A stretch of 64,000 nt of DNA from the NCBI GenBank assembly GCA_020627535.1, contig JAHDGU010000004.1:186001-250000 (forward strand), given 5' to 3'. A model generated the notes under the pieces. It was not told the DNA's origin, did not search any database, and saw only the letters and a list, made by a program, of their open reading frames with translations. This document shows, piece after piece, positions 1 through 64,000 of this stretch (within the stretch, counting starts at the first letter, position 1; the number at the start of each line of letters is the position of its first letter). The position numbers and the translations under genes are program-made. This DNA comes from Saprospiraceae bacterium. Its GTDB lineage: Bacteria > Bacteroidota > Bacteroidia > Chitinophagales > Saprospiraceae.

Positions 1-3000
1 AGACCAGTTGACATTGGTCGCGCAGAGGTCCACATTACTGCCGAAGACCAGCGTGTCTGTAGGGCAGTTGACGAAAACGGGATCAACATTATCAAGGACA
101 GTCACAGTATACGTACAAGTGTCAGCATTACCCGATACATCAGCTGCGTAGTATGTCACAATCGTCACACCTACCTCGAAGTTGCGCGGTACTATCGAGT
201 CTGCACCAGATCCGATCAAGAAGAAGTCTCCCAAGTTTTGAGGACCGTCAACCGTACCGTCAGGATTACTGAAAGTCACCAAGAACTCACCAATCGGACA
301 GTTATCTGTCACCACTGGTAGATCTAGTTCTATCAGTGTGTCACAAGAGCCATCAGCCGTAAATGCTACAACATCTGCTGGACACTCGAGAACTGGTGTA
401 GTACTATCCACCACTGTCACAGTCCAGCTGCACTCTGACACATTGCCAGATGCGTCTGTCGCCGTCCACGTATTGACAGTTTCTCCTAGTGGGAAGAAGC
501 TGCCACTTGGTAGACCTGCAGTCTGCACGAGTTGTTGCGTGCCCATGGTAATGATTCTTACGAGACCATTACCCATTTGGACTCCAGTCGTAGTCATTCC
601 TCCAGCTACTCCACCGATGTATGAGGAACCGCCACCGCCGCCGCAGCCTGAGCCACCGCCATACCAGCCACCGCCGCCGCCTGAGCAACGCGTGTTTCCA
701 CAATCACTCCCTCCTAAACCAAAATCTCCAGCTAAACAACAAGAATTTGCCATTGATCCTATGCCACCTGTAGATGAAGTCCCTCCAGCTCCATTATCGA
801 TACTAAGGTCAGCTGTTGCATCATCACCTGTCAGTCCACCTCCGGCTCCACCTTCGAAGCCTGCGAGACAAGTTCCACCTCCGCCTCCAGCGACAATGAC
901 TCTATCCATAAGTGTGGATCCTCCCTGACGTACGTCAGATGCACCACCACCAGCTCCATGGGGCGAGCCACTTCCAGTTGAGCCTCCTCCATTGAAGCCT
1001 CCTGCTAGACCTACAGGGCTTTCGCCTACATAGATTTCTAGCACCTCACCTGGTGTGACAGTGAGTAAACCAGAAGCATAACCACCAAGACCTCCTCTCA
1101 CATTGTTTCCAGCTCCTCCTTGTGCGCCTAGAGCCTCGATCATAACCTCCGTCACCCCTGCTGGCACTACATACTGCTGAGTCGCACCAGTAAACATGAA
1201 TGTAGTCGTATCACCTCCAACGGCTGATAGGACACCATCACAGTTGTCTGTACCAGTCACTTCATAGTCATAGAGCGCAAGGCAAGCGGTATCTGAAGCA
1301 TAAATAATCGTATCACCCGGACAGAAGATCTCTGGTACCTGCGTGTCAGATACAATCACCCAGAAGCAACATGTATCACTGAGCACTCCATTATTATCTG
1401 GATCATCGCTCTCAGTAGCTACATAGCATACCTGTGTAGAGTCAAGCTCAAATGTCTCGCCACTCGCATCATCCATACCAGTGGCTAGTGTATCACCAGC
1501 CGTACTGATCAAGTAATACGTCACATCGATCGGACAATTGTCAAAGTCATTCAAAACGCTCAATGTACCCTCTGGCGCTGTCCAAGAGCATAGATCTGGA
1601 TCTGTCTCACGCTCTAGGAAGTTTCCTGGACAAGTCAGCAGCGGTATCTGTGTATCAATAATCTCAACCATGAATGTACATGTACTCACATTGCCTGCCT
1701 CATCCGTCGCTTCGTAGCTAATCGTGTGGAATCCGATCGGAAGATCGGTGCCATTGAGACCAGTCGTCTCGATCACTGTATCCATCGCACAGTTGTCTGT
1801 TGCTACTGGTGTAGACCAGTTCACATTGGTCGCGCAGAGATCCACATTGCTACCAAAGACGAGGGTGTCTGTAGGGCAGTTGACGAATATTGGAGCTTCA
1901 TCGTCAGTCACAGTAACTGTGAAACTGCATGTCGCAATATTTCCAGCAAGGTCACTCACTAAGTACTCTACAGTCGACACCCCAACGCCAAAATTTCTGG
2001 TCATAATCGTGTCTTCGTAGCTCTGAAGAAGACTTCTCACGTCATATGGTCCATCAATGGCGCCATCTGCGTCTGTGAATAGAACGCTGTAATCTGTAAT
2101 CTCGCAGTTGTCCATTCCGATAGGATGTGGCCAACTGAGCTGAGCAACGCAATTGCCAAAATCTCCAGCACTGGTCATGATAGCTGTATCCACTGGGCAA
2201 TCGATCATAGGATCTTGCTCATCAAGAACTGTCACTGTAAAGCTGCAAGTACTCTGATTTCCAGATTCGTCAGTAGCTCTAAAGATATTTTCGGTAGTTC
2301 CTACTGGGAAGAAGCTTCCAGAGCCGAGTCCAGCTATTTGCTCGATAGAGCCACCTTCAATGGCATACCTGATAATGACAAGACCGTCACCCATCTGGAT
2401 ACCACCGACGTTCATCGGATCCATACCAGCGTTGAAGGAACCTCCTCCACCGCCATGGTCAGGATCATCTCCACCTGCGCCACCGGAGTATCCGCCGCCG
2501 CCGCCGCCGCCGCCGAACCAGGCGCCGCCGCCGCCACCGCCGCCAAAGCCGCCGAGACCTCCTGGAGCACCTGAAGTATTTACTTCGGTTCCTCCAGCCC
2601 AAGTGGGCAAACCAGATCCTCCAAAAGGAAGGGGAGCTCCATCACTCAACCAACCTGCACCTCCACCTGAGGATGCAGAGCCAAAGACTAGACCACCAAC
2701 TCCACCATTACCACCCATTCCTGGGGTACCAGGAACAAAGTTGAAGCCTCCAGAAAATGTTCCCTGTATACCTCCATCAGGTCCCACTTGACCATCTGCC
2801 TCTGGATGAAGTGGATCCCCCTGCAAATAATTGCATCGTCCTCCACCGCCACCAGCAGCTATCAATAGATTATTTCCAGCATCATAGATGAATGAACCAC
2901 CACCACCGCCAGAGCTAGCTTGTGGAGATGTAGGAGGAATGGGCTCTCCTCCTTGTTGACCAACGACTACATTCAAAATTTGGCCCGGAGTCACTGCAAA

Positions 3001-6000
3001 TGTACCAGTGATCTGAGCTCCACTACCACCAGGCCCAGCGATACCACCGCCGCCTGCAGCTCCTCTGGCCTCAATCGTAATTTCAAAGACATCATCAGGG
3101 ATGACATATTGTTCTACCGCTCCTGTAAACGTGAGACTATCAGCCCCCATGACGCCAAGCGCTGAACAATTGTCAGAAAACTCTGGCATTTCAAATTCCA
3201 CAACTGCTCCACAAGTATCAAGATCTGCCACCACCACGGTATCGGCAGGACAGACGATTTCTGGAACTGTGACGTCTACTACTACTACTAGGAAGCAACA
3301 CGTATCTGTAAGCATACCGTTGTTGTCAGGATCAGAGGTTTCGATTGCGTAATAGCAAACCTGAGTAGTACCTAACTCGAATGTGTCAAGACTTGCGTCA
3401 TCCATTCCAGTGCCGACAGACATACCCGCTGTGTCAAATAGCTCATAGGTCACAGCTACTGGACAATTGTCAAAATCATTGAGCAAGCTCAATATGCCTG
3501 CTGGTGCGATCCACTGACAATTGCTATCTGCTTCTGCGGTAATCTGATTTCCTGGACAGGTCAAAAGAGGTACCTGTGTATCTAGCACTTCGATCACGAA
3601 GGTGCAAGTCGTATCATTTCCTGCTACATCTGTCGCTGTATAACTTACTGTATGGAAACCTATACCTAGCTCAGTACCATTGAGTCCAGTGGTCTCGATC
3701 ACTGTATCCATCGCACAGTTGTCCTCCGCCACTGGAGTACTCCAGTTAACATTTGCTCCACAGAGATCTGGATCACCTGCAAAGACAAGTGTGTCTGTAG
3801 GGCAGTTGACGAAGGCTGGGGCTTCTGTGTCTTCTACAATCAGTAAAGCGAATGACTCTTCCTCGCAGCTGTTTTGAGTACCTACTGTATATCTTATGTT
3901 ATAGGTACCAAATTCTGTGAACTCGAATTCATCTCCACCAATCAAAAAAGGCACAGTGAGTCCCATGGCTGTTGCTCCTGAGCCACCTATGATAGCAAAG
4001 TCTCCTCCTTCTGTTGTACCACCCTGTGCATTTGTGACAAACATGTTGGTCATGTTGTAATTGCTAGGACAGATTGTATCATTCTGGATGGTAGGGTTGA
4101 CATCATCTATGACGAGAATACTGACACAATGCATGGCTGCTTCACAAGTTGAGTCGCTGACTGGGAAGGAATAGCAAAGTAAGTAGCTCCCTACAGTGTT
4201 GGCTCCCATAATATCTAGCGTCGGCGAAGCAGCCGAACCTCCGAGCATAAATTGCGTATACGGATACGGACAGTCAGGTGCTGTACATCCGATTTCATAG
4301 CCATCTACCGTCCAGACACCACCTTCCATGACAGGATTTAGTTGTATGGGGCCACCTCCTGGTGAGCCTGCGCCATTTCCTGCACAGATCGAGGTCTGAT
4401 TGGGGCTAAACATCGCATTGGCTGTATCTGCCGTAACTGTAACGTTGTAGCTGCAGGTATCACTGTTGCCTGATCCATCCGCAGCATAAAAGAGAACATT
4501 CGTCGTACCAATCTCGAAGAATCTAAAGGCAATAGAATCCCCTGTAATAGCGAATAAGCTTGCCACATCTTGTGGGCCCTCTTGAGATCCATTAGGATTG
4601 GTATAGACCACTGAAAACTGCGTAATTGGACAGTTATCACTGGCATCTGGAATAGGTAACTCTAGTACATAACCACAATTACCGCTGGTATCCAATGAAG
4701 CCATGACAGTTGTATCTGAAGCACAAGTCAACTCTGGTGCTACAGTATCAAGCACCGTCACTGTCCAGCTACAGCTGGCCATATTGCCTGCAGCGTCAGT
4801 AGCAACAAAAGTGTTTAATGTGGTGCCTACAGGATAAGAAGACCCACTCGGTAGACCACTTGTTTGCTCGGTCATGAGATCTGAAACCATGAGAGGCGTG
4901 ATGATGACAAGACCATCTCCCATATTATCCACAGTGCCCGTTGGGTTGGTTCCAGCATTGAAGGAACCACCTCCGCCACCATCAAAATCAGGGCTACCAT
5001 CACCATTGGCTCCACCGCCACCGGAGTAGCCACCGCCACCTCCAGATCCCATGTTGTCAGATCCGCCTCCGCCGCCGCCGCCGAAGCCCCCGTCGCCACC
5101 TTCATCAATACCATCATTATATCTTAAGCCACCAACACCACCATTTAGTGGTGTCCTTCCACCATTTGCTCCGCCAAAAGCAGCTCCCGTGAAAGAGTAG
5201 TCTGTAGCGTTTTGGCCACCTGTACCATCAGTAAGCCAACCGGAACCGCCACCAGCCCAATAGCTGAAGTTCATGCCACCAAGATTGTTTCGCCCGCCGT
5301 TCCCGGCCATACCACCATTGGTCAAGCCTTGGGCATCATTGCCATTCGTTGTCAAGCTAGCATCGATACCAGCATAAACATCTGGATTTCCAGCACCACC
5401 ACCACCACCGGCGGCAATAAGTGGATTGGCAGTGGAAGCGACATCCCAAACAAACGTTCCTCCTCCTCCACCAGCAGCTGCATTATCTTCGGACACAGAT
5501 CTGGTATCTTCTCCTCGCTGACCTACTAGGACATTGAGTACCTGACCTGCAGTCAGATTGAATTCTCCACTTAGGGAAGCTCCTAGGCCACCTGAAGATG
5601 GCCCGGGAATATAAAGGTCATTTCCACCTTGAGCACCTCTGGCTTCTATACGATAAAGACCAGTAGCAGGTACGACCCACTCTTGGATTCCTTGAGTCGT
5701 GATGATTACATTTCCATCAAGCTCAGATCCAGCATAGGCTGCGTCAATCTGCGCCTGTGTTGGTCCTGTTCTTCCTAGAGCACCTGCAGTCGTAAAGTTG
5801 AATGGTCCGCCAATAGAGGCAGTTCCATCAACATTGCAACTGTCGGCCACTTCTGGCCCTGTGTATATATATAAAGCCACGCAAGCACTATCTGGAGCAT
5901 AAATAATGGTGTCCGCTGGGCACTCGAAAATCGGTGGAAGAACGTCCTCCACAATTACCCAGAAGCAACATGTATCACTGAGCATGCCATTGCCATCTGG

Positions 6001-9000
6001 ATCTGTATTTTCTGTCGCTACGTAGCAGACTTGCGTGCTACCTAGCTGGAAGGTTTCTCCACTTGCATCATCCATGCCCATGCCTAGTGTATCTCCAGCT
6101 TCGCTGATCAAGAAATACGCTACATCTACTGGACAATTGTCAAAGTCATTCAATGGACTCAAGTGATCCATGGGCGCTACCCATACACACATGCTATCTG
6201 CATCTCTGATCACTGTACTTGGGCAGGTCAAGAGTGGGATCTGCGTATCCGTCACCTCGATCACAAAGGTGCAAGTCGTATCATTTCCTGCTGCATCTGT
6301 CGCTGTATAGCTCACTGTATGGAAACCTATCCCGAGCTCAGTACCATTGAGACCAGTGGTCTCAATCACGGTATCCATCGCGCAGTTGTCTTCTGCTATT
6401 GGCGTACTCCAGTTCACAAAAGCTCCACAGAGATCTGGATCGCCTGCAAAGACGAGCGTGTCCGCTGGGCAATTGACAAAGACTGGTGCTTCGTCGTCTG
6501 TGACTGTCACGGTATAGGAACAGGTATCAAAGTTCCCAGAAGCATCAGCTACGTAGAAACTGACAGTGGTAATTCCTAAAGCATAGCTTCTAGGAACAAT
6601 TGAGTCCCCATTGATAATGAATAGGGTTGTCAAATCCTGCGGTCCTTCAATACTTCCATCAGGGTTTGTGTAACTGACATTAAATTGCTCAATAGGGCAA
6701 TTGTCAGAAACTATAGGTAGCGTAAGATCCACAACAGTTTCACAATTTCCTGTTGTATCCATGCTCGTAGTTGCAACGATGTCAGCTGGACACTGAATTT
6801 CTGGAGCAACTGTATCAAGTACGGTCACAGTCCAGCTGCATTCAGAAATATTTCCCGCAGAATCGGTAATTGCCCATGTATTCGTAGTAATCCCCAATGG
6901 GAAGGCAGAACCACTTGGTAGTCCTGCTATCTGAATCGCCCCTGGAGTTCTAATCGCTATAATCCTGACCAGACCATCACCCATCTGAACTCCTGGCACC
7001 GTAGATCCAGCAGTAACACCTCCAACGTAGCTAGATCCTCCACCACCGCCGCCGCCAGGGGTCGTGTCCGAACCATTTGCTCCTGATCCGCCACCAAAGT
7101 ATCCGCCGCCGCCGCCGCCGCCGCCGCCGGTTCCATTATGAAAGGCTGTCGACCCATTTCCACCTAATCCGAGCGAACCAGATCCACCAATCATCCATGA
7201 AGCTCGTAAACAAGCGGTGTTTCCAGCATAAACTCCAGCTCCACCACCTCCTATTTGATCGCCTGCGGAACCTGTTCCGCCACCACCGCCGGCACAATTG
7301 CAAGGAGTACCGACTCCATTGGTTCCAGTGCTACCGGTTAAGCCACCACCATCTCCGCCATTTCCACCCGGACCTGACACTTGACAAGATGGCCAAACAC
7401 CATTATGCCCTGCTCCGCCACCACCACCGGCAACTAATACTCGATTTGCCAATCCTGCTCCGCCTTGTCGAACATCACTGGCCCCTCCGCCAGTTCCACC
7501 GGTGTCACCCTGAGGAGCTCCACCGAACACTGTATTGCCATTTGTTCCACCGGCTCCTCCCCCATTGAAACCATTTTGGCCACCGACATTCACCGTGATT
7601 ATTTCACCTGGTGTAACCGAAAGCAGACCAGTTGCAAATCCACCATTTCCACCAGTTCCGCCAATTGTCGCATCAGCGCCTTGTGCACCCCATGACTCAA
7701 TCAAGAGTTCTGCAACACCAGCAGGCACCACATATTGCTGTGCTGCACCAGTGAACATAAACATCGAAGTATCCATAACTGGACCTGACTCTCCATCACA
7801 GCTATCAGCAGCAGTGACTTCATACTCATATAAAGCAAGACATGCTGTATCCGGCGCATAAATGACCGTATCTGATGGACATTCTACGATCGGCGCCGTC
7901 ACATCTACCACCTCCACATCAAAGCAGCAAGAATCAACTTGCATACCATTGGCATCTTCAGTAATTGTGTAGCACACGGTGCTCACACCAAGATTGAATA
8001 CAGTACCCATCGCTGATCCTGCCGTACCGGCTGCAACAGAGGTCGCTCCTGTGATCTCATGCGTGATCGTGAAGTCACAATTGTCGTCGCTGAAGTTGGG
8101 ATCCACTTGCGGCCCACTCGTCCAGTTGCACATATCGGCATCAGCTTCTGCTACCACGGTATTGCTCGGGCATAGGATCATCGGATCTTGATCATCCGTG
8201 ACAGTGACCATGAACTCACATGTGTCAGGTACAGTAGTACCATCCGTAGCGATATAGGTCACTGTGTATGTGCCTACATCCCATTGTGTACCTTGCGCTG
8301 GACCTGCGTCTAGTCTTGCCACTGTGACATCACCACAGTTGTCTTCTGCTTGTGGATCAAACCACATGACTACACCACCACACTGATCGATGCTATTGGA
8401 GACGATAAAGTCATTGGGGCAGTAATCAAAGCTGGGTCTCTCGTCGTCTGTGACGGTCACTGTGAAGCTGCAAGAAGCCACATTTCCAGCAAAGTCCTCA
8501 ACAAAGTATGTCACAGTCGTCATACCGACCTCGAAGTTGCGATTGGCGGTATCTAGACCACCTGAAGTGTTCCCACCATTATTAGGGTCAAAGACATAGG
8601 CCGGATGAGGGCCATCGATGGTCCCATCAGGATTGGTATATCTGACAGTGTAGCTCTGAAGGCCACAATTGTCCATCGGTGTAGGAATCGTCCATCCATA
8701 CTGCGCATAGCACTCACCATCTCCTCCTGTACTGGATCCAATCGCTGTCGTCAAACCAGTGCAGCTGATCGTAGGATCTTCATCATCAGTGATCGTAATC
8801 GTGAAAGAGCAGGTATCTGTACTGCCTTGCGCATCAGAGAACTCGAAGATATTGGTGGTCGTACCGACTGGGAACATAGATCCGCTAGGGAGTCCTGCCA
8901 CTTGGCGCAAGCCTGCTTGAGACATGTCCACAGTCAAAGGTGTAATGATCACCTGTCCATCACCCATGTTCACGCCAGCCATAGCCATAGGATTGGTTCC

Positions 9001-11790
9001 TCCATTAAAAGAACCGCCGCCGCCGCCGCCTTCATTATTATCGGTCGCTCCGCCACCACCTGAGTAGCCTCCACCACCTGCACCTCTATCACCAGCTCCT
9101 CCGCCACCACCAAAACCACCTGGGGCATTTGTACCGGGACCTGCCTCACCTCCTACACCGCCATTCACGAACGCCTGTCCGCCTTGAAGGGTATTATTGC
9201 GATAATTACCACCATTCGTCAAGAAGCCACCTCCTCCACTCGCCCAAGTACTTCCGGATGAAGGATCTCCGTTTGTCGTTGCAGTTCCCCCATTCGTCCC
9301 ACTGGCTGCAGCTCCTCCACCACCATTGATACCACCTGGACCATCACCAAATCCTCCTCCTACATTAGTAGGAGACTGACCTGCAGTACCGACGGCACCA
9401 TCAGAGAATCCGTTAATTCCTGGTATTCCCTTTCCATGTCCACCACCGCCACCTGCGACGACAAGTGGATTATTACCTATCTGAGTCACAACGAAGCTTC
9501 CTCCTCCACCACTTCCATGGCTGTTGTCCATCGTAGAACCAGCTTGTCCTACCAGAATTTGGAGCACCTCACCAGCTGTGAGATTGAACTCACCGGAAAT
9601 ACTCGCTCCCAGACCTCCTACATCGCCACCTTGCGCACCGAATGCTTGAATCTGATACAGACCAGTCGCTGGTACTGTCCAAAGTTGAATACCAGCCATG
9701 GAAGTGACATTGCCATCGAGATTGGTGCCTGCATAGGCCGCATCAAGCTGGCCCTGTGTAGGACCTAATCTGCCTGTGGCTCCTCCTGTAGAAAAGTTGA
9801 AAGGCATTCCACCACCTCCGCCTCCGAGGTCCAAGTCACAATTGTCCATCGGTTCAGGATCATCAAACTCGATCACAGCACCGCACATACCTGGATCTAC
9901 CGACTGATTGATATCAGCCGGGCAAGTGAGCTCAGGGGCTACTGTGTCTACGACGAAAACCTCAAAGCTGCAAGAACTCATATTCCCTGCATCATCTGTA
10001 GCGGTGACAGTCACTGTATCCAGAGTTCCTCCCTCGAGCATGGTCATAGCTGGAGGATCCTGCGTCCAACTAAGTTCACAATTGTCCATGGCCTGAAACT
10101 CCAGCGTATAGTCTGGCAGGCTCGCCATACAATCTTCATCTGCAAGGATCGTCTGCTGCTCAAATGGGCAATTGACAATCACAGGATCTTCTGTATCAAT
10201 CACCATGATGGTGAATGTGCAGGTATCAGCATTGCCGGAGGCATCTGTAGCCTCATACATTATCTCATAGCTTCCAGTGTCCTGTATACTTCCTTGTGCG
10301 ATGCCCGATATCTGTGTGATGGTCACATCACCACTACAGTCTGTCGCTTCTGGCACTGGCCAGAGGACGCTAGTCTCACACTCATTGGTAAATACATCAA
10401 TGGTAAATCCTGCATTGCAGGATGTGAAAACCGGAGGGTCAGAATCACTCACCACCACCTCGAATGTGCATGTCGAGCTCTCTCCATAGCTATCTGTCGC
10501 CGTGGCAGTCACCGTAGTGGTACCAATGGGAAAGCTGCTACCCGAAGCTGGGCTGTAACTAAAAGTCACGGGACAGTCATCAGTAGCGGTCGCCATGAAC
10601 GTGACGGGACCACTCATACAGGTCCCCATGATATTACTCTCCATGACTGTCGATGGACAGGTAATGACTGGAGCAATGGCTTTGATAGCGATCTCTGACA
10701 TGACAGATGCCATATCGGATGCGTCCCCATTCTCGACAGTGACCGTGAGATCTCGCGTGTCTGTGCTCATCGCACAAGACTGCTCGTAAGTGACGTGCTG
10801 TGCGATACTAGAGATGATCATGTCATTGACATTGTCTCCAAAGACCTCAAAATTGTCGATATACAATGAGGCTCCAGCAGCCAATCCACAAGTCCTGTCA
10901 TAGGTCCCTGAAACGAAGACGAATCTGTAATCACCTGTGGTAGGGACATTGACGGACTGGGTAGTCCACGCAGACGAAGCACCAAATTGATCCAATGTGA
11001 TCGTCGTAGCTCCTGTATTGACATTCAATAGATAACCAAAGACATCATACCAATCACTGCCATTGATCGCTCTCCAATCAAATCTCAACATATCGCCAGC
11101 TTGTGCTTGAAAGACATCACTATGCGCATAGCCACCATGTACCACATCACAACCAAATCGTGTGGTACCATTATTAAACAATCTCAAAGAAGTATTGCCA
11201 TCTGTGGATTGAGAGTTGTCAAGTGCATGACTGTATGAAAAAAACTGCGGGACATTGTTATCCTGGTTAGTCGTATTGCCGGGATAGGTGCCAGTCTCAG
11301 GTGTGACAAATCCCGCAATACCGGTGTCTCCAAGATCTACGCGTGTATCCGACACCGTCCAGCCCATGAGGCCCATCTCAAAGGATGGATTGGTAAAGTT
11401 GGAGCTGAAATTGATGCGGAGATCATTGCCATTCATACCATTTTGGACTGCATCGATCGAGCCGATGATGTCAGTGCCTGTGCCATTACCAATCAGAACG
11501 GCATTACCCATCACTGAGATCGCTCCGACTGCATTGGGATTGGGATCGCTAAACATGGCTAACTGGTCAAAGGCATTGCTATTGGTGATATCAAACTCGA
11601 TATATCCATTTCCGTACTGACTTCCACCGACAAGGGTGAAGTTGGGATGGATCACGATCGGCGCTTGGCCTTCTGTGTAGCAAGTGTCCTCCGTGTTGGA
11701 GATGACCTGAGCATGCAAGCTGTTCACAATGCAGCAGCACGAGAACAAAAGGGCAAGGAGCGTTGACTTGAGATAATTGGAATTCGTCAT
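1..11790 (-). CDS. Giant secreted HYR-repeat protein with five glycine-rich domains (C-terminus outside window)
   Basis: The minus-strand frame starts at the ATG at 11788-11790. Sampled at many points it stays in frame to base 1, giving about 3,930 visible residues. The N-terminus is a signal peptide (MTNSNYLKSTLLALLFSCCC, cleaved near LHAQ). About 360 residues of jelly-roll-like sequence follow (NPSFEMGLMGWTVSD, later DYRFVFVSGTYDRTC). After that come roughly twenty HYR-type Ig-like repeats, recognised by the recurring pattern CP-D-T...DNC...PVGTT.V...A.DASGN..TC.F.V.V.D. Five glycine-rich domains interrupt them (8920-9815, 6940-7775, 4880-5805, 2355-3140, 545-1215). HYR domains are known from adhesion proteins. 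Cell-surface or matrix adhesion is inferred. No sorting domain is visible because the 3' end is missing, but a T9SS tail is expected. The plus-strand proline- and arginine-rich frames here are shadows of this gene. Confidence 0.93.
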   Translation of the reverse strand, partial: MTNSNYLKSTLLALLFSCCCIVNSLHAQVISNTEDTCYTEGQAPIVIHPNFTLVGGSQYGNGYIEFDITNSNAFDQLAMFSDPNPNAVGAISVMGNAVLIGNGTGTDIIGSIDAVQNGMNGNDLRINFSSNFTNPSFEMGLMGWTVSDTRVDLGDTGIAGFVTPETGTYPGNTTNQDNNVPQFFSYSHALDNSQSTDGNTSLRLFNNGTTRFGCDVVHGGYAHSDVFQAQAGDMLRFDWRAINGSDWYDVFGYLLNVNTGATTITLDQFGASSAWTTQSVNVPTTGDYRFVFVSGTYDRTCGLAAGASLYIDNFEVFGDNVNDMIISSIAQHVTYEQSCAMSTDTRDLTVTVENGDASDMASVMSEIAIKAIAPVITCPSTVMESNIMGTCMSGPVTFMATATDDCPVTFSYSPASGSSFPIGTTTVTATATDSYGESSTCTFEVVVSDSDPPVFTSCNAGFTIDVFTNECETSVLWPVPEATDCSGDVTITQISGIAQGSIQDTGSYEIMYEATDASGNADTCTFTIMVIDTEDPVIVNCPFEQQTILADEDCMASLPDYTLEFQAMDNCELSWTQDPPAMTMLEGGTLDTVTVTATDDAGNMSSCSFEVFVVDTVAPELTCPADINQSVDPGMCGAVIEFDDPEPMDNCDLDLGGGGGGMPFNFSTGGATGRLGPTQGQLDAAYAGTNLDGNVTSMAGIQLWTVPATGLYQIQAFGAQGGDVGGLGASISGEFNLTAGEVLQILVGQAGSTMDNSHGSGGGGSFVVTQIGNNPLVVAGGGGGHGKGIPGINGFSDGAVGTAGQSPTNVGGGFGDGPGGINGGGGAAASGTNGGTATTNGDPSSGSTWASGGGGFLTNGGNYRNNTLQGGQAFVNGGVGGEAGPGTNAPGGFGGGGGAGDRGAGGGGYSGGGGATDNNEGGGGGGSFNGGTNPMAMAGVNMGDGQVIITPLTVDMSQAGLRQVAGLPSGSMFPVGTTTNIFEFSDAQGSTDTCSFTITITDDEDPTISCTGLTTAIGSSTGGDGECYAQYGWTIPTPMDNCGLQSYTVRYTNPDGTIDGPHPAYVFDPNNGGNTSGGLDTANRNFEVGMTTVTYFVEDFAGNVASCSFTVTVTDDERPSFDYCPNDFIVSNSIDQCGGVVMWFDPQAEDNCGDVTVARLDAGPAQGTQWDVGTYTVTYIATDGTTVPDTCEFMVTVTDDQDPMILCPSNTVVAEADADMCNWTSGPQVDPNFSDDNCDFTITHEITGATSVAAGTAGSAMGTVFNLGVSTVCYTITEDANGMQVDSCCFDVEVVDVTAPIVECPSDTVIYAPDTACLALYEYEVTAADSCDGESGPVMDTSMFMFTGAAQQYVVPAGVAELLIESWGAQGADATIGGTGGNGGFATGLLSVTPGEIITVNVGGQNGFNGGGAGGTNGNTVFGGAPQGDTGGTGGGASDVRQGGAGLANRVLVAGGGGGAGHNGVWPSCQVSGPGGNGGDGGGLTGSTGTNGVGTPCNCAGGGGGTGSAGDQIGGGGAGVYAGNTACLRASWMIGGSGSLGLGGNGSTAFHNGTGGGGGGGGGYFGGGSGANGSDTTPGGGGGGGSSYVGGVTAGSTVPGVQMGDGLVRIIAIRTPGAIQIAGLPSGSAFPLGITTNTWAITDSAGNISECSWTVTVLDTVAPEIQCPADIVATTSMDTTGNCETVVDLTLPIVSDNCPIEQFNVSYTNPDGSIEGPQDLTTLFIINGDSIVPRSYALGITTVSFYVADASGNFDTCSYTVTVTDDEAPVFVNCPADTLVFAGDPDLCGAFVNWSTPIAEDNCAMDTVIETTGLNGTELGIGFHTVSYTATDAAGNDTTCTFVIEVTDTQIPLLTCPSTVIRDADSMCVWVAPMDHLSPLNDFDNCPVDVAYFLISEAGDTLGMGMDDASGETFQLGSTQVCYVATENTDPDGNGMLSDTCCFWVIVEDVLPPIFECPADTIIYAPDSACVALYIYTGPEVADSCNVDGTASIGGPFNFTTAGALGRTGPTQAQIDAAYAGSELDGNVIITTQGIQEWVVPATGLYRIEARGAQGGNDLYIPGPSSGGLGASLSGEFNLTAGQVLNVLVGQRGEDTRSVSEDNAAAGGGGGTFVWDVASTANPLIAAGGGGGAGNPDVYAGIDASLTTNGNDAQGLTNGGMAGNGGRNNLGGMNFSYWAGGGSGWLTDGTGGQNATDYSFTGAAFGGANGGRTPLNGGVGGLRYNDGIDEGGDGGFGGGGGGGSDNMGSGGGGGYSGGGGANGDGSPDFDGGGGGSFNAGTNPTGTVDNMGDGLVIITPLMVSDLMTEQTSGLPSGSSYPVGTTLNTFVATDAAGNMASCSWTVTVLDTVAPELTCASDTTVMASLDTSGNCGYVLELPIPDASDNCPITQFSVVYTNPNGSQEGPQDVASLFAITGDSIAFRFFEIGTTNVLFYAADGSGNSDTCSYNVTVTADTANAMFSPNQTSICAGNGAGSPGGGPIQLNPVMEGGVWTVDGYEIGCTAPDCPYPYTQFMLGGSAASPTLDIMGANTVGSYLLCYSFPVSDSTCEAAMHCVSILVIDDVNPTIQNDTICPSNYNMTNMFVTNAQGGTTEGGDFAIIGGSGATAMGLTVPFLIGGDEFEFTEFGTYNIRYTVGTQNSCEEESFALLIVEDTEAPAFVNCPTDTLVFAGDPDLCGANVNWSTPVAEDNCAMDTVIETTGLNGTELGIGFHTVSYTATDVAGNDTTCTFVIEVLDTQVPLLTCPGNQITAEADSNCQWIAPAGILSLLNDFDNCPVAVTYELFDTAGMSVGTGMDDASLDTFELGTTQVCYYAIETSDPDNNGMLTDTCCFLVVVVDVTVPEIVCPADTVVVADLDTCGAVVEFEMPEFSDNCSALGVMGADSLTFTGAVEQYVIPDDVFEITIEARGAAGGGGIAGPGGSGAQITGTFAVTPGQILNVVVGQQGGEPIPPTSPQASSGGGGGSFIYDAGNNLLIAAGGGGGRCNYLQGDPLHPEADGQVGPDGGIQGTFSGGFNFVPGTPGMGGNGGVGGLVFGSASSGGGAGWLSDGAPLPFGGSGLPTWAGGTEVNTSGAPGGLGGFGGGGGGGAWFGGGGGGGGYSGGAGGDDPDHGGGGGSFNAGMDPMNVGGIQMGDGLVIIRYAIEGGSIEQIAGLGSGSFFPVGTTENIFRATDESGNQSTCSFTVTVLDEQDPMIDCPVDTAIMTSAGDFGNCVAQLSWPHPIGMDNCEITDYSVLFTDADGAIDGPYDVRSLLQSYEDTIMTRNFGVGVSTVEYLVSDLAGNIATCSFTVTVTDDEAPIFVNCPTDTLVFGSNVDLCATNVNWSTPVATDNCAMDTVIETTGLNGTDLPIGFHTISYEATDEAGNVSTCTFMVEIIDTQIPLLTCPGNFLERETDPDLCSWTAPEGTLSVLNDFDNCPIDVTYYLISTAGDTLATGMDDASGETFELDSTQVCYVATESDDPDNNGVLSDTCCFWVIVSDTQVPEIFCPGDTIIYASDTACLALYDYEVTGTDNCDGVLSAVGGDTTTFMFTGATQQYVVPAGVTEVMIEALGAQGGAGNNVRGGLGGYASGLLTVTPGEVLEIYVGESPVGLAGGFNGGGSTGSGSPHGAGGGASDVRQGGSTLMDRVIVAGGGGGTCLAGFEGGAGGGLTGDDATADLSIDNGAGGTSSTGGIGSMANSCCLAGDFGLGGSDCGNTRCSGGGGGWYGGGSGCGGGGGSSYIGGVAGGMTTTGVQMGNGLVRIITMGTQQLVQTAGLPSGSFFPLGETVNTWTATDASGNVSECSWTVTVVDSTTPVLECPADVVAFTADGSCDTLIELDLPVVTDNCPIGEFLVTFSNPDGTVDGPQNLGDFFLIGSGADSIVPRNFEVGVTIVTYYAADVSGNADTCTYTVTVLDNVDPVFVNCPTDTLVFGSNVDLCATNVNWS
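545..1215 (-). other. Glycine-rich domain 1, second subtype (last visible)
   Basis: Opens with TFMFTGATQQYVVPAGVTEV and MIEALGAQGG, contains GGGASDVRQGGSTLMDRVIV, and closes with GNGLVRIITMG. It is the shortest of the five. Confidence 0.7.
1767..1890 (-). repeat. Near-identical HYR coding block (copy of blocks at 1-75, 3697-3815 and 6358-6480)
   Basis: The DNA encoding FVNCPTDTLVF...DLC...NW, plus about 45 bases upstream in the protein-distal direction, recurs with only scattered differences at 3697-3815 and 6358-6480. It recurs partially at 1-75. This identity is much higher than between ordinary HYR repeats of the same protein and points to recent internal duplication or gene conversion. 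Confidence 0.8.
2355..3140 (-). other. Glycine-rich domain 2, second subtype
   Basis: Opens with LTFTGAVEQYVIPDDVFEI and ITIEARGAAGG, contains SSGGGGGSFIYDAGNNLLIA and an eight-glycine microsatellite run, and closes with MGDGLVIIRY. The next HYR unit follows directly. Confidence 0.7.
2492..2515. repeat. CCG trinucleotide microsatellite, 8 copies, in frame
   Basis: Eight CCG units encode a glycine run in glycine-rich domain 2. A second, interrupted CCG/CCA run follows within about 10 bases. Similar shorter runs occur near 5066, 9018 and 14637. Confidence 0.88.
4880..5805 (-). other. Glycine-rich domain 3, ALK/LTK type
   Basis: Opens with FNFTTAGALGRTGPTQAQID, then WVVPATGLYRIEARGAQGG, and ends with GDGLVIITPL. 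It is a close relative of domain 5, so the two subtypes partly alternate along the chain. Confidence 0.75.
6940..7775 (-). other. Glycine-rich domain 4, second subtype
   Basis: Opens with MFMFTGAAQQYVVPAGV and LLIESWGAQGA rather than the GPTQAQ signature. Contains ASDVRQGGAGLANRVLVAGG, a nine-glycine run coded by a CCG/GGC microsatellite, and the closing GDGLVRIIAI. Shares its layout with domain 1 (545-1215). Confidence 0.7.
7103..7129. repeat. CCG trinucleotide microsatellite, 9 copies, in frame
   Basis: Nine uninterrupted CCG units encode a glycine run in glycine-rich domain 4 on the minus strand. Loss or gain of a unit would keep the frame and change the length of the poly-glycine stretch. 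Confidence 0.9.
8920..9815 (-). other. Glycine-rich domain 5, ALK/LTK type (first in the protein)
   Basis: Protein-coding domain within the giant gene. It opens with GGATGRLGPTQAQLDAAYAG, followed by WTVPATGLYQIQAFGAQGG. This matches the start of the ALK/LTK glycine-rich family (Pfam PF12810, from memory). Runs of G interspersed with S, N and aromatic residues follow, then GDGQVIITPL. The match is to the family signature as I know it; no search was run. Confidence 0.75.
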
Positions 11791-12037
11791 GGCAATTGAG
11801 TGTATTGAGGGGTTGGCATATGGCATATACCAGAAAGCTTGGCAGATGTGCCAAGCCCTGTATGATTCGCGTAAAATTTTGAAAAATGAGTCAGGGACAC
11901 TAGGTCGACGGGTGTCAACCAAATAAGGCAAGACGAACCTAAGGCAGTTCGATTCCACTGATTCATGGGCAGTGTTGAGGTTTACTGGAGTCAAAAATGA
12001 CAAGAATCTAACAGAATGCCAAAATATTTGAAGACTA

Positions 12038-12236
12038 TGTTCTGAATGACATTCGGGATTGAATCCCTTCTAAATCTACATATTACACATATTGACATAT
12101 ATGTATATGTATTGTTCTGACCAGAAACTCCTTAGAGACAAAATGCCTCCTCTCTGGGAGCAACTTCCTCAAAATCAGCTTTGGATCGATTCTAGAACAT
12201 TTGTTCTGAATGACATATTTCTGTTCTGAATGTCAT
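12038..12236. promoter_or_regulatory. Cluster of TGTTCTGAATGACAT repeats, candidate operator
   Basis: The 15-mer TGTTCTGAATGACAT is exact at 12038-12052 and 12202-12216. It recurs with one change (GTCAT end) at 12222-12236, exactly 20 bp from the previous copy, which is two helical turns. The shorter TGTTCTGA is also at 12113-12120. The copy at 12202 forms a dyad with its left flank (AGAACA, 2 bp, TGTTCT, at 12194-12207). A regulator-binding function is inferred from spacing and symmetry only. Confidence 0.45.
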
Positions 12237-12253
12237 CGAAAATTGCAAAGCAC

Positions 12254-12268
12254 ATTTGGGCGAAAGCC
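12254..12268 (-). repeat. Dispersed near-palindromic 15-mer family (first listed copy)
   Basis: Consensus (G/C)GCTTTCGC(C/G)(A/C)AAAT. Copies: 12254-12268, 14452-14466, 17039-17053, 19121-19135, 19493-19507, 26676-26690, 27316-27330, 35707-35721, 46870-46884 and 58153-58167. Several degenerate ones occur (for example near 39104, 42678, 44338, 55873). They lie on both strands, in spacers and inside coding regions. Confidence 0.8.
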
Positions 12269-12315
12269 TCAAGTAAGACACATAGGTATAACATGAAGCA
12301 TAGCGCATACGCATG

Positions 12316-14517
12316 CTACTGACAAGCCTCTATGATGGCCTCAAACACAGCCGCACTATCTACCACAAACCCTTCATTTAGTTCTACGTAACTACCAGCT
12401 TCCATCACCACCGAAAAGCCCGAGAGCACCATCCCATCTGAACTCACCCCTATCTTGGCGCGATAAATACCACTCGCTATGGCTCCTGGCACATCAAGAA
12501 ATTCCACTGCACACGGATCCAGCACAAATCCATCCTTGACAAAAACAGTGTAGCTCCTTGGAGGCAACTGAAACCTGATCGAATTGGATGCATCGACCAC
12601 TGTCATCAGGCTATCCGATCGCACCAGCACATCAACCAGTGTATCTCCTACAGAGAGATTGGTCATATTGAGTCCTTGTGTGATGTCCAGCGTGTCTCCA
12701 GCAAAATTGATCGCAACGACCACCTCCTCTCCATAGGTGGATCCACTCAGCTGATAGATCACAGTCGTATTGTCAAATCCGTTGTGGAATGTCTGTGCAT
12801 ATGGAGTGCCGACTCTGCTCAAATAATCCACACTCCCTGCTCCATCTATGAACTCCTGCAATGCAGCAATGAGCAGATCAATCTCAGCCTTCAAGCCAGT
12901 AGTATTGCTACTTGCACCTCCGGCAATCGGATTCTGAGAAGAGCTCTCCCAGTCGTAGTAGTCAGGATAAAATACAGAGGGAACACCAAGCTGATTATTC
13001 GTCAAGATGTAGGCATAGGCTAAGATCGGATCATTGCGCACCAGGGCATTGAAGCCACTGCTATCTCTGAAGTCATGATTATTGACAAAAGTGACGATGT
13101 TGAATCCTGATCGCCCACCAGCATCATGCAGACCGCTTGTAAAAAGATTCCGCGCATCGTAGCCAAACTGATCGCAAGCTTGTCTCAGATTTTCTCGGAG
13201 ATTGAAATCGAAGATCTTTGGCGTAATCGCTGCAGCCGTTCCGGGATCCAGACCGGCGATCACATCGTCGAGCCATCCATTGAGCTCAGCGATATTGGTG
13301 CTAAACCACTCTCCCACCACTAGTGATGGATCTTTGCCTACAGCGTGCATACGATTGAGCATATCGCTGACAAAGCTGGCAGGAAAGTGCTTGATCGCGT
13401 CCATACGCAATCCGCGTACTGCCAAGCTATCCCAATTCCACTCTGTGTAGGCGATCAAAGTATCCGTCGTAGAACTCACAGAATGATCATAGTCATAGAA
13501 AAACCACATGTAATCCAGATCACCACAGAGGCAAGTGGGATTGCCATTGGGTCGAAAATTGGCTCCTGTCATGCCTCCGCGGCCGCTCGCGCAGTCTGTG
13601 AAGTCCGTATAGGTCTGATACCGAAGATCTCCGACGACATCGGCATTGGCACTCGTGCTCCAGATGCCGTAGATGCGATGATCTGAGTAGCCGCCAGAAG
13701 TATTGGTCAAGTAAATCTGTATCGTATCGGATGCGTTGAAATCTGCAGCACTTAGCGTAAGTCGAAACTCATCGACTGTACACCCACTGCCATCCACATT
13801 GGCCAGCAGATCGACACCTAGCTGGACATCATCAAAGCCCTGACCACAGTCTCCACCGCCATTGGGTTCACTTTCCATGTCTTCTGGCTGACCTTGAAAT
13901 CCCACCTTGCTGGTCTGAATGTATAGCTTGTAGCCATCCCCATGAAAGTCTGGATGATTGCTAGGACTAGAAATCTTGATATAATACTCACCCGCTCCAT
14001 TGCTCGTACCAGTGCCTATCGGCAATATATTTCTAAATCTGTCAGAAGGGAAAGGCTGATCCCCATTGGAGTACTTGGTACTGTTGAAGTTTTCGATCCA
14101 GCCCTCGACACTTGCATTATTCTCTGGAGCGCCGCCATCGCGATGATTGTAGATGACATCTGCGACTGGATCGATCCCTGCCGCTGATAGAGCGTCGACC
14201 ATATTGTCCAGAGCGACTCTAGTCCCCAGACCACTGGTCTCGTTGCCGATGAAGAGATCCTTGGGATCGTAGCCATTGCTTCCTTGTCCTGACGAGGCGA
14301 TTGCATGAGGAGGAAACCAGACATGAGTATATCCGGCTTCTGCTAGCTCTGTGGCTTTGAGATTGAGCGTATCTGCCCAGCTGTATCCTGCATCGGTCTT
14401 GGGGTAGTCCCAGTACCATCCCTGTAACATGACTTGCTGTGAGGATAGATGGGCTTTCGCTAAAATGAGCATTGCGATCAGACAGAACAGTCTCGTAGGA
14501 AGGTGCTGCAGTTTCAT
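12316..14517 (-). CDS. Secreted alpha-amylase, GH13 family
   Basis: A 733-residue protein with a signal peptide (MKLQHLPTRLFCLIAMLILA, cut near AHLSS) and the GH13 catalytic motifs: DVIYNH at about 120-125 (region I), GLRMDAIKH with the nucleophile D373, VVGEW with acid/base E403, and FVNNHD with D482. It should hydrolyse internal alpha-1,4 glucosidic bonds of starch-like glucans outside the cytoplasm. Between regions I and II lies a long insertion (about 145-300) rich in G, D and N, with GDCGQGFDDVQLGVDLLA. This insertion looks like an extra domain. The tail (about 675-733, SSDGMVLSGF...LNEGFVVDSAAVFEA) resembles the Bacteroidota 3-coathanger-stack module, not a standard T9SS domain. It is monocistronic, with a possible TATATTCA -7 element about 30 bp upstream. 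Confidence 0.92.
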   Translation of the reverse strand: MKLQHLPTRLFCLIAMLILAKAHLSSQQVMLQGWYWDYPKTDAGYSWADTLNLKATELAEAGYTHVWFPPHAIASSGQGSNGYDPKDLFIGNETSGLGTRVALDNMVDALSAAGIDPVADVIYNHRDGGAPENNASVEGWIENFNSTKYSNGDQPFPSDRFRNILPIGTGTSNGAGEYYIKISSPSNHPDFHGDGYKLYIQTSKVGFQGQPEDMESEPNGGGDCGQGFDDVQLGVDLLANVDGSGCTVDEFRLTLSAADFNASDTIQIYLTNTSGGYSDHRIYGIWSTSANADVVGDLRYQTYTDFTDCASGRGGMTGANFRPNGNPTCLCGDLDYMWFFYDYDHSVSSTTDTLIAYTEWNWDSLAVRGLRMDAIKHFPASFVSDMLNRMHAVGKDPSLVVGEWFSTNIAELNGWLDDVIAGLDPGTAAAITPKIFDFNLRENLRQACDQFGYDARNLFTSGLHDAGGRSGFNIVTFVNNHDFRDSSGFNALVRNDPILAYAYILTNNQLGVPSVFYPDYYDWESSSQNPIAGGASSNTTGLKAEIDLLIAALQEFIDGAGSVDYLSRVGTPYAQTFHNGFDNTTVIYQLSGSTYGEEVVVAINFAGDTLDITQGLNMTNLSVGDTLVDVLVRSDSLMTVVDASNSIRFQLPPRSYTVFVKDGFVLDPCAVEFLDVPGAIASGIYRAKIGVSSDGMVLSGFSVVMEAGSYVELNEGFVVDSAAVFEAIIEACQ

Positions 14518-14614
14518 AGAGGCTTGGTTTCTGCTGATGAATATAGCTCATCTCAGCACAGAAATGCAAGTCGCTGGCCGGATTTATTGTCATATTGACA
14601 CGAAGCTAGTTGAG

Positions 14615-16357
14615 CTACCATCCACCGACGCCTCCTCCGCCGCCGCCGCCGCCAGAGAATCCACCGCCAAAACTACCGGAAAATCCGCCACCGCCGCCAT
14701 CAGAAGATGGCTTGGTCGAGGTGGTGCGGATGTCTGAATTGACATCCCGATGAAAATTGCCCAAATAATAGTACGAGCGACCGCTGTTCCACTGTGGCCT
14801 ATAGCCTGCTTTGTCCAGTACGGACTTGAATGTACTGGACCATTTGTGCTCGACACCCAGAGCATAAGCATAGGGAAGCATCTCCTCGAAGTGCTCTGGC
14901 GTCATATCTGGAGGATTGAGGAGATTCATCCGATCCTTTTCTGCCATCTCCAGATACATCTGAAAGCCTTTGATCTCCGACTGCAACTTGAGCTTCTCTC
15001 TCGTGGGCTGTATGATCAGCCATCGATAGATGATGATGGCTATGAGGGCACAGGCTCCGAAGATGGCGAGCGACTTGATCGTAGCATACTCTCCTACACC
15101 AAATCGCGTCGATAAGAAGTAGCTCAGCCCCACAGCACCTATGGATAGCAAAATCGGTAAGGCAATGTACTGCAAGTTATTCCCTTCCTTGACAAATTCA
15201 TCGTGCTCTGCAACCAGTGCATTGCGATGACTCGCAGTAGCACCTGCTACTTTGGAATTGTAGTCGCCATCAAAAGTGACTTGATTTTTCTTGCCAAAGA
15301 CATTTGCCTGGATATAGTATTCTTCATCTGGCAGCGAACGATCAGCTTTCTTGAGTTTGGTCAAGGTGTACAACTTGGACTTGCCCAGAATGCTGCCCTT
15401 CTCCATCGAACTGATCTTGAGATATCCTTTCACAGCAAGTGATATGATGGCTGCGGTCAATGATCGAGATTTGTAGCCCTCTGAGAGTATGTAGCTCATG
15501 GATCCGGCGCTGAGATCATCTGGCGGATGGAAACCTACGGTCGCAGGAGGCGTGGGAGGATCTATCCCATAGCGAAACCAGGTATAGATGAAATATCCCA
15601 GCATACCGACACCGGTAAGAATCAGCACCAATAAACTACCAAATCGATGAAACCAACTTGGCGGACTGACGATGCCTTTGTCAAATCCTACAGCGACTGT
15701 CATCCCTTCATTTGGCCGTAAGGCTCGATCTGCCCTGTACTTGATGACTGATCTATCTGTAGACTCTACAGCTGTCAGCTCATTACCAGTACTCCCGTAG
15801 ACACCAGAGTAAGCCGCTTGCTGAAGTATAGATGTACCCTGCGGCAGATGGATGGTCGCACTTGAGTTTTCGATAGGAAACTGCACTCCTGTGCCGATGA
15901 CATTCCAGTAGATCTCGTCATAGTCGTCAAACATGACAACTTGACCTGGGACGCGGTACTTGATTTCATACTCAAAATAGCCGGACGGCAAAAAGTAATC
16001 TGACTGTCCCAGATAGAGCACGAGATCCGAAGAAACCTTCTTCGTGAGATATGGCTCCTGCTTACCATCCCTGGTGATCGAGTTGATCTTGTAGTGCACC
16101 TTGGTACGCTGGCCTTTGATATCACGGTGTAGAGGAAAATTCCTCGTGATACCTCTTCGGATCCGACGTCCATTGGCATAGACTCGTATCTTTTCGATCA
16201 CGTCGATGGAGCGATCTGTATTGACCGTGAGATCGACATGATAATCTGTGATGCGCTCAGCCTCTGTCTGTGCAGCGATCTCTGTGCTCAGTCCGAGGCC
16301 CATCCAGATGATGATCGACAGCAGAGCTCTCATGATACGATTTTGGGGTATTCTCAT
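14615..16357 (-). CDS. DUF2207 domain membrane protein with glycine-rich tail
   Basis: A 580-residue protein with a signal peptide, then a DUF2207-type extracytoplasmic domain (ERITDYHVDLTVNTDRSIDV at about 34-53, later RRGITRNFPL). Membrane segments lie near 245-265 (SLLVLILTGVGMLGYFIYTW) and 405-450. It ends in FGGGFSGGGGGGGGVGGW, a C-terminal glycine run typical of this family. It sits 7 bp downstream of lemA in the same operon, and DUF2207-LemA pairing is widespread in bacteria. Its molecular role is not established; an envelope function is inferred. The DNA at the 3' end contains CCG-type triplets like those in the giant HYR gene. Confidence 0.85.
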   Translation of the reverse strand: MRIPQNRIMRALLSIIIWMGLGLSTEIAAQTEAERITDYHVDLTVNTDRSIDVIEKIRVYANGRRIRRGITRNFPLHRDIKGQRTKVHYKINSITRDGKQEPYLTKKVSSDLVLYLGQSDYFLPSGYFEYEIKYRVPGQVVMFDDYDEIYWNVIGTGVQFPIENSSATIHLPQGTSILQQAAYSGVYGSTGNELTAVESTDRSVIKYRADRALRPNEGMTVAVGFDKGIVSPPSWFHRFGSLLVLILTGVGMLGYFIYTWFRYGIDPPTPPATVGFHPPDDLSAGSMSYILSEGYKSRSLTAAIISLAVKGYLKISSMEKGSILGKSKLYTLTKLKKADRSLPDEEYYIQANVFGKKNQVTFDGDYNSKVAGATASHRNALVAEHDEFVKEGNNLQYIALPILLSIGAVGLSYFLSTRFGVGEYATIKSLAIFGACALIAIIIYRWLIIQPTREKLKLQSEIKGFQMYLEMAEKDRMNLLNPPDMTPEHFEEMLPYAYALGVEHKWSSTFKSVLDKAGYRPQWNSGRSYYYLGNFHRDVNSDIRTTSTKPSSDGGGGGFSGSFGGGFSGGGGGGGGVGGW

Positions 16358-16364
16358 GCTCTAC

Positions 16365-16916
16365 TTAGAACTTCACTTGAGGATTGGCTCTCTCGGACTC
16401 GTTCTCGATCTCAAAGTAGTCTTGCTGCTCAAATCCAAATGGACCGGCAAGCATATTGCTTGGGAAAGACTCTATGGCAATGTTGAGCTCTCTTACCGTG
16501 GCATTGTAGTATCTTCTTGCCTTCTCAATATCAGATTCTATACCTGTCAGCTGATTTTGCAAATTGACGAATGACTGATTTGCTTTGAGATCCGGATAAG
16601 CTTCACTCAGGGCAAATACATTGGCAAGAGCGCTATTGAGTTGTTTCTCGGCAGATTCTTGTGCCTTCACATTGCCTGCAGATTGTGCTTGGTTTCGCGC
16701 TTCGATCACAGCATTCAAAGTATCCTTTTCGTGGGAAGCATATCCTTTGACAGTCTCGATCAGATTGGGTATGAGGTCATAGCGCTTCTTCAGCTGTACA
16801 TCAATGCCAGCCCAAGCTTCTTCGCTCATTGAGCGCTTGCGCACGAGTTTATTGTACAGATTGATCACCCAGAAGATGATGAGGACAGGAATGAGGAGTA
16901 AGAGTAAGTATCGCAT
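16365..16916 (-). CDS. lemA: LemA family protein
   Basis: A 183-residue protein with a single N-terminal membrane helix (LLLLLIPVLIIFWVINLYN). The family hallmark follows: SEEAWAGIDVQLKKRYDLIPNL, split here as AWAGIDVQLKKR and YDLIPNLIETVKGY. Then come the helical EARNQAQSA and a conserved YNATVRELNIAIESFPSN near the C-terminus. LemA proteins are coiled, membrane-anchored and widespread; their function is unclear. It is the first gene of a two-gene operon with the DUF2207 protein (7-bp gap). Confidence 0.92.
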   Translation of the reverse strand: MRYLLLLLIPVLIIFWVINLYNKLVRKRSMSEEAWAGIDVQLKKRYDLIPNLIETVKGYASHEKDTLNAVIEARNQAQSAGNVKAQESAEKQLNSALANVFALSEAYPDLKANQSFVNLQNQLTGIESDIEKARRYYNATVRELNIAIESFPSNMLAGPFGFEQQDYFEIENESERANPQVKF

Positions 16917-17052
16917 TCTACTTTGTTTGGTTTGTTCAGCTTCTACAACGCAAGCGGTGCAGATTGATTCCTAAAGGTCAGTATTTCTCGATGAGCGATG
17001 ATTGATACTCGACGAATCTATTTTGAGTAGACGAATTAGGCTTTCGCCAAAA

Positions 17053-17060
17053 TATCTTTG
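17053..17060 (+). promoter_or_regulatory. Bacteroidota -7 promoter element for plsC
   Basis: TATCTTTG is a perfect TAnnTTTG element, lying 18 bp before the ATG at 17078. TTTG at 17022-17025 is a possible -33 element, but the gap is long (27 bp). The GTG at 17060 overlaps the element, which argues that translation starts at 17078. Confidence 0.5.
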
Positions 17061-17077
17061 TGCTAGATTCAGTGATT

Positions 17078-17833
17078 ATGACATTCAGAGAAAAACTCCG
17101 AGTTTACGGACGATTTATACGATTTGGGCTCTTCACGGCTACGATTGTCTTTCGCGTACTCATCAATGCCTACTTCAATAAAAAGCCCCTCCAGAAAGGG
17201 ATGGACATTCGTCAAGAGTGGGCCAATAAAGCGATCAGCGGCATCTACAAGTTTCGCATCGACAAGAAGGGTCAGGTGCCACAGGGGCAACATCTCTACG
17301 TGAGCAATCACCGATCTAGTATCGACCCCATCGTACTGCTACAAGATGTGAGAGCTAGTCCTGTCTCGCGAGCCGATGTCGAGCACTACCCTCTTGTCGG
17401 TCGAGGATCCAAGGCGACGGGTATCATCTTCGTCGATAAGGAAAATCGCCGAAGTCGAGCAGCCACTCTTCAAGCCATAGAAGCGGCATTCAAGCGTGGT
17501 GAGAGCGTGGTGCTATTCCCTGAAGGAAAGACGCATGCTGAGGATCTCACCATCCGCTTTCACATTGGTTCCTTCAGAGCTGCGGCCGAGCACAATGTGC
17601 CTGTGTTCCCGATGGCCATTGACTATAAGGTACGAGAAGACTACTGGACGCATGAGGATCCTTTTCTAGTGCATTTTAATAAACAGTTTGGAAGGCGAGA
17701 TGAGACGCAGTGCAAGGTAAGATTTGGCCAAAGCATTGCTCCTTCTACACCAGAAGAGATGATGGCTCAAGCCCAGAGTTGGATCAACGGTCAGATTGAG
17801 GAGATGCGTGAGGAGTGGAAGAGGGATTTTTGA
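17078..17833 (+). CDS. plsC: 1-acyl-sn-glycerol-3-phosphate acyltransferase
   Basis: The frame could open at a GTG at 17060, but that codon overlaps a perfect -7 promoter element, so the ATG at 17078 is chosen (251 residues). The PlsC catalytic motif NHRSSID is at about 77-83 and the glycerophosphate-binding FPEGKTH at about 147-153. A hydrophobic stretch near the N-terminus (FGLFTATIVFRVLINAYF) would attach it to the inner membrane. It acylates lysophosphatidate to phosphatidate in phospholipid synthesis. The stop codon lies inside a GATTTTG heptamer repeat. Confidence 0.9.
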   Translation: MTFREKLRVYGRFIRFGLFTATIVFRVLINAYFNKKPLQKGMDIRQEWANKAISGIYKFRIDKKGQVPQGQHLYVSNHRSSIDPIVLLQDVRASPVSRADVEHYPLVGRGSKATGIIFVDKENRRSRAATLQAIEAAFKRGESVVLFPEGKTHAEDLTIRFHIGSFRAAAEHNVPVFPMAIDYKVREDYWTHEDPFLVHFNKQFGRRDETQCKVRFGQSIAPSTPEEMMAQAQSWINGQIEEMREEWKRDF

Positions 17834-17872
17834 TTTTTGATTTTGGATTTTGGATTTTGGATTTTGGATTTG
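17825..17872 (+). repeat. Heptamer tandem repeat GATTTT(T/G), about 6.7 copies
   Basis: Two GATTTTT and four GATTTTG units plus a partial unit run over the 3' end of plsC. The stop codon TGA (17831-17833) falls in the second unit. Unit changes upstream of the stop would alter the plsC tail; those after it would not. No terminator hairpin is associated. Confidence 0.9.
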
Positions 17873-17873
17873 A

Positions 17874-18081
17874 GCAGAAGCCAATTCGGCTTATTTGCTG
17901 TGCGCCAATCGTGTTTGCCGTGCGACTCCTGGCACCAGCTTTTCTAGGAAGAAGTTCTTCCAAGCAACAAATTAATCTTTAGAGTTACTCGGCGCCAGAA
18001 GGCGCACGAGAAACATATGAAGATTTTGTCAGATTCTTCTGTCCACCCTATTTAGGCATGGAGAAACTATCAACTCTCAAA
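17874..18081. other. Convergent intergenic region between plsC and the bestrophin gene
   Basis: About 200 bp with no recognisable gene. It contains short palindromic scraps (for example TTCTAGGAAGAAGTTCTTCC near 17940) but no clear terminator for either flanking gene. Confidence 0.4.
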
Positions 18082-19107
18082 CTATAATAAGATCGACATA
18101 TCACTGCTCGGCTGCACTGGATCTGGCAAGTCAGTCTCATCGAGCATCTGTCGGATATCTCTCTCGATACCTACTGCCATGCTGCTGATCGGCACATCAT
18201 TGAAAAGACCTTCGAATGGATTTTCCGAAAAGTCTCCGATCTTATCCATCAACCAGAAGACCCAAGAGCAGAGGGCAGAAAAGGGAATGGCCAGCCAAAG
18301 CATGAAGCTGTGCTCTCCGCCAACGGTAAATACATCAAGCATTCCGAAAGGAAGTAGAATGATAAAAATCTTGACGAAATAGTGGTTCACTGACGAGTAC
18401 TGTCGTGGAAATGGAAAGTTCTTAATACGCTCGGCTTTGCCCTGTAGCGTGTAAAATTCGGTGATCATGTTTTGCATCTGCAGATGACGGAAATGCTCCA
18501 AAGTATTTTCTGCTCTCAATGCTGCTAACTCTCTAGATTGCAGACTGAGAAGATGGCTACTGCGGTTGCCTTTGGTCTTGATGTAATCAAAGTCTGCTTG
18601 ACTTAAATAGGATTTGATTACGTCTAACTTTTCTTCCTTGTACTCCGAGCCAAATACCTCGCGGTAGTACTGATCATTGCTCGCATTGTGCTCCCAAGGC
18701 TTGAGCTTGCGCAGCTCTAGGGCAAAACATCTGAGCCAAGCCACGTGGCGATGGACCAGTCTTTTGGTGATGCTCTGTAGTTCTCCTTCGGATAGTGGAA
18801 GCTCTCGGTGACTATTGGAAATATGATCTCTTGCCATCACGGTAAATGACCTTGAAGCGTTGACGATACCACCCCATATCTTCCGAGCTTCCCAGAGTCT
18901 GTCATAGCTCGAATTGTTCTTGAAGCCGAGATAAAAAGCTACGGCAATACCAATCAATGACAGCGGCTGCCAAGGTATGTGCATCCAATGCCAATCAGTG
19001 AGAGCATGAATGACTATAGGCAAGGCTGCCCAGCATATAAAGAATACAATGGATCTCCATGTCCAGCGCACCGTGTGCCACAATTTGTATCGTTGTCCTG
19101 TTTGCAT
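18082..19107 (-). CDS. Bestrophin family ion channel protein
   Basis: A 341-residue membrane protein. The bacterial bestrophin (UPF0187/YneE) pattern is clear: WTWRSIVFFICWAALPIVIH (helix 1), SLIGIAVAFYLGFKNNSSYDR with the family's FRxxxSYxRxWE-like stretch (NNSSYDRLWEARKIWGG at about 66-82), and two further helices near 230-280 (IFIILLPFGMLDVF, MLWLAIPFSALCSWVFW). It continues with NPFEGLFNDVPISSMAVGIE, matching the conserved ENPF...D.P motif. Bestrophins are pentameric anion or cation channels. It stands alone, and its start is 14 bp from a copy of the dispersed CGCTTTCGC 15-mer. Confidence 0.88.
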   Translation of the reverse strand: MQTGQRYKLWHTVRWTWRSIVFFICWAALPIVIHALTDWHWMHIPWQPLSLIGIAVAFYLGFKNNSSYDRLWEARKIWGGIVNASRSFTVMARDHISNSHRELPLSEGELQSITKRLVHRHVAWLRCFALELRKLKPWEHNASNDQYYREVFGSEYKEEKLDVIKSYLSQADFDYIKTKGNRSSHLLSLQSRELAALRAENTLEHFRHLQMQNMITEFYTLQGKAERIKNFPFPRQYSSVNHYFVKIFIILLPFGMLDVFTVGGEHSFMLWLAIPFSALCSWVFWLMDKIGDFSENPFEGLFNDVPISSMAVGIERDIRQMLDETDLPDPVQPSSDMSILL

Positions 19108-19156
19108 ATCTGGATTTTATCGCTTTCGCGAAAATAGTGATCGGCATCAATTGGAC

Positions 19157-19918
19157 TTAGTCCATCAAAAAAGAAAGTCCGACACTCCAATAGTTCCTAT
19201 CTCGAATCTCAGACACGCCCCAGCCATAGGCAAAGTCGAGTACAAGATCGCCCAGCAACCAAAACTCGAGGGCACCGCCTGCATAGTTCGTAGTGGGAAT
19301 GTCTAGATTGAAGTCATTGCCAAAAAACTCGAGATAAACAGCGATTTCATCCATCACAGCGATTCGCGTACTGAGAGAATAGTTAAGGCTCGATAGATCT
19401 CCATCTCCTTTGGTGTAGCCCAAATTGGCACCTACGATGAAGATGTCGTTGATATACTTCTCGGCGATGATGCGACCAGTGACATTTAAGTCATTTGGGC
19501 GAAAGCCCTCACTCCGAGCTCCAGGTATATCAAACTCAAGGAGCGTACTGATCGCTGGCATAAATCTACCCTCAGGAATCAAAGCAATCTTGGTGGACAA
19601 CTGTACCGGAGCAACTTCGCTCAATAGGTTGCTGATATCCGATTCCTGAATGTAAAACTTGCGATGACCGATGCGTGCTCTTAGCTCCACCGACTTCAAC
19701 AAGCCATATCGGGCTAACACAGTATTTCCTGCCAGATCGAGTTGACTGAGACCAAGGTCGTGCAGCTGAAAATATCCGTACTCAATCTGCCCCTTGGACT
19801 TGTCCAATGTACCCGCGGTGGCATAGGCAAAAGAGCGATCCGTGATCGGATAATCTTGACAAAACAGTGGCATCGAAAACAACACCAACATAATGCCGGC
19901 AAAATAGGATCTATTCAT
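19157..19918 (-). CDS. Putative outer-membrane beta-barrel protein
   Basis: A 253-residue protein with a signal peptide (MNRSYFAGIMLVLFSMPLFC, then QDYPITD). Alternating amphipathic strands throughout (QIEYGYFQLHDL, VELRARIGHRKFYI, LNYSLSTRIAVMDEIAVYLEFF) end in NYWSVGLSFLMD. The pattern resembles the transporter/phenol-degradation type of outer-membrane barrel. No ligand can be inferred. It has no operon partners in view; the neighbouring bestrophin gene is 50 bp downstream on the same strand. Confidence 0.65.
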   Translation of the reverse strand: MNRSYFAGIMLVLFSMPLFCQDYPITDRSFAYATAGTLDKSKGQIEYGYFQLHDLGLSQLDLAGNTVLARYGLLKSVELRARIGHRKFYIQESDISNLLSEVAPVQLSTKIALIPEGRFMPAISTLLEFDIPGARSEGFRPNDLNVTGRIIAEKYINDIFIVGANLGYTKGDGDLSSLNYSLSTRIAVMDEIAVYLEFFGNDFNLDIPTTNYAGGALEFWLLGDLVLDFAYGWGVSEIRDRNYWSVGLSFLMD

Positions 19919-19946
19919 GCTGCGAAGGTAGATCGCCGCCTGTGAA

Positions 19947-20768
19947 TTACCAGTCTTTTTTCTTGAGAAGCAGGTATGAGAGTAGAATAAATACCGTCGA
20001 CCAGATCAAAGCCACAATGACTCTTTGCCAACTCACAAAATCTTGAATTTCTTGAAGGAAGTACTTGCCAAATGGCTGAGTCACAACTCTATTGATGGCA
20101 GTTACAGGCAATATTTCAGCCACTTGCCGCCAAAACTGAGAAAGATTCTCATAATGACTTAAAAATAGACTGAGCAAGGGCTCGAACATATAGGTGTAAA
20201 TCGCAAGCCCAATAATCAAAAATCCCGGTCTCGGAAAAAGCAGTGTCAACATCAGGCAAAATGCCAAGTAACCAAATATGATGATGAAATGACCTCCCAC
20301 AAATTGGAGTCCTTCGAGGATGTAGTGGAGACCTTGTACTCGGGAATAAAGCAATCCTGCAGTAAGTGCCACAAGGAATACAACCACACTAGAAAATGCA
20401 GCCATGACGCCATTGAACAGCAGCTTTCCCTTGAGGTATTCTCCGATGCTCTGACCGTCAATAATATTCTGACGGAGTGTACGATTGCGAATTTCATTGG
20501 CGACGATGGTCACTACGATGCAGCCTAAAAACAGCTTGAATACCGAGGAAAGATAGGCCATATTTTGCCAGACATCCTGCAAGTCAAAAATGGGAAACAT
20601 CGTGGGATCAAGTCCTCTAAATTCTGCACCCTGATTCTTGAAAAAAAGCAGCAAACTGCGTGCTCCAATCACGAGTCCAAATATTGCCACAGCATAGATG
20701 CCTGCAAAGATCCAAAAGCCCTTGAAGGACTTCAGCTTGTACCACTCTATCTTGATCAACCTATTCAT
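19947..20768 (-). CDS. ABC-2 type transporter permease
   Basis: The open frame extends to 20801, but the ATGs at 20774 and 20768 overlap the end of the ATPase gene in the typical coupled manner; 20768 (MNRLIKIEW) is chosen, giving an 8-bp overlap. About 273 residues with six likely membrane helices (WIFAGIYAVAIFGLVIGA, FKLFLGCIVVTIVAN, FSSVVVFLVALTAGLL, FIIIFGYLAFCLMLTLLF, FLIIGLAIYTYMFEPLL, VIVALIWSTVFILLSYLLL). It is the membrane half of an exporter with the upstream ATPase. The substrate is unknown, and it sits at the end of the ECF sigma operon. Confidence 0.85.
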   Translation of the reverse strand: MNRLIKIEWYKLKSFKGFWIFAGIYAVAIFGLVIGARSLLLFFKNQGAEFRGLDPTMFPIFDLQDVWQNMAYLSSVFKLFLGCIVVTIVANEIRNRTLRQNIIDGQSIGEYLKGKLLFNGVMAAFSSVVVFLVALTAGLLYSRVQGLHYILEGLQFVGGHFIIIFGYLAFCLMLTLLFPRPGFLIIGLAIYTYMFEPLLSLFLSHYENLSQFWRQVAEILPVTAINRVVTQPFGKYFLQEIQDFVSWQRVIVALIWSTVFILLSYLLLKKKDW

Positions 20769-21660
20769 GCTCATCAAGAATTTTGAGGAATTCTTGCTCA
20801 AGGCTTCCTCCTCGTTTCACAAGATGAGTGAGGCTGATACCCGATTGATACAACTGTACATTGAGTGCAGCAGGATTGATGTCTCCCGACTGCTTTATTT
20901 CTATGTAAGAGGTGGTCGATGAAATATTGCTAGAGCCAAAGCGCTCTTCTAAATATGACCTCAGTGCAGACATATCTTCTGACGCGATCTCGATCACGGA
21001 TTGACCATCCAAAGCCTCACCCACGCTCCCTTGATAGAGCTTCTTTCCTTTTTGGAGCACCATGAAGTGAGTACAGACCTTCTGCACCTCATCAAGCAAA
21101 TGGCTGGCCAGGATAATGGTCTTACCCATCCGAGCAATATCTGTGATCAGCTGTCTTATCTGAACGATTCCTTTAGGATCTAGACCATTGGTCGGCTCAT
21201 CCAGGATCAGTACTTCTGGATCTGAAATCAGAGCAGAGGCAATGGCCAAGCGTTGCTTCATCCCAAGACTATAGGTCTTGAAGGCGTCGTGCCTTCGTTC
21301 ATAGAGACCTACAAGATCCAGCACTTTATCGATCCGATCATGACTGGTCTCTTTGATCTCTGCAGCTACCTGAAGATTTTGATAGGCTGACATATATGGA
21401 TAAAAGCAAGGATGCTCAAGTATGGCTCCGATATTTCGTCTTAGCTCTGCACGTGGTGTTTGACCAAACCACTCATAGCTTCCACTCGTTGGTTTGAGCA
21501 CATTGAGCAGCATACCTAGCGTAGTGGTTTTTCCACTACCATTAGGCCCAAGTAGTCCGAAGATCATACCCCGTTCTATCTCGAGATCCAAACCTTCTAA
21601 GGCCGTGACTCGACGATATTGTTTTCTGAGAGCTGAAGTCTTGAGTACAATTTCACTCAT
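20761..21660 (-). CDS. ABC transporter ATP-binding protein
   Basis: A 299-residue protein with Walker A GPNGSGKTT at about 38-46, Q-loop region, the ABC signature YSLGMKQRLA (about 136-145), Walker B VLILDEPTNGLDP (about 157-169) and the switch histidine ASHLLDEV. A C-terminal extension (about 220-299) is typical of ABC-2 drug or bacitracin-type exporters. Its start overlaps the preceding DUF4252-like gene by 4 bp and its end overlaps the permease by 8 bp, so all are probably translated from one message. Confidence 0.93.
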   Translation of the reverse strand: MSEIVLKTSALRKQYRRVTALEGLDLEIERGMIFGLLGPNGSGKTTTLGMLLNVLKPTSGSYEWFGQTPRAELRRNIGAILEHPCFYPYMSAYQNLQVAAEIKETSHDRIDKVLDLVGLYERRHDAFKTYSLGMKQRLAIASALISDPEVLILDEPTNGLDPKGIVQIRQLITDIARMGKTIILASHLLDEVQKVCTHFMVLQKGKKLYQGSVGEALDGQSVIEIASEDMSALRSYLEERFGSSNISSTTSYIEIKQSGDINPAALNVQLYQSGISLTHLVKRGGSLEQEFLKILDEHE

Positions 21661-22250
21661 TGATCAAAGGGCTCTTGATCAGGGGCTTGATCTTGAATGG
21701 CAGGCTCTTCAGGGTCATTTTGACCTTGCTGCTTTGATCTGAGAGCAAAAATGTCTTTGAATCCCAACTCTTGCATCACCGGATCTTGAGCGATATTGGC
21801 GTAGACTTTGGCAAGTCTTAAGATATTGATATTTCCCATGAATTGTGAGATAAAGTACTCACCATCAAAGCTGCCAATGATAATCTTCTCATGCTTCTTT
21901 TTTCGACAAAGGATGTGAAAATCCTGAGCACCGCCAGACATGCTCAGACACTCTTCAAATCCTTCTTGTTCGATCATCAGTCTTCTTATACTATCCAGCT
22001 TCACACCATCCACCTTCCTGTCAGATAGTCTGATAAAGGCAATGTGCTCAATCTCATCTGTGAGCTTGTTGAAGTCTGCGTCATTGGAGAAGTTGACCAT
22101 GCGCAGCGTACTCGGATAGAGGTACAATGGCATATGCCCCATCCGCTGCTCTTTGATCGACTCAAAGACTTGACTCTGTGCCATCAGCTGATCGGACCAG
22201 AGTCCGATCGCTGATAGGCTGATGCATATACAAAACAGTATTTTTTTCAC
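21657..22250 (-). CDS. DUF4252-like secreted protein
   Basis: A 197-residue protein with signal peptide MKKILFCICISLSAIGLWSD. It shares layout with the gene just upstream: LSDRKVDGVKLDSIRRLMIE, a central FEECLSMSGGAQDFHILCRK, then IIIGSFDGEYFISQFMGNIN. This is the DUF4252 pattern of a small periplasmic or lipid-exposed domain. It ends in an acidic, proline- and glutamine-rich tail (NDPEEPAIQDQAPDQEPFDQ). The stop overlaps the ATPase start (ATGA, 4 bp). Function unknown. Confidence 0.75.
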   Translation of the reverse strand: MKKILFCICISLSAIGLWSDQLMAQSQVFESIKEQRMGHMPLYLYPSTLRMVNFSNDADFNKLTDEIEHIAFIRLSDRKVDGVKLDSIRRLMIEQEGFEECLSMSGGAQDFHILCRKKKHEKIIIGSFDGEYFISQFMGNINILRLAKVYANIAQDPVMQELGFKDIFALRSKQQGQNDPEEPAIQDQAPDQEPFDQ

Positions 22251-22270
22251 AAGATCTGCTCTGTGCTATC

Positions 22271-22801
22271 CTACTCTTTTCCGATACTTTCCAGTCTCTC
22301 CAGACCTCTGATCTCCATGACTCTCGCCATCTTAGAAATCGCCTTGAGATCGATCTCACCGAAGAGAGTCATGATGGCAAATTCATTGCTGCCGCCCATG
22401 ACCATGAGAAGCTCAGAGATCTGCTTTCCATCTCTTTTGATCATAAATCTCACGCGCTCTTGCTTGTCATCGACTGACATGAGCTCTTCGTATCCTGCGC
22501 CCTTGACTGCCGTCAGACTTTCTTTGAAAAGTGGCATCCCATTCTGGTCATCTCTGAAGAGAACTTTGAGACCCTCAAGCTTTGCGATAGCATCTAGGAC
22601 TTCTTGCTCTACTTCATTTTCACTGTCAAGCTCGATGAAGAGGTCAAACATTTGTTGAGAGACACTAACTCTAGTGAAATTCTCGTCCAGTTCATATTTA
22701 TCAAAGATGTTTTGGACGGCTTTGCTTTGCGCAAAAATGGCTGGCATACTGAGCATGATTGCTAGAACCAATGCTGATGATTTTTTCAATAGTGTATTCA
22801 T
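22271..22801 (-). CDS. DUF4252 domain protein
   Basis: A 176-residue protein with a signal peptide (KKSSALVLAIMLSMPAIFAQ). The body matches DUF4252: FTRVSVSQQMFDLFIELD, then EELMSVDDKQERVRFMIKRD and ELLMVMGGSNEFAIMTLFGE, ending IDLKAISKMARVMEIRGLE. DUF4252 genes often sit behind ECF sigma/anti-sigma pairs in Bacteroidota. The start overlaps the upstream gene's stop by 4 bp. It is probably a periplasmic output or sensor of this sigma system (inference). Confidence 0.85.
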   Translation of the reverse strand: MNTLLKKSSALVLAIMLSMPAIFAQSKAVQNIFDKYELDENFTRVSVSQQMFDLFIELDSENEVEQEVLDAIAKLEGLKVLFRDDQNGMPLFKESLTAVKGAGYEELMSVDDKQERVRFMIKRDGKQISELLMVMGGSNEFAIMTLFGEIDLKAISKMARVMEIRGLERLESIGKE

Positions 22802-23253
22802 TTTTGAATTCTTTTTTGTGTGGAGGAAAATTTTGCCAAATTCTGAGTACTCAATTGGGCATTGTTATTCAATTTATTTGATAAGACTGCGAGAGAGAGT
22901 TTGGTCTGCTCATAGGCGAGTCTTACTTCCGTGTCTGTGTAGCTCCGTGCGCTGTGCTGTGATTGCCAATACCATCCGGCTAGAGATATAGCGACAACCA
23001 TAGAAGCTGCACGCAGCCAAGTCTTAGGTCTGAGTCTAGTGACTTTAGTGGTCTTTGGTTTTTCCACTTCATTCCATAGAGGCTGAAGCATATTTTCCGA
23101 AGGCTCAATGGCATTGAAGTCCGACAAGAGCTTGAAGTACTCCTGATCTTCATCTTGTCGATAGGGAGCGTCCTTTTTGAGCGAAAGCTCCTCTTGGATA
23201 TTCGTCTCACCAGTCCAATACTTCTGTATCATATCATCCATCATGGACTCCAT
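22798..23253 (-). CDS. Probable anti-sigma factor (single-pass membrane protein)
   Basis: A 151-residue protein. An N-terminal cytoplasmic part (ETNIQEELSLKKDAPYRQDE) precedes one membrane helix (WLRAASMVVAISLAGWYW, about 81-98) and a short periplasmic tail with SYTDTEVRLAYEQTKLSLAV. Bacteroidota operons of this type carry such a protein next to the ECF sigma gene. No zinc-binding HxxxCxxC motif is visible. The start could be the first ATG (23253) or the fifth residue (23241, giving an 8-bp overlap with the sigma stop). Anti-sigma activity is inferred from position and topology. Confidence 0.7.
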   Translation of the reverse strand: MESMMDDMIQKYWTGETNIQEELSLKKDAPYRQDEDQEYFKLLSDFNAIEPSENMLQPLWNEVEKPKTTKVTRLRPKTWLRAASMVVAISLAGWYWQSQHSARSYTDTEVRLAYEQTKLSLAVLSNKLNNNAQLSTQNLAKFSSTQKRIQK

Positions 23254-23749
23254 AGTTGATCGTTGATTGTAATGCTTCTCTCATCTTCATTCGTGCCCTG
23301 TAGAGATTGACTTTAACATCCGTCGCATTCAATCCCATTATTTTTTGGATCTCCTGATTGCTATACATCATGAATTCACGCAATCGGAAGATTTCTTTTT
23401 GTTTATCCGGCAGCTGATCCATCAGCTCTGACAGGCGACTGATGATGTCTCTTTGTTCAAGGCGTTTGGAGACATTATCTGCGCTCTGCACACCCACTAC
23501 AGCATCGAGACTGCCATTTCTATTTGCCTTTGACTTCAAGATATCTAGTGCTCGATTTCTCAGGCATCTGATACACCAGGCTTCCATATTTTCTGGAGCA
23601 CCTGAAGCTTGACATCTTTCCCACAGCTTCATCAAGATGTCTTGGACCGCATCCTCTGCCTTTGCAGGAGTCTGGAGATAACTCAAGGCATAGCGAAAGA
23701 ACTTCTCCTTCCGTGAGTTGACAAACTGTGAAAAGTCTTTTGGGCTCAT
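23234..23749 (-). CDS. ECF-type RNA polymerase sigma-70 factor
   Basis: A 171-residue protein with sigma region 2 (FFRYALSYLQTPAKAEDAVQ then DILMKLWERC) and region 4 (LPDKQKEIFRLREFMMYSNQ, EIQKIMGLNATDVKVNLYRA). The length fits the ECF family. It heads a five- or six-gene minus-strand operon: sigma, anti-sigma, two DUF4252 genes, ABC ATPase, permease. A TCACTTTG element (one mismatch to TAnnTTTG) lies upstream near 23810-23820. Autoregulation is likely, as for most ECF systems, but no target motif could be identified. Confidence 0.92.
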   Translation of the reverse strand: MSPKDFSQFVNSRKEKFFRYALSYLQTPAKAEDAVQDILMKLWERCQASGAPENMEAWCIRCLRNRALDILKSKANRNGSLDAVVGVQSADNVSKRLEQRDIISRLSELMDQLPDKQKEIFRLREFMMYSNQEIQKIMGLNATDVKVNLYRARMKMREALQSTINYGVHDG

Positions 23750-23903
23750 TTCTACAAGGCAGACGATTGATATGCTGCTGCGTTACAACTGAAGATAGCG
23801 CTCTTCTTCAAAGTGACCGATTAAATCGATGAATGAAACCACAAAACTGACCAACAGACAGGATGATAGAATTTCAAAGATTCCATAACTTGCGCCCAGA
23901 ACC

Positions 23904-24989
23904 ATGAAGAAACTCATAGGATACCTCAAATCCAGCCAAGACCCACGCTGTCCCATATCTGATCTTGCGATCAAAAAGCTTGAAAAGCAAGGCTTTCATG
24001 TCATGTGCGAATCTGGCTTGGGTGATCGCATCGGCTTCAAAGCGCCTCATGAGTCTAGCCGTGACCAGATCTTGTCTGCCGCAAGTGTCATCTTCTGTGC
24101 GGATCCTCCGAGTGCGACAGAGCTTGCCAAAGCCAAGGATGATTGCATGGTTATCTCTTTTTATGCACCATTTGAACCAGGATTTGACCTAAACAGTCAC
24201 ATTGATAAGGAGAAGAGCGGCCTGCGCGTATTCTCTATGGACATGATTCCGCGCACGACACTGGCACAGAGCATGGATGTGCTGAGTAGCATGGCGAGTA
24301 TCTCTGGATATCAAGCCGTATTGCTAGCTGCACAGAAGCTGCCAAGATACTTTCCGATGCTCATGACAGCCGCGGGGACCATCAGGCCCGCACAGGTCCT
24401 GATTCTGGGCGCCGGGGTCGCAGGTCTGCAAGCCATCGCGACTGCGCGACGGCTGGGTGCCAAGGTCGAAGCCTTTGATGTGCGTGCAGCTGTCAAAGAA
24501 GAAGTACAGAGTCTTGGTGCCAAGTTCGTCGAGGTAGAGGGCTCCACAGACGACTCTGCTGCAGGAGGCTACGCCGTCGAGCAGACTGAAGACTACAAGA
24601 GACGGCAAGGTGAGGCGATCGCCAACTCCGTAGCCAAAGCTGATGTGGTGATCACGACTGCACAGCTACGAGGAAGGCGCGCACCAAGACTGATCACAGA
24701 TGAGATGCTCCAGCGCATGAAGCATGGATCTGTCGTCATCGATATGGCAAGTAGCTCAGGTGGAAACTGCGCAGGATCGCAAGACGGAGAGGAAGTGTAT
24801 AGGCATGGAGTATTGATCATCGGAGACTCTGCCTTGTATCTCAAGACCTTGCAAGATGCGAGTGATCTTCTTGCCAACAACATTGTCAACTACGTGAAGA
24901 TTTTTGACAACGGTGAATCTTTGGCATTTGACCCAGAAGATGAGATCCAGTACAAGTCCATGATATACCCCAAAGCTGAAGACAAATGA
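23904..24989 (+). CDS. pntAA: NAD(P) transhydrogenase subunit alpha, part 1
   Basis: A 361-residue protein with the N-terminal alanine-dehydrogenase-like domain (IPRTTLAQSMDVLSSMASIS, about 114-133), then the NAD-binding Rossmann motif GAGVAGLQAIATARRLGA (about 169-186) and the RQGEAIANSVAKADVVITTA stretch. It is domain I of the proton-translocating transhydrogenase, which uses the proton gradient to reduce NADP+ with NADH. The alpha subunit is split here into two genes, a common arrangement outside enterobacteria. It overlaps pntAB by 4 bp (ATGA). Confidence 0.96.
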   Translation: MKKLIGYLKSSQDPRCPISDLAIKKLEKQGFHVMCESGLGDRIGFKAPHESSRDQILSAASVIFCADPPSATELAKAKDDCMVISFYAPFEPGFDLNSHIDKEKSGLRVFSMDMIPRTTLAQSMDVLSSMASISGYQAVLLAAQKLPRYFPMLMTAAGTIRPAQVLILGAGVAGLQAIATARRLGAKVEAFDVRAAVKEEVQSLGAKFVEVEGSTDDSAAGGYAVEQTEDYKRRQGEAIANSVAKADVVITTAQLRGRRAPRLITDEMLQRMKHGSVVIDMASSSGGNCAGSQDGEEVYRHGVLIIGDSALYLKTLQDASDLLANNIVNYVKIFDNGESLAFDPEDEIQYKSMIYPKAEDK

Positions 24990-25288
24990 TCCAAGCCATC
25001 CTTGACAATCTACAGACGATCTATCTGATCATCTTCGCCATATTTCTTGGCTTTGAGTTGATCTCCAAGGTACCATCGGTACTGCACACACCGCTCATGT
25101 CCGGAGCCAATGCCATCAGTGGTATCGTGCTTGTGGGATCTATCCTGTTTTTGAGATCTTGTGCCTCGGATGATTACATCTCACTAGGCATAGGTAGTCT
25201 TGCCATGATCATGGCGGTCATCAATATCGTCGGTGGCTTTGCCGTCACCAATCGCATGCTAGGCATGTTTAAGAAAAAGAGCTCATGA
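24986..25288 (+). CDS. pntAB: NAD(P) transhydrogenase subunit alpha, part 2 (membrane)
   Basis: A 100-residue membrane protein with three or four helices: IYLIIFAIFLGFELISKV, HTPLMSGANAISGIVLVGSI and LGIGSLAMIMAVINIVGGFA then VTNRMLGMFKKK. The HTPLMSGANAISG motif is diagnostic of domain II. It overlaps both neighbours by 4 bp, so the three subunits are translationally coupled. Confidence 0.96.
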   Translation: MIQAILDNLQTIYLIIFAIFLGFELISKVPSVLHTPLMSGANAISGIVLVGSILFLRSCASDDYISLGIGSLAMIMAVINIVGGFAVTNRMLGMFKKKSS

Positions 25289-26673
25289 CGACCTTACTTA
25301 TCGTACAGACGGCATATCTGATCGGAGCGATTTGCTTCATCTTAGGACTGAGAGGATTGAGTGATCCTCGTACGGCTCGACGGGGCAATCTGATTGCGGC
25401 GCTAGGGATGGGACTGGCAATTGTAGCTTCACTCTTCTACCCTATCGCAGATGATCAGGGCAACTATCTCTGGATCTTCGGCTCATTGATCGTGGGTTCT
25501 GCGATCGGATGGTACAAGGCTGCCAAGGTCGAGATGACTGGCATGCCGCAGCTAGTTTCGATTTTCAATGGTTTGGGAGGTGGCTCGGCCATGCTCTTAG
25601 CATTCTTAGAGCTTCGCGCTCAAATGGATAGTGCCGACAAGGTGACCTTAGGTGTGATTGCCTTCACCTTATTTGTGGGTGCTGTGTCCTTCTCTGGGAG
25701 CATCCTTGCCTACCTCAAGCTCGATGGCAAGGTCCGAGACAAACATGTGATCCTGCCTGGACATGGATGGATCAATCTGATATTATTGGCAGCGTCGATA
25801 GCGCTTCTAGTCTTATTGATCATCTCCCCGAGTATCGGGATGGCACTCGCTGCTCTCGGACTCTTTTTAGTCTATGGTTTTTCCTTCGTCGCGCCGATAG
25901 GTGGCGCGGATATGCCCGTGGTCATTTCCTTACTCAACAGTGTCACTGGAATCAGCGCTGCTACAGCGGGCTTTCTCTACGGCAACCAGATCATGATTCT
26001 TGGAGGGATCCTCGTGGGTGCGAGTGGTACCATACTGACAGTCTTGATGTGTGAAGCGATGAATCGCTCCTTGCTCAATGTGATCATCGGTGGATTTGGC
26101 ACGAGTACAGCAAGCTCGGCATCTCAGTCTGATCAAGACCTTAGCGTGCAGACGGCTCAGCCCATGGACGTAGCCATCCTGCTCAACTACGCCAGTCGAG
26201 TGATCTTAGTGCCAGGCTATGGTATGGCCGTAGCACAAGCGCAGAAGTATGCCAAAGAGCTGGACGAAATGCTATCCAAGCGCGATGTCGAGATGTACTA
26301 CGGCATCCATCCAGTAGCAGGTCGCATGCCTGGACATATGAATGTCCTCCTGGCAGAAGTCGATATCTCCTATGACAAACTCTACGATCTCGACCAGTCC
26401 AATGATGCCATCGGAGAGACGGATGTGGCCCTCATTGTGGGTGCCAATGATGTCGTCAATCCAAGTGCTCTGGATGATCCTGGTAGCAGTATATATGGTA
26501 TGCCTGTCTTGGAAGTGTGGAATGCGCAGCAGGTTGTAGTCTTTAAGCGATCGATGAAACCTGGCTACGCTGGAATCCAGAATCCACTCTTCTTCAAGGA
26601 TAATACCAAGATGCTCTTCGGTGATGCAGCGGACTCCCTCAAAAAGATCATCGATGAGCTTAAGAATCTCTAG
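25285..26673 (+). CDS. pntB: NAD(P) transhydrogenase subunit beta
   Basis: A 462-residue protein with about nine membrane helices in the first 265 residues, including FNGLGGGSAMLLAFLELRAQ and the conserved GADMPVVISLLNSVTGISAA then TAGFLYGNQIMILGGILVGA. The C-terminal NADP-binding domain III follows (VILVPGYGMAVAQAQ, IHPVAGRMPGHMNVLLAEVD, ALIVGANDVVNPSAL, FKRSMKPGYAGIQNPLF). Complete relative to the family. Last of the coupled pnt cluster; the next gene starts 16 bp downstream. Confidence 0.97.
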   Translation: MTTLLIVQTAYLIGAICFILGLRGLSDPRTARRGNLIAALGMGLAIVASLFYPIADDQGNYLWIFGSLIVGSAIGWYKAAKVEMTGMPQLVSIFNGLGGGSAMLLAFLELRAQMDSADKVTLGVIAFTLFVGAVSFSGSILAYLKLDGKVRDKHVILPGHGWINLILLAASIALLVLLIISPSIGMALAALGLFLVYGFSFVAPIGGADMPVVISLLNSVTGISAATAGFLYGNQIMILGGILVGASGTILTVLMCEAMNRSLLNVIIGGFGTSTASSASQSDQDLSVQTAQPMDVAILLNYASRVILVPGYGMAVAQAQKYAKELDEMLSKRDVEMYYGIHPVAGRMPGHMNVLLAEVDISYDKLYDLDQSNDAIGETDVALIVGANDVVNPSALDDPGSSIYGMPVLEVWNAQQVVVFKRSMKPGYAGIQNPLFFKDNTKMLFGDAADSLKKIIDELKNL

Positions 26674-26688
26674 ATCGCTTTCGCGAAA

Positions 26689-27276
26689 ATGAACTCTAGC
26701 TGGAAAAAACACCTCACGGAGCTATTCATGGTCACTCTAGGCGTCCTCTTGGCATTTGCCTTGAGCGCTTGGTGGCAAAACCGACAAGAGAAACAAAGAA
26801 TACACACGGATCTCGATAACATTCACCAAGAACTACAGCACAACTATGATGCATTGTTGTCGGCCTATGTCCATCATCAGAAAATCATCTATGAAATAGA
26901 TAGCTGCCCCGCTCAGCTTGTGATGCAACTTCGCCCTCCTCGTACAGTAGACCTCGCCTGGCAATCCAGTGATCAGAGCCAGCTGAGAAAGAGAATTGAT
27001 AATGATCGCTACTTGCGCCTGCTCCGCATATATCAGTACAATCAGGTGCTGAATAAACATACCACTGAGGCCTCTAGCGTCATGACCCAGATCAATGTGA
27101 TGAGTCCATATCTGATGGCAGAAACACTGCTACAATCTCCATCCAAGGAGCAGCTAGATGGATTCCGATTGATACGCAGAAAGTCATGGAAACCCATATT
27201 TGAAGACTGGGTCAACTATGAGGTGGAGCAGATCTTGGAGATACGTGGGTATTTTAGGAGATATGGTGGCAACTAG
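26689..27276 (+). CDS. DUF6090-like single-pass membrane protein
   Basis: A 195-residue protein. An N-terminal helix (ELFMVTLGVLLAFALSAWWQ, then NRQEKQ) is followed by a soluble helical domain (IHTDLDNIHQELQHNYDALL). This layout, membrane helix ending in W..NR/N then charged residues and a coiled domain, is that of the DUF6090-type family, which also occurs at the right end of this window. Function unknown. The start codon overlaps a copy of the dispersed CGCTTTCGCGAAAAT 15-mer. The gene follows pntB by only 15 bp and may be co-transcribed. Confidence 0.65.
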   Translation: MNSSWKKHLTELFMVTLGVLLAFALSAWWQNRQEKQRIHTDLDNIHQELQHNYDALLSAYVHHQKIIYEIDSCPAQLVMQLRPPRTVDLAWQSSDQSQLRKRIDNDRYLRLLRIYQYNQVLNKHTTEASSVMTQINVMSPYLMAETLLQSPSKEQLDGFRLIRRKSWKPIFEDWVNYEVEQILEIRGYFRRYGGN

Positions 27277-27382
27277 CCTCTACCTCGGAGATTAACATAT
27301 AATTCACACCAGCCCATTTTGGCGAAAGCCGTCCTCCGACTATCTTGCAGCCGAAATCATTTACCACATCAAAATCTAATCA

Positions 27383-27751
27383 ATGACTCATCTAGAAAGA
27401 GCGCAAGACCTCGCCAACATGCTCAACCAAGGACAAGCTATGGAGGCCCTTGAGAAGCACTACGCTGAAAATGTCCAAGTATGGGAAATGCCTACTGGCG
27501 AACAGCGAGATGGTCGCGCTGCTCAAATCGAAGCCATGAAAGAGTGGTTTGGCAGCATCAAAGAACATCATGGAGGTGGTTGCACTGCAGTCACGGCCAA
27601 TGAAGAAGCGCAGACAACTTGTATCGAAAGCTGGACTGACATCACCATGCAAAATGGCCACCGAATGAAAATGTCTGAAATTGGTATCCAAAAATGGAAA
27701 GACGGTAAGATCGTAGAAGAGAAATTCTACTACAACATGCCTGGCCATTAA
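27383..27751 (+). CDS. SnoaL-like / NTF2-fold protein
   Basis: A 122-residue protein with the SnoaL-like pattern: AQDLANMLNQGQAMEALEKH at the start, YAENVQVWEMPTGEQRDGRA (strand and pocket), then IQKWKDGKIVEEKFYYN at the end. Such cone-shaped alpha+beta proteins bind small ligands, or in some cases act as isomerases or cyclases; no catalytic residues can be assigned here. Monocistronic, with TATCTTGC about 37 bp upstream of the start (one mismatch to TAnnTTTG) and TTTG 19 bp further up. Confidence 0.78.
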   Translation: MTHLERAQDLANMLNQGQAMEALEKHYAENVQVWEMPTGEQRDGRAAQIEAMKEWFGSIKEHHGGGCTAVTANEEAQTTCIESWTDITMQNGHRMKMSEIGIQKWKDGKIVEEKFYYNMPGH

Positions 27752-27778
27752 ATGGTCTAGAGCGAGTAGAGGATGAGA

Positions 27779-28675
27779 TCAAGAGTAACCAAATCGGCGA
27801 AGCTTGGTCTCATCATCTCTCCATCCATCTCTCACCTTCACGTAGAGCTGCAAGAAGATCTGATGACCTAGAAATTCCTGTATGCTCTCTCTAGAGGCAA
27901 TACCCAGTTTCTTGATGGCTTGCCCTCCTTTGCCGATGATGATGGCCTTCTGAGTCTTGCGATTGACGTAGATAATCGCCTCTATCCTTGTAAACTGCTT
28001 GCCGTCTTTTTCTTCTTGCTTGAAGTTTTCGATGACGACCTGACACGAGTATGGTACTTCTTTAGAATACTGCTCCAAGATCTTCTCGCGGATCATCTCC
28101 GAGATGAAAAATCTCATGGGCCGATCACTCAGCTCATCCTTCGGAAAATATGGCGGACTCTCCGGGAGACACTCAATAATATCTTCATGGACGTCTGAGA
28201 CTCCATCTTCATGCAGTGCTGAGATGAGCTGTACCTTGTCAAAGTCAAATACCTCAGACCATGCCTGATGAAGCTGCTCAGCTTGTCCTTCCTTTGCTTG
28301 ATCAACCTTGTTGATGAGCAGATGGATGGGTACATCCTTGAGCTTGCGCATCTTGCCCTCGAGCTGATCGTCTAGACCTGGATCCTCGTAGATGTCTACC
28401 ATGAGCAGGAGTAGATCTGCATCTTCAAATACGCTGAAGGCCCAGCGATTCATCACCTTCTGCATGTTGTACTTGGGTTCTGTAATGATCCCAGGAGTAT
28501 CGGAGAAGACAATCTGATAGTCGTCCTCATTGTAGATGCCAAAAATCCGATGGCGTGTAGTCTGCGGCTTGCTCGTAGCGATGACGAGTCGCTCTCCCAT
28601 GAGTGCATTGAGCAAGGTAGACTTGCCCACATTGGGTCTCCCGAGGATATTCACAAATCCTGCTCGATGACTCAT
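27779..28675 (-). CDS. era: GTPase Era
   Basis: A 298-residue protein, the usual Era length. G1 GRPNVGKST (12-20), G2 region SKPQTTRHRI, G3 DTPG (59-62), G4 NKVD (about 121-124) and a C-terminal KH RNA-binding domain with IIGKGGQAIKKLG. Era binds the 3' end of 16S rRNA and helps small-subunit maturation. It is coupled to the upstream gene by a 4-bp overlap (28672-28675). Confidence 0.97.
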   Translation of the reverse strand: MSHRAGFVNILGRPNVGKSTLLNALMGERLVIATSKPQTTRHRIFGIYNEDDYQIVFSDTPGIITEPKYNMQKVMNRWAFSVFEDADLLLLMVDIYEDPGLDDQLEGKMRKLKDVPIHLLINKVDQAKEGQAEQLHQAWSEVFDFDKVQLISALHEDGVSDVHEDIIECLPESPPYFPKDELSDRPMRFFISEMIREKILEQYSKEVPYSCQVVIENFKQEEKDGKQFTRIEAIIYVNRKTQKAIIIGKGGQAIKKLGIASRESIQEFLGHQIFLQLYVKVRDGWRDDETKLRRFGYS

Positions 28676-29286
28676 CCGATACGAGTGATTTGATTATCGA
28701 GTCGCTGTTCGATCTCCTTCATGAGATTCATCGGCTTATATCGTCGCCAGTTGATATCGTCTAGCTGCTCGCCCATGCGGATGTATCTATCGATATATAT
28801 TGACTCCATCTCCTGTTTGACATGTGGATGCGGACTCAGCAGGCAGACGAAGCCATTTTCTTCTGCAACCTCCTCATACCACTCAGCATAGTAGTCGTCT
28901 TCGTCGGCATGGAAGTTCATCACGTTTTCTGCAATCAAGACGTACTTGCTGATCTCTGATGTCATCAGGGTATCAATCACATTGCGCTTGAGATGCATGA
29001 TATCATTGTGGATGCAATCGTTCCACTCGCCGATCAGCTCTATGATGGCATATGATGCATCATAGTCGACATAGAGGATCTTCGCATACAGCGTCGGTGA
29101 GCCAAATTCATCCCACTGGGGATGGATGTAGTAATTGTACACCTTCTGATGGAAGCGAAACTCATCGTAGGTCCGCCCATAGAATGGCGAAGCCTCATCT
29201 CGCGAGGCTTGATACTCTGCAATCCAATTGAAATATGGCTCTATATCATGCACCTCACAAAGGTAGGTAGCGACCTGCTCTTGCAC
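28672..29286 (-). CDS. Conserved protein of unknown function, coupled to era
   Basis: A 204-residue protein with no signal peptide or membrane helix. It is acidic and rich in aromatic residues (FNWIAEYQASRDEASPFYGR, YDEFRFHQKVYNYYIHPQWD, YAEWYEEVAEENGFVCLLSP). I recognise no catalytic motif. It overlaps era by 4 bp, so it is probably translated with it, which suggests a role linked to ribosome assembly or cell-cycle control (weak inference). Likely restricted to Bacteroidota. Confidence 0.7.
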   Translation of the reverse strand: MQEQVATYLCEVHDIEPYFNWIAEYQASRDEASPFYGRTYDEFRFHQKVYNYYIHPQWDEFGSPTLYAKILYVDYDASYAIIELIGEWNDCIHNDIMHLKRNVIDTLMTSEISKYVLIAENVMNFHADEDDYYAEWYEEVAEENGFVCLLSPHPHVKQEMESIYIDRYIRMGEQLDDINWRRYKPMNLMKEIEQRLDNQITRIG

Positions 29287-29314
29287 TTGTCCGATGGACG
29301 ATCAGATTTGTGTA
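29281..29314 (+). promoter_or_regulatory. Candidate promoter for the NadR-like kinase gene
   Basis: TTG (29281-29283), 19 bp, then CAGATTTG (one mismatch to TAnnTTTG), about 20 bp before the ATG at 29328. Spacing fits the Bacteroidota housekeeping promoter. Confidence 0.4.
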
Positions 29315-29327
29315 ATTTCAATTACAG

Positions 29328-29846
29328 ATGGCAAAGCGCATCCTCATCACGGGTCCAGAGTGCAGTGGCAAGACTACCCTTGCCACAGAGTTGGCTAGAT
29401 TCTATGGGACTCTATGGGTGCCTGAGTACGCTCGCCGATATCTCAATAATATCGGACGCCCCTACGAGGAGCATGACCTACTTGTCATCGCCCGAAATCA
29501 GGTCAAAGAAGAGAAAGAGGCAGCGGACTCTGGTGCGCCTTTTATCATACTAGACACCTCGCTACTTGTCATTAAGATCTGGTCAGAGTACAAGTACGGA
29601 CGAGTGGATCCATGGATCCAGGAGCAGTGGGAATCAGCGGAGTACGACGTGATTCTCCTTTGCAAGCCCGACATCGAATGGGAATTTGACCCATTGAGAG
29701 AATCTCCACAGTTTCGCGATCAGCTCTATCAAGCCTACAAGAAGTATCTCAATGATGGCTTGCGCAAGCACAAGGTGATCACTGGACAAGCCAATGCGCG
29801 ACTCGAAAAAGCCGTGAAGTATGTACAGAATACCTTGATGGGCTAG
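29328..29846 (+). CDS. NadR-type ATPase / nicotinamide-nucleotide kinase-like protein
   Basis: A 172-residue P-loop protein: Walker A GPECSGKTTLA (about 8-18), a lid-like VPEYARRYLNNIGRPYEEHD, DTSLLVIKIWSEYKYGR, and a D...PQFRDQLYQAYKKYL segment. This is the AAA_28/NadR ribosylnicotinamide-kinase fold without the NMN adenylyltransferase or repressor domains. A role phosphorylating nicotinamide riboside in NAD salvage is plausible but not provable from sequence alone. Confidence 0.8.
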   Translation: MAKRILITGPECSGKTTLATELARFYGTLWVPEYARRYLNNIGRPYEEHDLLVIARNQVKEEKEAADSGAPFIILDTSLLVIKIWSEYKYGRVDPWIQEQWESAEYDVILLCKPDIEWEFDPLRESPQFRDQLYQAYKKYLNDGLRKHKVITGQANARLEKAVKYVQNTLMG

Positions 29847-29863
29847 GTCTTAAGATGACTTTA

Positions 29864-30166
29864 ACCCAATTCGTGCATTAGGAATTCTTTGAAACCTCTT
29901 CTTTGATGTAAGCAGCTGATATGGAATGGTTTGTCTAGGCGAAGATCACACTTTGGTTTGTAACATCTTCTTACAGTGACTGATCCTCTTCCAAGCGAAA
30001 AATCTTGTGGAAGAAGTTCCTTTGTCTGGTCTTCGCGTCTAGCGCATTTCTGCTTCATAATCAGGCACTTACCCTTCTCGCCATAGCTCACTATGCCTTG
30101 TCGACCAATTACCTGATTCTTCTGCATAAATCCACTATCCATCGAAGCCTAATGCACAAATTGGGT
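29864..30166. mobile_element. 303-bp MITE-like element with terminal inverted repeats
   Basis: The left end ACCCAATTCGTGCATTAGG and the complement of the right end ACCCAATTTGTGCATTAGG differ at one position. Both are flanked by TTTA (29860-29863 and 30167-30170), which looks like a 4-bp target-site duplication. A 93-codon frame on the minus strand resembles no transposase I know. A diverged relative starts at 55318 (same first bases, about 70 percent identity by eye over 140 bp), also preceded by TTTA. It fits a non-autonomous transposable element or the remnant of an insertion sequence. Confidence 0.65.
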
Positions 30167-30217
30167 TTTATGAAATCATTTCATGGCTCCGGTCGTTGAA
30201 TAGCCGAATATTGTGCT

Positions 30218-31492
30218 ATGAAGAGACTCGCGATCTTACTGCTCCTTTTGGCGACAGCCTATTTGCCTGTAAAGGCCTCCTACCTGCTCATCTACATGGA
30301 TGAGACACAATCCGAACACCTCAAGGCATATGGAATCACCTACTGGGTTCTTGAAGCAGGCGCGGAAACTTGGTGGCTGCTCAACTATCGAGGTGGCTCT
30401 TTTGCGATAGAGTACCTGCCTGAAATCGAAAAAGAGTGCAAAACACGAGGTGTATCCTATGAGGTCATCGCCGATGGTCAGTTCAATGCAATCCTAGAAG
30501 AGATCGGCAGGCCAGATCGCAATATGGAGGGCATCAAGCTGGAAAAAGCACCGAAGATCGCGGTCTACTCCCCAGATGTGAATGCTCGGGGAGAGAAAAT
30601 ACAGCCCTGGGATGACGCCGTGACTTTGGCGCTGACCTATGCGGAGATTCCTTACGAGACGGTGTATGATCGAGAGGTCCTTAGCGATGAACTAGCACTC
30701 TATGATTGGCTGCACTTGCATCATGAAGACTTTACCGGTCAGTATGGTAAGTTCTACCGGAGCTTTGGCACTCAAGCCTGGTATAGAGAGAACCAAAAAG
30801 CCATGGAGGCGCTTGCCACAGAGCTAGGCTTTGAAAAGGTCTCACAGCTCAAGCTGGCTGTCGCCAAAAAGATTAAAGACTATGTCGGTGGCGGCGGATT
30901 TATGTTTGCCATGTGCTCCGCGACGGATAGTTATGATATTGCGCTCGCTGCTGAGGGCTTGGATATATGTGCTCCGATGTTTGACGGAGACGCTCAAGAT
31001 ATATCAGCCCCTAAGAAGCTGGATTTTTCCAAGACGCTGGCTTTCAAGGAGTTTGACCTCGTACAGGATCCGATGGTCTACGAGTTTAGCAATATCGACC
31101 GGCAAGGCCAAGGAATCGCGCCAGATCAAGATTACTTTACACTCTTTGACTTCAGTGCCAAGTGGGATCCTGTGCCGACGATGTTGACACAAAATCATAC
31201 GCGGACTGTCAAAGGATTTATGGGACAGACGACAGCATTTAAGCGTGGACTGATCAAGTCAGAGGTACTCATCCTGGGCGAGAACAAAGCCATCAATGAG
31301 GCACGCTACATCCATGGCAAACATGGCTATGGGACGTGGACTTGGTACGGCGGTCACGATCCCGAAGACTACCGTCACTTTATCAAAGATCCAGATACGG
31401 ACCTTACTCTTCATCCGCAGAGCCCGGGCTACAGACTTATCCTCAACAATGTCCTATTTCCCGCGGCTAAAAAGAAGAAGCGCAAGACCTAG
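30218..31492 (+). CDS. Conserved secreted Bacteroidota protein (often labelled asparagine synthetase B)
   Basis: A 424-residue protein with signal peptide MKRLAILLLLLATAYLPVKA. Typical segments: YLLIYMDETQSEHLKAYGIT, VLEAGAETWWLLNYRGGSF and VGGGGFMFAMCSATDSYDIA. The C-terminus is lysine-rich (AAKKKKRKT). I recall such proteins carrying the database label asparagine synthetase B, but no glutaminase or ATP-pyrophosphatase motif is present and it is exported, so that label is not supported. The middle part (PKIAVYSPDVNARG...DDAVTLALTYAEIPYETVYD) resembles a class-I glutamine-amidotransferase-like fold. Function unknown. Confidence 0.75.
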   Translation: MKRLAILLLLLATAYLPVKASYLLIYMDETQSEHLKAYGITYWVLEAGAETWWLLNYRGGSFAIEYLPEIEKECKTRGVSYEVIADGQFNAILEEIGRPDRNMEGIKLEKAPKIAVYSPDVNARGEKIQPWDDAVTLALTYAEIPYETVYDREVLSDELALYDWLHLHHEDFTGQYGKFYRSFGTQAWYRENQKAMEALATELGFEKVSQLKLAVAKKIKDYVGGGGFMFAMCSATDSYDIALAAEGLDICAPMFDGDAQDISAPKKLDFSKTLAFKEFDLVQDPMVYEFSNIDRQGQGIAPDQDYFTLFDFSAKWDPVPTMLTQNHTRTVKGFMGQTTAFKRGLIKSEVLILGENKAINEARYIHGKHGYGTWTWYGGHDPEDYRHFIKDPDTDLTLHPQSPGYRLILNNVLFPAAKKKKRKT

Positions 31493-31512
31493 ACGAAGCT
31501 GAGGCTGAGACA

Positions 31513-31520
31513 TATCTTTG
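31513..31520 (+). promoter_or_regulatory. Bacteroidota -7 promoter element for fabH
   Basis: TATCTTTG is a perfect TAnnTTTG element, 25 bp upstream of the fabH ATG. No convincing -33 TTTG was found at the right spacing. Confidence 0.45.
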
Positions 31521-31545
31521 CCGCTGTAAAATCAAATCACCCTTT

Positions 31546-32601
31546 ATGCTAAAGAGTGCTGTAATCACCGGTATGGGCATGTATGTGCCAGAGCAAGTAG
31601 TGACCAATGATGATCTCGCTACCGTCATGGACACCTCAGATGAGTGGATTCAAGAACGTACCGGGATCAAAGAAAGAAGATATGGCAAGAGGAACGAGGA
31701 ATCTCCCGTGTCTTTTGCCAAACATGCCTCCGAGCAAGCCATCGCAGAGGCAGGCATTGATAAGAATGAGATAGACTTCATTATATTCGCGACGCTCAGT
31801 AGCGATTACTTCTTTCCAGGATGTGGCGTGCTACTGCAGCGAGAGCTCGGCATCACCAATACCGAGATCGGCGCCCTTGATGTCAGGAATCAGTGTAGCG
31901 GATTTGTCTATGCACTCTCCGTGGCAGATCAGTTTATCAAGACAGGCATGTACAAGAAAATCCTGGTCGTAGGCTCTGAGATGCACTCGATGGGTCTTGA
32001 CTTTAGCACGCGCGGCCGAGGCGTGACCGTGATCTTTGGCGATGGCGCTGGTGCGGCGATCGTAGAGCCCACAGAAGACGAAGGTCGTGGGATCTTGAGC
32101 ACACATCTCCACTCCAATGGTGAAGGGGCTGAGCAGCTTTGCATGATCAATCCGGGCGCTCACGGTGGCCGGTATGATGACGTGGACTACGGGTATCCAG
32201 AGACAAGATTCGGGTCGACATTTATCACGCAGAAGATGCTTGATAATGGTCTCAACTATCCATACATGAACGGACAGGCAGTCTTCAAAATGGCCGTCAG
32301 GAAGTTTCCAGAAGTCATCGGCGAGGCATTAGCACAGAACGAGTTATCAACTTCTGATATTGATATTTTCGTACCACATCAGGCCAATTTGCGAATTAGT
32401 CAGTTCGTTCAGAAAGTACTTAAGCTCAATGATGATCAAGTCGTCAACAACATTCAGAAGTATGGCAACACGACCGCAGCCTCTATCCCGATCGCTCTCT
32501 GTGAGGCATGGAAGGATGGTCGGATCAACAAAGGGGATTTGGTCTGTCTTGCAGCATTTGGCAGCGGATTTACCTGGGCGAGTGCGCTTATCCGCTGGTA
32601 G
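31546..32601 (+). CDS. fabH: 3-oxoacyl-ACP synthase III (KAS III)
   Basis: A 351-residue thiolase-fold enzyme with the catalytic triad Cys117 (RNQCSGF), His278 (VPHQANLRI) and Asn308 (YGNTTAAS), plus GDGAGAAIVEP. It condenses an acyl-CoA with malonyl-ACP to start fatty acid chains. Isolated from other fab genes here, so it may be one of several KAS III paralogues, as is common in Bacteroidota. Confidence 0.93.
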   Translation: MLKSAVITGMGMYVPEQVVTNDDLATVMDTSDEWIQERTGIKERRYGKRNEESPVSFAKHASEQAIAEAGIDKNEIDFIIFATLSSDYFFPGCGVLLQRELGITNTEIGALDVRNQCSGFVYALSVADQFIKTGMYKKILVVGSEMHSMGLDFSTRGRGVTVIFGDGAGAAIVEPTEDEGRGILSTHLHSNGEGAEQLCMINPGAHGGRYDDVDYGYPETRFGSTFITQKMLDNGLNYPYMNGQAVFKMAVRKFPEVIGEALAQNELSTSDIDIFVPHQANLRISQFVQKVLKLNDDQVVNNIQKYGNTTAASIPIALCEAWKDGRINKGDLVCLAAFGSGFTWASALIRW

Positions 32602-32622
32602 GTCGACACTCGGCGGCAGCTC

Positions 32623-33762
32623 TTAGAGCATTGCTCCCTCACTATTGACTCTCACAAAATTTCTGAAGTTGTCTCGCGTCACATTGTACTCTGCTGCTTG
32701 ATATGCATTGACAAATGTTCTTGAGAGTCGCTTGGTACGCTTAGAGGACCATTTGATTTCAAATCCAGACACATTGGTACCCATCTCTTCGACGTAGTCA
32801 ATTTCTTGTTGCTGCTTGGTCCTCCAGAAATAGTTTCTGGTATATCTCTTATGATATTCATTTTGCTTGACTCGCTCTGAGATCAAGAAGTTTTCCCACA
32901 GAGCTCCTTTGTCTGTTCTAAGATCAAGGTCGTCAAAATTGCCAAGGATCGAATTTCTGATGCCTACGTCATAGAAGTACACCTTGCGCCCTTTGCGGAT
33001 TTCATTGCGCTGATTGCGGCTGTAGCTTCTGAGGCTAAAAACAACAAAGGCTTTTTCGAGAATATCAATATACTTATCGACTGTCTTTTGATCTATCCCG
33101 AGCAAGCGTGACAGCTCGGAACTATTGACTTCGCTGCCTATCTGTAGGGCTAGTGCCCGGACGAGATTGTCCAAGATGTGAGACTTACGCAGATTGGTAA
33201 GGGTCAAGATATCCTTGTAGAGATATCCATCGACGAGATTGCGCAAGATCTCAATCTCATCACCAGGATTGTTGATGACATCAGGATAGAAACCATAGAG
33301 AAGTCGATTCTCTAAGTCCTGCTCTGCTGCCAAGTATCCGACGTGATCTTCATACTCTTCCCAACTGATAGGATACAACTCAAAGGACCACTTCCTGCCA
33401 GTGAGCGACTCATTGACTGCACCCTGCAGATCGAGAGATGAAGAGCCACTGATCCACAGCTGTACGTGCGGCAATTGATCAATGATGATTTTCGCTGTGA
33501 TCCCAATATTATCGATCCTCTGGGCCTCATCTATGAACATCACTGTGTTATCTCCGATCAACTGTCGTATTTGCTGCGTGGAAATATCCATCAATAGTGT
33601 CCTAGCTGCGGGGTCATCCCCGTCATAAAACAAGTAGTCACCATCACCTAGCAGGGATCTAATGAGACTGGTCTTCCCCACTTGCCTTGCCCCAAGCAGG
33701 ACGATAGCTTTTCCAGCACCGATCCTCTTGCGTATACGGTTTGATATTACTCGTTGTATCAC
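32623..33762 (-). CDS. AAA+ ATPase with DUF4143 domain
   Basis: A 379-residue protein: Walker A GARQVGKTSLI (24-34), Walker B NTVMFIDEAQRIDN (about 73-86), then a winged-helix linker (LSRLLGIDQKTVDKYIDILE) and a C-terminal DUF4143 nuclease-like domain with KVYFYDVGIRNSIL, EIDYVEEMGTNVSGFEIKWS and K-rich end. The family is abundant and mobile in Bacteroidota, with unclear function; a defence or mobile-element role has been suggested. The start codon is 9 bp from the edge of a 34-bp perfect palindrome, and a 32-bp phased array lies upstream. Confidence 0.9.
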   Translation of the reverse strand: MIQRVISNRIRKRIGAGKAIVLLGARQVGKTSLIRSLLGDGDYLFYDGDDPAARTLLMDISTQQIRQLIGDNTVMFIDEAQRIDNIGITAKIIIDQLPHVQLWISGSSSLDLQGAVNESLTGRKWSFELYPISWEEYEDHVGYLAAEQDLENRLLYGFYPDVINNPGDEIEILRNLVDGYLYKDILTLTNLRKSHILDNLVRALALQIGSEVNSSELSRLLGIDQKTVDKYIDILEKAFVVFSLRSYSRNQRNEIRKGRKVYFYDVGIRNSILGNFDDLDLRTDKGALWENFLISERVKQNEYHKRYTRNYFWRTKQQQEIDYVEEMGTNVSGFEIKWSSKRTKRLSRTFVNAYQAAEYNVTRDNFRNFVRVNSEGAML

Positions 33763-33771
33763 ATCATAAAC

Positions 33772-33805
33772 ATAACGATTTCGGAATTAATTCCGAAATC
33801 GTTAT
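33772..33805. promoter_or_regulatory. 34-bp perfect palindrome in the ATPase gene leader
   Basis: Two 17-base arms (ATAACGATTTCGGAATT and its complement) meet with no spacer. The palindrome lies 9 bp upstream of the ATPase start codon on the minus strand. Its right arm matches the end of the tandem unit that follows, so it is the mirror-image edge of the array. It could be an operator or would form a long hairpin in RNA or in extruded DNA. Confidence 0.85.
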
Positions 33806-34088
33806 AACTTTTTAGGACTTTATTCCTATATAGTTATGTTTTTTAAGGATTATAATCCTATATAGTTATAATTTTTTTGGTTTACTATCATATGTAGTTA
33901 TACTTTTCCAGGATTCTATTCCGATTTAGTTATACTTTTCTAGGATTATATTCCGATTTAATTATACTTTTCGAGGATTCAACGCTCGTAGCACTGAATC
34001 TTTCTAGCATTTTGTTCCTATTTCGCTATGCTATTACAGGATTATATTCCTATTTCGTTATGTTTATTTCGTATTGTAGGTATTTGCG
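33801..34088. repeat. 32-bp-phased tandem repeat array, about nine degenerate units
   Basis: Units begin at 33801, 33833, 33865, 33897, 33929, 33961, 33993, 34025 and 34057: nine steps of exactly 32 bp, the seventh and last strongly decayed. Each unit runs GTTAT(A/G), a T-rich spacer, a dyad such as GGATTATATTCC (perfect as GGATTATAATCC near 33847), then GATTTA or TATTTC. Three helical turns per unit would place all dyads on one face of the helix. Sequences differ by several bases but no indel has accumulated. Confidence 0.85.
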
Positions 34089-34198
34089 ATTGGGATGATT
34101 AAAACGTCATAGCTATCGAATCACATTTTTTTAGAGCTGCGATTATGCTGTGATCTGCATATGACGCTAGGTGTATCAACCTGTAAAAAGTCACAAAA

Positions 34199-34225
34199 AA
34201 TTTGACCTAATTTCGCGATTCTAGC
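34199..34225 (+). promoter_or_regulatory. Possible promoter for the START-domain gene
   Basis: TTTG near 34200, about 17 bp, then TAGCGTTT near 34221 (one mismatch to TAnnTTTG), roughly 20 bp upstream of the ATG at 34245. Confidence 0.35.
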
Positions 34226-34244
34226 GTTTATACCTCAGTCGACA

Positions 34245-34925
34245 ATGTACATGAACACCCATCCATCTCGCATACAGCCATGTCCATCAGGCCTGTTGGT
34301 CATGACAAGACTTTGCATATTGGCTATGTGTACAGTGGCACTTATTCCCCACAGCGCTTCCGCGCAAATGGATGACAGCTGGAAACTTTCCAAAAACAAA
34401 AAGGAAATCTCCATCTACACCCGAAAGGTGGAAGGTGTAGGTCTCAAGGAATTCAATGCACAGATGACGGTGGATGCAACTGTCGATGAAGTGAAAGAGC
34501 GCATCTCAGCAGTCGATGACTACACCAGTTGGATGCACAACATGGTAGGCTGTTCCAAGAGTGAGGAGACCGATGAAGGCTTCTTGACCTACTGCCATCA
34601 AGCAGCACCATGGCCAGCACGAGATCGAGACATTGCTGTCAGACTCAAGTTTGAACCACTAGATGGTGGCGGCTTCTATGTGCGTATGATTTGCGAACCT
34701 GAAGCTATCAAGCTCAATGAGGATTTGATACGCGTCACTAAAGTAGAGGGTTTCTGGAAAGTCTACCCTCTCGAAGATGGCAGCACACATGTCGAGCAGC
34801 AGGTCTTAGCTGATCCCGCCGGAGTGATCCCGCTATGGTTGGCCAATATGGTCGTGACAGATAATCCCTACAAGAGTTATCAGGCGCTGCGAAGTCTCTT
34901 GGAAGGGAATGAAGCAGAAGAATAA
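34245..34925 (+). CDS. Secreted START / SRPBCC domain protein
   Basis: A 226-residue protein with a signal peptide; translation may start at 34245 or at the inner ATG (MTRLCILAMC, about 34302). The mature part is a START-type helix-grip domain: EISIYTRKVEGVGLKEFNAQ, VDDYTSWMHNMVGCSKSEET, CHQAAPWPARDRDIAVRLKF, LADPAGVIPLWLANMVVTDN. Such domains bind lipids or other hydrophobic ligands. An envelope lipid-binding role is inferred. Not obviously linked to its neighbours. Confidence 0.82.
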   Translation: MYMNTHPSRIQPCPSGLLVMTRLCILAMCTVALIPHSASAQMDDSWKLSKNKKEISIYTRKVEGVGLKEFNAQMTVDATVDEVKERISAVDDYTSWMHNMVGCSKSEETDEGFLTYCHQAAPWPARDRDIAVRLKFEPLDGGGFYVRMICEPEAIKLNEDLIRVTKVEGFWKVYPLEDGSTHVEQQVLADPAGVIPLWLANMVVTDNPYKSYQALRSLLEGNEAEE

Positions 34926-34930
34926 TCGAA

Positions 34931-35252
34931 TTAGTTCTTCCTATCCCCTTCCACTATTCGTCGAATCTCATTGGCGTCTTGTCTGTTGTCGAATACCCCA
35001 AGTATTGTGATCAGTGAACTATCATGAATGTAATAAATCGAGATATATTTTGTCACAACACACTTATGCAGGTCTTGCCGAAATTGAGAATGAGCATATA
35101 ATGAGGGGAAGCGTCTTATCCCGACGAGTCTATCGTCGAGCTTGATAATGAATTCCTTCTTGACTTTTGCCCCCCAATTCACGCTCTAGATATTCTAGAA
35201 TTAACTCTAACTGTCGCTGAGCCGTACGAGTCAGCTTGACATCGCGGCTCAT
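34931..35252 (-). pseudogene. RelE/ParE-family toxin gene, frameshifted in a C6 tract
   Basis: Translation from the ATG at 35252 gives MSRDVKLTRTAQRQLELILE and YLERELGG, an ordinary ParE N-terminus. It then leaves frame in a run of six C (35170-35175; six G on the coding strand) and stops after 41 residues. Removing one base restores ELGAKVKKEFIIKLDDRLVG, IRRFPSLYAHSQFRQDLHKC and IYYIHDSSLITILGVFDNRQ, a complete ParE-like toxin of 106 residues. The gene begins inside the antitoxin stop (ATGA overlap). It is either an inactivated toxin, a slippage-switched (phase-variable) toxin, or a sequencing error in the homopolymer. Confidence 0.82.
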
Positions 35253-35476
35253 GTTCGCCGAGATGACATAAAACTCTCATAGTCTATGGTCTTGCCTTCG
35301 AGACTTTCTTGAATTGATATCTTGATCATTTCTTGTTGATGAATGTCAAGTTCGTTCCAAAAATCTCCTGTATTCTGAGACTGCTCAAGCAATTGCCTAA
35401 CTTGCAAAATGACTCCCTCGTCTTCAGTATTTATGATTTGACGGATCAGCTGTAACTTTTGATGAGAGACTTCCAT
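35249..35476 (-). CDS. Antitoxin of a ParE-type toxin-antitoxin pair
   Basis: A 75-residue protein: MEVSHQKLQLIRQIINTEDE, GVILQVRQLLEQSQNTGDFW, NELDIHQQEMIKISIQESLE, ending DYESFMSSRRT. Small, acidic and helical, and placed directly before the toxin with a 4-bp overlap, as in other Bacteroidota ParE modules. It is intact. If the toxin is really frameshifted, the antitoxin may still be kept for regulation or against other toxins. Confidence 0.75.
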   Translation of the reverse strand: MEVSHQKLQLIRQIINTEDEGVILQVRQLLEQSQNTGDFWNELDIHQQEMIKISIQESLEGKTIDYESFMSSRRT

Positions 35477-35575
35477 CTGCGATAGTGTTTGACCTAAAAG
35501 TAAAACACATTTTCTCGTACCTTGAGTTCAACTCGCTCCATAACCACCATACATAAATTCACCAAAGCTTGAATT

Positions 35576-36292
35576 TTGATCCTAGAAATCTGCGCATCCA
35601 ATCTTACATCTTGCCTCAATGCTCAACTTGGTGGTGCCGATCGCATAGAGCTATGCGAGAATCTTGCAGTCGGTGGATTGACGCCGAGTCAAGAACTCAT
35701 GGATCAGGCTTTCGCCAAAATGAAGATTCCCTTTCATGTACTAATCCGACCAAGAGCGGGTGACTTTATCTACAGTCCAGAAGAGGCAGATCTTATGTCC
35801 CATCAGATCCAAGCTGCCAAAGCCGCAGGTGCTGTCGGAATCGTCATCGGAGCTCTTGATTCTCAAGGGAGCTTAGATCTTGACTTGGCCGGTCGATTTC
35901 GAGACGAATGCGCCGAGGTCAAGCTTATCTTCCATCGAGCTATCGATGTGTGCAGCACTCCCTGGGAAGCAATTGACAAGCTCGTTGCGCTAGGATATGA
36001 TGGACTCTTGACCAGTGGATTTGCACCTACAGCAGTGGAAGGAATCGACAGCCTACGGCAAATCGTCAATCACTGTCCTACAGGATTTGAAGTCATTGCA
36101 GCCTCTGGTATCAATCGCGATAATGCTGCAGCTCTCACCACCATCCGTCTATCTGGTATTCATGCCAGTGCTACTGGAGCTAGGAAAACTCCATTACTCG
36201 AACAGTTTGGCCAAAATCAACTGCCAGTTGAATCATCCACCATGAGTAGAGTTGATGAAATCAAAGCATTACATCGATTAATCAAGATCTGA
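35576..36292 (+). CDS. cutC: Copper homeostasis protein CutC
   Basis: A 238-residue TIM-barrel protein: LEICASNLTSCLNAQLGGAD, RIELCENLAVGGLTPSQELM, FHVLIRPRAGDFIYS, LIFHRAIDVCSTPWEAID, GYDGLLTSGFAPTAVEGID, and the ASGINRDNAA and SGIHASATGARK loops. Length fits the family. No ATG is available: an in-frame TGA (35570-35572) lies two codons upstream, so translation probably begins at the TTG at 35576. CutC was linked to copper tolerance, but its biochemical role is uncertain. Confidence 0.93.
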   Translation: MILEICASNLTSCLNAQLGGADRIELCENLAVGGLTPSQELMDQAFAKMKIPFHVLIRPRAGDFIYSPEEADLMSHQIQAAKAAGAVGIVIGALDSQGSLDLDLAGRFRDECAEVKLIFHRAIDVCSTPWEAIDKLVALGYDGLLTSGFAPTAVEGIDSLRQIVNHCPTGFEVIAASGINRDNAAALTTIRLSGIHASATGARKTPLLEQFGQNQLPVESSTMSRVDEIKALHRLIKI

Positions 36293-36955
36293 CGATCTAC
36301 GTTTGAGTCGATAGCTCACGGATGGAGAAATATTATAACCTGAGCCACCGTCAAACAATCTGTAACTTAAACCCGCTTTCACACCTACTTGGACTCGATC
36401 AGAGATATCAAGTGCGATCAGGAACTTAAGCTGAATTCCGAGCCCCGCCCAATCCCTTGTGCGATTCCGTGGCTCGTAGTATGTCCCCCAATCAAAACAT
36501 CCTGCTCTGTAGATCTGTCCCCCTGTGATATACATGGGCCCTGCTCCCATGAGAAAACTCCATTTGCCTTGATCTACGACACGATAGTATGCTGCCAATT
36601 CCCAAATTTGCGAAGAGGTAAATCTGATATCACCCACTGTCTCAGGACAAGGTCGTCTCTTTTGCTCTACCGTGTAGAGATCGCTGTAGGGTAAATAATA
36701 ATTGTTGTATGCGAGCTCGAATGTCCAGGGAATTTCGTCTTCAGAATACTGGAAATAAAAACCAGATGGCAATAAGGGCAACCCTCCAATCGTCGTGCTT
36801 CTACTCCCCACTTGAGGTGTACCATCAAAGAAGTTGACAAAGTTGTTGTTGACACCAAATCGAAGATTTTCCAAAAATGGACCTTGAGCCTGGCAAGTCA
36901 ACAAAACCGCTGATGATGCGAAAACAAAAAGAAGCTGTTTAGAAATGTGATCCAT
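36278..36955 (-). CDS. Putative outer-membrane beta-barrel protein
   Basis: A 225-residue protein with signal peptide MDHISKQLLFVFASSAVLLT (then CQAQ). Strand-rich sequence with alternating residues (GFYFQYSEDEIPWTFELAYN, KWSFLMGAGPMYITGGQIYR, QVGVKAGLSYRLFDGGSGYN, then ISPSVSYRLKRR), as in small OmpW- or PorT-like barrels. Its 3' end overlaps cutC (convergent) by 15 bp. Function unknown. Confidence 0.65.
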   Translation of the reverse strand: MDHISKQLLFVFASSAVLLTCQAQGPFLENLRFGVNNNFVNFFDGTPQVGSRSTTIGGLPLLPSGFYFQYSEDEIPWTFELAYNNYYLPYSDLYTVEQKRRPCPETVGDIRFTSSQIWELAAYYRVVDQGKWSFLMGAGPMYITGGQIYRAGCFDWGTYYEPRNRTRDWAGLGIQLKFLIALDISDRVQVGVKAGLSYRLFDGGSGYNISPSVSYRLKRRSSDLD

Positions 36956-37158
36956 ACCCTCGGACCAAAACTAGCAGATTTTCTCATCCTTGCAGTTATG
37001 TCTACGTACTGCTCCTGGTGGCATTTGCGCGCCATCAATCAGACCGATGGTCGATCCAAAAGAGATTAGTCCAACGGAAACATTCATCTTTCACGCACTA
37101 GCATCTCTCCTAATAATAAAGCGCAACTTTGCAGCTTCAAAATTTAGACCTAAGACAC

Positions 37159-38919
37159 ATGCAATCCATCCGCAATATTGCTATCATCGCCCACGTCGAT
37201 CACGGAAAGACGACGCTCGTGGACAAAATCATCCATGAGTGCAAAGTCCTTGATGACCGAAAAGACACTGGCGAACTCATCCTGGACAATCAAGATCTTG
37301 AGCGTGAACGTGGTATTACAATAACCTCCAAGAATGTAGCAGCTCAGTTCAGAGACACCAAGATCAACATCATCGACACGCCGGGTCACGCCGACTTTGG
37401 TGGTGAAGTGGAGCGAGTGCTCAAGATGGCGGATGGTGTGCTTCTCCTTGTCGACGCCTTTGAAGGTCCGATGCCACAGACGCGCTTCGTCCTGAGCAAG
37501 GCGATAGAGCTGGGGCTCAAGCCCATCTTGGTGGTCAACAAAGTGGACAAGGAAAACTGCCGACCTGAAGATGTGCAAAGTGATGTATTTGATCTCATGT
37601 TCAATCTTGATGCGACAGAAGATCAGCTAGATTTTGAGACACTCTTTGGCTCATCCAAGTACGGCTGGATGTCATATGACTACAAGCAACAGACAAAGGA
37701 TATCATCCCTCTACTCCAAGCCGTAGTCGATCAGATTCCAGAAGCACCGTACAATGAAGGTCCTGCTCAGATGCAGATTACATCTCTGGACTACAGCCAG
37801 TTTACTGGAAGGATTGCCATCGGCCGTATATTCAGAGGTGATCTGGTAGCCGGTCAAGACTACATGCTGATGAAGAAAGACGGCACGCAAAAAAAAGTGC
37901 GTATCAAAGAGCTACATGTCTTTGAAGGTCTCGGCAAAGCGAAGGTCGATACAGCTCGTAGCGGAGACATCTGTGCCATCGTGGGAGTCGATGGATTTGA
38001 TATCGGAGACACCATCGCTGATCTGGAGCAGCCAGAGGCCATGCCTACCATCAGTGTAGATGAGCCCACCATGAGCATGCTCTTTACGATCAACACTTCT
38101 CCATTTTTCGGGAAGGAAGGCAAGTTTGTCACTTCGAGACATCTACGCGATCGTCTATACAAGGAAACCGAAAAGAATCTCGCTCTCCGTGTGGTCGATA
38201 CTGACAGTGAAGACAAGTTTAATGTCTATGGAAGAGGAGTACTTCACCTCTCCGTACTGATCGAGACCATGAGACGTGAGGGCTATGAGCTCCAAGTCGG
38301 TAAGCCGGAGGTGATCTTCAAGACGATCGATGGAGCCAAGTGCGAGCCCATAGAGTCACTGGTGATTGACGTACCAGAAGAGTTCTCAGGCAAAGCCATC
38401 GAGCTGGTCACCCAGCGCAAAGGTCTTCTGGAAGTCATGGAGCCCAAAGGCGATGTCCAACATCTAGAATTCAAGATCCCATCTCGAGGTCTTATCGGTC
38501 TGAGAAACAATATGCTCACCGCCACTGCTGGACAAGCGGTGATGACGCACAGATTCGTCGCCTACGAGCCCTACAAGGGAGAGCTTCCGAGTAGAACCAA
38601 AGGATCTCTCGTATCAGGCATGGAAGGTCAAGCGCTAGCCTATGCACTAGATCGCTTACAGGATAGAGGCAGATTCTTCGTGGATCCAGGAGATAAAGTC
38701 TACAAAGGCCAAGTGATCGGAGAACATAGCCGAGACAATGATCTCGAGGTCAATGTCATCAAGGGAAAAAAACTCACCAATATGCGTGCCTCAGGTAGTG
38801 ATGACAGTGCCAAGCTCGCTCCGAAGCTCGTCTTCTCCTTGGAAGAAGCAATGGAGTACATCAGAGACGATGAGTACCTCGAGGTGACGCCTGAGAGCCT
38901 CAGAATGAGAAAGATATAG
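37159..38919 (+). CDS. typA: GTP-binding protein TypA/BipA
   Basis: The longer open frame begins at 37129, but [20 protein letters not shown] from 37159 fits the family (586 residues). G1 [10 protein letters not shown]2 region RERGITI, G3 [13 protein letters not shown]4 NKVDKE. Domain II starts near [20 protein letters not shown], then the EF-G-like domains III and V with [20 protein letters not shown] and the BipA-specific C-terminal domain ([20 protein letters not shown]). It is a ribosome-associated GTPase used under stress or low temperature. Followed by a strong terminator. Confidence 0.96.
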
Positions 38920-39049
38920 ACTAGAAACCTGCAATTTTCGGCATATGTGGGAGTATCCTGCTCATCTTGACCAAGGATTGCACTACATTTAGCGCAGAGA
39001 GACATTAACAAGTTTTTTGGTTAGACCCCCTGCTTGTTAAACATCCACG

Positions 39050-39079
39050 GCTGGCTGCTTCGGCAGCCAGCTTCTTTTT
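39050..39079 (+). terminator. Rho-independent terminator after typA
   Basis: GCTGGCTGC, TTCG loop, GCAGCCAGC, then TTCTTTTT: a 9-bp GC-rich stem with a stable tetraloop and T tract, 131 bp downstream of the typA stop. Confidence 0.9.
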
Positions 39080-39163
39080 CCCCAAAATAGTCTAGAGGCC
39101 CCAAATTGGGTGAAAGCAAGCTGAAACAACTACAGATCGATCCGAGCTAAGGTGATAGAACCA

Positions 39164-42100
39164 CTATTGCTTCACAATTCTTCCTAGTTCTATGTGACCG
39201 TCCGGAGTACTCAACTGCAGGGTGTAGACTCCTGGACTCAGGCTGCTCAGGTCGAGCTTGTGATGTCCATATGCAGCAAGTACCAATCGGCCATGTATGT
39301 CGAAGAGCCTAGCCTCAAGATCTTGAGAGATGGGCTCCACGTCCGAGGATATTTGAAGTTGGTTCATTGCAGGATTGGGTTGAATCATATACCTCTTTGA
39401 TGTGATGGTTTCTCTCGATCCGATCCGATCTTCTGAAACCCTCGTACGTGACTGCGCGCGATTGAACAAAGGATGATCTCCGAGCACGCCATCTTCATCT
39501 AAGGGTGCATAGACTTCCAGGCTCGATTTGAGCAGATTTCCATCTTGGATGGCTTGAATCTCATCGCCATTCATGCCACTCCTGTATAACAGCCAATTGC
39601 GCACAGAGAATTCCCCCGGTGCATTGTAGCCTCCGAGATTGACAAGCTCTGGCTCAATCGCCTCAATAGCAGTACCGATCAAGCGTCCATCTAGATAAAG
39701 ATAGCTGCGAGCTTGAGCATAGTAGTGACTGAGGGTGACCCGATGCCACTGCCCATCTGTGATGATGGAGGTATCTCTGAGGGTGACATCTTCACTGTCA
39801 CGATACTCGAGCTTACCGTCATCGAGGATGTTGAGGGAAATACTCGACCTACTGTCATCACCAAGGTCTATCGTACTGATTTCTCCTGGCATATTCGATT
39901 GAAATTCAAAACTGTGGGTAAATGCATGAGCCGTCTCATCAAAATGAGTGGTCAGAAAGCGATTGAGATCTGTGCCTAGAGCATACTTGGTCTCAGTCTC
40001 TGCCCACTCAGGTTGCTTTTTGCCATCTGAGATGGCATCAAAGAGGCTAGGCGGAAAGGCATAGCTGTACTCTAGATGTCCAGCAAGATTGGGATGGCCA
40101 AAGTCCTCTTGATATCCTGTCGCCCAGTTGCCCGTCCCATTATCGATGGCACCAAGCACATTGATACTTGCGAGATTCCAAGAGTGTATAAGCAGATTCA
40201 TGTCTTTGATGTACTGGTAATCTAGAGCGTCAAAATCTTGTCTGGGATAACAGTTGACCACAACGGGTGTAATATTCTGAGACTCTGCCAATGCTACAAG
40301 CTCAAGCATATTGTCACGAAACTGATCAAAAACCATCTGACCACCATTGACAATTCCCTCGTTGCCAAGGGATAGCCCCAGCACGACATACTCTGGACAA
40401 AGACCAGGCACATCTCGTGCCCAGCGATCCAGCACCTTGACCGTATTGTCACCACCTACTGAGAGATTGAAGAGATCCCACTCCGCACCTAGACCTTCTG
40501 CCGCTCGCTCTTCGAGCAACTGTTTGTACTGAAAGGCATAGCCCATGTCATCTGGAGCGCCTTGGCCACGAGCTACCGATGAACCTACGACTGCAATCAA
40601 GTTTTCACTCGACTCTTCGCAGAGCTCTAGAGATGTATATTCTGTTACCCTAAAAGCATTCAGATACCCAAAGCTGCCAAGCTCTTGACCAAACTCCAGG
40701 ATGATGCGCCCCTCCACATCTGGAAATACCAGGTCTGTGGTGTAGAAGCTATTGTTATTTCCATCATAGTCATCCGCACCGATGCCCTCTCCACCAGTAG
40801 TCATAGAGCCAGACACACCATTGGCACCAAAAGCAGTGACCGCTGTCCTTACCAAGCTCTCACTACTCCGACTGGAGAAGCAGTGGATCCTGTAGCCACT
40901 ACTTGTAGATAGACCTGATATCTGTATCTGGCCAGTATTTCCAGTACGGAAGTAGTCCTGTGTCGCTGTGGCCACGGCAAAGTCACCCAAAAGTGAATCA
41001 CTGACTTCGAGAAGGCCACCATCTTCTATGCCATTATCCGTCATACTCTTGATCACCTGAAGGCTGATGTCAGTCGACGCACCTGCGATATCCCGTACAT
41101 CTATAGAAGGACCAGAGCTAAATGGTGAGGTGATATTGTTCCAAGTATTGCCGTATACATCTGGACTCATAGTAGCATTGCCATCCACACCATCATCTGG
41201 ACCAAGATCTACCAAAAAATGGCTCACGACCTGAGCTGCAACGCTGATGGTCTTGGTATCGCTGACCTCAGAGTCCGGCTCTTGTGACATCGCTTGCACA
41301 GTAATCTCACCATTGACCATCGGGATCAAAAGGCCATCTTCTCTAATATTGGCCATGGATCTCTCTCGCACGGACCAGCTCACTCCTTGAAACTGAGCAG
41401 AATCCGGGAACACCGCGGCCGACATCTGACTCGCACCACCATTTTCTCCGATGTCCTCTCCACTGATGACGATACTATCTACAAGGACGATGTCGGCGGC
41501 CTCGTATTCCTCAAGGATGAGTGCGCCAATGTAGGCGAAGTCTCCTGCCTCTCTACTCACTGTGATGGTCAGACTTCCATCTGCACGGGCAGTGAGAACG
41601 TCACTAGCTAGCACAGTATCATTGTTACCATCATAACCTCCACTGCCGATGTCGAGTCCACTCGTCTGCAGACTGTAGCTCTGGCTCTGAGCTGACTCTA
41701 CGGTATAGTTTGTGATGCGGGTCTGGGTGTTTTCTCTCGTGGCAAAGAAAAGGAGTCGATAGCTCCTAGTTGGATCGAGTCCTGATATGGAAAATGAAGA
41801 GCTGCCAGTGGTAAAGAAATAGTCTTGGGTCACGGTCGCGATTGCCAGCTCTCCCAATAGGGCTTCGTCTGGCGCAAGGAGACCACCGTGATTGATACCA
41901 TTAGTAGAAAAAGTTGAAACAAGCGTCAAGCTGTAAGCGGATTCTTCGCCCAAGTCATTGGTGAGATCGATGCTGCTGCCTTGTGCGCTAGTAGGGACAT
42001 TGTTCCAAGCCCTTGCAAGGCGATCCGGACTTTCTGTGGCATTACCATTGACTCCATCGTCAGGGCCAAAATCAATCAAAAAACTCTGCAAAGGCTCTTG

Positions 42101-42199
42101 TGCTTCAAGGGCACTGAGTAAAAAGACTGAAAATAGGCATGTCCAGATGACTGAGGATTTTCTCCTCCTTGGACCGATACGAAATAGATTCCCTTTCAT
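39164..42199 (-). CDS. Secreted SGNH hydrolase-like protein with LamG domain and T9SS sorting domain
   Basis: A 1011-residue protein with a signal peptide (SSVIWTCLFSVFLLSALEAQ). Two tandem copies of a roughly 190-residue module open with FLIDFGPDDGVNGNATESPD and FLVDLGPDDGVDGNATMSPD, separated by a Big2-like Ig domain (VVISGEDIGENGGASQ). An SGNH/GDSL hydrolase core follows (AVVGSSVARGQG, LFNLSVGGDNT, GLSLGNEG, YQEDFGHPNLAGH). Then comes a LamG/concanavalin-like domain (FQSNMPGEISTIDLGDDSRS) and a type A T9SS tail (IQPNPAMNQLQISSDVEPIS...GVYTLQLSTPDGHIELGRIV). Deacetylation of a polysaccharide is a reasonable guess for the core. Confidence 0.85.
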   Translation of the reverse strand: MKGNLFRIGPRRRKSSVIWTCLFSVFLLSALEAQEPLQSFLIDFGPDDGVNGNATESPDRLARAWNNVPTSAQGSSIDLTNDLGEESAYSLTLVSTFSTNGINHGGLLAPDEALLGELAIATVTQDYFFTTGSSSFSISGLDPTRSYRLLFFATRENTQTRITNYTVESAQSQSYSLQTSGLDIGSGGYDGNNDTVLASDVLTARADGSLTITVSREAGDFAYIGALILEEYEAADIVLVDSIVISGEDIGENGGASQMSAAVFPDSAQFQGVSWSVRERSMANIREDGLLIPMVNGEITVQAMSQEPDSEVSDTKTISVAAQVVSHFLVDLGPDDGVDGNATMSPDVYGNTWNNITSPFSSGPSIDVRDIAGASTDISLQVIKSMTDNGIEDGGLLEVSDSLLGDFAVATATQDYFRTGNTGQIQISGLSTSSGYRIHCFSSRSSESLVRTAVTAFGANGVSGSMTTGGEGIGADDYDGNNNSFYTTDLVFPDVEGRIILEFGQELGSFGYLNAFRVTEYTSLELCEESSENLIAVVGSSVARGQGAPDDMGYAFQYKQLLEERAAEGLGAEWDLFNLSVGGDNTVKVLDRWARDVPGLCPEYVVLGLSLGNEGIVNGGQMVFDQFRDNMLELVALAESQNITPVVVNCYPRQDFDALDYQYIKDMNLLIHSWNLASINVLGAIDNGTGNWATGYQEDFGHPNLAGHLEYSYAFPPSLFDAISDGKKQPEWAETETKYALGTDLNRFLTTHFDETAHAFTHSFEFQSNMPGEISTIDLGDDSRSSISLNILDDGKLEYRDSEDVTLRDTSIITDGQWHRVTLSHYYAQARSYLYLDGRLIGTAIEAIEPELVNLGGYNAPGEFSVRNWLLYRSGMNGDEIQAIQDGNLLKSSLEVYAPLDEDGVLGDHPLFNRAQSRTRVSEDRIGSRETITSKRYMIQPNPAMNQLQISSDVEPISQDLEARLFDIHGRLVLAAYGHHKLDLSSLSPGVYTLQLSTPDGHIELGRIVKQ

Positions 42200-42337
42200 G
42201 GTCTCAAACTAGGCAAAAGATGCTCAGGATAGTGCAGGTTGACTCAACTATACTATCGCTGGTACCGTTAGTTACACATCAGCAAGCTCATCATCAAATA
42301 TCAGCTCAGCGACCGCGATGTAGATCGGATCATCAAC

Positions 42338-42577
42338 ATGGCCTGGGAAGATCGCACGCCATTTGAGGCCATTGAGACCCAGTTTGGCCTGAGTGAGAAG
42401 GAAGTCATACAGCTCATGAAGTCGCAGATGCGGCTCAACAACTGGAAGAAGTGGCGCGCTCGTGTACAGGGACGCAAGACCAAGCATCGTGCCCTGCGAT
42501 CCTCAGACGTAGACCGACATCACTCCAAGTCACAGCGTCAGATCACCGGCAATCGGATCTCCAAGAAGAAGTACTGA
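42338..42577 (+). CDS. TIGR03643 / DUF2805 family small protein (start probably upstream)
   Basis: From the ATG the product is 79 residues: MAWEDRTPFEAIETQFGLSE, KEVIQLMKSQMRLNNWKKWR, with a basic tail (SQRQITGNRISKKKY). The family's conserved N-terminus (LSxxDxDRIIxMAWEDRTPF) is present in frame upstream of the ATG as YQLSDRDVDRIIN, reaching back to a TAG at 42269-42271. No ATG, GTG or TTG occurs in that stretch, so either a rare start codon (for example ATC at 42278) is used or the protein is made short. Function unknown; the fold is a helix-turn-helix-like domain. Confidence 0.8.
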   Translation: MAWEDRTPFEAIETQFGLSEKEVIQLMKSQMRLNNWKKWRARVQGRKTKHRALRSSDVDRHHSKSQRQITGNRISKKKY

Positions 42578-42622
42578 TTGCGTCAATTTTAGGCTAACTT
42601 GTGCGCTCATTAATGCATCCAT

Positions 42623-45007
42623 ATGAAGCGCGTTATCTGGCTCCTACTTTATCTCACAATCAGCATCAGTGCATTTGGGCAAGAGCCCTCAAAAAATCCT
42701 ATAGATCTCAGCCAATATGAGCATGAAGCGGGATTCTTTGATCTCTATCATAGCTCTGAAACGGGTAAGCTGCTACTCGGGATACCCAAGGACCAGCGAG
42801 ATTTTCTCTACAGTTCTGGTCTGGCCTCTGGCCTTGGATCCAATGATATCGGTCTTGATCGTGGGCAGCTCGGTGATGAGAAGGTGGTATATCTGATGCC
42901 TTCTGGCAAAAAGCTCCTCCTTATCCAGCGAAATCTCGACTATCGGGCAGTCAGTGACAATGAAGCAGAGAGGAAGGCGGTCGAGGAAGCATTTGCTCAA
43001 TCTGTACTGAGCTCCTTCCCAATTGTCAAGGAAGAGGATGCGAGATGGATCGTTGATGCCAGCAAATTTGTCATAAGAGATGCTCACGGCACTGCCAAGC
43101 GGGTGACGGATCGCAAACAAGGCAGCTTCAAACTCGACAAAGAGAGGAGTGCCATCTATCCTGATCGATGCAAGAGCTTTCCCGATAATACCGAGATGGA
43201 AGCACTACTGACATTCGCTGGGGAAGCCAAAGGCAACTGGCTCAGGAGTGTAAGTCCAGACAATAGTTCATTTGCAGTGAGGCAGCATCATAGCTTCGTA
43301 AGATTACCGGACGACAAATACGAGCCTCGCGCCTATCATGCGCAGTCCGGCTACATCCACCTCGAGTACAAGGACTATGCACAGCCGATCTCGGAGAGTC
43401 TTGAGCGGCGATACATCTTGAGACATCGCCTGGAAAAAATCAATCCCGGATCAGCACCAAGTGAAGCAGTGGAACCGATCATTTACTACATCGACCCAGG
43501 ATGTCCTGAGCCCATCAAGTCAGCCCTGATTGAAGGAGGGCAATGGTGGAATCAAGCCTTCACGGCAGCAGGCTATATCAATGCATTTCAGATCAAAGAG
43601 CTACCAGCAGAAGCCGACCCACTTGATGTACGTTACAATATCATCCAATGGGTCCATCGCTCGACGCGAGGATGGTCCTATGGAGCATCCGTGATAGATC
43701 CACGCACAGGTGAAATCATCAAGGGACACGTGAGTCTAGGATCATTGCGCGTGCGACAAGATTATCTCATTGCACAAGGTCTTAAAGCTGCATTTGACGG
43801 AAGTCAGGATGACAAAGAACTTGTGGAAATGGCCCTGGCACGTCTCAGACAACTCAGTGCTCACGAAATCGGGCATACCATCGGACTCGTACACAACTTT
43901 GCTGCCAGTACTGCAGATCGAGCCAGTGTGATGGACTATCCGCATCCCTATATCACCTTGACTGAAGATGGCAGAATGGACTTTGGTGCTGCCTACGATA
44001 CTGGTATCGGCGAGTGGGACATACAGGCCATCAAATATGGCTACGCTGACTTTGGGAAAGACGAGAAGATCGGTCTGATGTCTGTGTTAAAAGAGACTAA
44101 CGACATGAGCATACCATTTGTCTCGGATCGAGATGCGCGTGATCCATCAGGTGCTCATCCGCTGGGTCATCTTTGGGACAATGGTGCAGATCCTACCGCA
44201 GAATTGCATAGACTCTTGGATCTCCGGGAAGTCGCGCTCAGCGAGATCGGCGCGGACAACATTCCTAGTGATCGCCCTCTATCCTACTTGCAGAACGTCA
44301 TCGTTCCGACCTACTTCATGCATCGCTACCAGGTGGAGGCTGTCGCCAAAATCATCGGATACCGAGATTACAGCTATGCCTATAAAGACTTGTCTTCACC
44401 GGCTAGTCCTGAGTTTAGCCAAGAGGCTGCGCTCTCTGCCATCCTGAAAAGTATGAGACCCGAGCGACTACAATTGCCTGCCGACTTGAAGGATGAGATC
44501 AAGCCACTGGCCCAAGGATATAACGATCGTCGCGAGCTGAGTGAAGGGAACATGGGTCCGATCTTCGACCCAGTGAGTCTAGCAGCAGCCCATATTGATC
44601 ATTGCTATCGCTTCATCTTGGATCCTCAGCGTCTCAATCGCGTCGCAGTCCAAGAAAGAGGACAGCTCGATCTTCCCCGACTGCTAGATATCATCTCCGC
44701 AAGATTTGACTATACCAGCTATGCTGGTGAACAGCTTCAATTTCAATTGCTAGAGGAGCAAAGATTCATACATGCTCTGATCCGCGCTTCACGAGATAGC
44801 AAGTTGCATGACTCTGCTCGTGCTGAGATTCAGCAGTTTTTGAGATTCTACAGGACCGGGCGCAGCTACAATCGCACCGTCACTCCTCATGTCAATTATC
44901 TGATACGAGAAATCCAAATGTCACTTGAGCATCCCACAGAATACGAGGTCTCAGCCAGATTTGACTTGCCACCAGGATCTCCAATCGGATGTGGCGGGGT
45001 GCATTGA
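42623..45007 (+). CDS. Secreted zinc-dependent metalloprotease
   Basis: A 794-residue protein with signal peptide MKRVIWLLLYLTISISAFGQ. The zinc-binding motif HEIGHTIGLVHN is at 414-425, followed by the met-turn region (ASVMDYPHPYI). It belongs to the large Bacteroidota metalloprotease group with DUF5117/DUF5118-like N-terminal and DUF4953-like regions (DLYHSSETGKLLLGIPKDQR...RDFLYSSGLASGLGSND). Substrate unknown. There is no T9SS tail; the protein ends near SPIGCGGVH. Confidence 0.9.
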   Translation: MKRVIWLLLYLTISISAFGQEPSKNPIDLSQYEHEAGFFDLYHSSETGKLLLGIPKDQRDFLYSSGLASGLGSNDIGLDRGQLGDEKVVYLMPSGKKLLLIQRNLDYRAVSDNEAERKAVEEAFAQSVLSSFPIVKEEDARWIVDASKFVIRDAHGTAKRVTDRKQGSFKLDKERSAIYPDRCKSFPDNTEMEALLTFAGEAKGNWLRSVSPDNSSFAVRQHHSFVRLPDDKYEPRAYHAQSGYIHLEYKDYAQPISESLERRYILRHRLEKINPGSAPSEAVEPIIYYIDPGCPEPIKSALIEGGQWWNQAFTAAGYINAFQIKELPAEADPLDVRYNIIQWVHRSTRGWSYGASVIDPRTGEIIKGHVSLGSLRVRQDYLIAQGLKAAFDGSQDDKELVEMALARLRQLSAHEIGHTIGLVHNFAASTADRASVMDYPHPYITLTEDGRMDFGAAYDTGIGEWDIQAIKYGYADFGKDEKIGLMSVLKETNDMSIPFVSDRDARDPSGAHPLGHLWDNGADPTAELHRLLDLREVALSEIGADNIPSDRPLSYLQNVIVPTYFMHRYQVEAVAKIIGYRDYSYAYKDLSSPASPEFSQEAALSAILKSMRPERLQLPADLKDEIKPLAQGYNDRRELSEGNMGPIFDPVSLAAAHIDHCYRFILDPQRLNRVAVQERGQLDLPRLLDIISARFDYTSYAGEQLQFQLLEEQRFIHALIRASRDSKLHDSARAEIQQFLRFYRTGRSYNRTVTPHVNYLIREIQMSLEHPTEYEVSARFDLPPGSPIGCGGVH

Positions 45008-45135
45008 TGGACTGCATAAATGAATGAGTGATTGAATGATTTGCCAAGTGGGTGAGTGAATACATCTTGAGGGCGTGAACTTTTTGGACTCTGTCTGGAA
45101 TTATTCCTTAGATTTATCAGGTCAATCAATCAGCA

Positions 45136-45612
45136 ATGGACGACCCCTCGATACGGGTAGCATCTACAACACAAGACTTCGACGCAGCCAGAGTGCTCTT
45201 CTTGGACTATGCAGACTCTTATGGTCTTGACTTCGGGTACTTGGATTTTGAATTTGAGCTGAGTACTCTTGAGCAACTCTATCAGTCTCCGAATGGACTC
45301 ATCTACTTGATGTCCAATGAGGACGAAAAGGATATGGGAGTAGCTGCTGTCAAGCAGATTGACGAACAGAATATTGAGCTAAAGCGCCTGTACATAGCTA
45401 GTAAATATCGCAGCTCTGAGTCGACGATGATGCTCATGGATAAGATCCTTGAGGCTGTCGCCCAAAAAGGATTTCGCTCCATCAATGCGCATTTTATCCC
45501 TGAAATGCATGAAGCCGTGGCAGTATGCCGTAGTCTGGGATTCACCGATTGTCCTCCCTTCAAGTATGACCATGTGCATGGGTCGATCTTTTTGAAGTTG
45601 GATTTGGGATAG
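45136..45612 (+). CDS. GNAT-family N-acetyltransferase
   Basis: A 158-residue protein: IRVASTTQDFDAARVLFLDY at the N-terminus (strand 1), DEKDMGVAAVKQIDEQNIEL then KRLYIASKYRSSESTMMLMD, an acetyl-CoA-binding loop in the usual LYVxPxxRGxG position with weaker glycine content (KYRSSES), and AVAVCRSLGFTDCPPF. Probable acetyltransferase of unknown substrate. TAGATTTA 25-30 bp upstream, with TTTTTGG 22 bp before it, may be the promoter. Confidence 0.75.
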   Translation: MDDPSIRVASTTQDFDAARVLFLDYADSYGLDFGYLDFEFELSTLEQLYQSPNGLIYLMSNEDEKDMGVAAVKQIDEQNIELKRLYIASKYRSSESTMMLMDKILEAVAQKGFRSINAHFIPEMHEAVAVCRSLGFTDCPPFKYDHVHGSIFLKLDLG

Positions 45613-45696
45613 TTGTTAGTTGAAAAATGGACTATCAACTATACACACCCAGCGTGCAACTCCAAAACTGACGTAACTTTCCCATGGCAAGCACAC

Positions 45697-46902
45697 ATGG
45701 ATTATATCATCTACAGCATACCTATATTTTTCATCCTCATCGGGGTGGAGCTCATCATATCTCGAATCAAGGGGGCTCAGCTCTATCGCTTTCATGATGC
45801 AGTGACCAATATCAGCTGTGGCGTGGTGCAGCAAGTGACTGGTGCCTTCTTGAAGACTATCTTAATCGTAGGATACATCTATCTGTACGAGCAATACCGT
45901 ATGTGGGATGTGGAAAACTCCGTCTTGAGCTATGCCATCTTGTTCATTGCGGTGGATTTCTTTTATTATTGGTTTCATCGGATGGCGCATGAGGTCAATA
46001 TCTTTTGGGGCACGCATATCGTGCATCATCAGAGTGAAGACTACAACTTCTCTGTGGCCTTGCGCCAAAGCAGTCTTCAAGCACTGGTAAGCACTTCATT
46101 CTACTTACCATTGGCGATCCTAGGATTTCACCCGGCGGCCTTTGTGACGATCAGCAGCTTTCAGACACTCTATCAGTTTTGGATCCATACCAAGACGATT
46201 GACAAGCTACCGAGATGGGTGGAGTACATCTTTAATACACCGTCTCATCATCGCGTACACCACGGACGCAATCCAGAGTACATTGATAAGAACCATGGCG
46301 GTACACTGATCATTTTTGACAGGATGTTTGGCACATTTCAGCCAGAGGTCGCTCCAGTGGTCTATGGTGTCACAAAGTCTCTAGATAGCTGGAATCCTAT
46401 CTGGGCCAATATGGACTACTATGCTGACCTGCGAGAGGACTGGAAGCGGATCCCTTCTTGGGGTGATCGAGCGCGTCTACTGCTACAAAAGCCCGGATGG
46501 CTTCCAGAGAGTATGGGTGGATATCGTGCGCCCAAGGCTGTCGTCAGAGGAGAGGAGATCCGATATGACACGACAGTGAACAAGTGGATGAACATCTACG
46601 CCCTTTTTCAGTATGTCCTGATCCTCGGATTGGCGAGTTGGTTCTTGTTTGAGATGACAAGCCTAGTGCGGTATGTCCAGCTTGGATTCAGTCTATGGAT
46701 CTTATGGAGTCTTGTGCATATCGGTGCACTATTTGAGCAGACGAGATGGGTACGTTGGGCAGAGCCCGTGCGACTCGTGCTCTATCCATTGTTTGCTCTA
46801 GTGATTCCAGTTTTTGATGGTACGATTGGATGGATTGCCATGGCGGCAGTCACGGTGCTGAGTCTTTACATTTTCGCGAAAGCGAGATCCTCCGAGGCAT
46901 GA
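45697..46902 (+). CDS. Sterol desaturase / fatty acid hydroxylase superfamily membrane protein
   Basis: The open frame begins at 45613 directly after the GNAT stop, but MDYIIYSIPIFFILIGVELI from 45697 is the better start (401 residues). Several membrane helices carry the histidine clusters of the di-iron superfamily: HRMAHE, HIVHHQSE and HHRVHHGRN. A C-terminal extension with further helices (LVLYPLFALVIPVFDGTIGW, then IAMAAVTVLSLYIF) follows. The reaction (hydroxylation or desaturation of a lipid or carotenoid-like substrate) cannot be fixed from sequence. Confidence 0.88.
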   Translation: MDYIIYSIPIFFILIGVELIISRIKGAQLYRFHDAVTNISCGVVQQVTGAFLKTILIVGYIYLYEQYRMWDVENSVLSYAILFIAVDFFYYWFHRMAHEVNIFWGTHIVHHQSEDYNFSVALRQSSLQALVSTSFYLPLAILGFHPAAFVTISSFQTLYQFWIHTKTIDKLPRWVEYIFNTPSHHRVHHGRNPEYIDKNHGGTLIIFDRMFGTFQPEVAPVVYGVTKSLDSWNPIWANMDYYADLREDWKRIPSWGDRARLLLQKPGWLPESMGGYRAPKAVVRGEEIRYDTTVNKWMNIYALFQYVLILGLASWFLFEMTSLVRYVQLGFSLWILWSLVHIGALFEQTRWVRWAEPVRLVLYPLFALVIPVFDGTIGWIAMAAVTVLSLYIFAKARSSEA

Positions 46903-46952
46903 TACATATGAGGATAAAAGCCTATACTTACAGGCCAAATCGATAGACACCC

Positions 46953-47345
46953 ATGGAACAATTCAGAACTGTCGTAGAGATCCCTGTGCAGTGGGGAGAT
47001 ATGGATGCTGCGCAGCATGTGAACAATGTTGTCTACCTCAAGTGGGTAGAGGCGGCACGCGTAAAGCTATTTACCGAGCTTAATGGAGGCAGCCTACAGA
47101 ATCAATCTGTCGGGCCGATCCTGGCATGGCAGGAATGTAAGTACATCGCTCCTGTCTTCTATCCAGATTCGGTCATGGTCGGATGTCGCGTCAGTAAGAC
47201 GGAAGGAGATCGGATGATCCTCGAGACCAAGATCTACAGCAAGAAAGATATGTCTCTGGTAGCCATCAGTCGCCAGATGATCGTGGCATACGACTACATC
47301 CAAAAGAAGAAGCTCGTGATTCCCGATGAGTGGAAGGTGGGCTGA
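46953..47345 (+). CDS. Acyl-CoA thioesterase, 4HBT/YbgC-like hotdog protein
   Basis: A 130-residue hotdog-fold protein with QWGDMDAAQHVNNVVYLKWV (the catalytic Asp of 4HBT enzymes lies in this segment, D17 region) and EAARVKLFTEL, then SKKDMSLVAISRQMIVAYDY. It hydrolyses acyl-CoA thioesters. It is 50 bp downstream of the sterol-desaturase-like gene and probably shares its transcript. Confidence 0.88.
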   Translation: MEQFRTVVEIPVQWGDMDAAQHVNNVVYLKWVEAARVKLFTELNGGSLQNQSVGPILAWQECKYIAPVFYPDSVMVGCRVSKTEGDRMILETKIYSKKDMSLVAISRQMIVAYDYIQKKKLVIPDEWKVG

Positions 47346-47473
47346 TGCGCGGTCATAGTCTCTCTAGTTGAGGCCAGTGCGGTAGTATCCAAACATAGCT
47401 CGAAAGGATTAGCCGTCAAAATGAAGATTTTGTGAACCTTTGGTGCTTTCAGTGCATTAGAGTCGATAAGAGC

Positions 47474-47481
47474 TACCTTTG
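47474..47481 (+). promoter_or_regulatory. Bacteroidota -7 element upstream of the RRM gene
   Basis: TACCTTTG fits TAnnTTTG exactly. It lies about 95 bp before the ATG at 47576, leaving a leader of roughly 85-90 nt, unusually long for this small gene. The -33 element is weak (TTTC at about 47447). Confidence 0.5.
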
Positions 47482-47575
47482 TGGTTCGTTTATTGAAGAT
47501 CGAGATCGCTGTAAGAAGTTAATGCCTTGTCGATCGCGCTGATTATCAGCTTTTTATTTATTTTAATTTTTTCTA

Positions 47576-47830
47576 ATGAACATTTTTGTTGCTAAGCTTT
47601 CTTGGGATACTAATGAGTATGCTTTGGAAAGTGCCTTCTCCGCATTCGGTGAAGTAGAATCTGCCAAGATCATCTATGATCGCATTGAAAACCGATCCAA
47701 AGGATTTGGATTTGTAGAGATGCCAAATGATGATGAGGCCCGCAAAGCGATTGAAGCTTTGGATGGAAGTGAACTTGACGGTCGTAATATCGTGGTCAAG
47801 GAAGCTAGACCGCGCGAACCGAGAAGATAG
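47576..47830 (+). CDS. RRM-type RNA-binding protein
   Basis: An 84-residue single RNA-recognition motif: RNP-2 IFVAKLS at 3-9, RNP-1 KGFGFVEM at about 42-49, then EEALDGSELDGRNIVV-like close (IEALDGSELDGRNIVVKEAR) and a basic tail ARPREPRR. Small RRM proteins in bacteria bind single-stranded RNA and are often cold-induced. Leader length and the terminator directly behind suggest a highly expressed, separately regulated gene. Confidence 0.93.
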   Translation: MNIFVAKLSWDTNEYALESAFSAFGEVESAKIIYDRIENRSKGFGFVEMPNDDEARKAIEALDGSELDGRNIVVKEARPREPRR

Positions 47831-47853
47831 ATATATCGGTAAAGCAAAATGAG

Positions 47854-47885
47854 AGTTCCGGTGAGTGATCATCGGAACTTTTTTT
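47854..47885 (+). terminator. Rho-independent terminator after the RRM gene
   Basis: AGTTCCGGTGA, loop GTGA, TCATCGGAACT, then TTTTTT: 11 paired bases (one G-T) followed by a T tract, 23 bp after the stop. Confidence 0.92.
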
Positions 47886-47904
47886 ATGGACCTAAGGTTA
47901 TGAT

Positions 47905-47929
47905 TGTCCCTCTTGATGAAGAGGTGACA
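47905..47929. other. Hairpin between the RRM terminator and ssrA
   Basis: TGTCCCTCTT, loop GATG, AAGAGGTGACA: ten base pairs with one bulged T, 45 bp upstream of ssrA, no T tract. It may be a promoter-region structure or an upstream processing element; purpose unknown. Confidence 0.4.
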
Positions 47930-47973
47930 AAGTCCGTGAAGAGCCAGAGCTAATGGCGCGGACATTGACATAT

Positions 47974-48340
47974 GGGGCTGACCGGTATTGACAGGAAATG
48001 TATTGGATCAGTAAGCATGCCGGAGCAGGGTTGTTCACTCCGTCAACAAATGATGATCAAACTTTACATGGCAATACTAGCTATGCAATGGCTGCCTAAT
48101 CAGAATTGATTACAAAGCCTTAATGCCCTACGCTTGACGTCTGATACACAGCGTGGCGCGTTTAACAAACCCTCAGACTAGGAGTATATAGGTCTCGACG
48201 TACTTCGAAATTTAAGAGAATAATCCTGTAGTGAAGTTGTCTGGTGACTTGCTGCAGGCCGAAAACTTGATATCAGACTAAGCATGTAGAAAGCTTTTGC
48301 GGACTTTCTCTGGACGCGAGTTCGATTCTCGCCAGCTCCA
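47974..48340 (+). ncRNA. ssrA: Transfer-messenger RNA (tmRNA)
   Basis: The 5' end GGGGCTGACCGGTATTGACAG pairs with CAGCTCC at 48333-48339 to form the tRNA-like acceptor stem, and the T-arm GTTCGATTC is just before. Discriminator A at 48340; CCA is not encoded (CGA follows). The tag frame from GGC at 48070 to TAA at 48097-48099 gives GNTSYAMAA, of the size and ending typical of Bacteroidota tags. It rescues stalled ribosomes with SmpB. Length 367 nt. The block downstream (48472-55310) looks accessory. Confidence 0.95.
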
Positions 48341-48471
48341 CGAATTGGGGTGTAGGTAAGTATAACTGCACATTGGAATTAGCGCGATCATCGGGCGTGG
48401 GTACATCCACCAAGAGTCGATCCTATGATGATCGGAACAACTCTACTTGCTACATTGATAAATCCTCTCGT

Positions 48472-50319
48472 ATGAAAGTCAAGATCACCTATTACACTGC
48501 CCTCTTGTTCATCATCTCCTGCACTCACAGCTATGCTGATAGCTGGCTGGATCCGAGCTGGAGAGTAATGCTCGATAGCTCCGATGTCATTGCACTTGTC
48601 GAATACATATCAGAAGGTGGTGATCGCGCTCGAGCTAAGCCAATAAAAATCTATCAAGGTGAACTAGAGGACACGTGCATTTGGATCAGTGGATTCGCCA
48701 ATAGATATGGACCATACGACAGCATGCGCGTGGGCGACCAATATCTTGTCTTCATCAATCAGTACAAGCCCACCGAGAGTAGCTTAGCAAACTGGCAAAA
48801 GACAGTAGAAGAAGACCCTAGTCTGACAGCATACTTCGAAGGCATCAAAGCCGGCAAGGTATACCATGTCTGGACTCCGACTTCTGGTGACCTGCACGTC
48901 AAAGGAAAAAAGCTACAATACGACCTACTTAGCACTACCCAATCCGGAGAAGCAAAATATTTTCGACTCAAAGAATTCGAGAGCTTTCTCCAGAGCTATT
49001 TTGCCGTTGACAAATCGAGTTTTCACGCGAATACTGTCAAAAAACTCCAGAAAAAAGCAAAGTCTGCAAAACGCGTCCAGCTCATTATGATGCTCTACTT
49101 TACGGGATACGATGCTTATCATGACATCTACCGAGACCTTGCAGATCACCATGATCCTGTTACGCAGTTTGCCCTAGCCAGGCTGCTCGGTCAAACAGGA
49201 GGCACTCAGGCGAGAGACTTACTCATCAAACTCCTAGATTCCGAAAATAGTATCGTCCAAGGAGAGGTCGTACGCCAGTTGTCAAAAGAAGATCCGAACA
49301 TCATCGGGCCTATACTGCTAAGCAAGCTCGAATCAGGCGGTCTTGGTGGAGTTTACCCTACGAATATTATGGACCCCGTCATGAACTCTCTTGACGGTGG
49401 GAAATTGGAAATCATCCAAACCCTTGGCGAAATGGCTTATCAGCCCGCTGGACAGTACCTACTTCCACTTTTGGAAATACCAGACGACATTCTCATGAGT
49501 GTAGTGGTACACGCACTTGAAAAAATTGGCAACACGGAATATCACACATACCTGAGCCGACACCTTGAAAGTAGAGAAAGCTCATTGATCTTTGACATAT
49601 GTCGTCTCATCAAGGACTATGCTATCGAAGAGTGTAAACCAGCGCTCATGGAGTACATCTCAGATCACAATCGGAATGAGCACCCGCCTCGCGATTATAC
49701 CATATCTCCTTGGTCAGGTATTTCATCCTTTGACGATGAGGAAACACGAACCTTTCTTCTCGACGACTTCAATCGACATGTCAACACTGACACTATCGAG
49801 AGCAGATACTGGAATTCGTGGACAAAAACATATCTCGAAGCTTTCATTCAGCTCGAGGAAGAAAGGGCCAAATCACTAGTCTATGATGCAATCTATCACT
49901 GGACTGGTATTCATCAAGAATTTATCACTCACCCAGAGCTCTTTGAGATCAAGTCCGAACTACAAGATTCCATCACAGAACTGTGCAAACTAAGCTTGAC
50001 CAAAGAAGAGATCGTAGATGTACAATCACTGGTCTGGATAGATAATGGACATGAATACACTAAGTCATTCCACTCATCATATAGGACAAAAATCCTCATT
50101 GACATTAGTCCAGAAAATTTAGACCTATCCAAGAGGGATGAAATTTGGCATAAAATGTCTCGCATAAGAAAACATCTAAGTGAAACCATCAACCTAGCTA
50201 GCGAAAATATCGGCATCCGATCAGGTGCCTTTGTAATGGGAGTTGATGATCGCGTGGATGATCAAATGTCCAGATTTGATATGCACAATGTTTACCGATA
50301 CATTCTTAAATTTCCTTAG
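48472..50319 (+). CDS. Secreted HEAT-repeat-like protein, prematurely stopped
   Basis: The frame is open from 48373, but the ATG at 48472 gives a proper signal peptide (MKVKITYYTALLFIISCTHS, then YADSW), about 615 residues to the TAG at 50317. An N-terminal domain (DSSDVIALVEYISEGGDRAR, later RVGDQYLVFINQYKP) precedes a helical repeat region reading like HEAT repeats (VTQFALARLLGQTGGTQARD, LLIKLLDSENSIVQGEVVRQ). Beyond the stop the same frame continues with coding-looking sequence for 39 more codons (50320-50439). AT-richer than the housekeeping genes around it. Function unknown. Confidence 0.75.
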   Translation: MKVKITYYTALLFIISCTHSYADSWLDPSWRVMLDSSDVIALVEYISEGGDRARAKPIKIYQGELEDTCIWISGFANRYGPYDSMRVGDQYLVFINQYKPTESSLANWQKTVEEDPSLTAYFEGIKAGKVYHVWTPTSGDLHVKGKKLQYDLLSTTQSGEAKYFRLKEFESFLQSYFAVDKSSFHANTVKKLQKKAKSAKRVQLIMMLYFTGYDAYHDIYRDLADHHDPVTQFALARLLGQTGGTQARDLLIKLLDSENSIVQGEVVRQLSKEDPNIIGPILLSKLESGGLGGVYPTNIMDPVMNSLDGGKLEIIQTLGEMAYQPAGQYLLPLLEIPDDILMSVVVHALEKIGNTEYHTYLSRHLESRESSLIFDICRLIKDYAIEECKPALMEYISDHNRNEHPPRDYTISPWSGISSFDDEETRTFLLDDFNRHVNTDTIESRYWNSWTKTYLEAFIQLEEERAKSLVYDAIYHWTGIHQEFITHPELFEIKSELQDSITELCKLSLTKEEIVDVQSLVWIDNGHEYTKSFHSSYRTKILIDISPENLDLSKRDEIWHKMSRIRKHLSETINLASENIGIRSGAFVMGVDDRVDDQMSRFDMHNVYRYILKFP

Positions 50320-50439
50320 GAAAATGACCTCCATTTTCTAGAAGCACTCCAAGAGAATGGGATCTTCACAGATAGCTATGCAATAAAAACTCTCGAAGAT
50401 AAAATTGCCAAATTGCGAAAAATACTTGCTAAGGAGTAG
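50320..50439 (+). pseudogene. In-frame remnant of the HEAT-like gene after its stop
   Basis: Directly after TAG (50317-50319) the frame reads ENDLHFLEALQENGIFTDSY and AIKTLEDKIAKLRKILAKE, then a TAG at 50437-50439. A clean helical C-terminus in the right frame suggests the internal TAG is a recent nonsense change (one base from AAG or GAG), a sequencing error, or, less likely, readthrough. Confidence 0.65.
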
Positions 50440-50541
50440 CTGCTATCACTCACTACTTCATGCTGAGCAACGTCACTACACCACTCCAACGCAATAGTAC
50501 CCGAGAGCAGCGAATTAATCGTGTGTTATGTTATAGTAGTA

Positions 50542-52116
50542 ATGAGATTTCATATTTTTTCTGCACCTTATTATCTCCTAGGTGCTCTGGCCTTGACCTT
50601 TGCATTCGCGACACTCAATGCCCAGAGTGGCGTGCAGCTACTGACTCAAGATGCTCTGGACGGATACACCTTGGTATACAAACGAAATAGTTCTGTAGCC
50701 TACCTGATTGACAATTGTGGGAAGGTCGTCAACAAATGGGTAAATTCCGGAGGATATAATCTAGACGTCAAGCTCACCAAAGACGGTACGCTCATCTCGA
50801 GTGATAAGGGTCGACGAGCCATTACCGAACAAAGATGGAGTGGCAGTATCATCAGAAGCATTAGCCTAGCAGAGACCGATCTGTATCCCGACTATGATCT
50901 TGTCAAAATGAACAATGGGAATTTTCTCTGCAAGGCCTATCGGATCTTGAGCGCAGCAGAACTTGACTCTCTAGGACTTGATCTTAGCAAACATGGCAGT
51001 AGGAGGCATGCCGATGTGATCATAGAAATCAATAGCGATTCCGAGGTCGTATGGGAATGGAATCCCTTCGACCACGCGATTCAAGAAAGGGACTCGACCA
51101 AGGCAAACTTCGGCAACGTCGCTGACCATCCCGAGCTCATCAACTTAGATGCGCTCAGTCAGGGCGAGAACGAAGATATATTTATGATCAATGGGTTTGA
51201 CTACAATGAAGAGCTTGATCAAATCGCCTTAAGTTTCAGGTTACTATCTGAGGTAGTAATTGTAGACCACTCCACAACTCCCAATGAGTCGAGTGGACAT
51301 ACGGGTGGAAATCTAGGAATCGGAGGAGATATCGCATACCGCTGGGGCAATCCAGCTAACTATGGTCGTGGCACGGAAGAAGATCGACGACTTTATTTCC
51401 AGCACAATCCCAATTGGATCAAATTCGGAGAGCACAAAGGAAAACTCATCATATTCAATAATGGACTCGCCAGACCTGGGAAAGACTTTTCAGATATGCC
51501 AATTATTGACCTGCCAATTGATGCCATGGGCCGTTACATCTTGGAGACGGACCGAGCATTTGGTCCCAACACACCTGACTTGGTGATCAATGAGAACGGG
51601 GAATTGAATATCAACTCTCCTTACACCTCCTCAGTCGAGGTCTTGAGCAATGGTAACTACTTCATCACCTCTGGAAGTGAAGGTCGTATTCTGGAATTCA
51701 ATCCTGAGCTCAAGCTGGTATGGGAATACTACGTACCTCTCGGCTCTGTTTACCGTACGTACAAATATGGGTCTGACTTTCCAGGGTTAGACCTCGAAAA
51801 TCTTCGGCCTGTAGGTATAATTCCTGGAGATCTGAGTAGCTATCCTTGTGAAACCGATACTACGGAGAATCTTCCAATGGTGAGCTCCTTACAATGGGAA
51901 CTGACAGAAGGAAAGAGTCTAAGAATATTAGGTCCTCCTGGCACAAGGTACTTTCATACATTGATCAACATACACAGGCAGATCACTGGTAGTTATGTAC
52001 AAGATAATGTTGAGCTGATCATTCCTACCGACCATCTTACACCAGGCATATACCTACTATTCACAAAGGAGCCAAGCGGCCTTTTGACCAATCAAAAAAT
52101 ATTTATTCCCTACTAA
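50542..52116 (+). CDS. Aryl-sulfate sulfotransferase-like protein, copy 1
   Basis: The open frame begins with a GTG at 50521; the ATG at 50542 gives the signal peptide MRFHIFSAPYYLLGALALTF (then AFATLNAQ), 524 residues. Arylsulfotransferase (ASST) beta-propeller signatures: GYTLVYKRNSSVAYLIDNCG, VIIEINSDSEVVWEWNPFDH, GHTGGNLGIGGDIAYRWGNP, NGNYFITSGSEGRILEFNPE. ASST enzymes transfer sulfate between phenolic compounds in the periplasm. The C-terminus resembles a short T9SS tail (LTPGIYLLFTKEPSGLLTNQ). Followed 175 bp later by a paralogue. Confidence 0.82.
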   Translation: MRFHIFSAPYYLLGALALTFAFATLNAQSGVQLLTQDALDGYTLVYKRNSSVAYLIDNCGKVVNKWVNSGGYNLDVKLTKDGTLISSDKGRRAITEQRWSGSIIRSISLAETDLYPDYDLVKMNNGNFLCKAYRILSAAELDSLGLDLSKHGSRRHADVIIEINSDSEVVWEWNPFDHAIQERDSTKANFGNVADHPELINLDALSQGENEDIFMINGFDYNEELDQIALSFRLLSEVVIVDHSTTPNESSGHTGGNLGIGGDIAYRWGNPANYGRGTEEDRRLYFQHNPNWIKFGEHKGKLIIFNNGLARPGKDFSDMPIIDLPIDAMGRYILETDRAFGPNTPDLVINENGELNINSPYTSSVEVLSNGNYFITSGSEGRILEFNPELKLVWEYYVPLGSVYRTYKYGSDFPGLDLENLRPVGIIPGDLSSYPCETDTTENLPMVSSLQWELTEGKSLRILGPPGTRYFHTLINIHRQITGSYVQDNVELIIPTDHLTPGIYLLFTKEPSGLLTNQKIFIPY

Positions 52117-52130
52117 ATTCAATATCGATG

Positions 52131-52145
52131 TGCACAAATTGTGCA
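52131..52145. promoter_or_regulatory. 15-bp odd palindrome between the ASST paralogues
   Basis: TGCACAAATTGTGCA: two 7-base arms around a central A, 147 bp upstream of the second paralogue. Possible operator; no companion copy was found. Confidence 0.3.
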
Positions 52146-52291
52146 AGTCAAACTCCACCATGTCCAAAAACAACGAAGTTATTTCTGAAGGAGTCACTCG
52201 GCTCCACAGGAAAATCAAAGGACCGTCCTGATGACTCAGCCAGACAGCGAAATCGTCATAAAACACGTTCTTCTCGTATAGAAACTATTTC

Positions 52292-53860
52292 ATGAGAATC
52301 CTGAAGCGGTGTACTATCATTCTAGTCGTTGTCGCATTTGTATCATGTGCCAAGCAGCTCCAATCCCAATCCGGCGTCCAACTCCTCACAGAAGACGCCT
52401 TGGAAGGCTACACCTTAGCATACGGCCCACAGCAAACAGCCTATCTCATTGACAACTGTGGTGAGATTGTCAATCAATGGAGCATGCCATCAGGCATTGA
52501 CCAGAAACTCACCCGAGACGGCACACTGCTTCATGCGGATAGAGAGCGACGTCTGATCTACGAGACGAGCTGGGATGGACAGACAGAAACCGTCTATAAC
52601 CTCGCTGGGCTTAATCTCCTACCAGATTACGATCAGATCAAAATGCCCAATGGCAATATGCTTTCCAAAGCCCTTCGTCCCATGACCAGCGAAGAATTGG
52701 ATGCCCTTGGCTATGATCTTGATATGCACGGCGGTTCACGATATGCTGATGTCATCATAGAAATCAATCGTGAATCTGAAGTGGTGTGGGAATGGAATCC
52801 ACTGGATCATGTAATACAGCAGAGGGACTCCACAAAGGCAAACTACGGCATCGTCGCTGATCATCCCGAGCTCATCAATCTTGACGCGCGCCCTGCTTTT
52901 AATTGGCGGTCCGAAATCTTCATGATCAATGGATTTGATTATAATGAGGAGCTCGATCAAATTGCAGTAAGCCTTCGACTATTTTGTGAAATCGTCATCG
53001 TAGATCATTCTACCACAGCGGAAGAATCAAAAGGTCATACCGGAGGCAGGCTTGGCAGAGGCGGTGACATCGCATACCGCTGGGGAAATCCTGCCAACTA
53101 CGGTCGAGCAACTGTCGATGATCAATTTCTATTTTTCCAGCACTACCCCAATTGGATCAAATACGGTGAGCACAAAGGGAAACTAATCGTGTTCAACAAT
53201 GGTCTTCGGAGGCCTGGCCGTGATTATTCCGACGTCCCGATCATTGCACCACCAATGGACAGTGCCGGCAACTATATCATCGAGGACGATCATGCCTTTG
53301 GCCCTGTAATACCTGACCTTGTCATCAATGAAGAGGCAAATCTTGAGATCAACTCAGATTATACATCCTCAGCAGACGTCTTGAGTAATGGCAATTTCTT
53401 GATCACCGCTGGAAGTCTGGGCAGGATTCTCGAGCTCAGTCCAGACCTCGAACCCGTGTGGGACTTTTTCATTCCCAATGGCTACCCATTTCGGACCTAC
53501 AAGTACGACCTAGCTTATCAAGCATTGGACGGACGTGATCTGACGCCTTCCGGCAAAATGCCAGGCGACAACAGTAACTATCCTTGTGATCTGACCACCA
53601 GTACTCATGAGATCGACTTATCCAAGATTCCTCAAATGATCCTCATGAGCAATGAGCAATTAAAGATCAATGCACCGAGTGAAATGACATTCACATATCA
53701 GATATTTACCGCCGACGGACGACTTTGCCTAGAGACCTCTCCTCAATACGGAGAAAACTATATCGACATAGCCCATCTGTCAACAGGTCTGTATCTGCTG
53801 CGGGCATATTCCTCAAATGTTCCAATATTCATCGGAAAATTTGTGGTGAGTCAAGACTAG
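52292..53860 (+). CDS. Aryl-sulfate sulfotransferase-like lipoprotein, copy 2, with T9SS tail
   Basis: A 522-residue paralogue of the preceding gene, alignable over most of its length (GVQLLTEDALEGYTLAYGPQ, RYADVIIEINRESEVVWEWN, GHTGGRLGRGGDIAYRWGNP). It differs at the ends: the signal sequence MRILKRCTIILVVVAFVSC has a lipobox-like Cys19, so it may be a lipoprotein. The C-terminus is a clear type A T9SS domain (QIFTADGRLCLETSP, LSTGLYLLRAYSSNVPIFIG, KFVVSQD). Lipid anchor plus T9SS tail is contradictory; one of the two signals probably dominates. Confidence 0.82.
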   Translation: MRILKRCTIILVVVAFVSCAKQLQSQSGVQLLTEDALEGYTLAYGPQQTAYLIDNCGEIVNQWSMPSGIDQKLTRDGTLLHADRERRLIYETSWDGQTETVYNLAGLNLLPDYDQIKMPNGNMLSKALRPMTSEELDALGYDLDMHGGSRYADVIIEINRESEVVWEWNPLDHVIQQRDSTKANYGIVADHPELINLDARPAFNWRSEIFMINGFDYNEELDQIAVSLRLFCEIVIVDHSTTAEESKGHTGGRLGRGGDIAYRWGNPANYGRATVDDQFLFFQHYPNWIKYGEHKGKLIVFNNGLRRPGRDYSDVPIIAPPMDSAGNYIIEDDHAFGPVIPDLVINEEANLEINSDYTSSADVLSNGNFLITAGSLGRILELSPDLEPVWDFFIPNGYPFRTYKYDLAYQALDGRDLTPSGKMPGDNSNYPCDLTTSTHEIDLSKIPQMILMSNEQLKINAPSEMTFTYQIFTADGRLCLETSPQYGENYIDIAHLSTGLYLLRAYSSNVPIFIGKFVVSQD

Positions 53861-53951
53861 GCGTCCTCAATGCTTACTCAAAATTTACAGGAGTTGAAAA
53901 AACTTCGTAAGTTCAAGGCATTACTTCAACACTCACTCCAATCCCCTGACT

Positions 53952-54572
53952 ATGCTCAGATCACTTCGTTATCTCAATCTTCTATTGATCGTTTTATTCT
54001 TCTCTTGTGGAGATGATCCAGAAGCGCCTAGCGCTCCTAGCTGCGAAAAGTATGCACATCTGGGCTCACTAGATCAGATTGAAGCATTCTTCACTTACGA
54101 CGGTGAATCGTTGACCATCAACTCAGATCTTCAACAAGAAGACATTCTCGAATTTGATGAAATCGAAAGCGAGTTCTTATTGTTCCTGGCTTTTGAGCCA
54201 AAAGTCGATTCCATTTTTTTTACTGATGAGACCGCCGAATTGAGCTTCAGTCAACAGACAGGACGGCTACAGCTCTCAAGATCCACCAGTGCGCTCGACG
54301 ACTGCTGGATCGATGCCATGACCGAGCCGGGTATGGAATTTTATCTGCAGCACTGTGATGATCGATCATACATAGAAAACTATATGATCGTTTATCTCAG
54401 TAGCTGTGAAGATGGTAAATGGTGTATCGATCTTGTCAGCTTTCTACCGCCAGAGAATTTGATTGACCAATATGGGCTAGAGCAGCAAGTGAACCAACTC
54501 ATCAGATTTCCAGAAGAAGCAGATGCTTATTGGGTCAGAGTGTATCGTCCAGAATTTCGGTGCGTGGAATGA
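53952..54572 (+). CDS. Lipoprotein of unknown function
   Basis: A 206-residue protein with lipobox LLLIVLFFSCGDDP (Cys19). The mature part is acidic (EDILEFDEIESEFLLFLAFE) and holds six or more cysteines (CEKYAHLG, DDCWIDAM, HCDDRSYIEN, SCEDGKWCIDLVSF, RPEFRCVE), probably in disulfide bonds. I recognise no family. The aspartate after Cys (CGDD) is a common sorting context for Bacteroidota surface lipoproteins. Confidence 0.7.
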   Translation: MLRSLRYLNLLLIVLFFSCGDDPEAPSAPSCEKYAHLGSLDQIEAFFTYDGESLTINSDLQQEDILEFDEIESEFLLFLAFEPKVDSIFFTDETAELSFSQQTGRLQLSRSTSALDDCWIDAMTEPGMEFYLQHCDDRSYIENYMIVYLSSCEDGKWCIDLVSFLPPENLIDQYGLEQQVNQLIRFPEEADAYWVRVYRPEFRCVE

Positions 54573-54650
54573 TGTAATATACCATAGAACAAATGACAGA
54601 TCAAAAACGGACATCTCACTCCGAGTAATGCTTAGTGCCAATAAATTAAC

Positions 54651-55310
54651 ATGAGAAAATTTGTCCTGTACTTCTCCCTATTCGTCATGTCATGGATATC
54701 AACCAAGGCACAGAATCCAGAAAGATTCGCTGCTGAAATTCAGAAATTCAGCGACAAAATAATTACCGAGAGCACACGATACACCGTCTTCACAGGAAGC
54801 TCAAGTATCCGTATGTGGCAGAGTCTTCATGAAGACTGTCCTCGAGAGCATCTAATCAATACAGGCTTTGGCGGATCACATATGTCTGATCTTCTTTATT
54901 ACCTCGAAGAAACCATATTGAGATTCAATCCAGATGAAGTTTATATCTATGAAGGCGACAATGATATCGCAGCCGGAAAATCTGTCAAAAACATCCTTGA
55001 GACGACCAGGTCTATCATAGAGAGGCTCAAAGCTCACAACCCCTCTATAAAAATCTACCTCATTAGTGCCAAGCCCAGTCCAGCAAGATGGCAATTTCAA
55101 AAAGAATACGAAGCGCTCAATATGGCATTTCACCGACTTTGTTCCAATGAAGACAAAGTCCAATTCATGGATATTTGGGATCCAATGCTGGACCAGAATG
55201 GCAGACCCAAGTCTCATATCTTCGTTCAAGACAGCTTGCATATGAATAGTACTGGCTATAAGATCTGGGCGGATAAAATATGTAGAGAATTTACTACCGA
55301 CGATCGCTAG
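54651..55310 (+). CDS. SGNH/GDSL-type esterase
   Basis: A 219-residue secreted protein (signal peptide KFVLYFSLFVMSWISTKA). Block I TGSSSIRMW with the nucleophile serine at about 51, block II FGGSHMSDL, block III GDNDI, block V DSLHMN (catalytic Asp and His). This is the carbohydrate-esterase-like SGNH family, which removes acetyl or other acyl groups from glycans. Its position after the ASST genes suggests one polysaccharide-processing cluster (inference). Confidence 0.87.
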   Translation: MRKFVLYFSLFVMSWISTKAQNPERFAAEIQKFSDKIITESTRYTVFTGSSSIRMWQSLHEDCPREHLINTGFGGSHMSDLLYYLEETILRFNPDEVYIYEGDNDIAAGKSVKNILETTRSIIERLKAHNPSIKIYLISAKPSPARWQFQKEYEALNMAFHRLCSNEDKVQFMDIWDPMLDQNGRPKSHIFVQDSLHMNSTGYKIWADKICREFTTDDR

Positions 55311-55317
55311 ACATTTA

Positions 55318-55620
55318 ATCCAATTCATGCATTAGGCTTCGACGGATAGGGGATTTATGCGATAGAATCAGATGCTTCTCAGACAAGGGATATCAGGCTA
55401 TCGCGTGGAGGATAAGTGTCTGATAGTATAGCAGAAATACGCTATACGCGAAGAAACGAAAATATCAACTCGGCACTCCGATTCTACAATAGAAAGCGAA
55501 GAGCTTAACTGCAAGAAAAAATTACTGAAAAGAATCTCCTGACTTGTACGAATGATTGACAATCGAGAGCCTATCTCATGAGTTATGACCTCAACAAATC
55601 CATCACGCATGAAATGGTTG
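55318..55620 (+). repeat. Diverged copy of the 303-bp element (approximate end)
   Basis: It begins ATCCAATTCATGCATTAGG after TTTA (55314-55317). By eye it runs collinear with the reverse strand of 29864-30166: GGATTTATGC, AGAATCAG, GACAAGG, TAAGTG(T/C)CTGAT, AGCAGAAAT(A/G)CGCTA, ACGCGAAGA. After about 140 bp the match weakens (GAAGAG..., ACTG.AAGAA), and no matching right inverted end is seen. So it is an old, partly decayed copy. Its exact end is uncertain. Confidence 0.6.
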
Positions 55621-55690
55621 AATTGTAGTCATCGAGCATTTCTGCTATTCAAGGAAATGCCTCAAGCAAAACTCTAAGCAAGTCCCCATC

Positions 55691-55722
55691 AAAAAAAAGC
55701 CGGAGGAATCACTTCCCCCGGC
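55691..55722 (-). terminator. Rho-independent terminator of the type-B adhesin gene
   Basis: On the minus strand: GCCGGGGGAA, loop GTGA, TTCCTCCGGC, then eight T. A 10-bp stem (one G-T), 22 bp after the stop at 55744. Confidence 0.93.
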
Positions 55723-55743
55723 CAATATCTTATCACAAGCGCT

Positions 55744-58700
55744 CTACCTCAACAGTGTCACATCACCTGCCACCATTTCCACTTCTCCATCTGAGAGTCT
55801 TACCTTGGCCTTGTAAACGAAGACCTGACTTGCAGACTCACGTCCAGATTGCATGCCGTTCCATCCCTTCATTTGGGCGACAGCCACATTGGCTTCTCGG
55901 AAGACCTCAGCACCCCACCGATTGTAAATACTAAACTCCTCAATGATTGCTCCTGGATCCTTAGCTGCAAGCGCAAAGTGATCATTGACACCGTCGGCAT
56001 TCGGTGTGAATACATTGGGAGCAAAAATATTTCTTGATGGCAGTACGACCACCTTTGTCTCAAGAAGATAGAGACAACCATTGCTATCCGTAATCATGAT
56101 CTCATAGCTCTGCGTAGAGTCGAGATCGGCCACAGGTGTGAAGCAGTCCGTACAGCTCAAGCCTGTGGCAGGAGTCCATGTCACCACTACGCCAGATTCA
56201 TCTGTATCCCCCAGAATCGGCAATTCAATCACTTCCCCTTCCTCTACGGTAAATAGCCCCGCAATCCCAAACTCCAAGTCGCCAAGAGGATCAATGACAT
56301 ACTGAGCAAATTGACTACAACCACTGCTATCAATGACCGTCACGCCATACGTGCCCTCAGACAGGCCTTCAATCATTGGGGAATTATCAGCTTCTGGATC
56401 CCAGATAAAATCAAATGGTCCATCACCAGTCACTGTCAGAGAAATAGATGCACCAGCCGTAGCACTGTCACAGCTATTTTCTATCTCAGCAGATATATCA
56501 ATCGGTGATCCGACCATCAAGCTCAGCATGAGCGTCGTATCACACCCACTCGTAGAGTCACTCAATAGCACAGTATAATTACCTGACTCAAAAAATGCCA
56601 TCCCAGCCCTGACAATGCTATCACCATTGCATATCTGAGCACTCTCTGTGACCGTCACTGCAGCACATCCTGGGGCTAGCAGAAGATCAATTTCTACGGG
56701 TCCGCAAGCAGTTGCATCCAAGGTCAGTGAATCGATGATAGACTGAAATCCACTAGAAACATCATGATCAAGGTGTATCAAATAGTTACCCCGCTCTGCA
56801 ATCACATCACTCTGACCACTGGCATCTGTACTCTCATTACTTTCCGTACCTGAGTCAGTATTTTCTAGAATCCAATCAATATTTCCGACTGCGATATCTC
56901 CTCCAGAGACCACGCCATCACCATCAGCATCTTCCCAGATTCTCACTCGTATATTCACACTATCATCTGGTACAATATTCACCATCACCACTGAGTCACA
57001 GCCAAGGCTTGATAAATAATGATGCTCAAATACACCTGGCGCGATCCAAGAACTATCACCAAATGCCACTGTGTCACCTTCGCAAGCATAGAGCTCTACA
57101 TCTGGACCTTGTACGCGACAATTTTCCATGATGAGAAGCGTGACTGAAACTGAATCATCACATCCGACAAGCTGGGCAGCTTGACTATCAATAACCACTT
57201 TCCATCTAGGATGCAATTCTCCACGATCGATCAATGCCAAATAATCATCTGCCGGAAAATCAACAAAATCAAACTGACCGTCTTCTTCCGTTTCTGTACT
57301 ACCCATTTGCACGTCAGTGCTCGACTCTATCACCACGGTGATACCCGCCACAGCCGTATCCGTACCACTCACTGCCCCATCTCCATCTACGTCATCTAGC
57401 ACCTCTACAGTCACGACACCTACGCCTGTGTAAAGCGTCACATCTAGAGGATCACTCTCCGCGACACAGCCATTGGTGGTGGTAATTTCAAAATGATAGG
57501 AGCCATCTTGATCGATCAAAAAGTCATCTGGAAATGTAGTCCCGGTTTCTATGGAAATACCATCACGGAATATTTCATAGGATGCAACACCTGCGAGGGC
57601 AGGAAGGCAAAGTGTATGCGGATCACAAAGATCAAAACAGCCACCCGGCAAGCGATCCACGGGTGCTGATGGGCGAATATTTAATTCATTGGAAATACTA
57701 CTACATCCATTTGCATTGAAGGCCTCCACGGTATAAGTACCAGCAGCTGTCACTTCGATACTTGTTCCCGTCGCCCCATTGGACCATACATATTCCAGGC
57801 TCGGGTCGACATTGGTCACCGCCAAGATATTGGCATCAAAACTGCAGGCACTTCCGCTGGCCAGTCTGATGTTTGGTACGGCTGGATTGGCAATGACTTC
57901 GACCTCCACATATGAGGTATCTGAAGGACAACCAGTATCAGGATCTATACCCACCACCCAGTACTCCGTGACGCCGTCATCTGGCAGAGGATTGACATGT
58001 CCGTCAAATATAATCTCATGGTTGGTCGAGCCTGTGCTCCATAAATAATTGAGAGCTACATCAGAAAATACTTGTAATTCAAAAAGGTCTCCCTCACAGA
58101 GCATCAGTCTGTCTTGCCATGGCCCTGGATCCTCATCGATATATATTCTTCTGGCTTTCGCCAAAATGAGGGGTGTCGGATTCACGGTGATAAATACAGC
58201 GTCTGTCGTAAATGAACAGCCAAAAGCATCCTCGATAAATACACTGTAATTATCACTTTGGGTGACATCGATCGCCTCTGTAGATTCTCCATTACTCCAC
58301 TGCCAAGACGTCGCCCCAAGAGGACTCGTAAGAGTTGCTGTATCTCCTTGACAAAGAACATCTGAGGGCTGCACATCAATGTCACCGGCAAGCAGATTGG
58401 CCATGATATCAATGGTGGTGGTATTCGTCCCTCGGCAACCATATATATCATCACCACTGACACTGATGGTATATTGACCATCATCGTCATAGCTATGAAT
58501 CACGGCTGCACTCATGGCTGTATTTTCTGAGCTCGTCGGATCACCAAAGTCCCAAGCAATATCGAGCACACTATCATCAATCTCAAATAATACACCCACT
58601 TCTTCGCAGCCTTCTGCTCTATGTGCGATCGTGAGATCTGGTCCGTCAGAGACGAAGATGGATTCCGTGTGTGTGGATGTACATCCTGAGGCAGCTGTGA

Positions 58701-61700
58701 TCGATAGACTTACGTCAAAAGTTCCACCAGCTGTAAATGCATGTGTAGGATTTTGATCGCTGGAAGTATTATTGACCCCGCTTGCAGGATCATCAAAATC
58801 CCAAGACCAAGAAATAATCGATTCCGACGGAATAAATGTGCTCAGATCGTTGAACTCTATATCCTCACCAGCACAAGCCGTGACACCCAGGAAATCTGAT
58901 ACCATTCTCACAGAATCTGTGAAAATCCAGTAGTGCGTGCAGGCAGGATCCTCGTATGGAAACCCCGCTAATTTCCCGGTAAATACAATCTGATAATATC
59001 CAGGCAAATCATAGGAGTAGTTGAGCTCATCACCAATGACGACCGAGATCGCACCCTGACTAATGGTACGCACGACCCATCTACCTGTACCAGGAACATA
59101 GTCTGGCTCCTGTATGGTATATCTTTTTGTCTCGCAGGTCAGTTCTTCGATATCCACATCAAAATCATATAGACGCAAGGGGCATCCCAATCCAGGATCC
59201 GCATCTACAACACACGAATCTATGGGACAACAGCCGCCTAGTGTAGCGGGGAGACTGGAAGAGCTGCAGCCAAATTCATTGGTCGCAACCACCTGGTACT
59301 CCCCGACGTCGGTAGCAAGGTACCTAGGACCTGTACCTACACTAGATCCATTAAAGAACCACTCAAAACTGTAATCTATGCCATCTGTATTGGCTACAAG
59401 ACGTACCCCATTGACGATGTCTGCGCATGTCACATATGCATCAGGAGATGTCAGACTCACCTCTGGATAAGGCAACTCTTCAATCTGAAAGCTCTGTTGG
59501 CTACTACAGCCAAAAGCATCCGTCACCAGCACACGGTAATATCCAGGCAGGAGATCGGCGCTTGTATTATTGGATACTATGGTCCCAGCTGCATCTATCC
59601 ATCGATGAGTGAGTGAAGGCTGATCAGTGCTGATCGTCTCTCGCTCATTGCCGCAGCTAGAGAAATTTCCCAGTATTGTAAAGCTTGGTAGATCTCTCAC
59701 GGTAATTTCTTTGTCAATCGCACCTGCACAAGTCTCTAGTCGTAGAGTCGCCGTACCTGACTTGGTCCAAAAGATGTCGATTTCATTGGTATTATTTTGC
59801 AGGAGTTCGCCCATGTCATCAGGTATGACTCTCCACTGGTAATCAGATGCCCCGATCAGCTCTACGCTATATGACTCAATCGACTCGAGGCAGACCGTAT
59901 CTCCACTTGTAGTAATTTCTCCTGCTACCCCTCCTGTCACTGTCAAGCCAATCGCCGCCGAGCGACAATCAGTATACTGAAGATTGACATGATATGCATT
60001 GACCTCATAAGGCGCATCTGGACCAAAGGCATGCGTAATGGATTGTCCAGAATAGGTGAAGGTATTCGCACCATCTATCACTTCCCATGCCGTGCCATAT
60101 TCTCCAGATCTGGTGATGGTATAGCCATAGGGAATTCCAGGGCAGATATTTTCTTCTCCAGTAATGGCAAGCGGCTCAGTGGGCACTTCGGATACTTCTA
60201 CGAGCTTGCGCGCAATTTCATTGCAGACATCATCAGACTCATGGATCGCTACCCAGTAGTAGTTGCCAAGTGGAATCGAAAAATTGAAGGTCGCCGTGCT
60301 CGCTGTCGAAGAAGAAAAAACTACCGCTCCTTGATCGTCTTGTAATTCCCATCGTGCCATGACGGGCGCAGGCACTGAAAATCCCGCAAGAGCACTCGCC
60401 GTGGCATCATCACCTTGGCAGACATAAGGAGCTGCCTCGATAAACATATTGGGCGTGATCTGGACATCAAATGATGCATCTCCACCACACTCTAAAAAAC
60501 AATTATCATAGACCACATCGATGCGAGCAGAACTTACAGCATTGACATCATTCCACAAGACGACGATGCTATTACCTCCATCATTTTCCACAATGGTTCC
60601 ATTGGCTGATAAAGACCAATTGTAGCTTGTCCCAGGAAAATAAGGAGCACTGTAAATCGACAGTTCGCCACTACAGACACTTGCATCACCCGAGATAGGA
60701 CCATCAGGAGAAATAATAGGTACTCTAAATCGATTGCTCGAACTACAATAAACCGAGGCACAACTAGATACTGCTAGATCAATAAATCCATCAGGACCTG
60801 AATGCCATATGACTTCAATAAAGTCATCACTAGATTCTCCACCGTCGATGACAGTACCATTACTTGATACAGTCCAATCGAATACTGTACAGCCATCTGT
60901 CACAGCGGTATATCTCTGACGCGTTTCTGGACATACCGAATTTACACAGCTCAGAGTGGGAGAAGCTGCATTGTCTACTTTGACAAATACACATTTTTCA
61001 TCACTACACTCACACACTCCATTTGCCGTCATGCGAAGCTCATATACACCAGGCAGCTCATATCGATACTGCAACTCGCTATCCTCCGAGCTATTGCCGT
61101 CACCAAAGCCCCAAGAATAATCGAGTCCATTGGTAGAAATATTCTTTAAATCAATTTCTTGAAAACGACAGACTTCAACTGTATCACCATCCGAATAAGA
61201 TTGACCGTCCAATAGAAAATCAGCAATCGGCTCATCCATCACTTGAATACAGATACTCTCGACAAAGCAATAATCATCATAGCCAACCGTCACATTTCCA
61301 GGTGTCGTCCAATCCACTTCGATATACCAGCCAAAATCTCGCACTTCCGCATCACCGGTTACCATCCAACTACCATTGCCGACAGAGTTGGAATTTTCAA
61401 ATCTCATGGTAGATCCTACACATACATGCTCACAGTCGTTAAAATCTTCTGAGCATCCATCGAGTCTGATTTCTCCAAATCCTTCTCCCACCCATACATT
61501 GATTTCTACTGTATCAATCTCATTTGGTGATGCCACGACGGCAGAAATGATATATTCTCCCCCGACAAAATATGTCACGATCAGAAAAGCCGTATCCTCG
61601 ACCATATCAACATCCCAAGGTCTATCAATATTCCAATCTAGGATCTCATACTCATCTGTCTCGCAGAAGAGAAAGTACTCTGCCGTCACTGGCGGGCACT

Positions 61701-61794
61701 CAAGCTCGCGAGGCCCTTCTATGAAGCAATTAATCTGCGCAGAAAGAGAGAGGGACAAAACAAGGTAGAAGAAAATTGTGCTAAGGATTCTCAT
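55744..61794 (-). CDS. Giant PKD/Ig-like adhesin with type B T9SS sorting domain
   Basis: A 2016-residue protein with signal peptide MRILSTIFFYLVLSLSLSAQ. PKD domains are visible as LDYSWGFGDGNSSEDSELQY, SIISWSWDFDDPASGVNNTS and LDIAWDFGDPTSSENTAMSA. Many Ig-like cystine-rich repeats lie between them. Near 1455-1530 and again near 1605-1670 are SdrD_B-like modules (VEVLDDVDGDGAVSGTDTAV, IWEDADGDGVVSGGDIAVGN). The end (IFAPNVFTPNADGVNDHFAL...FSIYNRWGAEVFREANV) is the type B gliding-motility-associated sorting domain, so export by T9SS and surface attachment are expected. Followed by a strong terminator. Confidence 0.92.
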   Translation of the reverse strand: MRILSTIFFYLVLSLSLSAQINCFIEGPRELECPPVTAEYFLFCETDEYEILDWNIDRPWDVDMVEDTAFLIVTYFVGGEYIISAVVASPNEIDTVEINVWVGEGFGEIRLDGCSEDFNDCEHVCVGSTMRFENSNSVGNGSWMVTGDAEVRDFGWYIEVDWTTPGNVTVGYDDYCFVESICIQVMDEPIADFLLDGQSYSDGDTVEVCRFQEIDLKNISTNGLDYSWGFGDGNSSEDSELQYRYELPGVYELRMTANGVCECSDEKCVFVKVDNAASPTLSCVNSVCPETRQRYTAVTDGCTVFDWTVSSNGTVIDGGESSDDFIEVIWHSGPDGFIDLAVSSCASVYCSSSNRFRVPIISPDGPISGDASVCSGELSIYSAPYFPGTSYNWSLSANGTIVENDGGNSIVVLWNDVNAVSSARIDVVYDNCFLECGGDASFDVQITPNMFIEAAPYVCQGDDATASALAGFSVPAPVMARWELQDDQGAVVFSSSTASTATFNFSIPLGNYYWVAIHESDDVCNEIARKLVEVSEVPTEPLAITGEENICPGIPYGYTITRSGEYGTAWEVIDGANTFTYSGQSITHAFGPDAPYEVNAYHVNLQYTDCRSAAIGLTVTGGVAGEITTSGDTVCLESIESYSVELIGASDYQWRVIPDDMGELLQNNTNEIDIFWTKSGTATLRLETCAGAIDKEITVRDLPSFTILGNFSSCGNERETISTDQPSLTHRWIDAAGTIVSNNTSADLLPGYYRVLVTDAFGCSSQQSFQIEELPYPEVSLTSPDAYVTCADIVNGVRLVANTDGIDYSFEWFFNGSSVGTGPRYLATDVGEYQVVATNEFGCSSSSLPATLGGCCPIDSCVVDADPGLGCPLRLYDFDVDIEELTCETKRYTIQEPDYVPGTGRWVVRTISQGAISVVIGDELNYSYDLPGYYQIVFTGKLAGFPYEDPACTHYWIFTDSVRMVSDFLGVTACAGEDIEFNDLSTFIPSESIISWSWDFDDPASGVNNTSSDQNPTHAFTAGGTFDVSLSITAASGCTSTHTESIFVSDGPDLTIAHRAEGCEEVGVLFEIDDSVLDIAWDFGDPTSSENTAMSAAVIHSYDDDGQYTISVSGDDIYGCRGTNTTTIDIMANLLAGDIDVQPSDVLCQGDTATLTSPLGATSWQWSNGESTEAIDVTQSDNYSVFIEDAFGCSFTTDAVFITVNPTPLILAKARRIYIDEDPGPWQDRLMLCEGDLFELQVFSDVALNYLWSTGSTNHEIIFDGHVNPLPDDGVTEYWVVGIDPDTGCPSDTSYVEVEVIANPAVPNIRLASGSACSFDANILAVTNVDPSLEYVWSNGATGTSIEVTAAGTYTVEAFNANGCSSISNELNIRPSAPVDRLPGGCFDLCDPHTLCLPALAGVASYEIFRDGISIETGTTFPDDFLIDQDGSYHFEITTTNGCVAESDPLDVTLYTGVGVVTVEVLDDVDGDGAVSGTDTAVAGITVVIESSTDVQMGSTETEEDGQFDFVDFPADDYLALIDRGELHPRWKVVIDSQAAQLVGCDDSVSVTLLIMENCRVQGPDVELYACEGDTVAFGDSSWIAPGVFEHHYLSSLGCDSVVMVNIVPDDSVNIRVRIWEDADGDGVVSGGDIAVGNIDWILENTDSGTESNESTDASGQSDVIAERGNYLIHLDHDVSSGFQSIIDSLTLDATACGPVEIDLLLAPGCAAVTVTESAQICNGDSIVRAGMAFFESGNYTVLLSDSTSGCDTTLMLSLMVGSPIDISAEIENSCDSATAGASISLTVTGDGPFDFIWDPEADNSPMIEGLSEGTYGVTVIDSSGCSQFAQYVIDPLGDLEFGIAGLFTVEEGEVIELPILGDTDESGVVVTWTPATGLSCTDCFTPVADLDSTQSYEIMITDSNGCLYLLETKVVVLPSRNIFAPNVFTPNADGVNDHFALAAKDPGAIIEEFSIYNRWGAEVFREANVAVAQMKGWNGMQSGRESASQVFVYKAKVRLSDGEVEMVAGDVTLLR

Positions 61795-61943
61795 AGTGTC
61801 TTAAGGTTTTTGACTTCCTTATTTGAGAGACATCTCATGAGCGATCTGTTGTCCAAAATCATCAAAATAAAAATCTTTATTTCGAGGCAACGAAATGAAC
61901 CCAAGCACCCTCTACGGCCTTCAATATCTGACGATTTTGCTGC

Positions 61944-61983
61944 GCAAAAACCCATAATCTACGTGGTCTAGCTGGGTTTTTGC
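61944..61983. promoter_or_regulatory. 11-bp inverted repeat in the divergent promoter region
   Basis: GCAAAAACCCA at 61944-61954 and TGGGTTTTTGC at 61973-61983 pair perfectly around an 18-nt loop. It lies between the divergent genes ending at 61794 (minus) and starting at 62017 (plus), 33 bp before the latter. It could be an operator shared by both or an RNA hairpin in the leader of the peptidase gene. Confidence 0.45.
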
Positions 61984-62016
61984 CCTTATCTTCATATCAC
62001 ACAAAATACCTAAACC

Positions 62017-63420
62017 ATGCTACGCCAAATTACCACAGTCCTTTTGTCGACCATGACACTCGTACTCTGTGCTCAGCAAATCACACCAGCAGGTGGCGGA
62101 GAATATATCCTACCTGATCAGACAGAGTGTCTCAGTGATGAGCAGAGACTAGAGATCATCGAGGCCAATCGCAGCTCCATCAAGCAACTGATGGAGCAAG
62201 GTATCATCAGTGTACTAGACTTGAGGCGACCACCGAGTTTTGGATGGCCATTGAGCTGGGAGGAGAATACTCAGTTTGAACATCCCTACTTCAATAACAA
62301 CTTCGTCGATCTCAATCCTGAGCTTGGTCCTCTTTCCTGGAATCAGTTTAGCGCAAGCAATCTAGACTACAACTGTGGCAACCGCAGTTATGATACCAAT
62401 ACGGGATACAATCATGCGGGCACAGATATGTCTCTCTGGCCATTCAGTTGGCTCCAACACGAAGAGAACACCGTGTCCGTAGTGGCGGCTGATGATGGTG
62501 TCATCATCAACAAGCTGGACGGAAATCCTGACCAAAACTGCTCCTGTGTTGGGAATTGGAATGCTGTGTACTTAAGGCATGCCGATGGCTCTATCTCGTG
62601 GTATGGGCACCTCAAGCGTAATTTACTGACTACAAAGTCCATAGGAGCTTCAGTGAGCAAGGGAGAGTATCTTGGCATCGTAGGGAGCTCAGGTTGTAGT
62701 ACCGGGCCACATCTTCACTTTGAGGTCTATGATCCTGACGGGAATATCGTGGAGCCATTTGCAGGCAACTGCAATGAGACCGTCGATGAATCATGGTGGG
62801 ATGATCAGCAAGCGTACCACGATCCACATATCAATGCCATATTCACCCATGATGCCCCGCCAGAATTTGGCTGTAGAGACAATGAAGTTCCCAATCTGCA
62901 GGAGCAATTTGACCCAGGTGATCAGATCTATACCGCATTTTACTATCGAGACCAGCTTCAAGGACAGATCTCCACGATGCGCTTGATCCAACCAGATGGA
63001 GCATTGTACAATCAGTGGACGCATTCATCTCCTCAGACTTATACGGCTTCGTACTGGTACTGGTGGTGGTTTTTACCAGATCAAGGCCCCTTTGGCACCT
63101 GGACGGTAGAGTGCGAGATCGATGGGAAGCTTGCGCAAAAAGAATTTGAATATGGTGATTTGAGTACGAACTCCACAGATCTCAATCAAGACAATCTATC
63201 TATCTCTCCCATCCCTAGCCAAGGAAAGATCATCATCTCAGGCATAGACGGCCCATATGGATACAATCTCATAGATGTGCGCGGACAGATCGTAAGGAGT
63301 AAAACCAAATTGAACACCAATCAACTCGACTTCACCGATATCACGAATGGCATGTACTATCTCGAGCTATGGACACAAGATGGATATAAAACTCTCGAGA
63401 AAATAATTCTAACACGATAA
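62017..63420 (+). CDS. Secreted M23 metallopeptidase with T9SS tail
   Basis: A 467-residue protein, signal peptide MLRQITTVLLSTMTLVLC. LytM/M23 zinc motifs: HAGTD (133-137), YGH (about 196-198) and HLHFEV (232-237). C-terminal type A T9SS domain (ISPIPSQGKIIISGIDGPYG, NLIDVRGQIVRSKTKLN, GMYYLELWTQDGYKTLEKII). M23 enzymes cut glycyl or peptidoglycan cross-links; with T9SS export it may act on other bacteria or on remodelled cell wall. Confidence 0.92.
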   Translation: MLRQITTVLLSTMTLVLCAQQITPAGGGEYILPDQTECLSDEQRLEIIEANRSSIKQLMEQGIISVLDLRRPPSFGWPLSWEENTQFEHPYFNNNFVDLNPELGPLSWNQFSASNLDYNCGNRSYDTNTGYNHAGTDMSLWPFSWLQHEENTVSVVAADDGVIINKLDGNPDQNCSCVGNWNAVYLRHADGSISWYGHLKRNLLTTKSIGASVSKGEYLGIVGSSGCSTGPHLHFEVYDPDGNIVEPFAGNCNETVDESWWDDQQAYHDPHINAIFTHDAPPEFGCRDNEVPNLQEQFDPGDQIYTAFYYRDQLQGQISTMRLIQPDGALYNQWTHSSPQTYTASYWYWWWFLPDQGPFGTWTVECEIDGKLAQKEFEYGDLSTNSTDLNQDNLSISPIPSQGKIIISGIDGPYGYNLIDVRGQIVRSKTKLNTNQLDFTDITNGMYYLELWTQDGYKTLEKIILTR

Positions 63421-63440
63421 GTGAAAAGATTCCACCAGAC

Positions 63441-64000
63441 GTGTCAAGAATACTCAATATATTTCGCAAAGAATCCATCGCCAATCGCCAGATGAAGAAT
63501 TATATCCTGTACGCCATTGGCGAAATAGTGCTGATCGTCCTAGGTATTCTCATAGCGCTACAAATTAGCAATTGGAACGATGAGAAAAAGGAAGAAAAAC
63601 TTGCCAAGGAAATGTTGTCAGAAATCGAAACTGCTATTGGTGGCGACCTGGCAGAAATGGACAATTTCCTCTACAGTCAAAAAAATGTACTTCAATGTCA
63701 ACAGATCTTTGACCAGTGGCTTTCTTCTGACTCTGCATTTCCTGACTCTCTTTCCAGATACCTCCAGCGCATATTCATTGCCACAGAGTATAGTGTAAAC
63801 TCATCAGGCTACGAAACACTCAAGCAAGAAGGACTCCATCGCATCAAAAATGACTCGCTGAGAAATGCAATCGCCAATCTGTATGAAGTAAAATACCCGA
63901 CTTTTCTAAAGTTTATCGATATCTATGAGAGGTTTCTAGAAGGTCTGATAGTCCACAATCAGGATCACTTCAATGAGCTGAGCTATATCTCACCGACCAT
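63441..64000 (+). CDS. DUF6090-like membrane protein (3' end outside window)
   Basis: Frame VSRILNIFRKESIANRQMKN then YILYAIGEIVLIVLGILIAL and QISNWNDEKKEEKLAKEM. Family members begin with about 15 residues of FRK-type sequence before the helix, so the GTG at 63441 is preferred over the ATG at 63492. The soluble part continues (LSEIETAIGGDLAEMDNFLY, NSSGYETLKQEGLHRIKNDS) to the window edge. The YAIGEIVLIVLGILIALQIS membrane motif is the hallmark. Function unknown. Confidence 0.8.
   Translation, partial: MSRILNIFRKESIANRQMKNYILYAIGEIVLIVLGILIALQISNWNDEKKEEKLAKEMLSEIETAIGGDLAEMDNFLYSQKNVLQCQQIFDQWLSSDSAFPDSLSRYLQRIFIATEYSVNSSGYETLKQEGLHRIKNDSLRNAIANLYEVKYPTFLKFIDIYERFLEGLIVHNQDHFNELSYISPT

Follow-up and report, generated by a model that had tools for sequence, protein, structure and literature searches.

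A strictly phased array of 32-bp units directly upstream of a DUF4143 ATPase gene in a Saprospiraceae bacterium most likely constitutes the operator of that same ATPase, and comparisons across the family indicate that the protein very probably binds the array and controls its own gene. This conclusion emerged from the analysis of a 64,000-nucleotide stretch of DNA (hereafter the window; assembly GCA_020627535.1, 4.09 Mb in 25 contigs) together with homologous loci from other genomes. The repeat letters vary from locus to locus, and the conserved feature is the ruler.

Architecture of the window array

The array is real. It comprises nine 32-bp units (33773–34060, no strand assigned), with one set of twofold axes (A) at 33788.5 + 32k (k = 0–8) and another (B) 16 bp from each of these, and it lies directly upstream of the ATPase gene. 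The gene-nearest unit is a perfect 34-bp palindrome in which both half-sites match (33772–33805, no strand assigned). It is the longest perfect palindrome of the window, the runner-up measuring 16 bp, and it stands 9 bp from the GTG start of the ATPase (33762, minus strand), exactly where the original prediction had located it at the array edge. Lag-32 self-matching over 33772–34088 reached 189 of 285 positions, versus 90.9 ± 7.2 in 5,000 mononucleotide shuffles. TRF placed a period-32 array at 33786–33979 with a score of 181, the top of its 29 rows for the window, and reported no second period-32 array in the 64 kb. The main repeat family in a repeat search has eight copies, spaced by 32 bp and once by 64 bp.

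The register remains constant across all nine units to 34060. The proposed "nine 32-bp steps" hold as nine units in phase, whereas the steps from dyad to dyad number eight; counted by the chain rule, the array has seven units, the most among the scored loci. Most units do contain a dyad, as had been claimed for each of them, but the A dyads at k = 3, 6 and 7 are decayed, with the decay on one arm, and retain 2/7, 2/7 and 3/7 central pairs, respectively. Symmetry about the B axes is weak in the window, each of them having between 1 and 4 of the 5 central pairs. Instead of the single axis per unit originally described, the array has two alternating twofold axes, 16 bp apart.

The units differ among themselves by many point changes, as those of a neutral, decaying satellite repeat might. 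However, the same period occurs upstream of homologues with a different repeat sequence, and the DNA covaries with the protein (see below), which leaves next to no probability for such an origin. At 17824–17871, the window also contains a tandem 7-bp unit, GGATTTT, in 6.9 copies.

Domain organization of the ATPase

The open reading frame downstream of the array (32623–33762, minus strand) encodes a protein of 379 aa. Pfam identified AAA_14 (E = 5.1e-25; 88.4 bits against a cut-off of 27) followed by DUF4143 (E = 1.7e-41; 142.1 bits against a cut-off of 28.1), and the PADLOC model PDC-S01 matched residues 1–370 (E = 1.7e-154; 512.4 bits). We take the family to be COG1373. A search of NCBIfam gave no match, and a sequence search of the PDB found no credible relative, its single match having an E value of 0.85. 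The Walker A and B motifs and the PD-(D/E)XK-type residues D322, E335 and K337 are intact. In 135 array-bearing proteins, K30, D78 and D322 are present in all 135, E335 in 134 and K337 in 132.

An AlphaFold2 model of the protein (mean pLDDT 90.0) was used to assign a putative winged helix between AAA_14 and DUF4143. The helix formed by residues 225–237 in the model was taken as its recognition helix, with residue 224 just before it. Residues 316–319 form a turn between DUF4143 strands 309–315 and 320–327 of the model, immediately before the PD-(D/E)XK-type residues.

Occurrence of the array across the family

To define the distribution of the array, we examined two sets of loci. For the first, 60 genomes (the window genome included) were searched with the window protein, 27 of them having a match at 1e-30; 50 of the 56 matches were fetched, the other six being weak ones. 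A profile search against GTDB contigs returned at least 572 relatives, of which the best 80 were kept, and a profile scan of viral contigs contributed three more. Most of the nearest named homologues belong to Bacteroidota. After removal of one duplicate from 133, this set comprised 132 distinct loci chosen by their likeness to the window ATPase. For the second set, 395 genomes were drawn across the phylum, 48 of which had a match at 1e-60. It comprised 65 loci, one of 67 places not having been fetched and one partial locus (L214) having been dropped. The lag test compared the 160 bp upstream of each start and recorded the best 40-bp match among lags 20 to 60.

Lag 32 was the unique best lag at 80 of the 132 first-set loci, lag 33 at 16, and 14 were ties. 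A lag-32 match of at least 26/40 occurred upstream of the ATPase at 60 of 132 loci. Such a match was seen in 1 of 179 regions preceding other frames of these loci (any ATG frame of at least 150 codons, some of which are not real genes) and in none of the 108 regions that follow the ATPase. The second set gave a similar picture, with lag 32 as the unique best at 43 of 65 loci, lag 33 at 13 of 65, and a lag-32 match of at least 26/40 at 36 of 65. Across both sets (197 loci), lag 32 was the unique best at 123 loci and lag 33 at 29 (L075, L088, L091, L199 and 25 others), together 152; at the remaining 45, neither was, 20 of these being ties. To judge from the upstream sequences, the ruler may thus allow an additional base in certain lineages. 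The check proposed with the original prediction, a search for such arrays at other family members, was positive: period 32 recurs upstream of homologues, and the pairing of array and DUF4143 ATPase as a module extends across the homologues sampled.

Viral contigs yielded no match in a single-sequence scan and three in a profile scan, one of which (L143) has lag 32 on top; a phage collection contained 18 distant records. With so few viral matches, a typical phage gene was ruled out.

Symmetry of the repeat

Twofold axes with at least 10 of 14 complementary pairs numbered 194 in the 132 loci, versus 20.2 per shuffled set. Pairs of axes were exactly 16 bp apart in 62 cases, with one pair at 15 bp, one at 17 bp and 28 at 32 bp. 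A dyad recurring every 32 bp entails another type of axis halfway between neighboring dyads; the array therefore resolves into 16-bp half-sites in alternating orientation. Over 92 scored loci (40 of the 132, with array scores below 14, were left out), the half-site consensus is approximately TAAT-xxxx-AAATxTTA, its variable word lying close to axis A. Only two units are present in 63 of the 92 scored arrays.

Covariation between ATPase residues and array letters

We compared the half-site letters with the aligned ATPase sequences at 90 loci (the 92 scored loci minus two with short proteins), orienting the half-sites from the DNA alone. In a blind scan across 312 columns of the protein alignment, with binning by overall identity, the word next to axis A (positions 5–7) was best matched by residues 226, 224 and 225 (r = 0.37, 0.27 and 0.24), the next residue reaching 0.11. 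Widening this word to positions 4–8 left residues 224–226 as the leading three. For the word next to axis B (positions 12–16), residues 317 (r = 0.34) and 316 (0.29) led, followed by 171 (0.24); restricted to positions 13–16, the order was 317, 171, 316. Control words gave maxima of 0.17 (positions 9–11) and 0.22 (positions 1–3, residue 51).

An unbinned scan over 5,000 residue-position pairs placed 224 with position 5, 316 with position 13, 317 with position 16 and 226 with position 6 as its top four. The following pairs had no obvious meaning (e.g., 27 with position 5 and 350 with position 16), and the high unbinned scores of residues without an obvious contact look like shared ancestry. Distant pairs gave small samples: among protein pairs below 40% identity, six share residues 224–226, and their words are no more alike than those of other pairs (1.77 versus 1.76 of 5); among pairs below 45% identity (n = 13), similarity was 0.55 versus 0.30 for the A word and 0.42 versus 0.28 for the B word.

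Taken as sequence statistics, these comparisons show that the letters of the array vary among loci and do so together with the linked ATPase. Beside axis A, half-site positions 5 and 6 can be predicted from residues 224 and 226, respectively; beside axis B, positions 13 and 16 can be predicted from residues 316 and 317, which lie in the DUF4143 hairpin. In the window, the codons of residues 224–226 (D-Q-K, start of the recognition helix) lie at 33085–33093 on the minus strand and would encode the axis-A reading surface; those of 316–317 (K-Q, the beta-hairpin turn of DUF4143), at 32812–32817 on the minus strand, would encode the axis-B surface.

A residue-to-base code and its prediction of new loci

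From these loci, we formulated a simple code, which was fixed before new loci were analyzed. At residue 224, D specifies C at position 5, and S or N does not. At residue 226, N specifies A at position 6, K specifies C, and E, Q or D specifies G. At residue 225, K, N or R specifies C at position 7, and S or P specifies A. At residue 316, K specifies G at position 13, T, A or M specifies A, and Y or H specifies T. At residue 317, Q specifies A at position 16, D or T specifies C or G, and A specifies T. Success was predicted for positions 5, 6, 13 and 16.

The held-out set consisted of 45 non-redundant loci with arrays; from the 65 loci of the second set, 18 with scores below 14 and two redundant ones had been dropped. 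Their proteins are 47–80% identical (median 57%) to the nearest training protein. In determinable cases, the code was correct for 224 and position 5 in 45/45, for 226 and position 6 in 27/28, for 316 and position 13 in 33/35, and for 317 and position 16 in 29/34, and all four rules exceeded the best of 2,000 shuffles (35, 20, 28 and 22, respectively). Residue 225 predicted position 7 in 27 of 32 cases, not above chance in this set (shuffled mean 25.4, p = 0.18), and its part of the code was dropped because it brought no gain over chance out of sample. Undeterminable or uncoded cases among the 45 numbered 0 for 224, 17 for 226, 10 for 316, 11 for 317 and 13 for 225.

Because shuffling ignores relatedness, we also formed disjoint nearest-neighbor pairs over 135 loci, training loci included. 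Where the two members of a pair differed in predicted base, the DNA differed as predicted in 13/13 pairs for 226, 10/11 for 316, 9/11 for 224, 2/4 for 317 and 2/3 for 225. Where the predictions were equal, the base was shared in 25/30 pairs for 226, 37/39 for 316, 47/49 for 224, 33/45 for 317 and 34/45 for 225. An unbinned blind scan of the 45 held-out loci alone ranked the coded pairs of residues 224, 316, 317 and 226 at 1, 3, 4 and 6 of 3,652; rank 2 was held by residue 253 with position 13, probably through ancestry.

The original prediction had read the strict spacing as selection for protein binding. The spacing fits such selection, and the covariation points to the ATPase as the binder. 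By these statistics, the ATPase itself would be the reader of its array, through two reading surfaces. Since the identification of the binder is drawn from covariation, another protein, such as a host repressor or a nucleoid protein, might be imagined to read the array instead; yet the letters track residues of the linked ATPase both in held-out loci and in nearest-neighbor pairs, and we regard a separate reader as very improbable.

Promoter overlap and genomic privacy

In Bacteroidota, the -7 box is TAnnTTTG. This motif occurs 10–75 bp upstream of the start at 81 of 132 loci, versus 12 of 132 after shuffling, and 53 of the 67 boxes in scored loci are displaced from an axis by 3–6 bp (modulo 16) toward the gene, a phase that may partly reflect the AT-rich half-site itself. 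As the boxes are phase-locked to the axes, a protein occupying the array would lie over the likely promoter of the gene. In the window, a near-consensus box (TATGTTTA, 33767–33774, minus strand), one mismatch from TAnnTTTG, overlaps the array edge, and its center is 2 bp from a B axis; the window array thus likely covers the promoter of its gene.

Within the 4.09-Mb genome, the paired-dyad pattern, with one mismatch allowed, occurs only in the window array. A regulon was rejected on this ground, the pattern being absent elsewhere in the genome. A second DUF4143 ATPase of the same genome has its own 32-bp array with other letters that fit its own residues; this locus belonged to the training set. 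In 12 genomes with at least two scored arrays (listed by hand), the words differ wherever determinable. Few word collisions would be expected among paralogues, so these differences were not counted as evidence.

Genomic neighborhood and mobility

The window copy of the module lies on a 288-kb contig, flanked by a gene for a FabH-like ketoacyl-ACP synthase III (31546–32601, plus strand) and a START/polyketide-cyclase-like gene (34245–34925, plus strand; Polyketide_cyc2, below the Pfam cut-off), both outside the module. In a genome of the same genus (G001), fabH (86% identical) adjoins the START-like gene, and both ATPase and array are absent between them. Array and gene were therefore gained or lost together. 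The 7-bp sequence GTCGACA stands at both module edges, at 32602–32608 (plus strand) right behind the FabH stop and at 34238–34244 right before the START-like ATG, possibly, as a weak indication, an insertion footprint.

These features, along with a slight excess of flanking repeats among homologous loci, would suit a mobile-element end bound by a transposition ATPase, as the original prediction of a mobile system allowed. The absence of the module from the syntenic site agrees with that part of the prediction, but flanking repeats over 86 loci gave no clear signal: those of at least 8 bp occurred at 13 loci versus 8.7 expected, with a mean length of 6.74 versus 6.15. A mobile element with target-site duplication was rejected on this slight excess. 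The genes adjacent to the ATPase in the window include no recombinase gene, the window contains no other 32-bp array, and no strong lag-32 match lies behind the gene at 108 loci. MuB/TnsC-type transposition ATPases are accompanied by matching two-sided element ends and a recombinase, and the window module has neither. We consider an element end improbable.

Equally improbable in our judgment is that the array is the centromere or replication iteron of a present or former plasmid, with the ATPase as its partition or initiator ATPase. This interpretation would be in keeping with the phasing of iterons next to an ATPase, with the presence of Cdc6/Orc1 initiators among the fold matches, and with distant relatives on plasmids (469 records), a ParB-family gene lying two genes from one of these. 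Against it, the sites overlap the promoter of the gene in fixed phase, the window copy sits between fabH and the START-like gene on its long contig, two units are the commonest number among scored arrays, and nine annotated plasmid neighborhoods, including the one with the ParB-family gene, share no recurring partner gene. Beside the window ATPase itself, no ParB or Rep partner gene was found, the adjacent genes being fabH and the START-like gene. On the promoter overlap, these gene neighbors and the lack of a recurring plasmid partner, the replication/partition iteron that had been proposed was not borne out.

Other features were recorded in the window. A fragment resembling a ParE toxin (Pfam ParE_toxin, E = 3.8e-4, below the cut-off) near a short reading frame, at 34931–35182 and 35230–35485 (both minus strand), is possibly the remnant of a toxin-antitoxin pair beside the module. 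A tmRNA gene with the tag DDQTLHGNTSYAMAA is located at 47974–48341 (plus strand).

Proposed mechanism

In the mechanism that we favor, the ATPase controlling its own gene, the protein would form a chain on the array, with winged-helix pairs at the A axes and DUF4143 pairs at the B axes. This would place two protomers on every 32 bp, or about three helical turns, and with pairs at every A and B axis the chain could be extended along the DNA. Such a chain would cover the promoter in fixed phase, so binding would be expected to repress the gene, probably under the control of the bound nucleotide; the regulatory sense could instead be activation. The covariation at axis B suggests a sequence-reading role for the PD-(D/E)XK-like domain, as a head within a phased polymer.

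A more elaborate version, which we put forward tentatively as a reasonable possibility, is a self-addressing DNA polymer. Here the two heads would define a private address, reader and address would change together, and the assembled state would restrain the putative nuclease and silence the gene until a trigger arrives.

It is also conceivable, if rather unlikely, that the array acts chiefly as leash and target: the ATPase-nuclease would be stored on its private array until the entry of a phage or plasmid, or some other trigger, frees it to attack DNA, and autoregulation would be secondary. The strong PDC-S01 match would accord with this, PDC-S01 ranking, in the available part of one survey, as the fourth most common defence system across prokaryotes, most such candidates still awaiting validation (PMC12988326). 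The nuclease residues are nearly invariant, DUF4143 residues covary with the B axis as those of a dimeric nuclease reading a palindrome might, and the nine-unit window array is longer than autorepression seems to need. On the other side, the genes flanking the window module are not defence-like, and the two-unit arrays that predominate among scored loci speak against storage. A defence role for the window ATPase is plausible but unproven. As for the original suggestion of an undescribed defence module, the match is to PDC-S01, a published yet unvalidated defence candidate.

For the array as an operator of its own ATPase, each copy in the 32-bp clade comes with a testable ligand, its own upstream array. 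The probable reading residues are named, the residue-to-base code held on new loci, and many protein-operator pairs with different addresses are on offer. If the self-addressing version is true, it would represent a novel type of switch for a defence system or selfish element, in a highly abundant ATPase-nuclease family, and a simple residue-to-base code would predict the address of an array from its protein.

Distant members with other layouts

Distant members of the family showed other upstream layouts. In one distant clade of 18 loci (L161–L178), the unique best lag was 22 in nine loci, 23 in two and 44–46 in four; one member (L175) carries five near-identical 23-bp units upstream of its DUF4143 ATPase. 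Direct repeats of 22 or 23 bp, not 32-bp dyads, also lie upstream at three plasmid loci (L151, L156 and L158). Twelve other distant loci gave no lag signal. Inspected by eye, most members of another distant clade (L179–L189) have, immediately ahead of the start codon, a single long imperfect palindrome of the type TTCGGCTATTTTTATA...ATAATAAAATnAGCCGAA and no repeat lag.

Of nine plasmid members inspected, those from Thermus, Acinetobacter and Aliarcobacter had no clear array, and one from Desulfosarcina had lag 32 weakly on top (21/40). On a Moraxella bovis plasmid (L152), a 45-bp hairpin at 1939–1983, with perfect 21-bp arms and a 3-bp loop, directly precedes the ATPase. A Calditerrivibrio plasmid (L157) carries a distant DUF4143 ATPase gene preceded, at 1533–1588, by 14-bp-period repeats of the AACGTTGAACGTTG type, and a ParB-family gene lies two genes from the ATPase. 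As these clades have different layouts, upstream sites may be a wider property of the family with clade-specific geometry, which we offer as a lead only.

Comparison with known systems

The closest solved folds found for the AlphaFold2 model are two archaeal ATPases, Paby2304 (2qen; Z = 16.1, rmsd 3.4, 252 aligned) and SSO1545 (2fna; Z = 15.3, rmsd 3.5, 255 aligned). The alignment covers residues 1–274, that is, the ATPase and winged helix, and ends before most of DUF4143. To our knowledge, no DNA site has been described for either protein. The Orc1/Cdc6 initiator on origin DNA (2qby) is a loose match (Z = 12.1, rmsd 9.3). Orc1/Cdc6 proteins combine AAA+ with a winged helix that contacts origin DNA; they target origins, whereas the sites of the window ATPase are at its own promoter. 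Searched alone with Foldseek, the C-terminal domain gave weak matches to McrBC, Hjc and AvaII (best E = 0.012, to McrBC; none at or below 0.001). Unlike in these PD-(D/E)XK enzymes, two reading heads would here alternate along an array.

By sequence, the window ATPase belongs with the AAA_14 + DUF4143 proteins known as PDC-S01, described in the accessible part of the source survey as fusions of an ATPase domain with a member of the PD-(D/E)XK superfamily, with 29,494 occurrences in bacteria and 9,986 in archaea and with validation pending for most such candidates (PMC12988326). An excerpt of a study of rumen genomes names PDC-S01 as the most frequent individual locus (PMC13356809), and TT_P0211 of Thermus thermophilus, with the same two domains, is listed as differentially expressed in the presence of a plasmid (PMC4406477, in extract). 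In the portions of the open-access literature on PDC-S01, COG1373 and DUF4143 available to us, we found no operator array, recognition code, validated function or ligand. By title and the start of the abstract, no open-access paper treats such arrays, subscription papers and bioRxiv preprints being outside the scope of this search.

The nearest functional parallel is provided by ParA/RepA autorepressors. RepA of repABC plasmids is an ATPase that binds imperfect operator palindromes and represses its own operon; each RepA is specific for its own operator, and ADP favors specific binding (PMC4492784, as excerpted). The window module resembles these systems in that palindromic sites overlap the gene's own promoter, as judged from consensus matches in homologues and a near-consensus one in the window, and in that the protein itself appears to read the sites, as covariation and held-out prediction indicate. 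It differs in protein family (AAA_14, winged helix and DUF4143), in being a single gene without a ParB-like partner, and in its 32-bp, two-axis array with a nuclease-like domain as the putative second reading surface. Self-binding ATPase operators are thus known already, and we rate the two-headed, phased design as the unusual feature of the present system.
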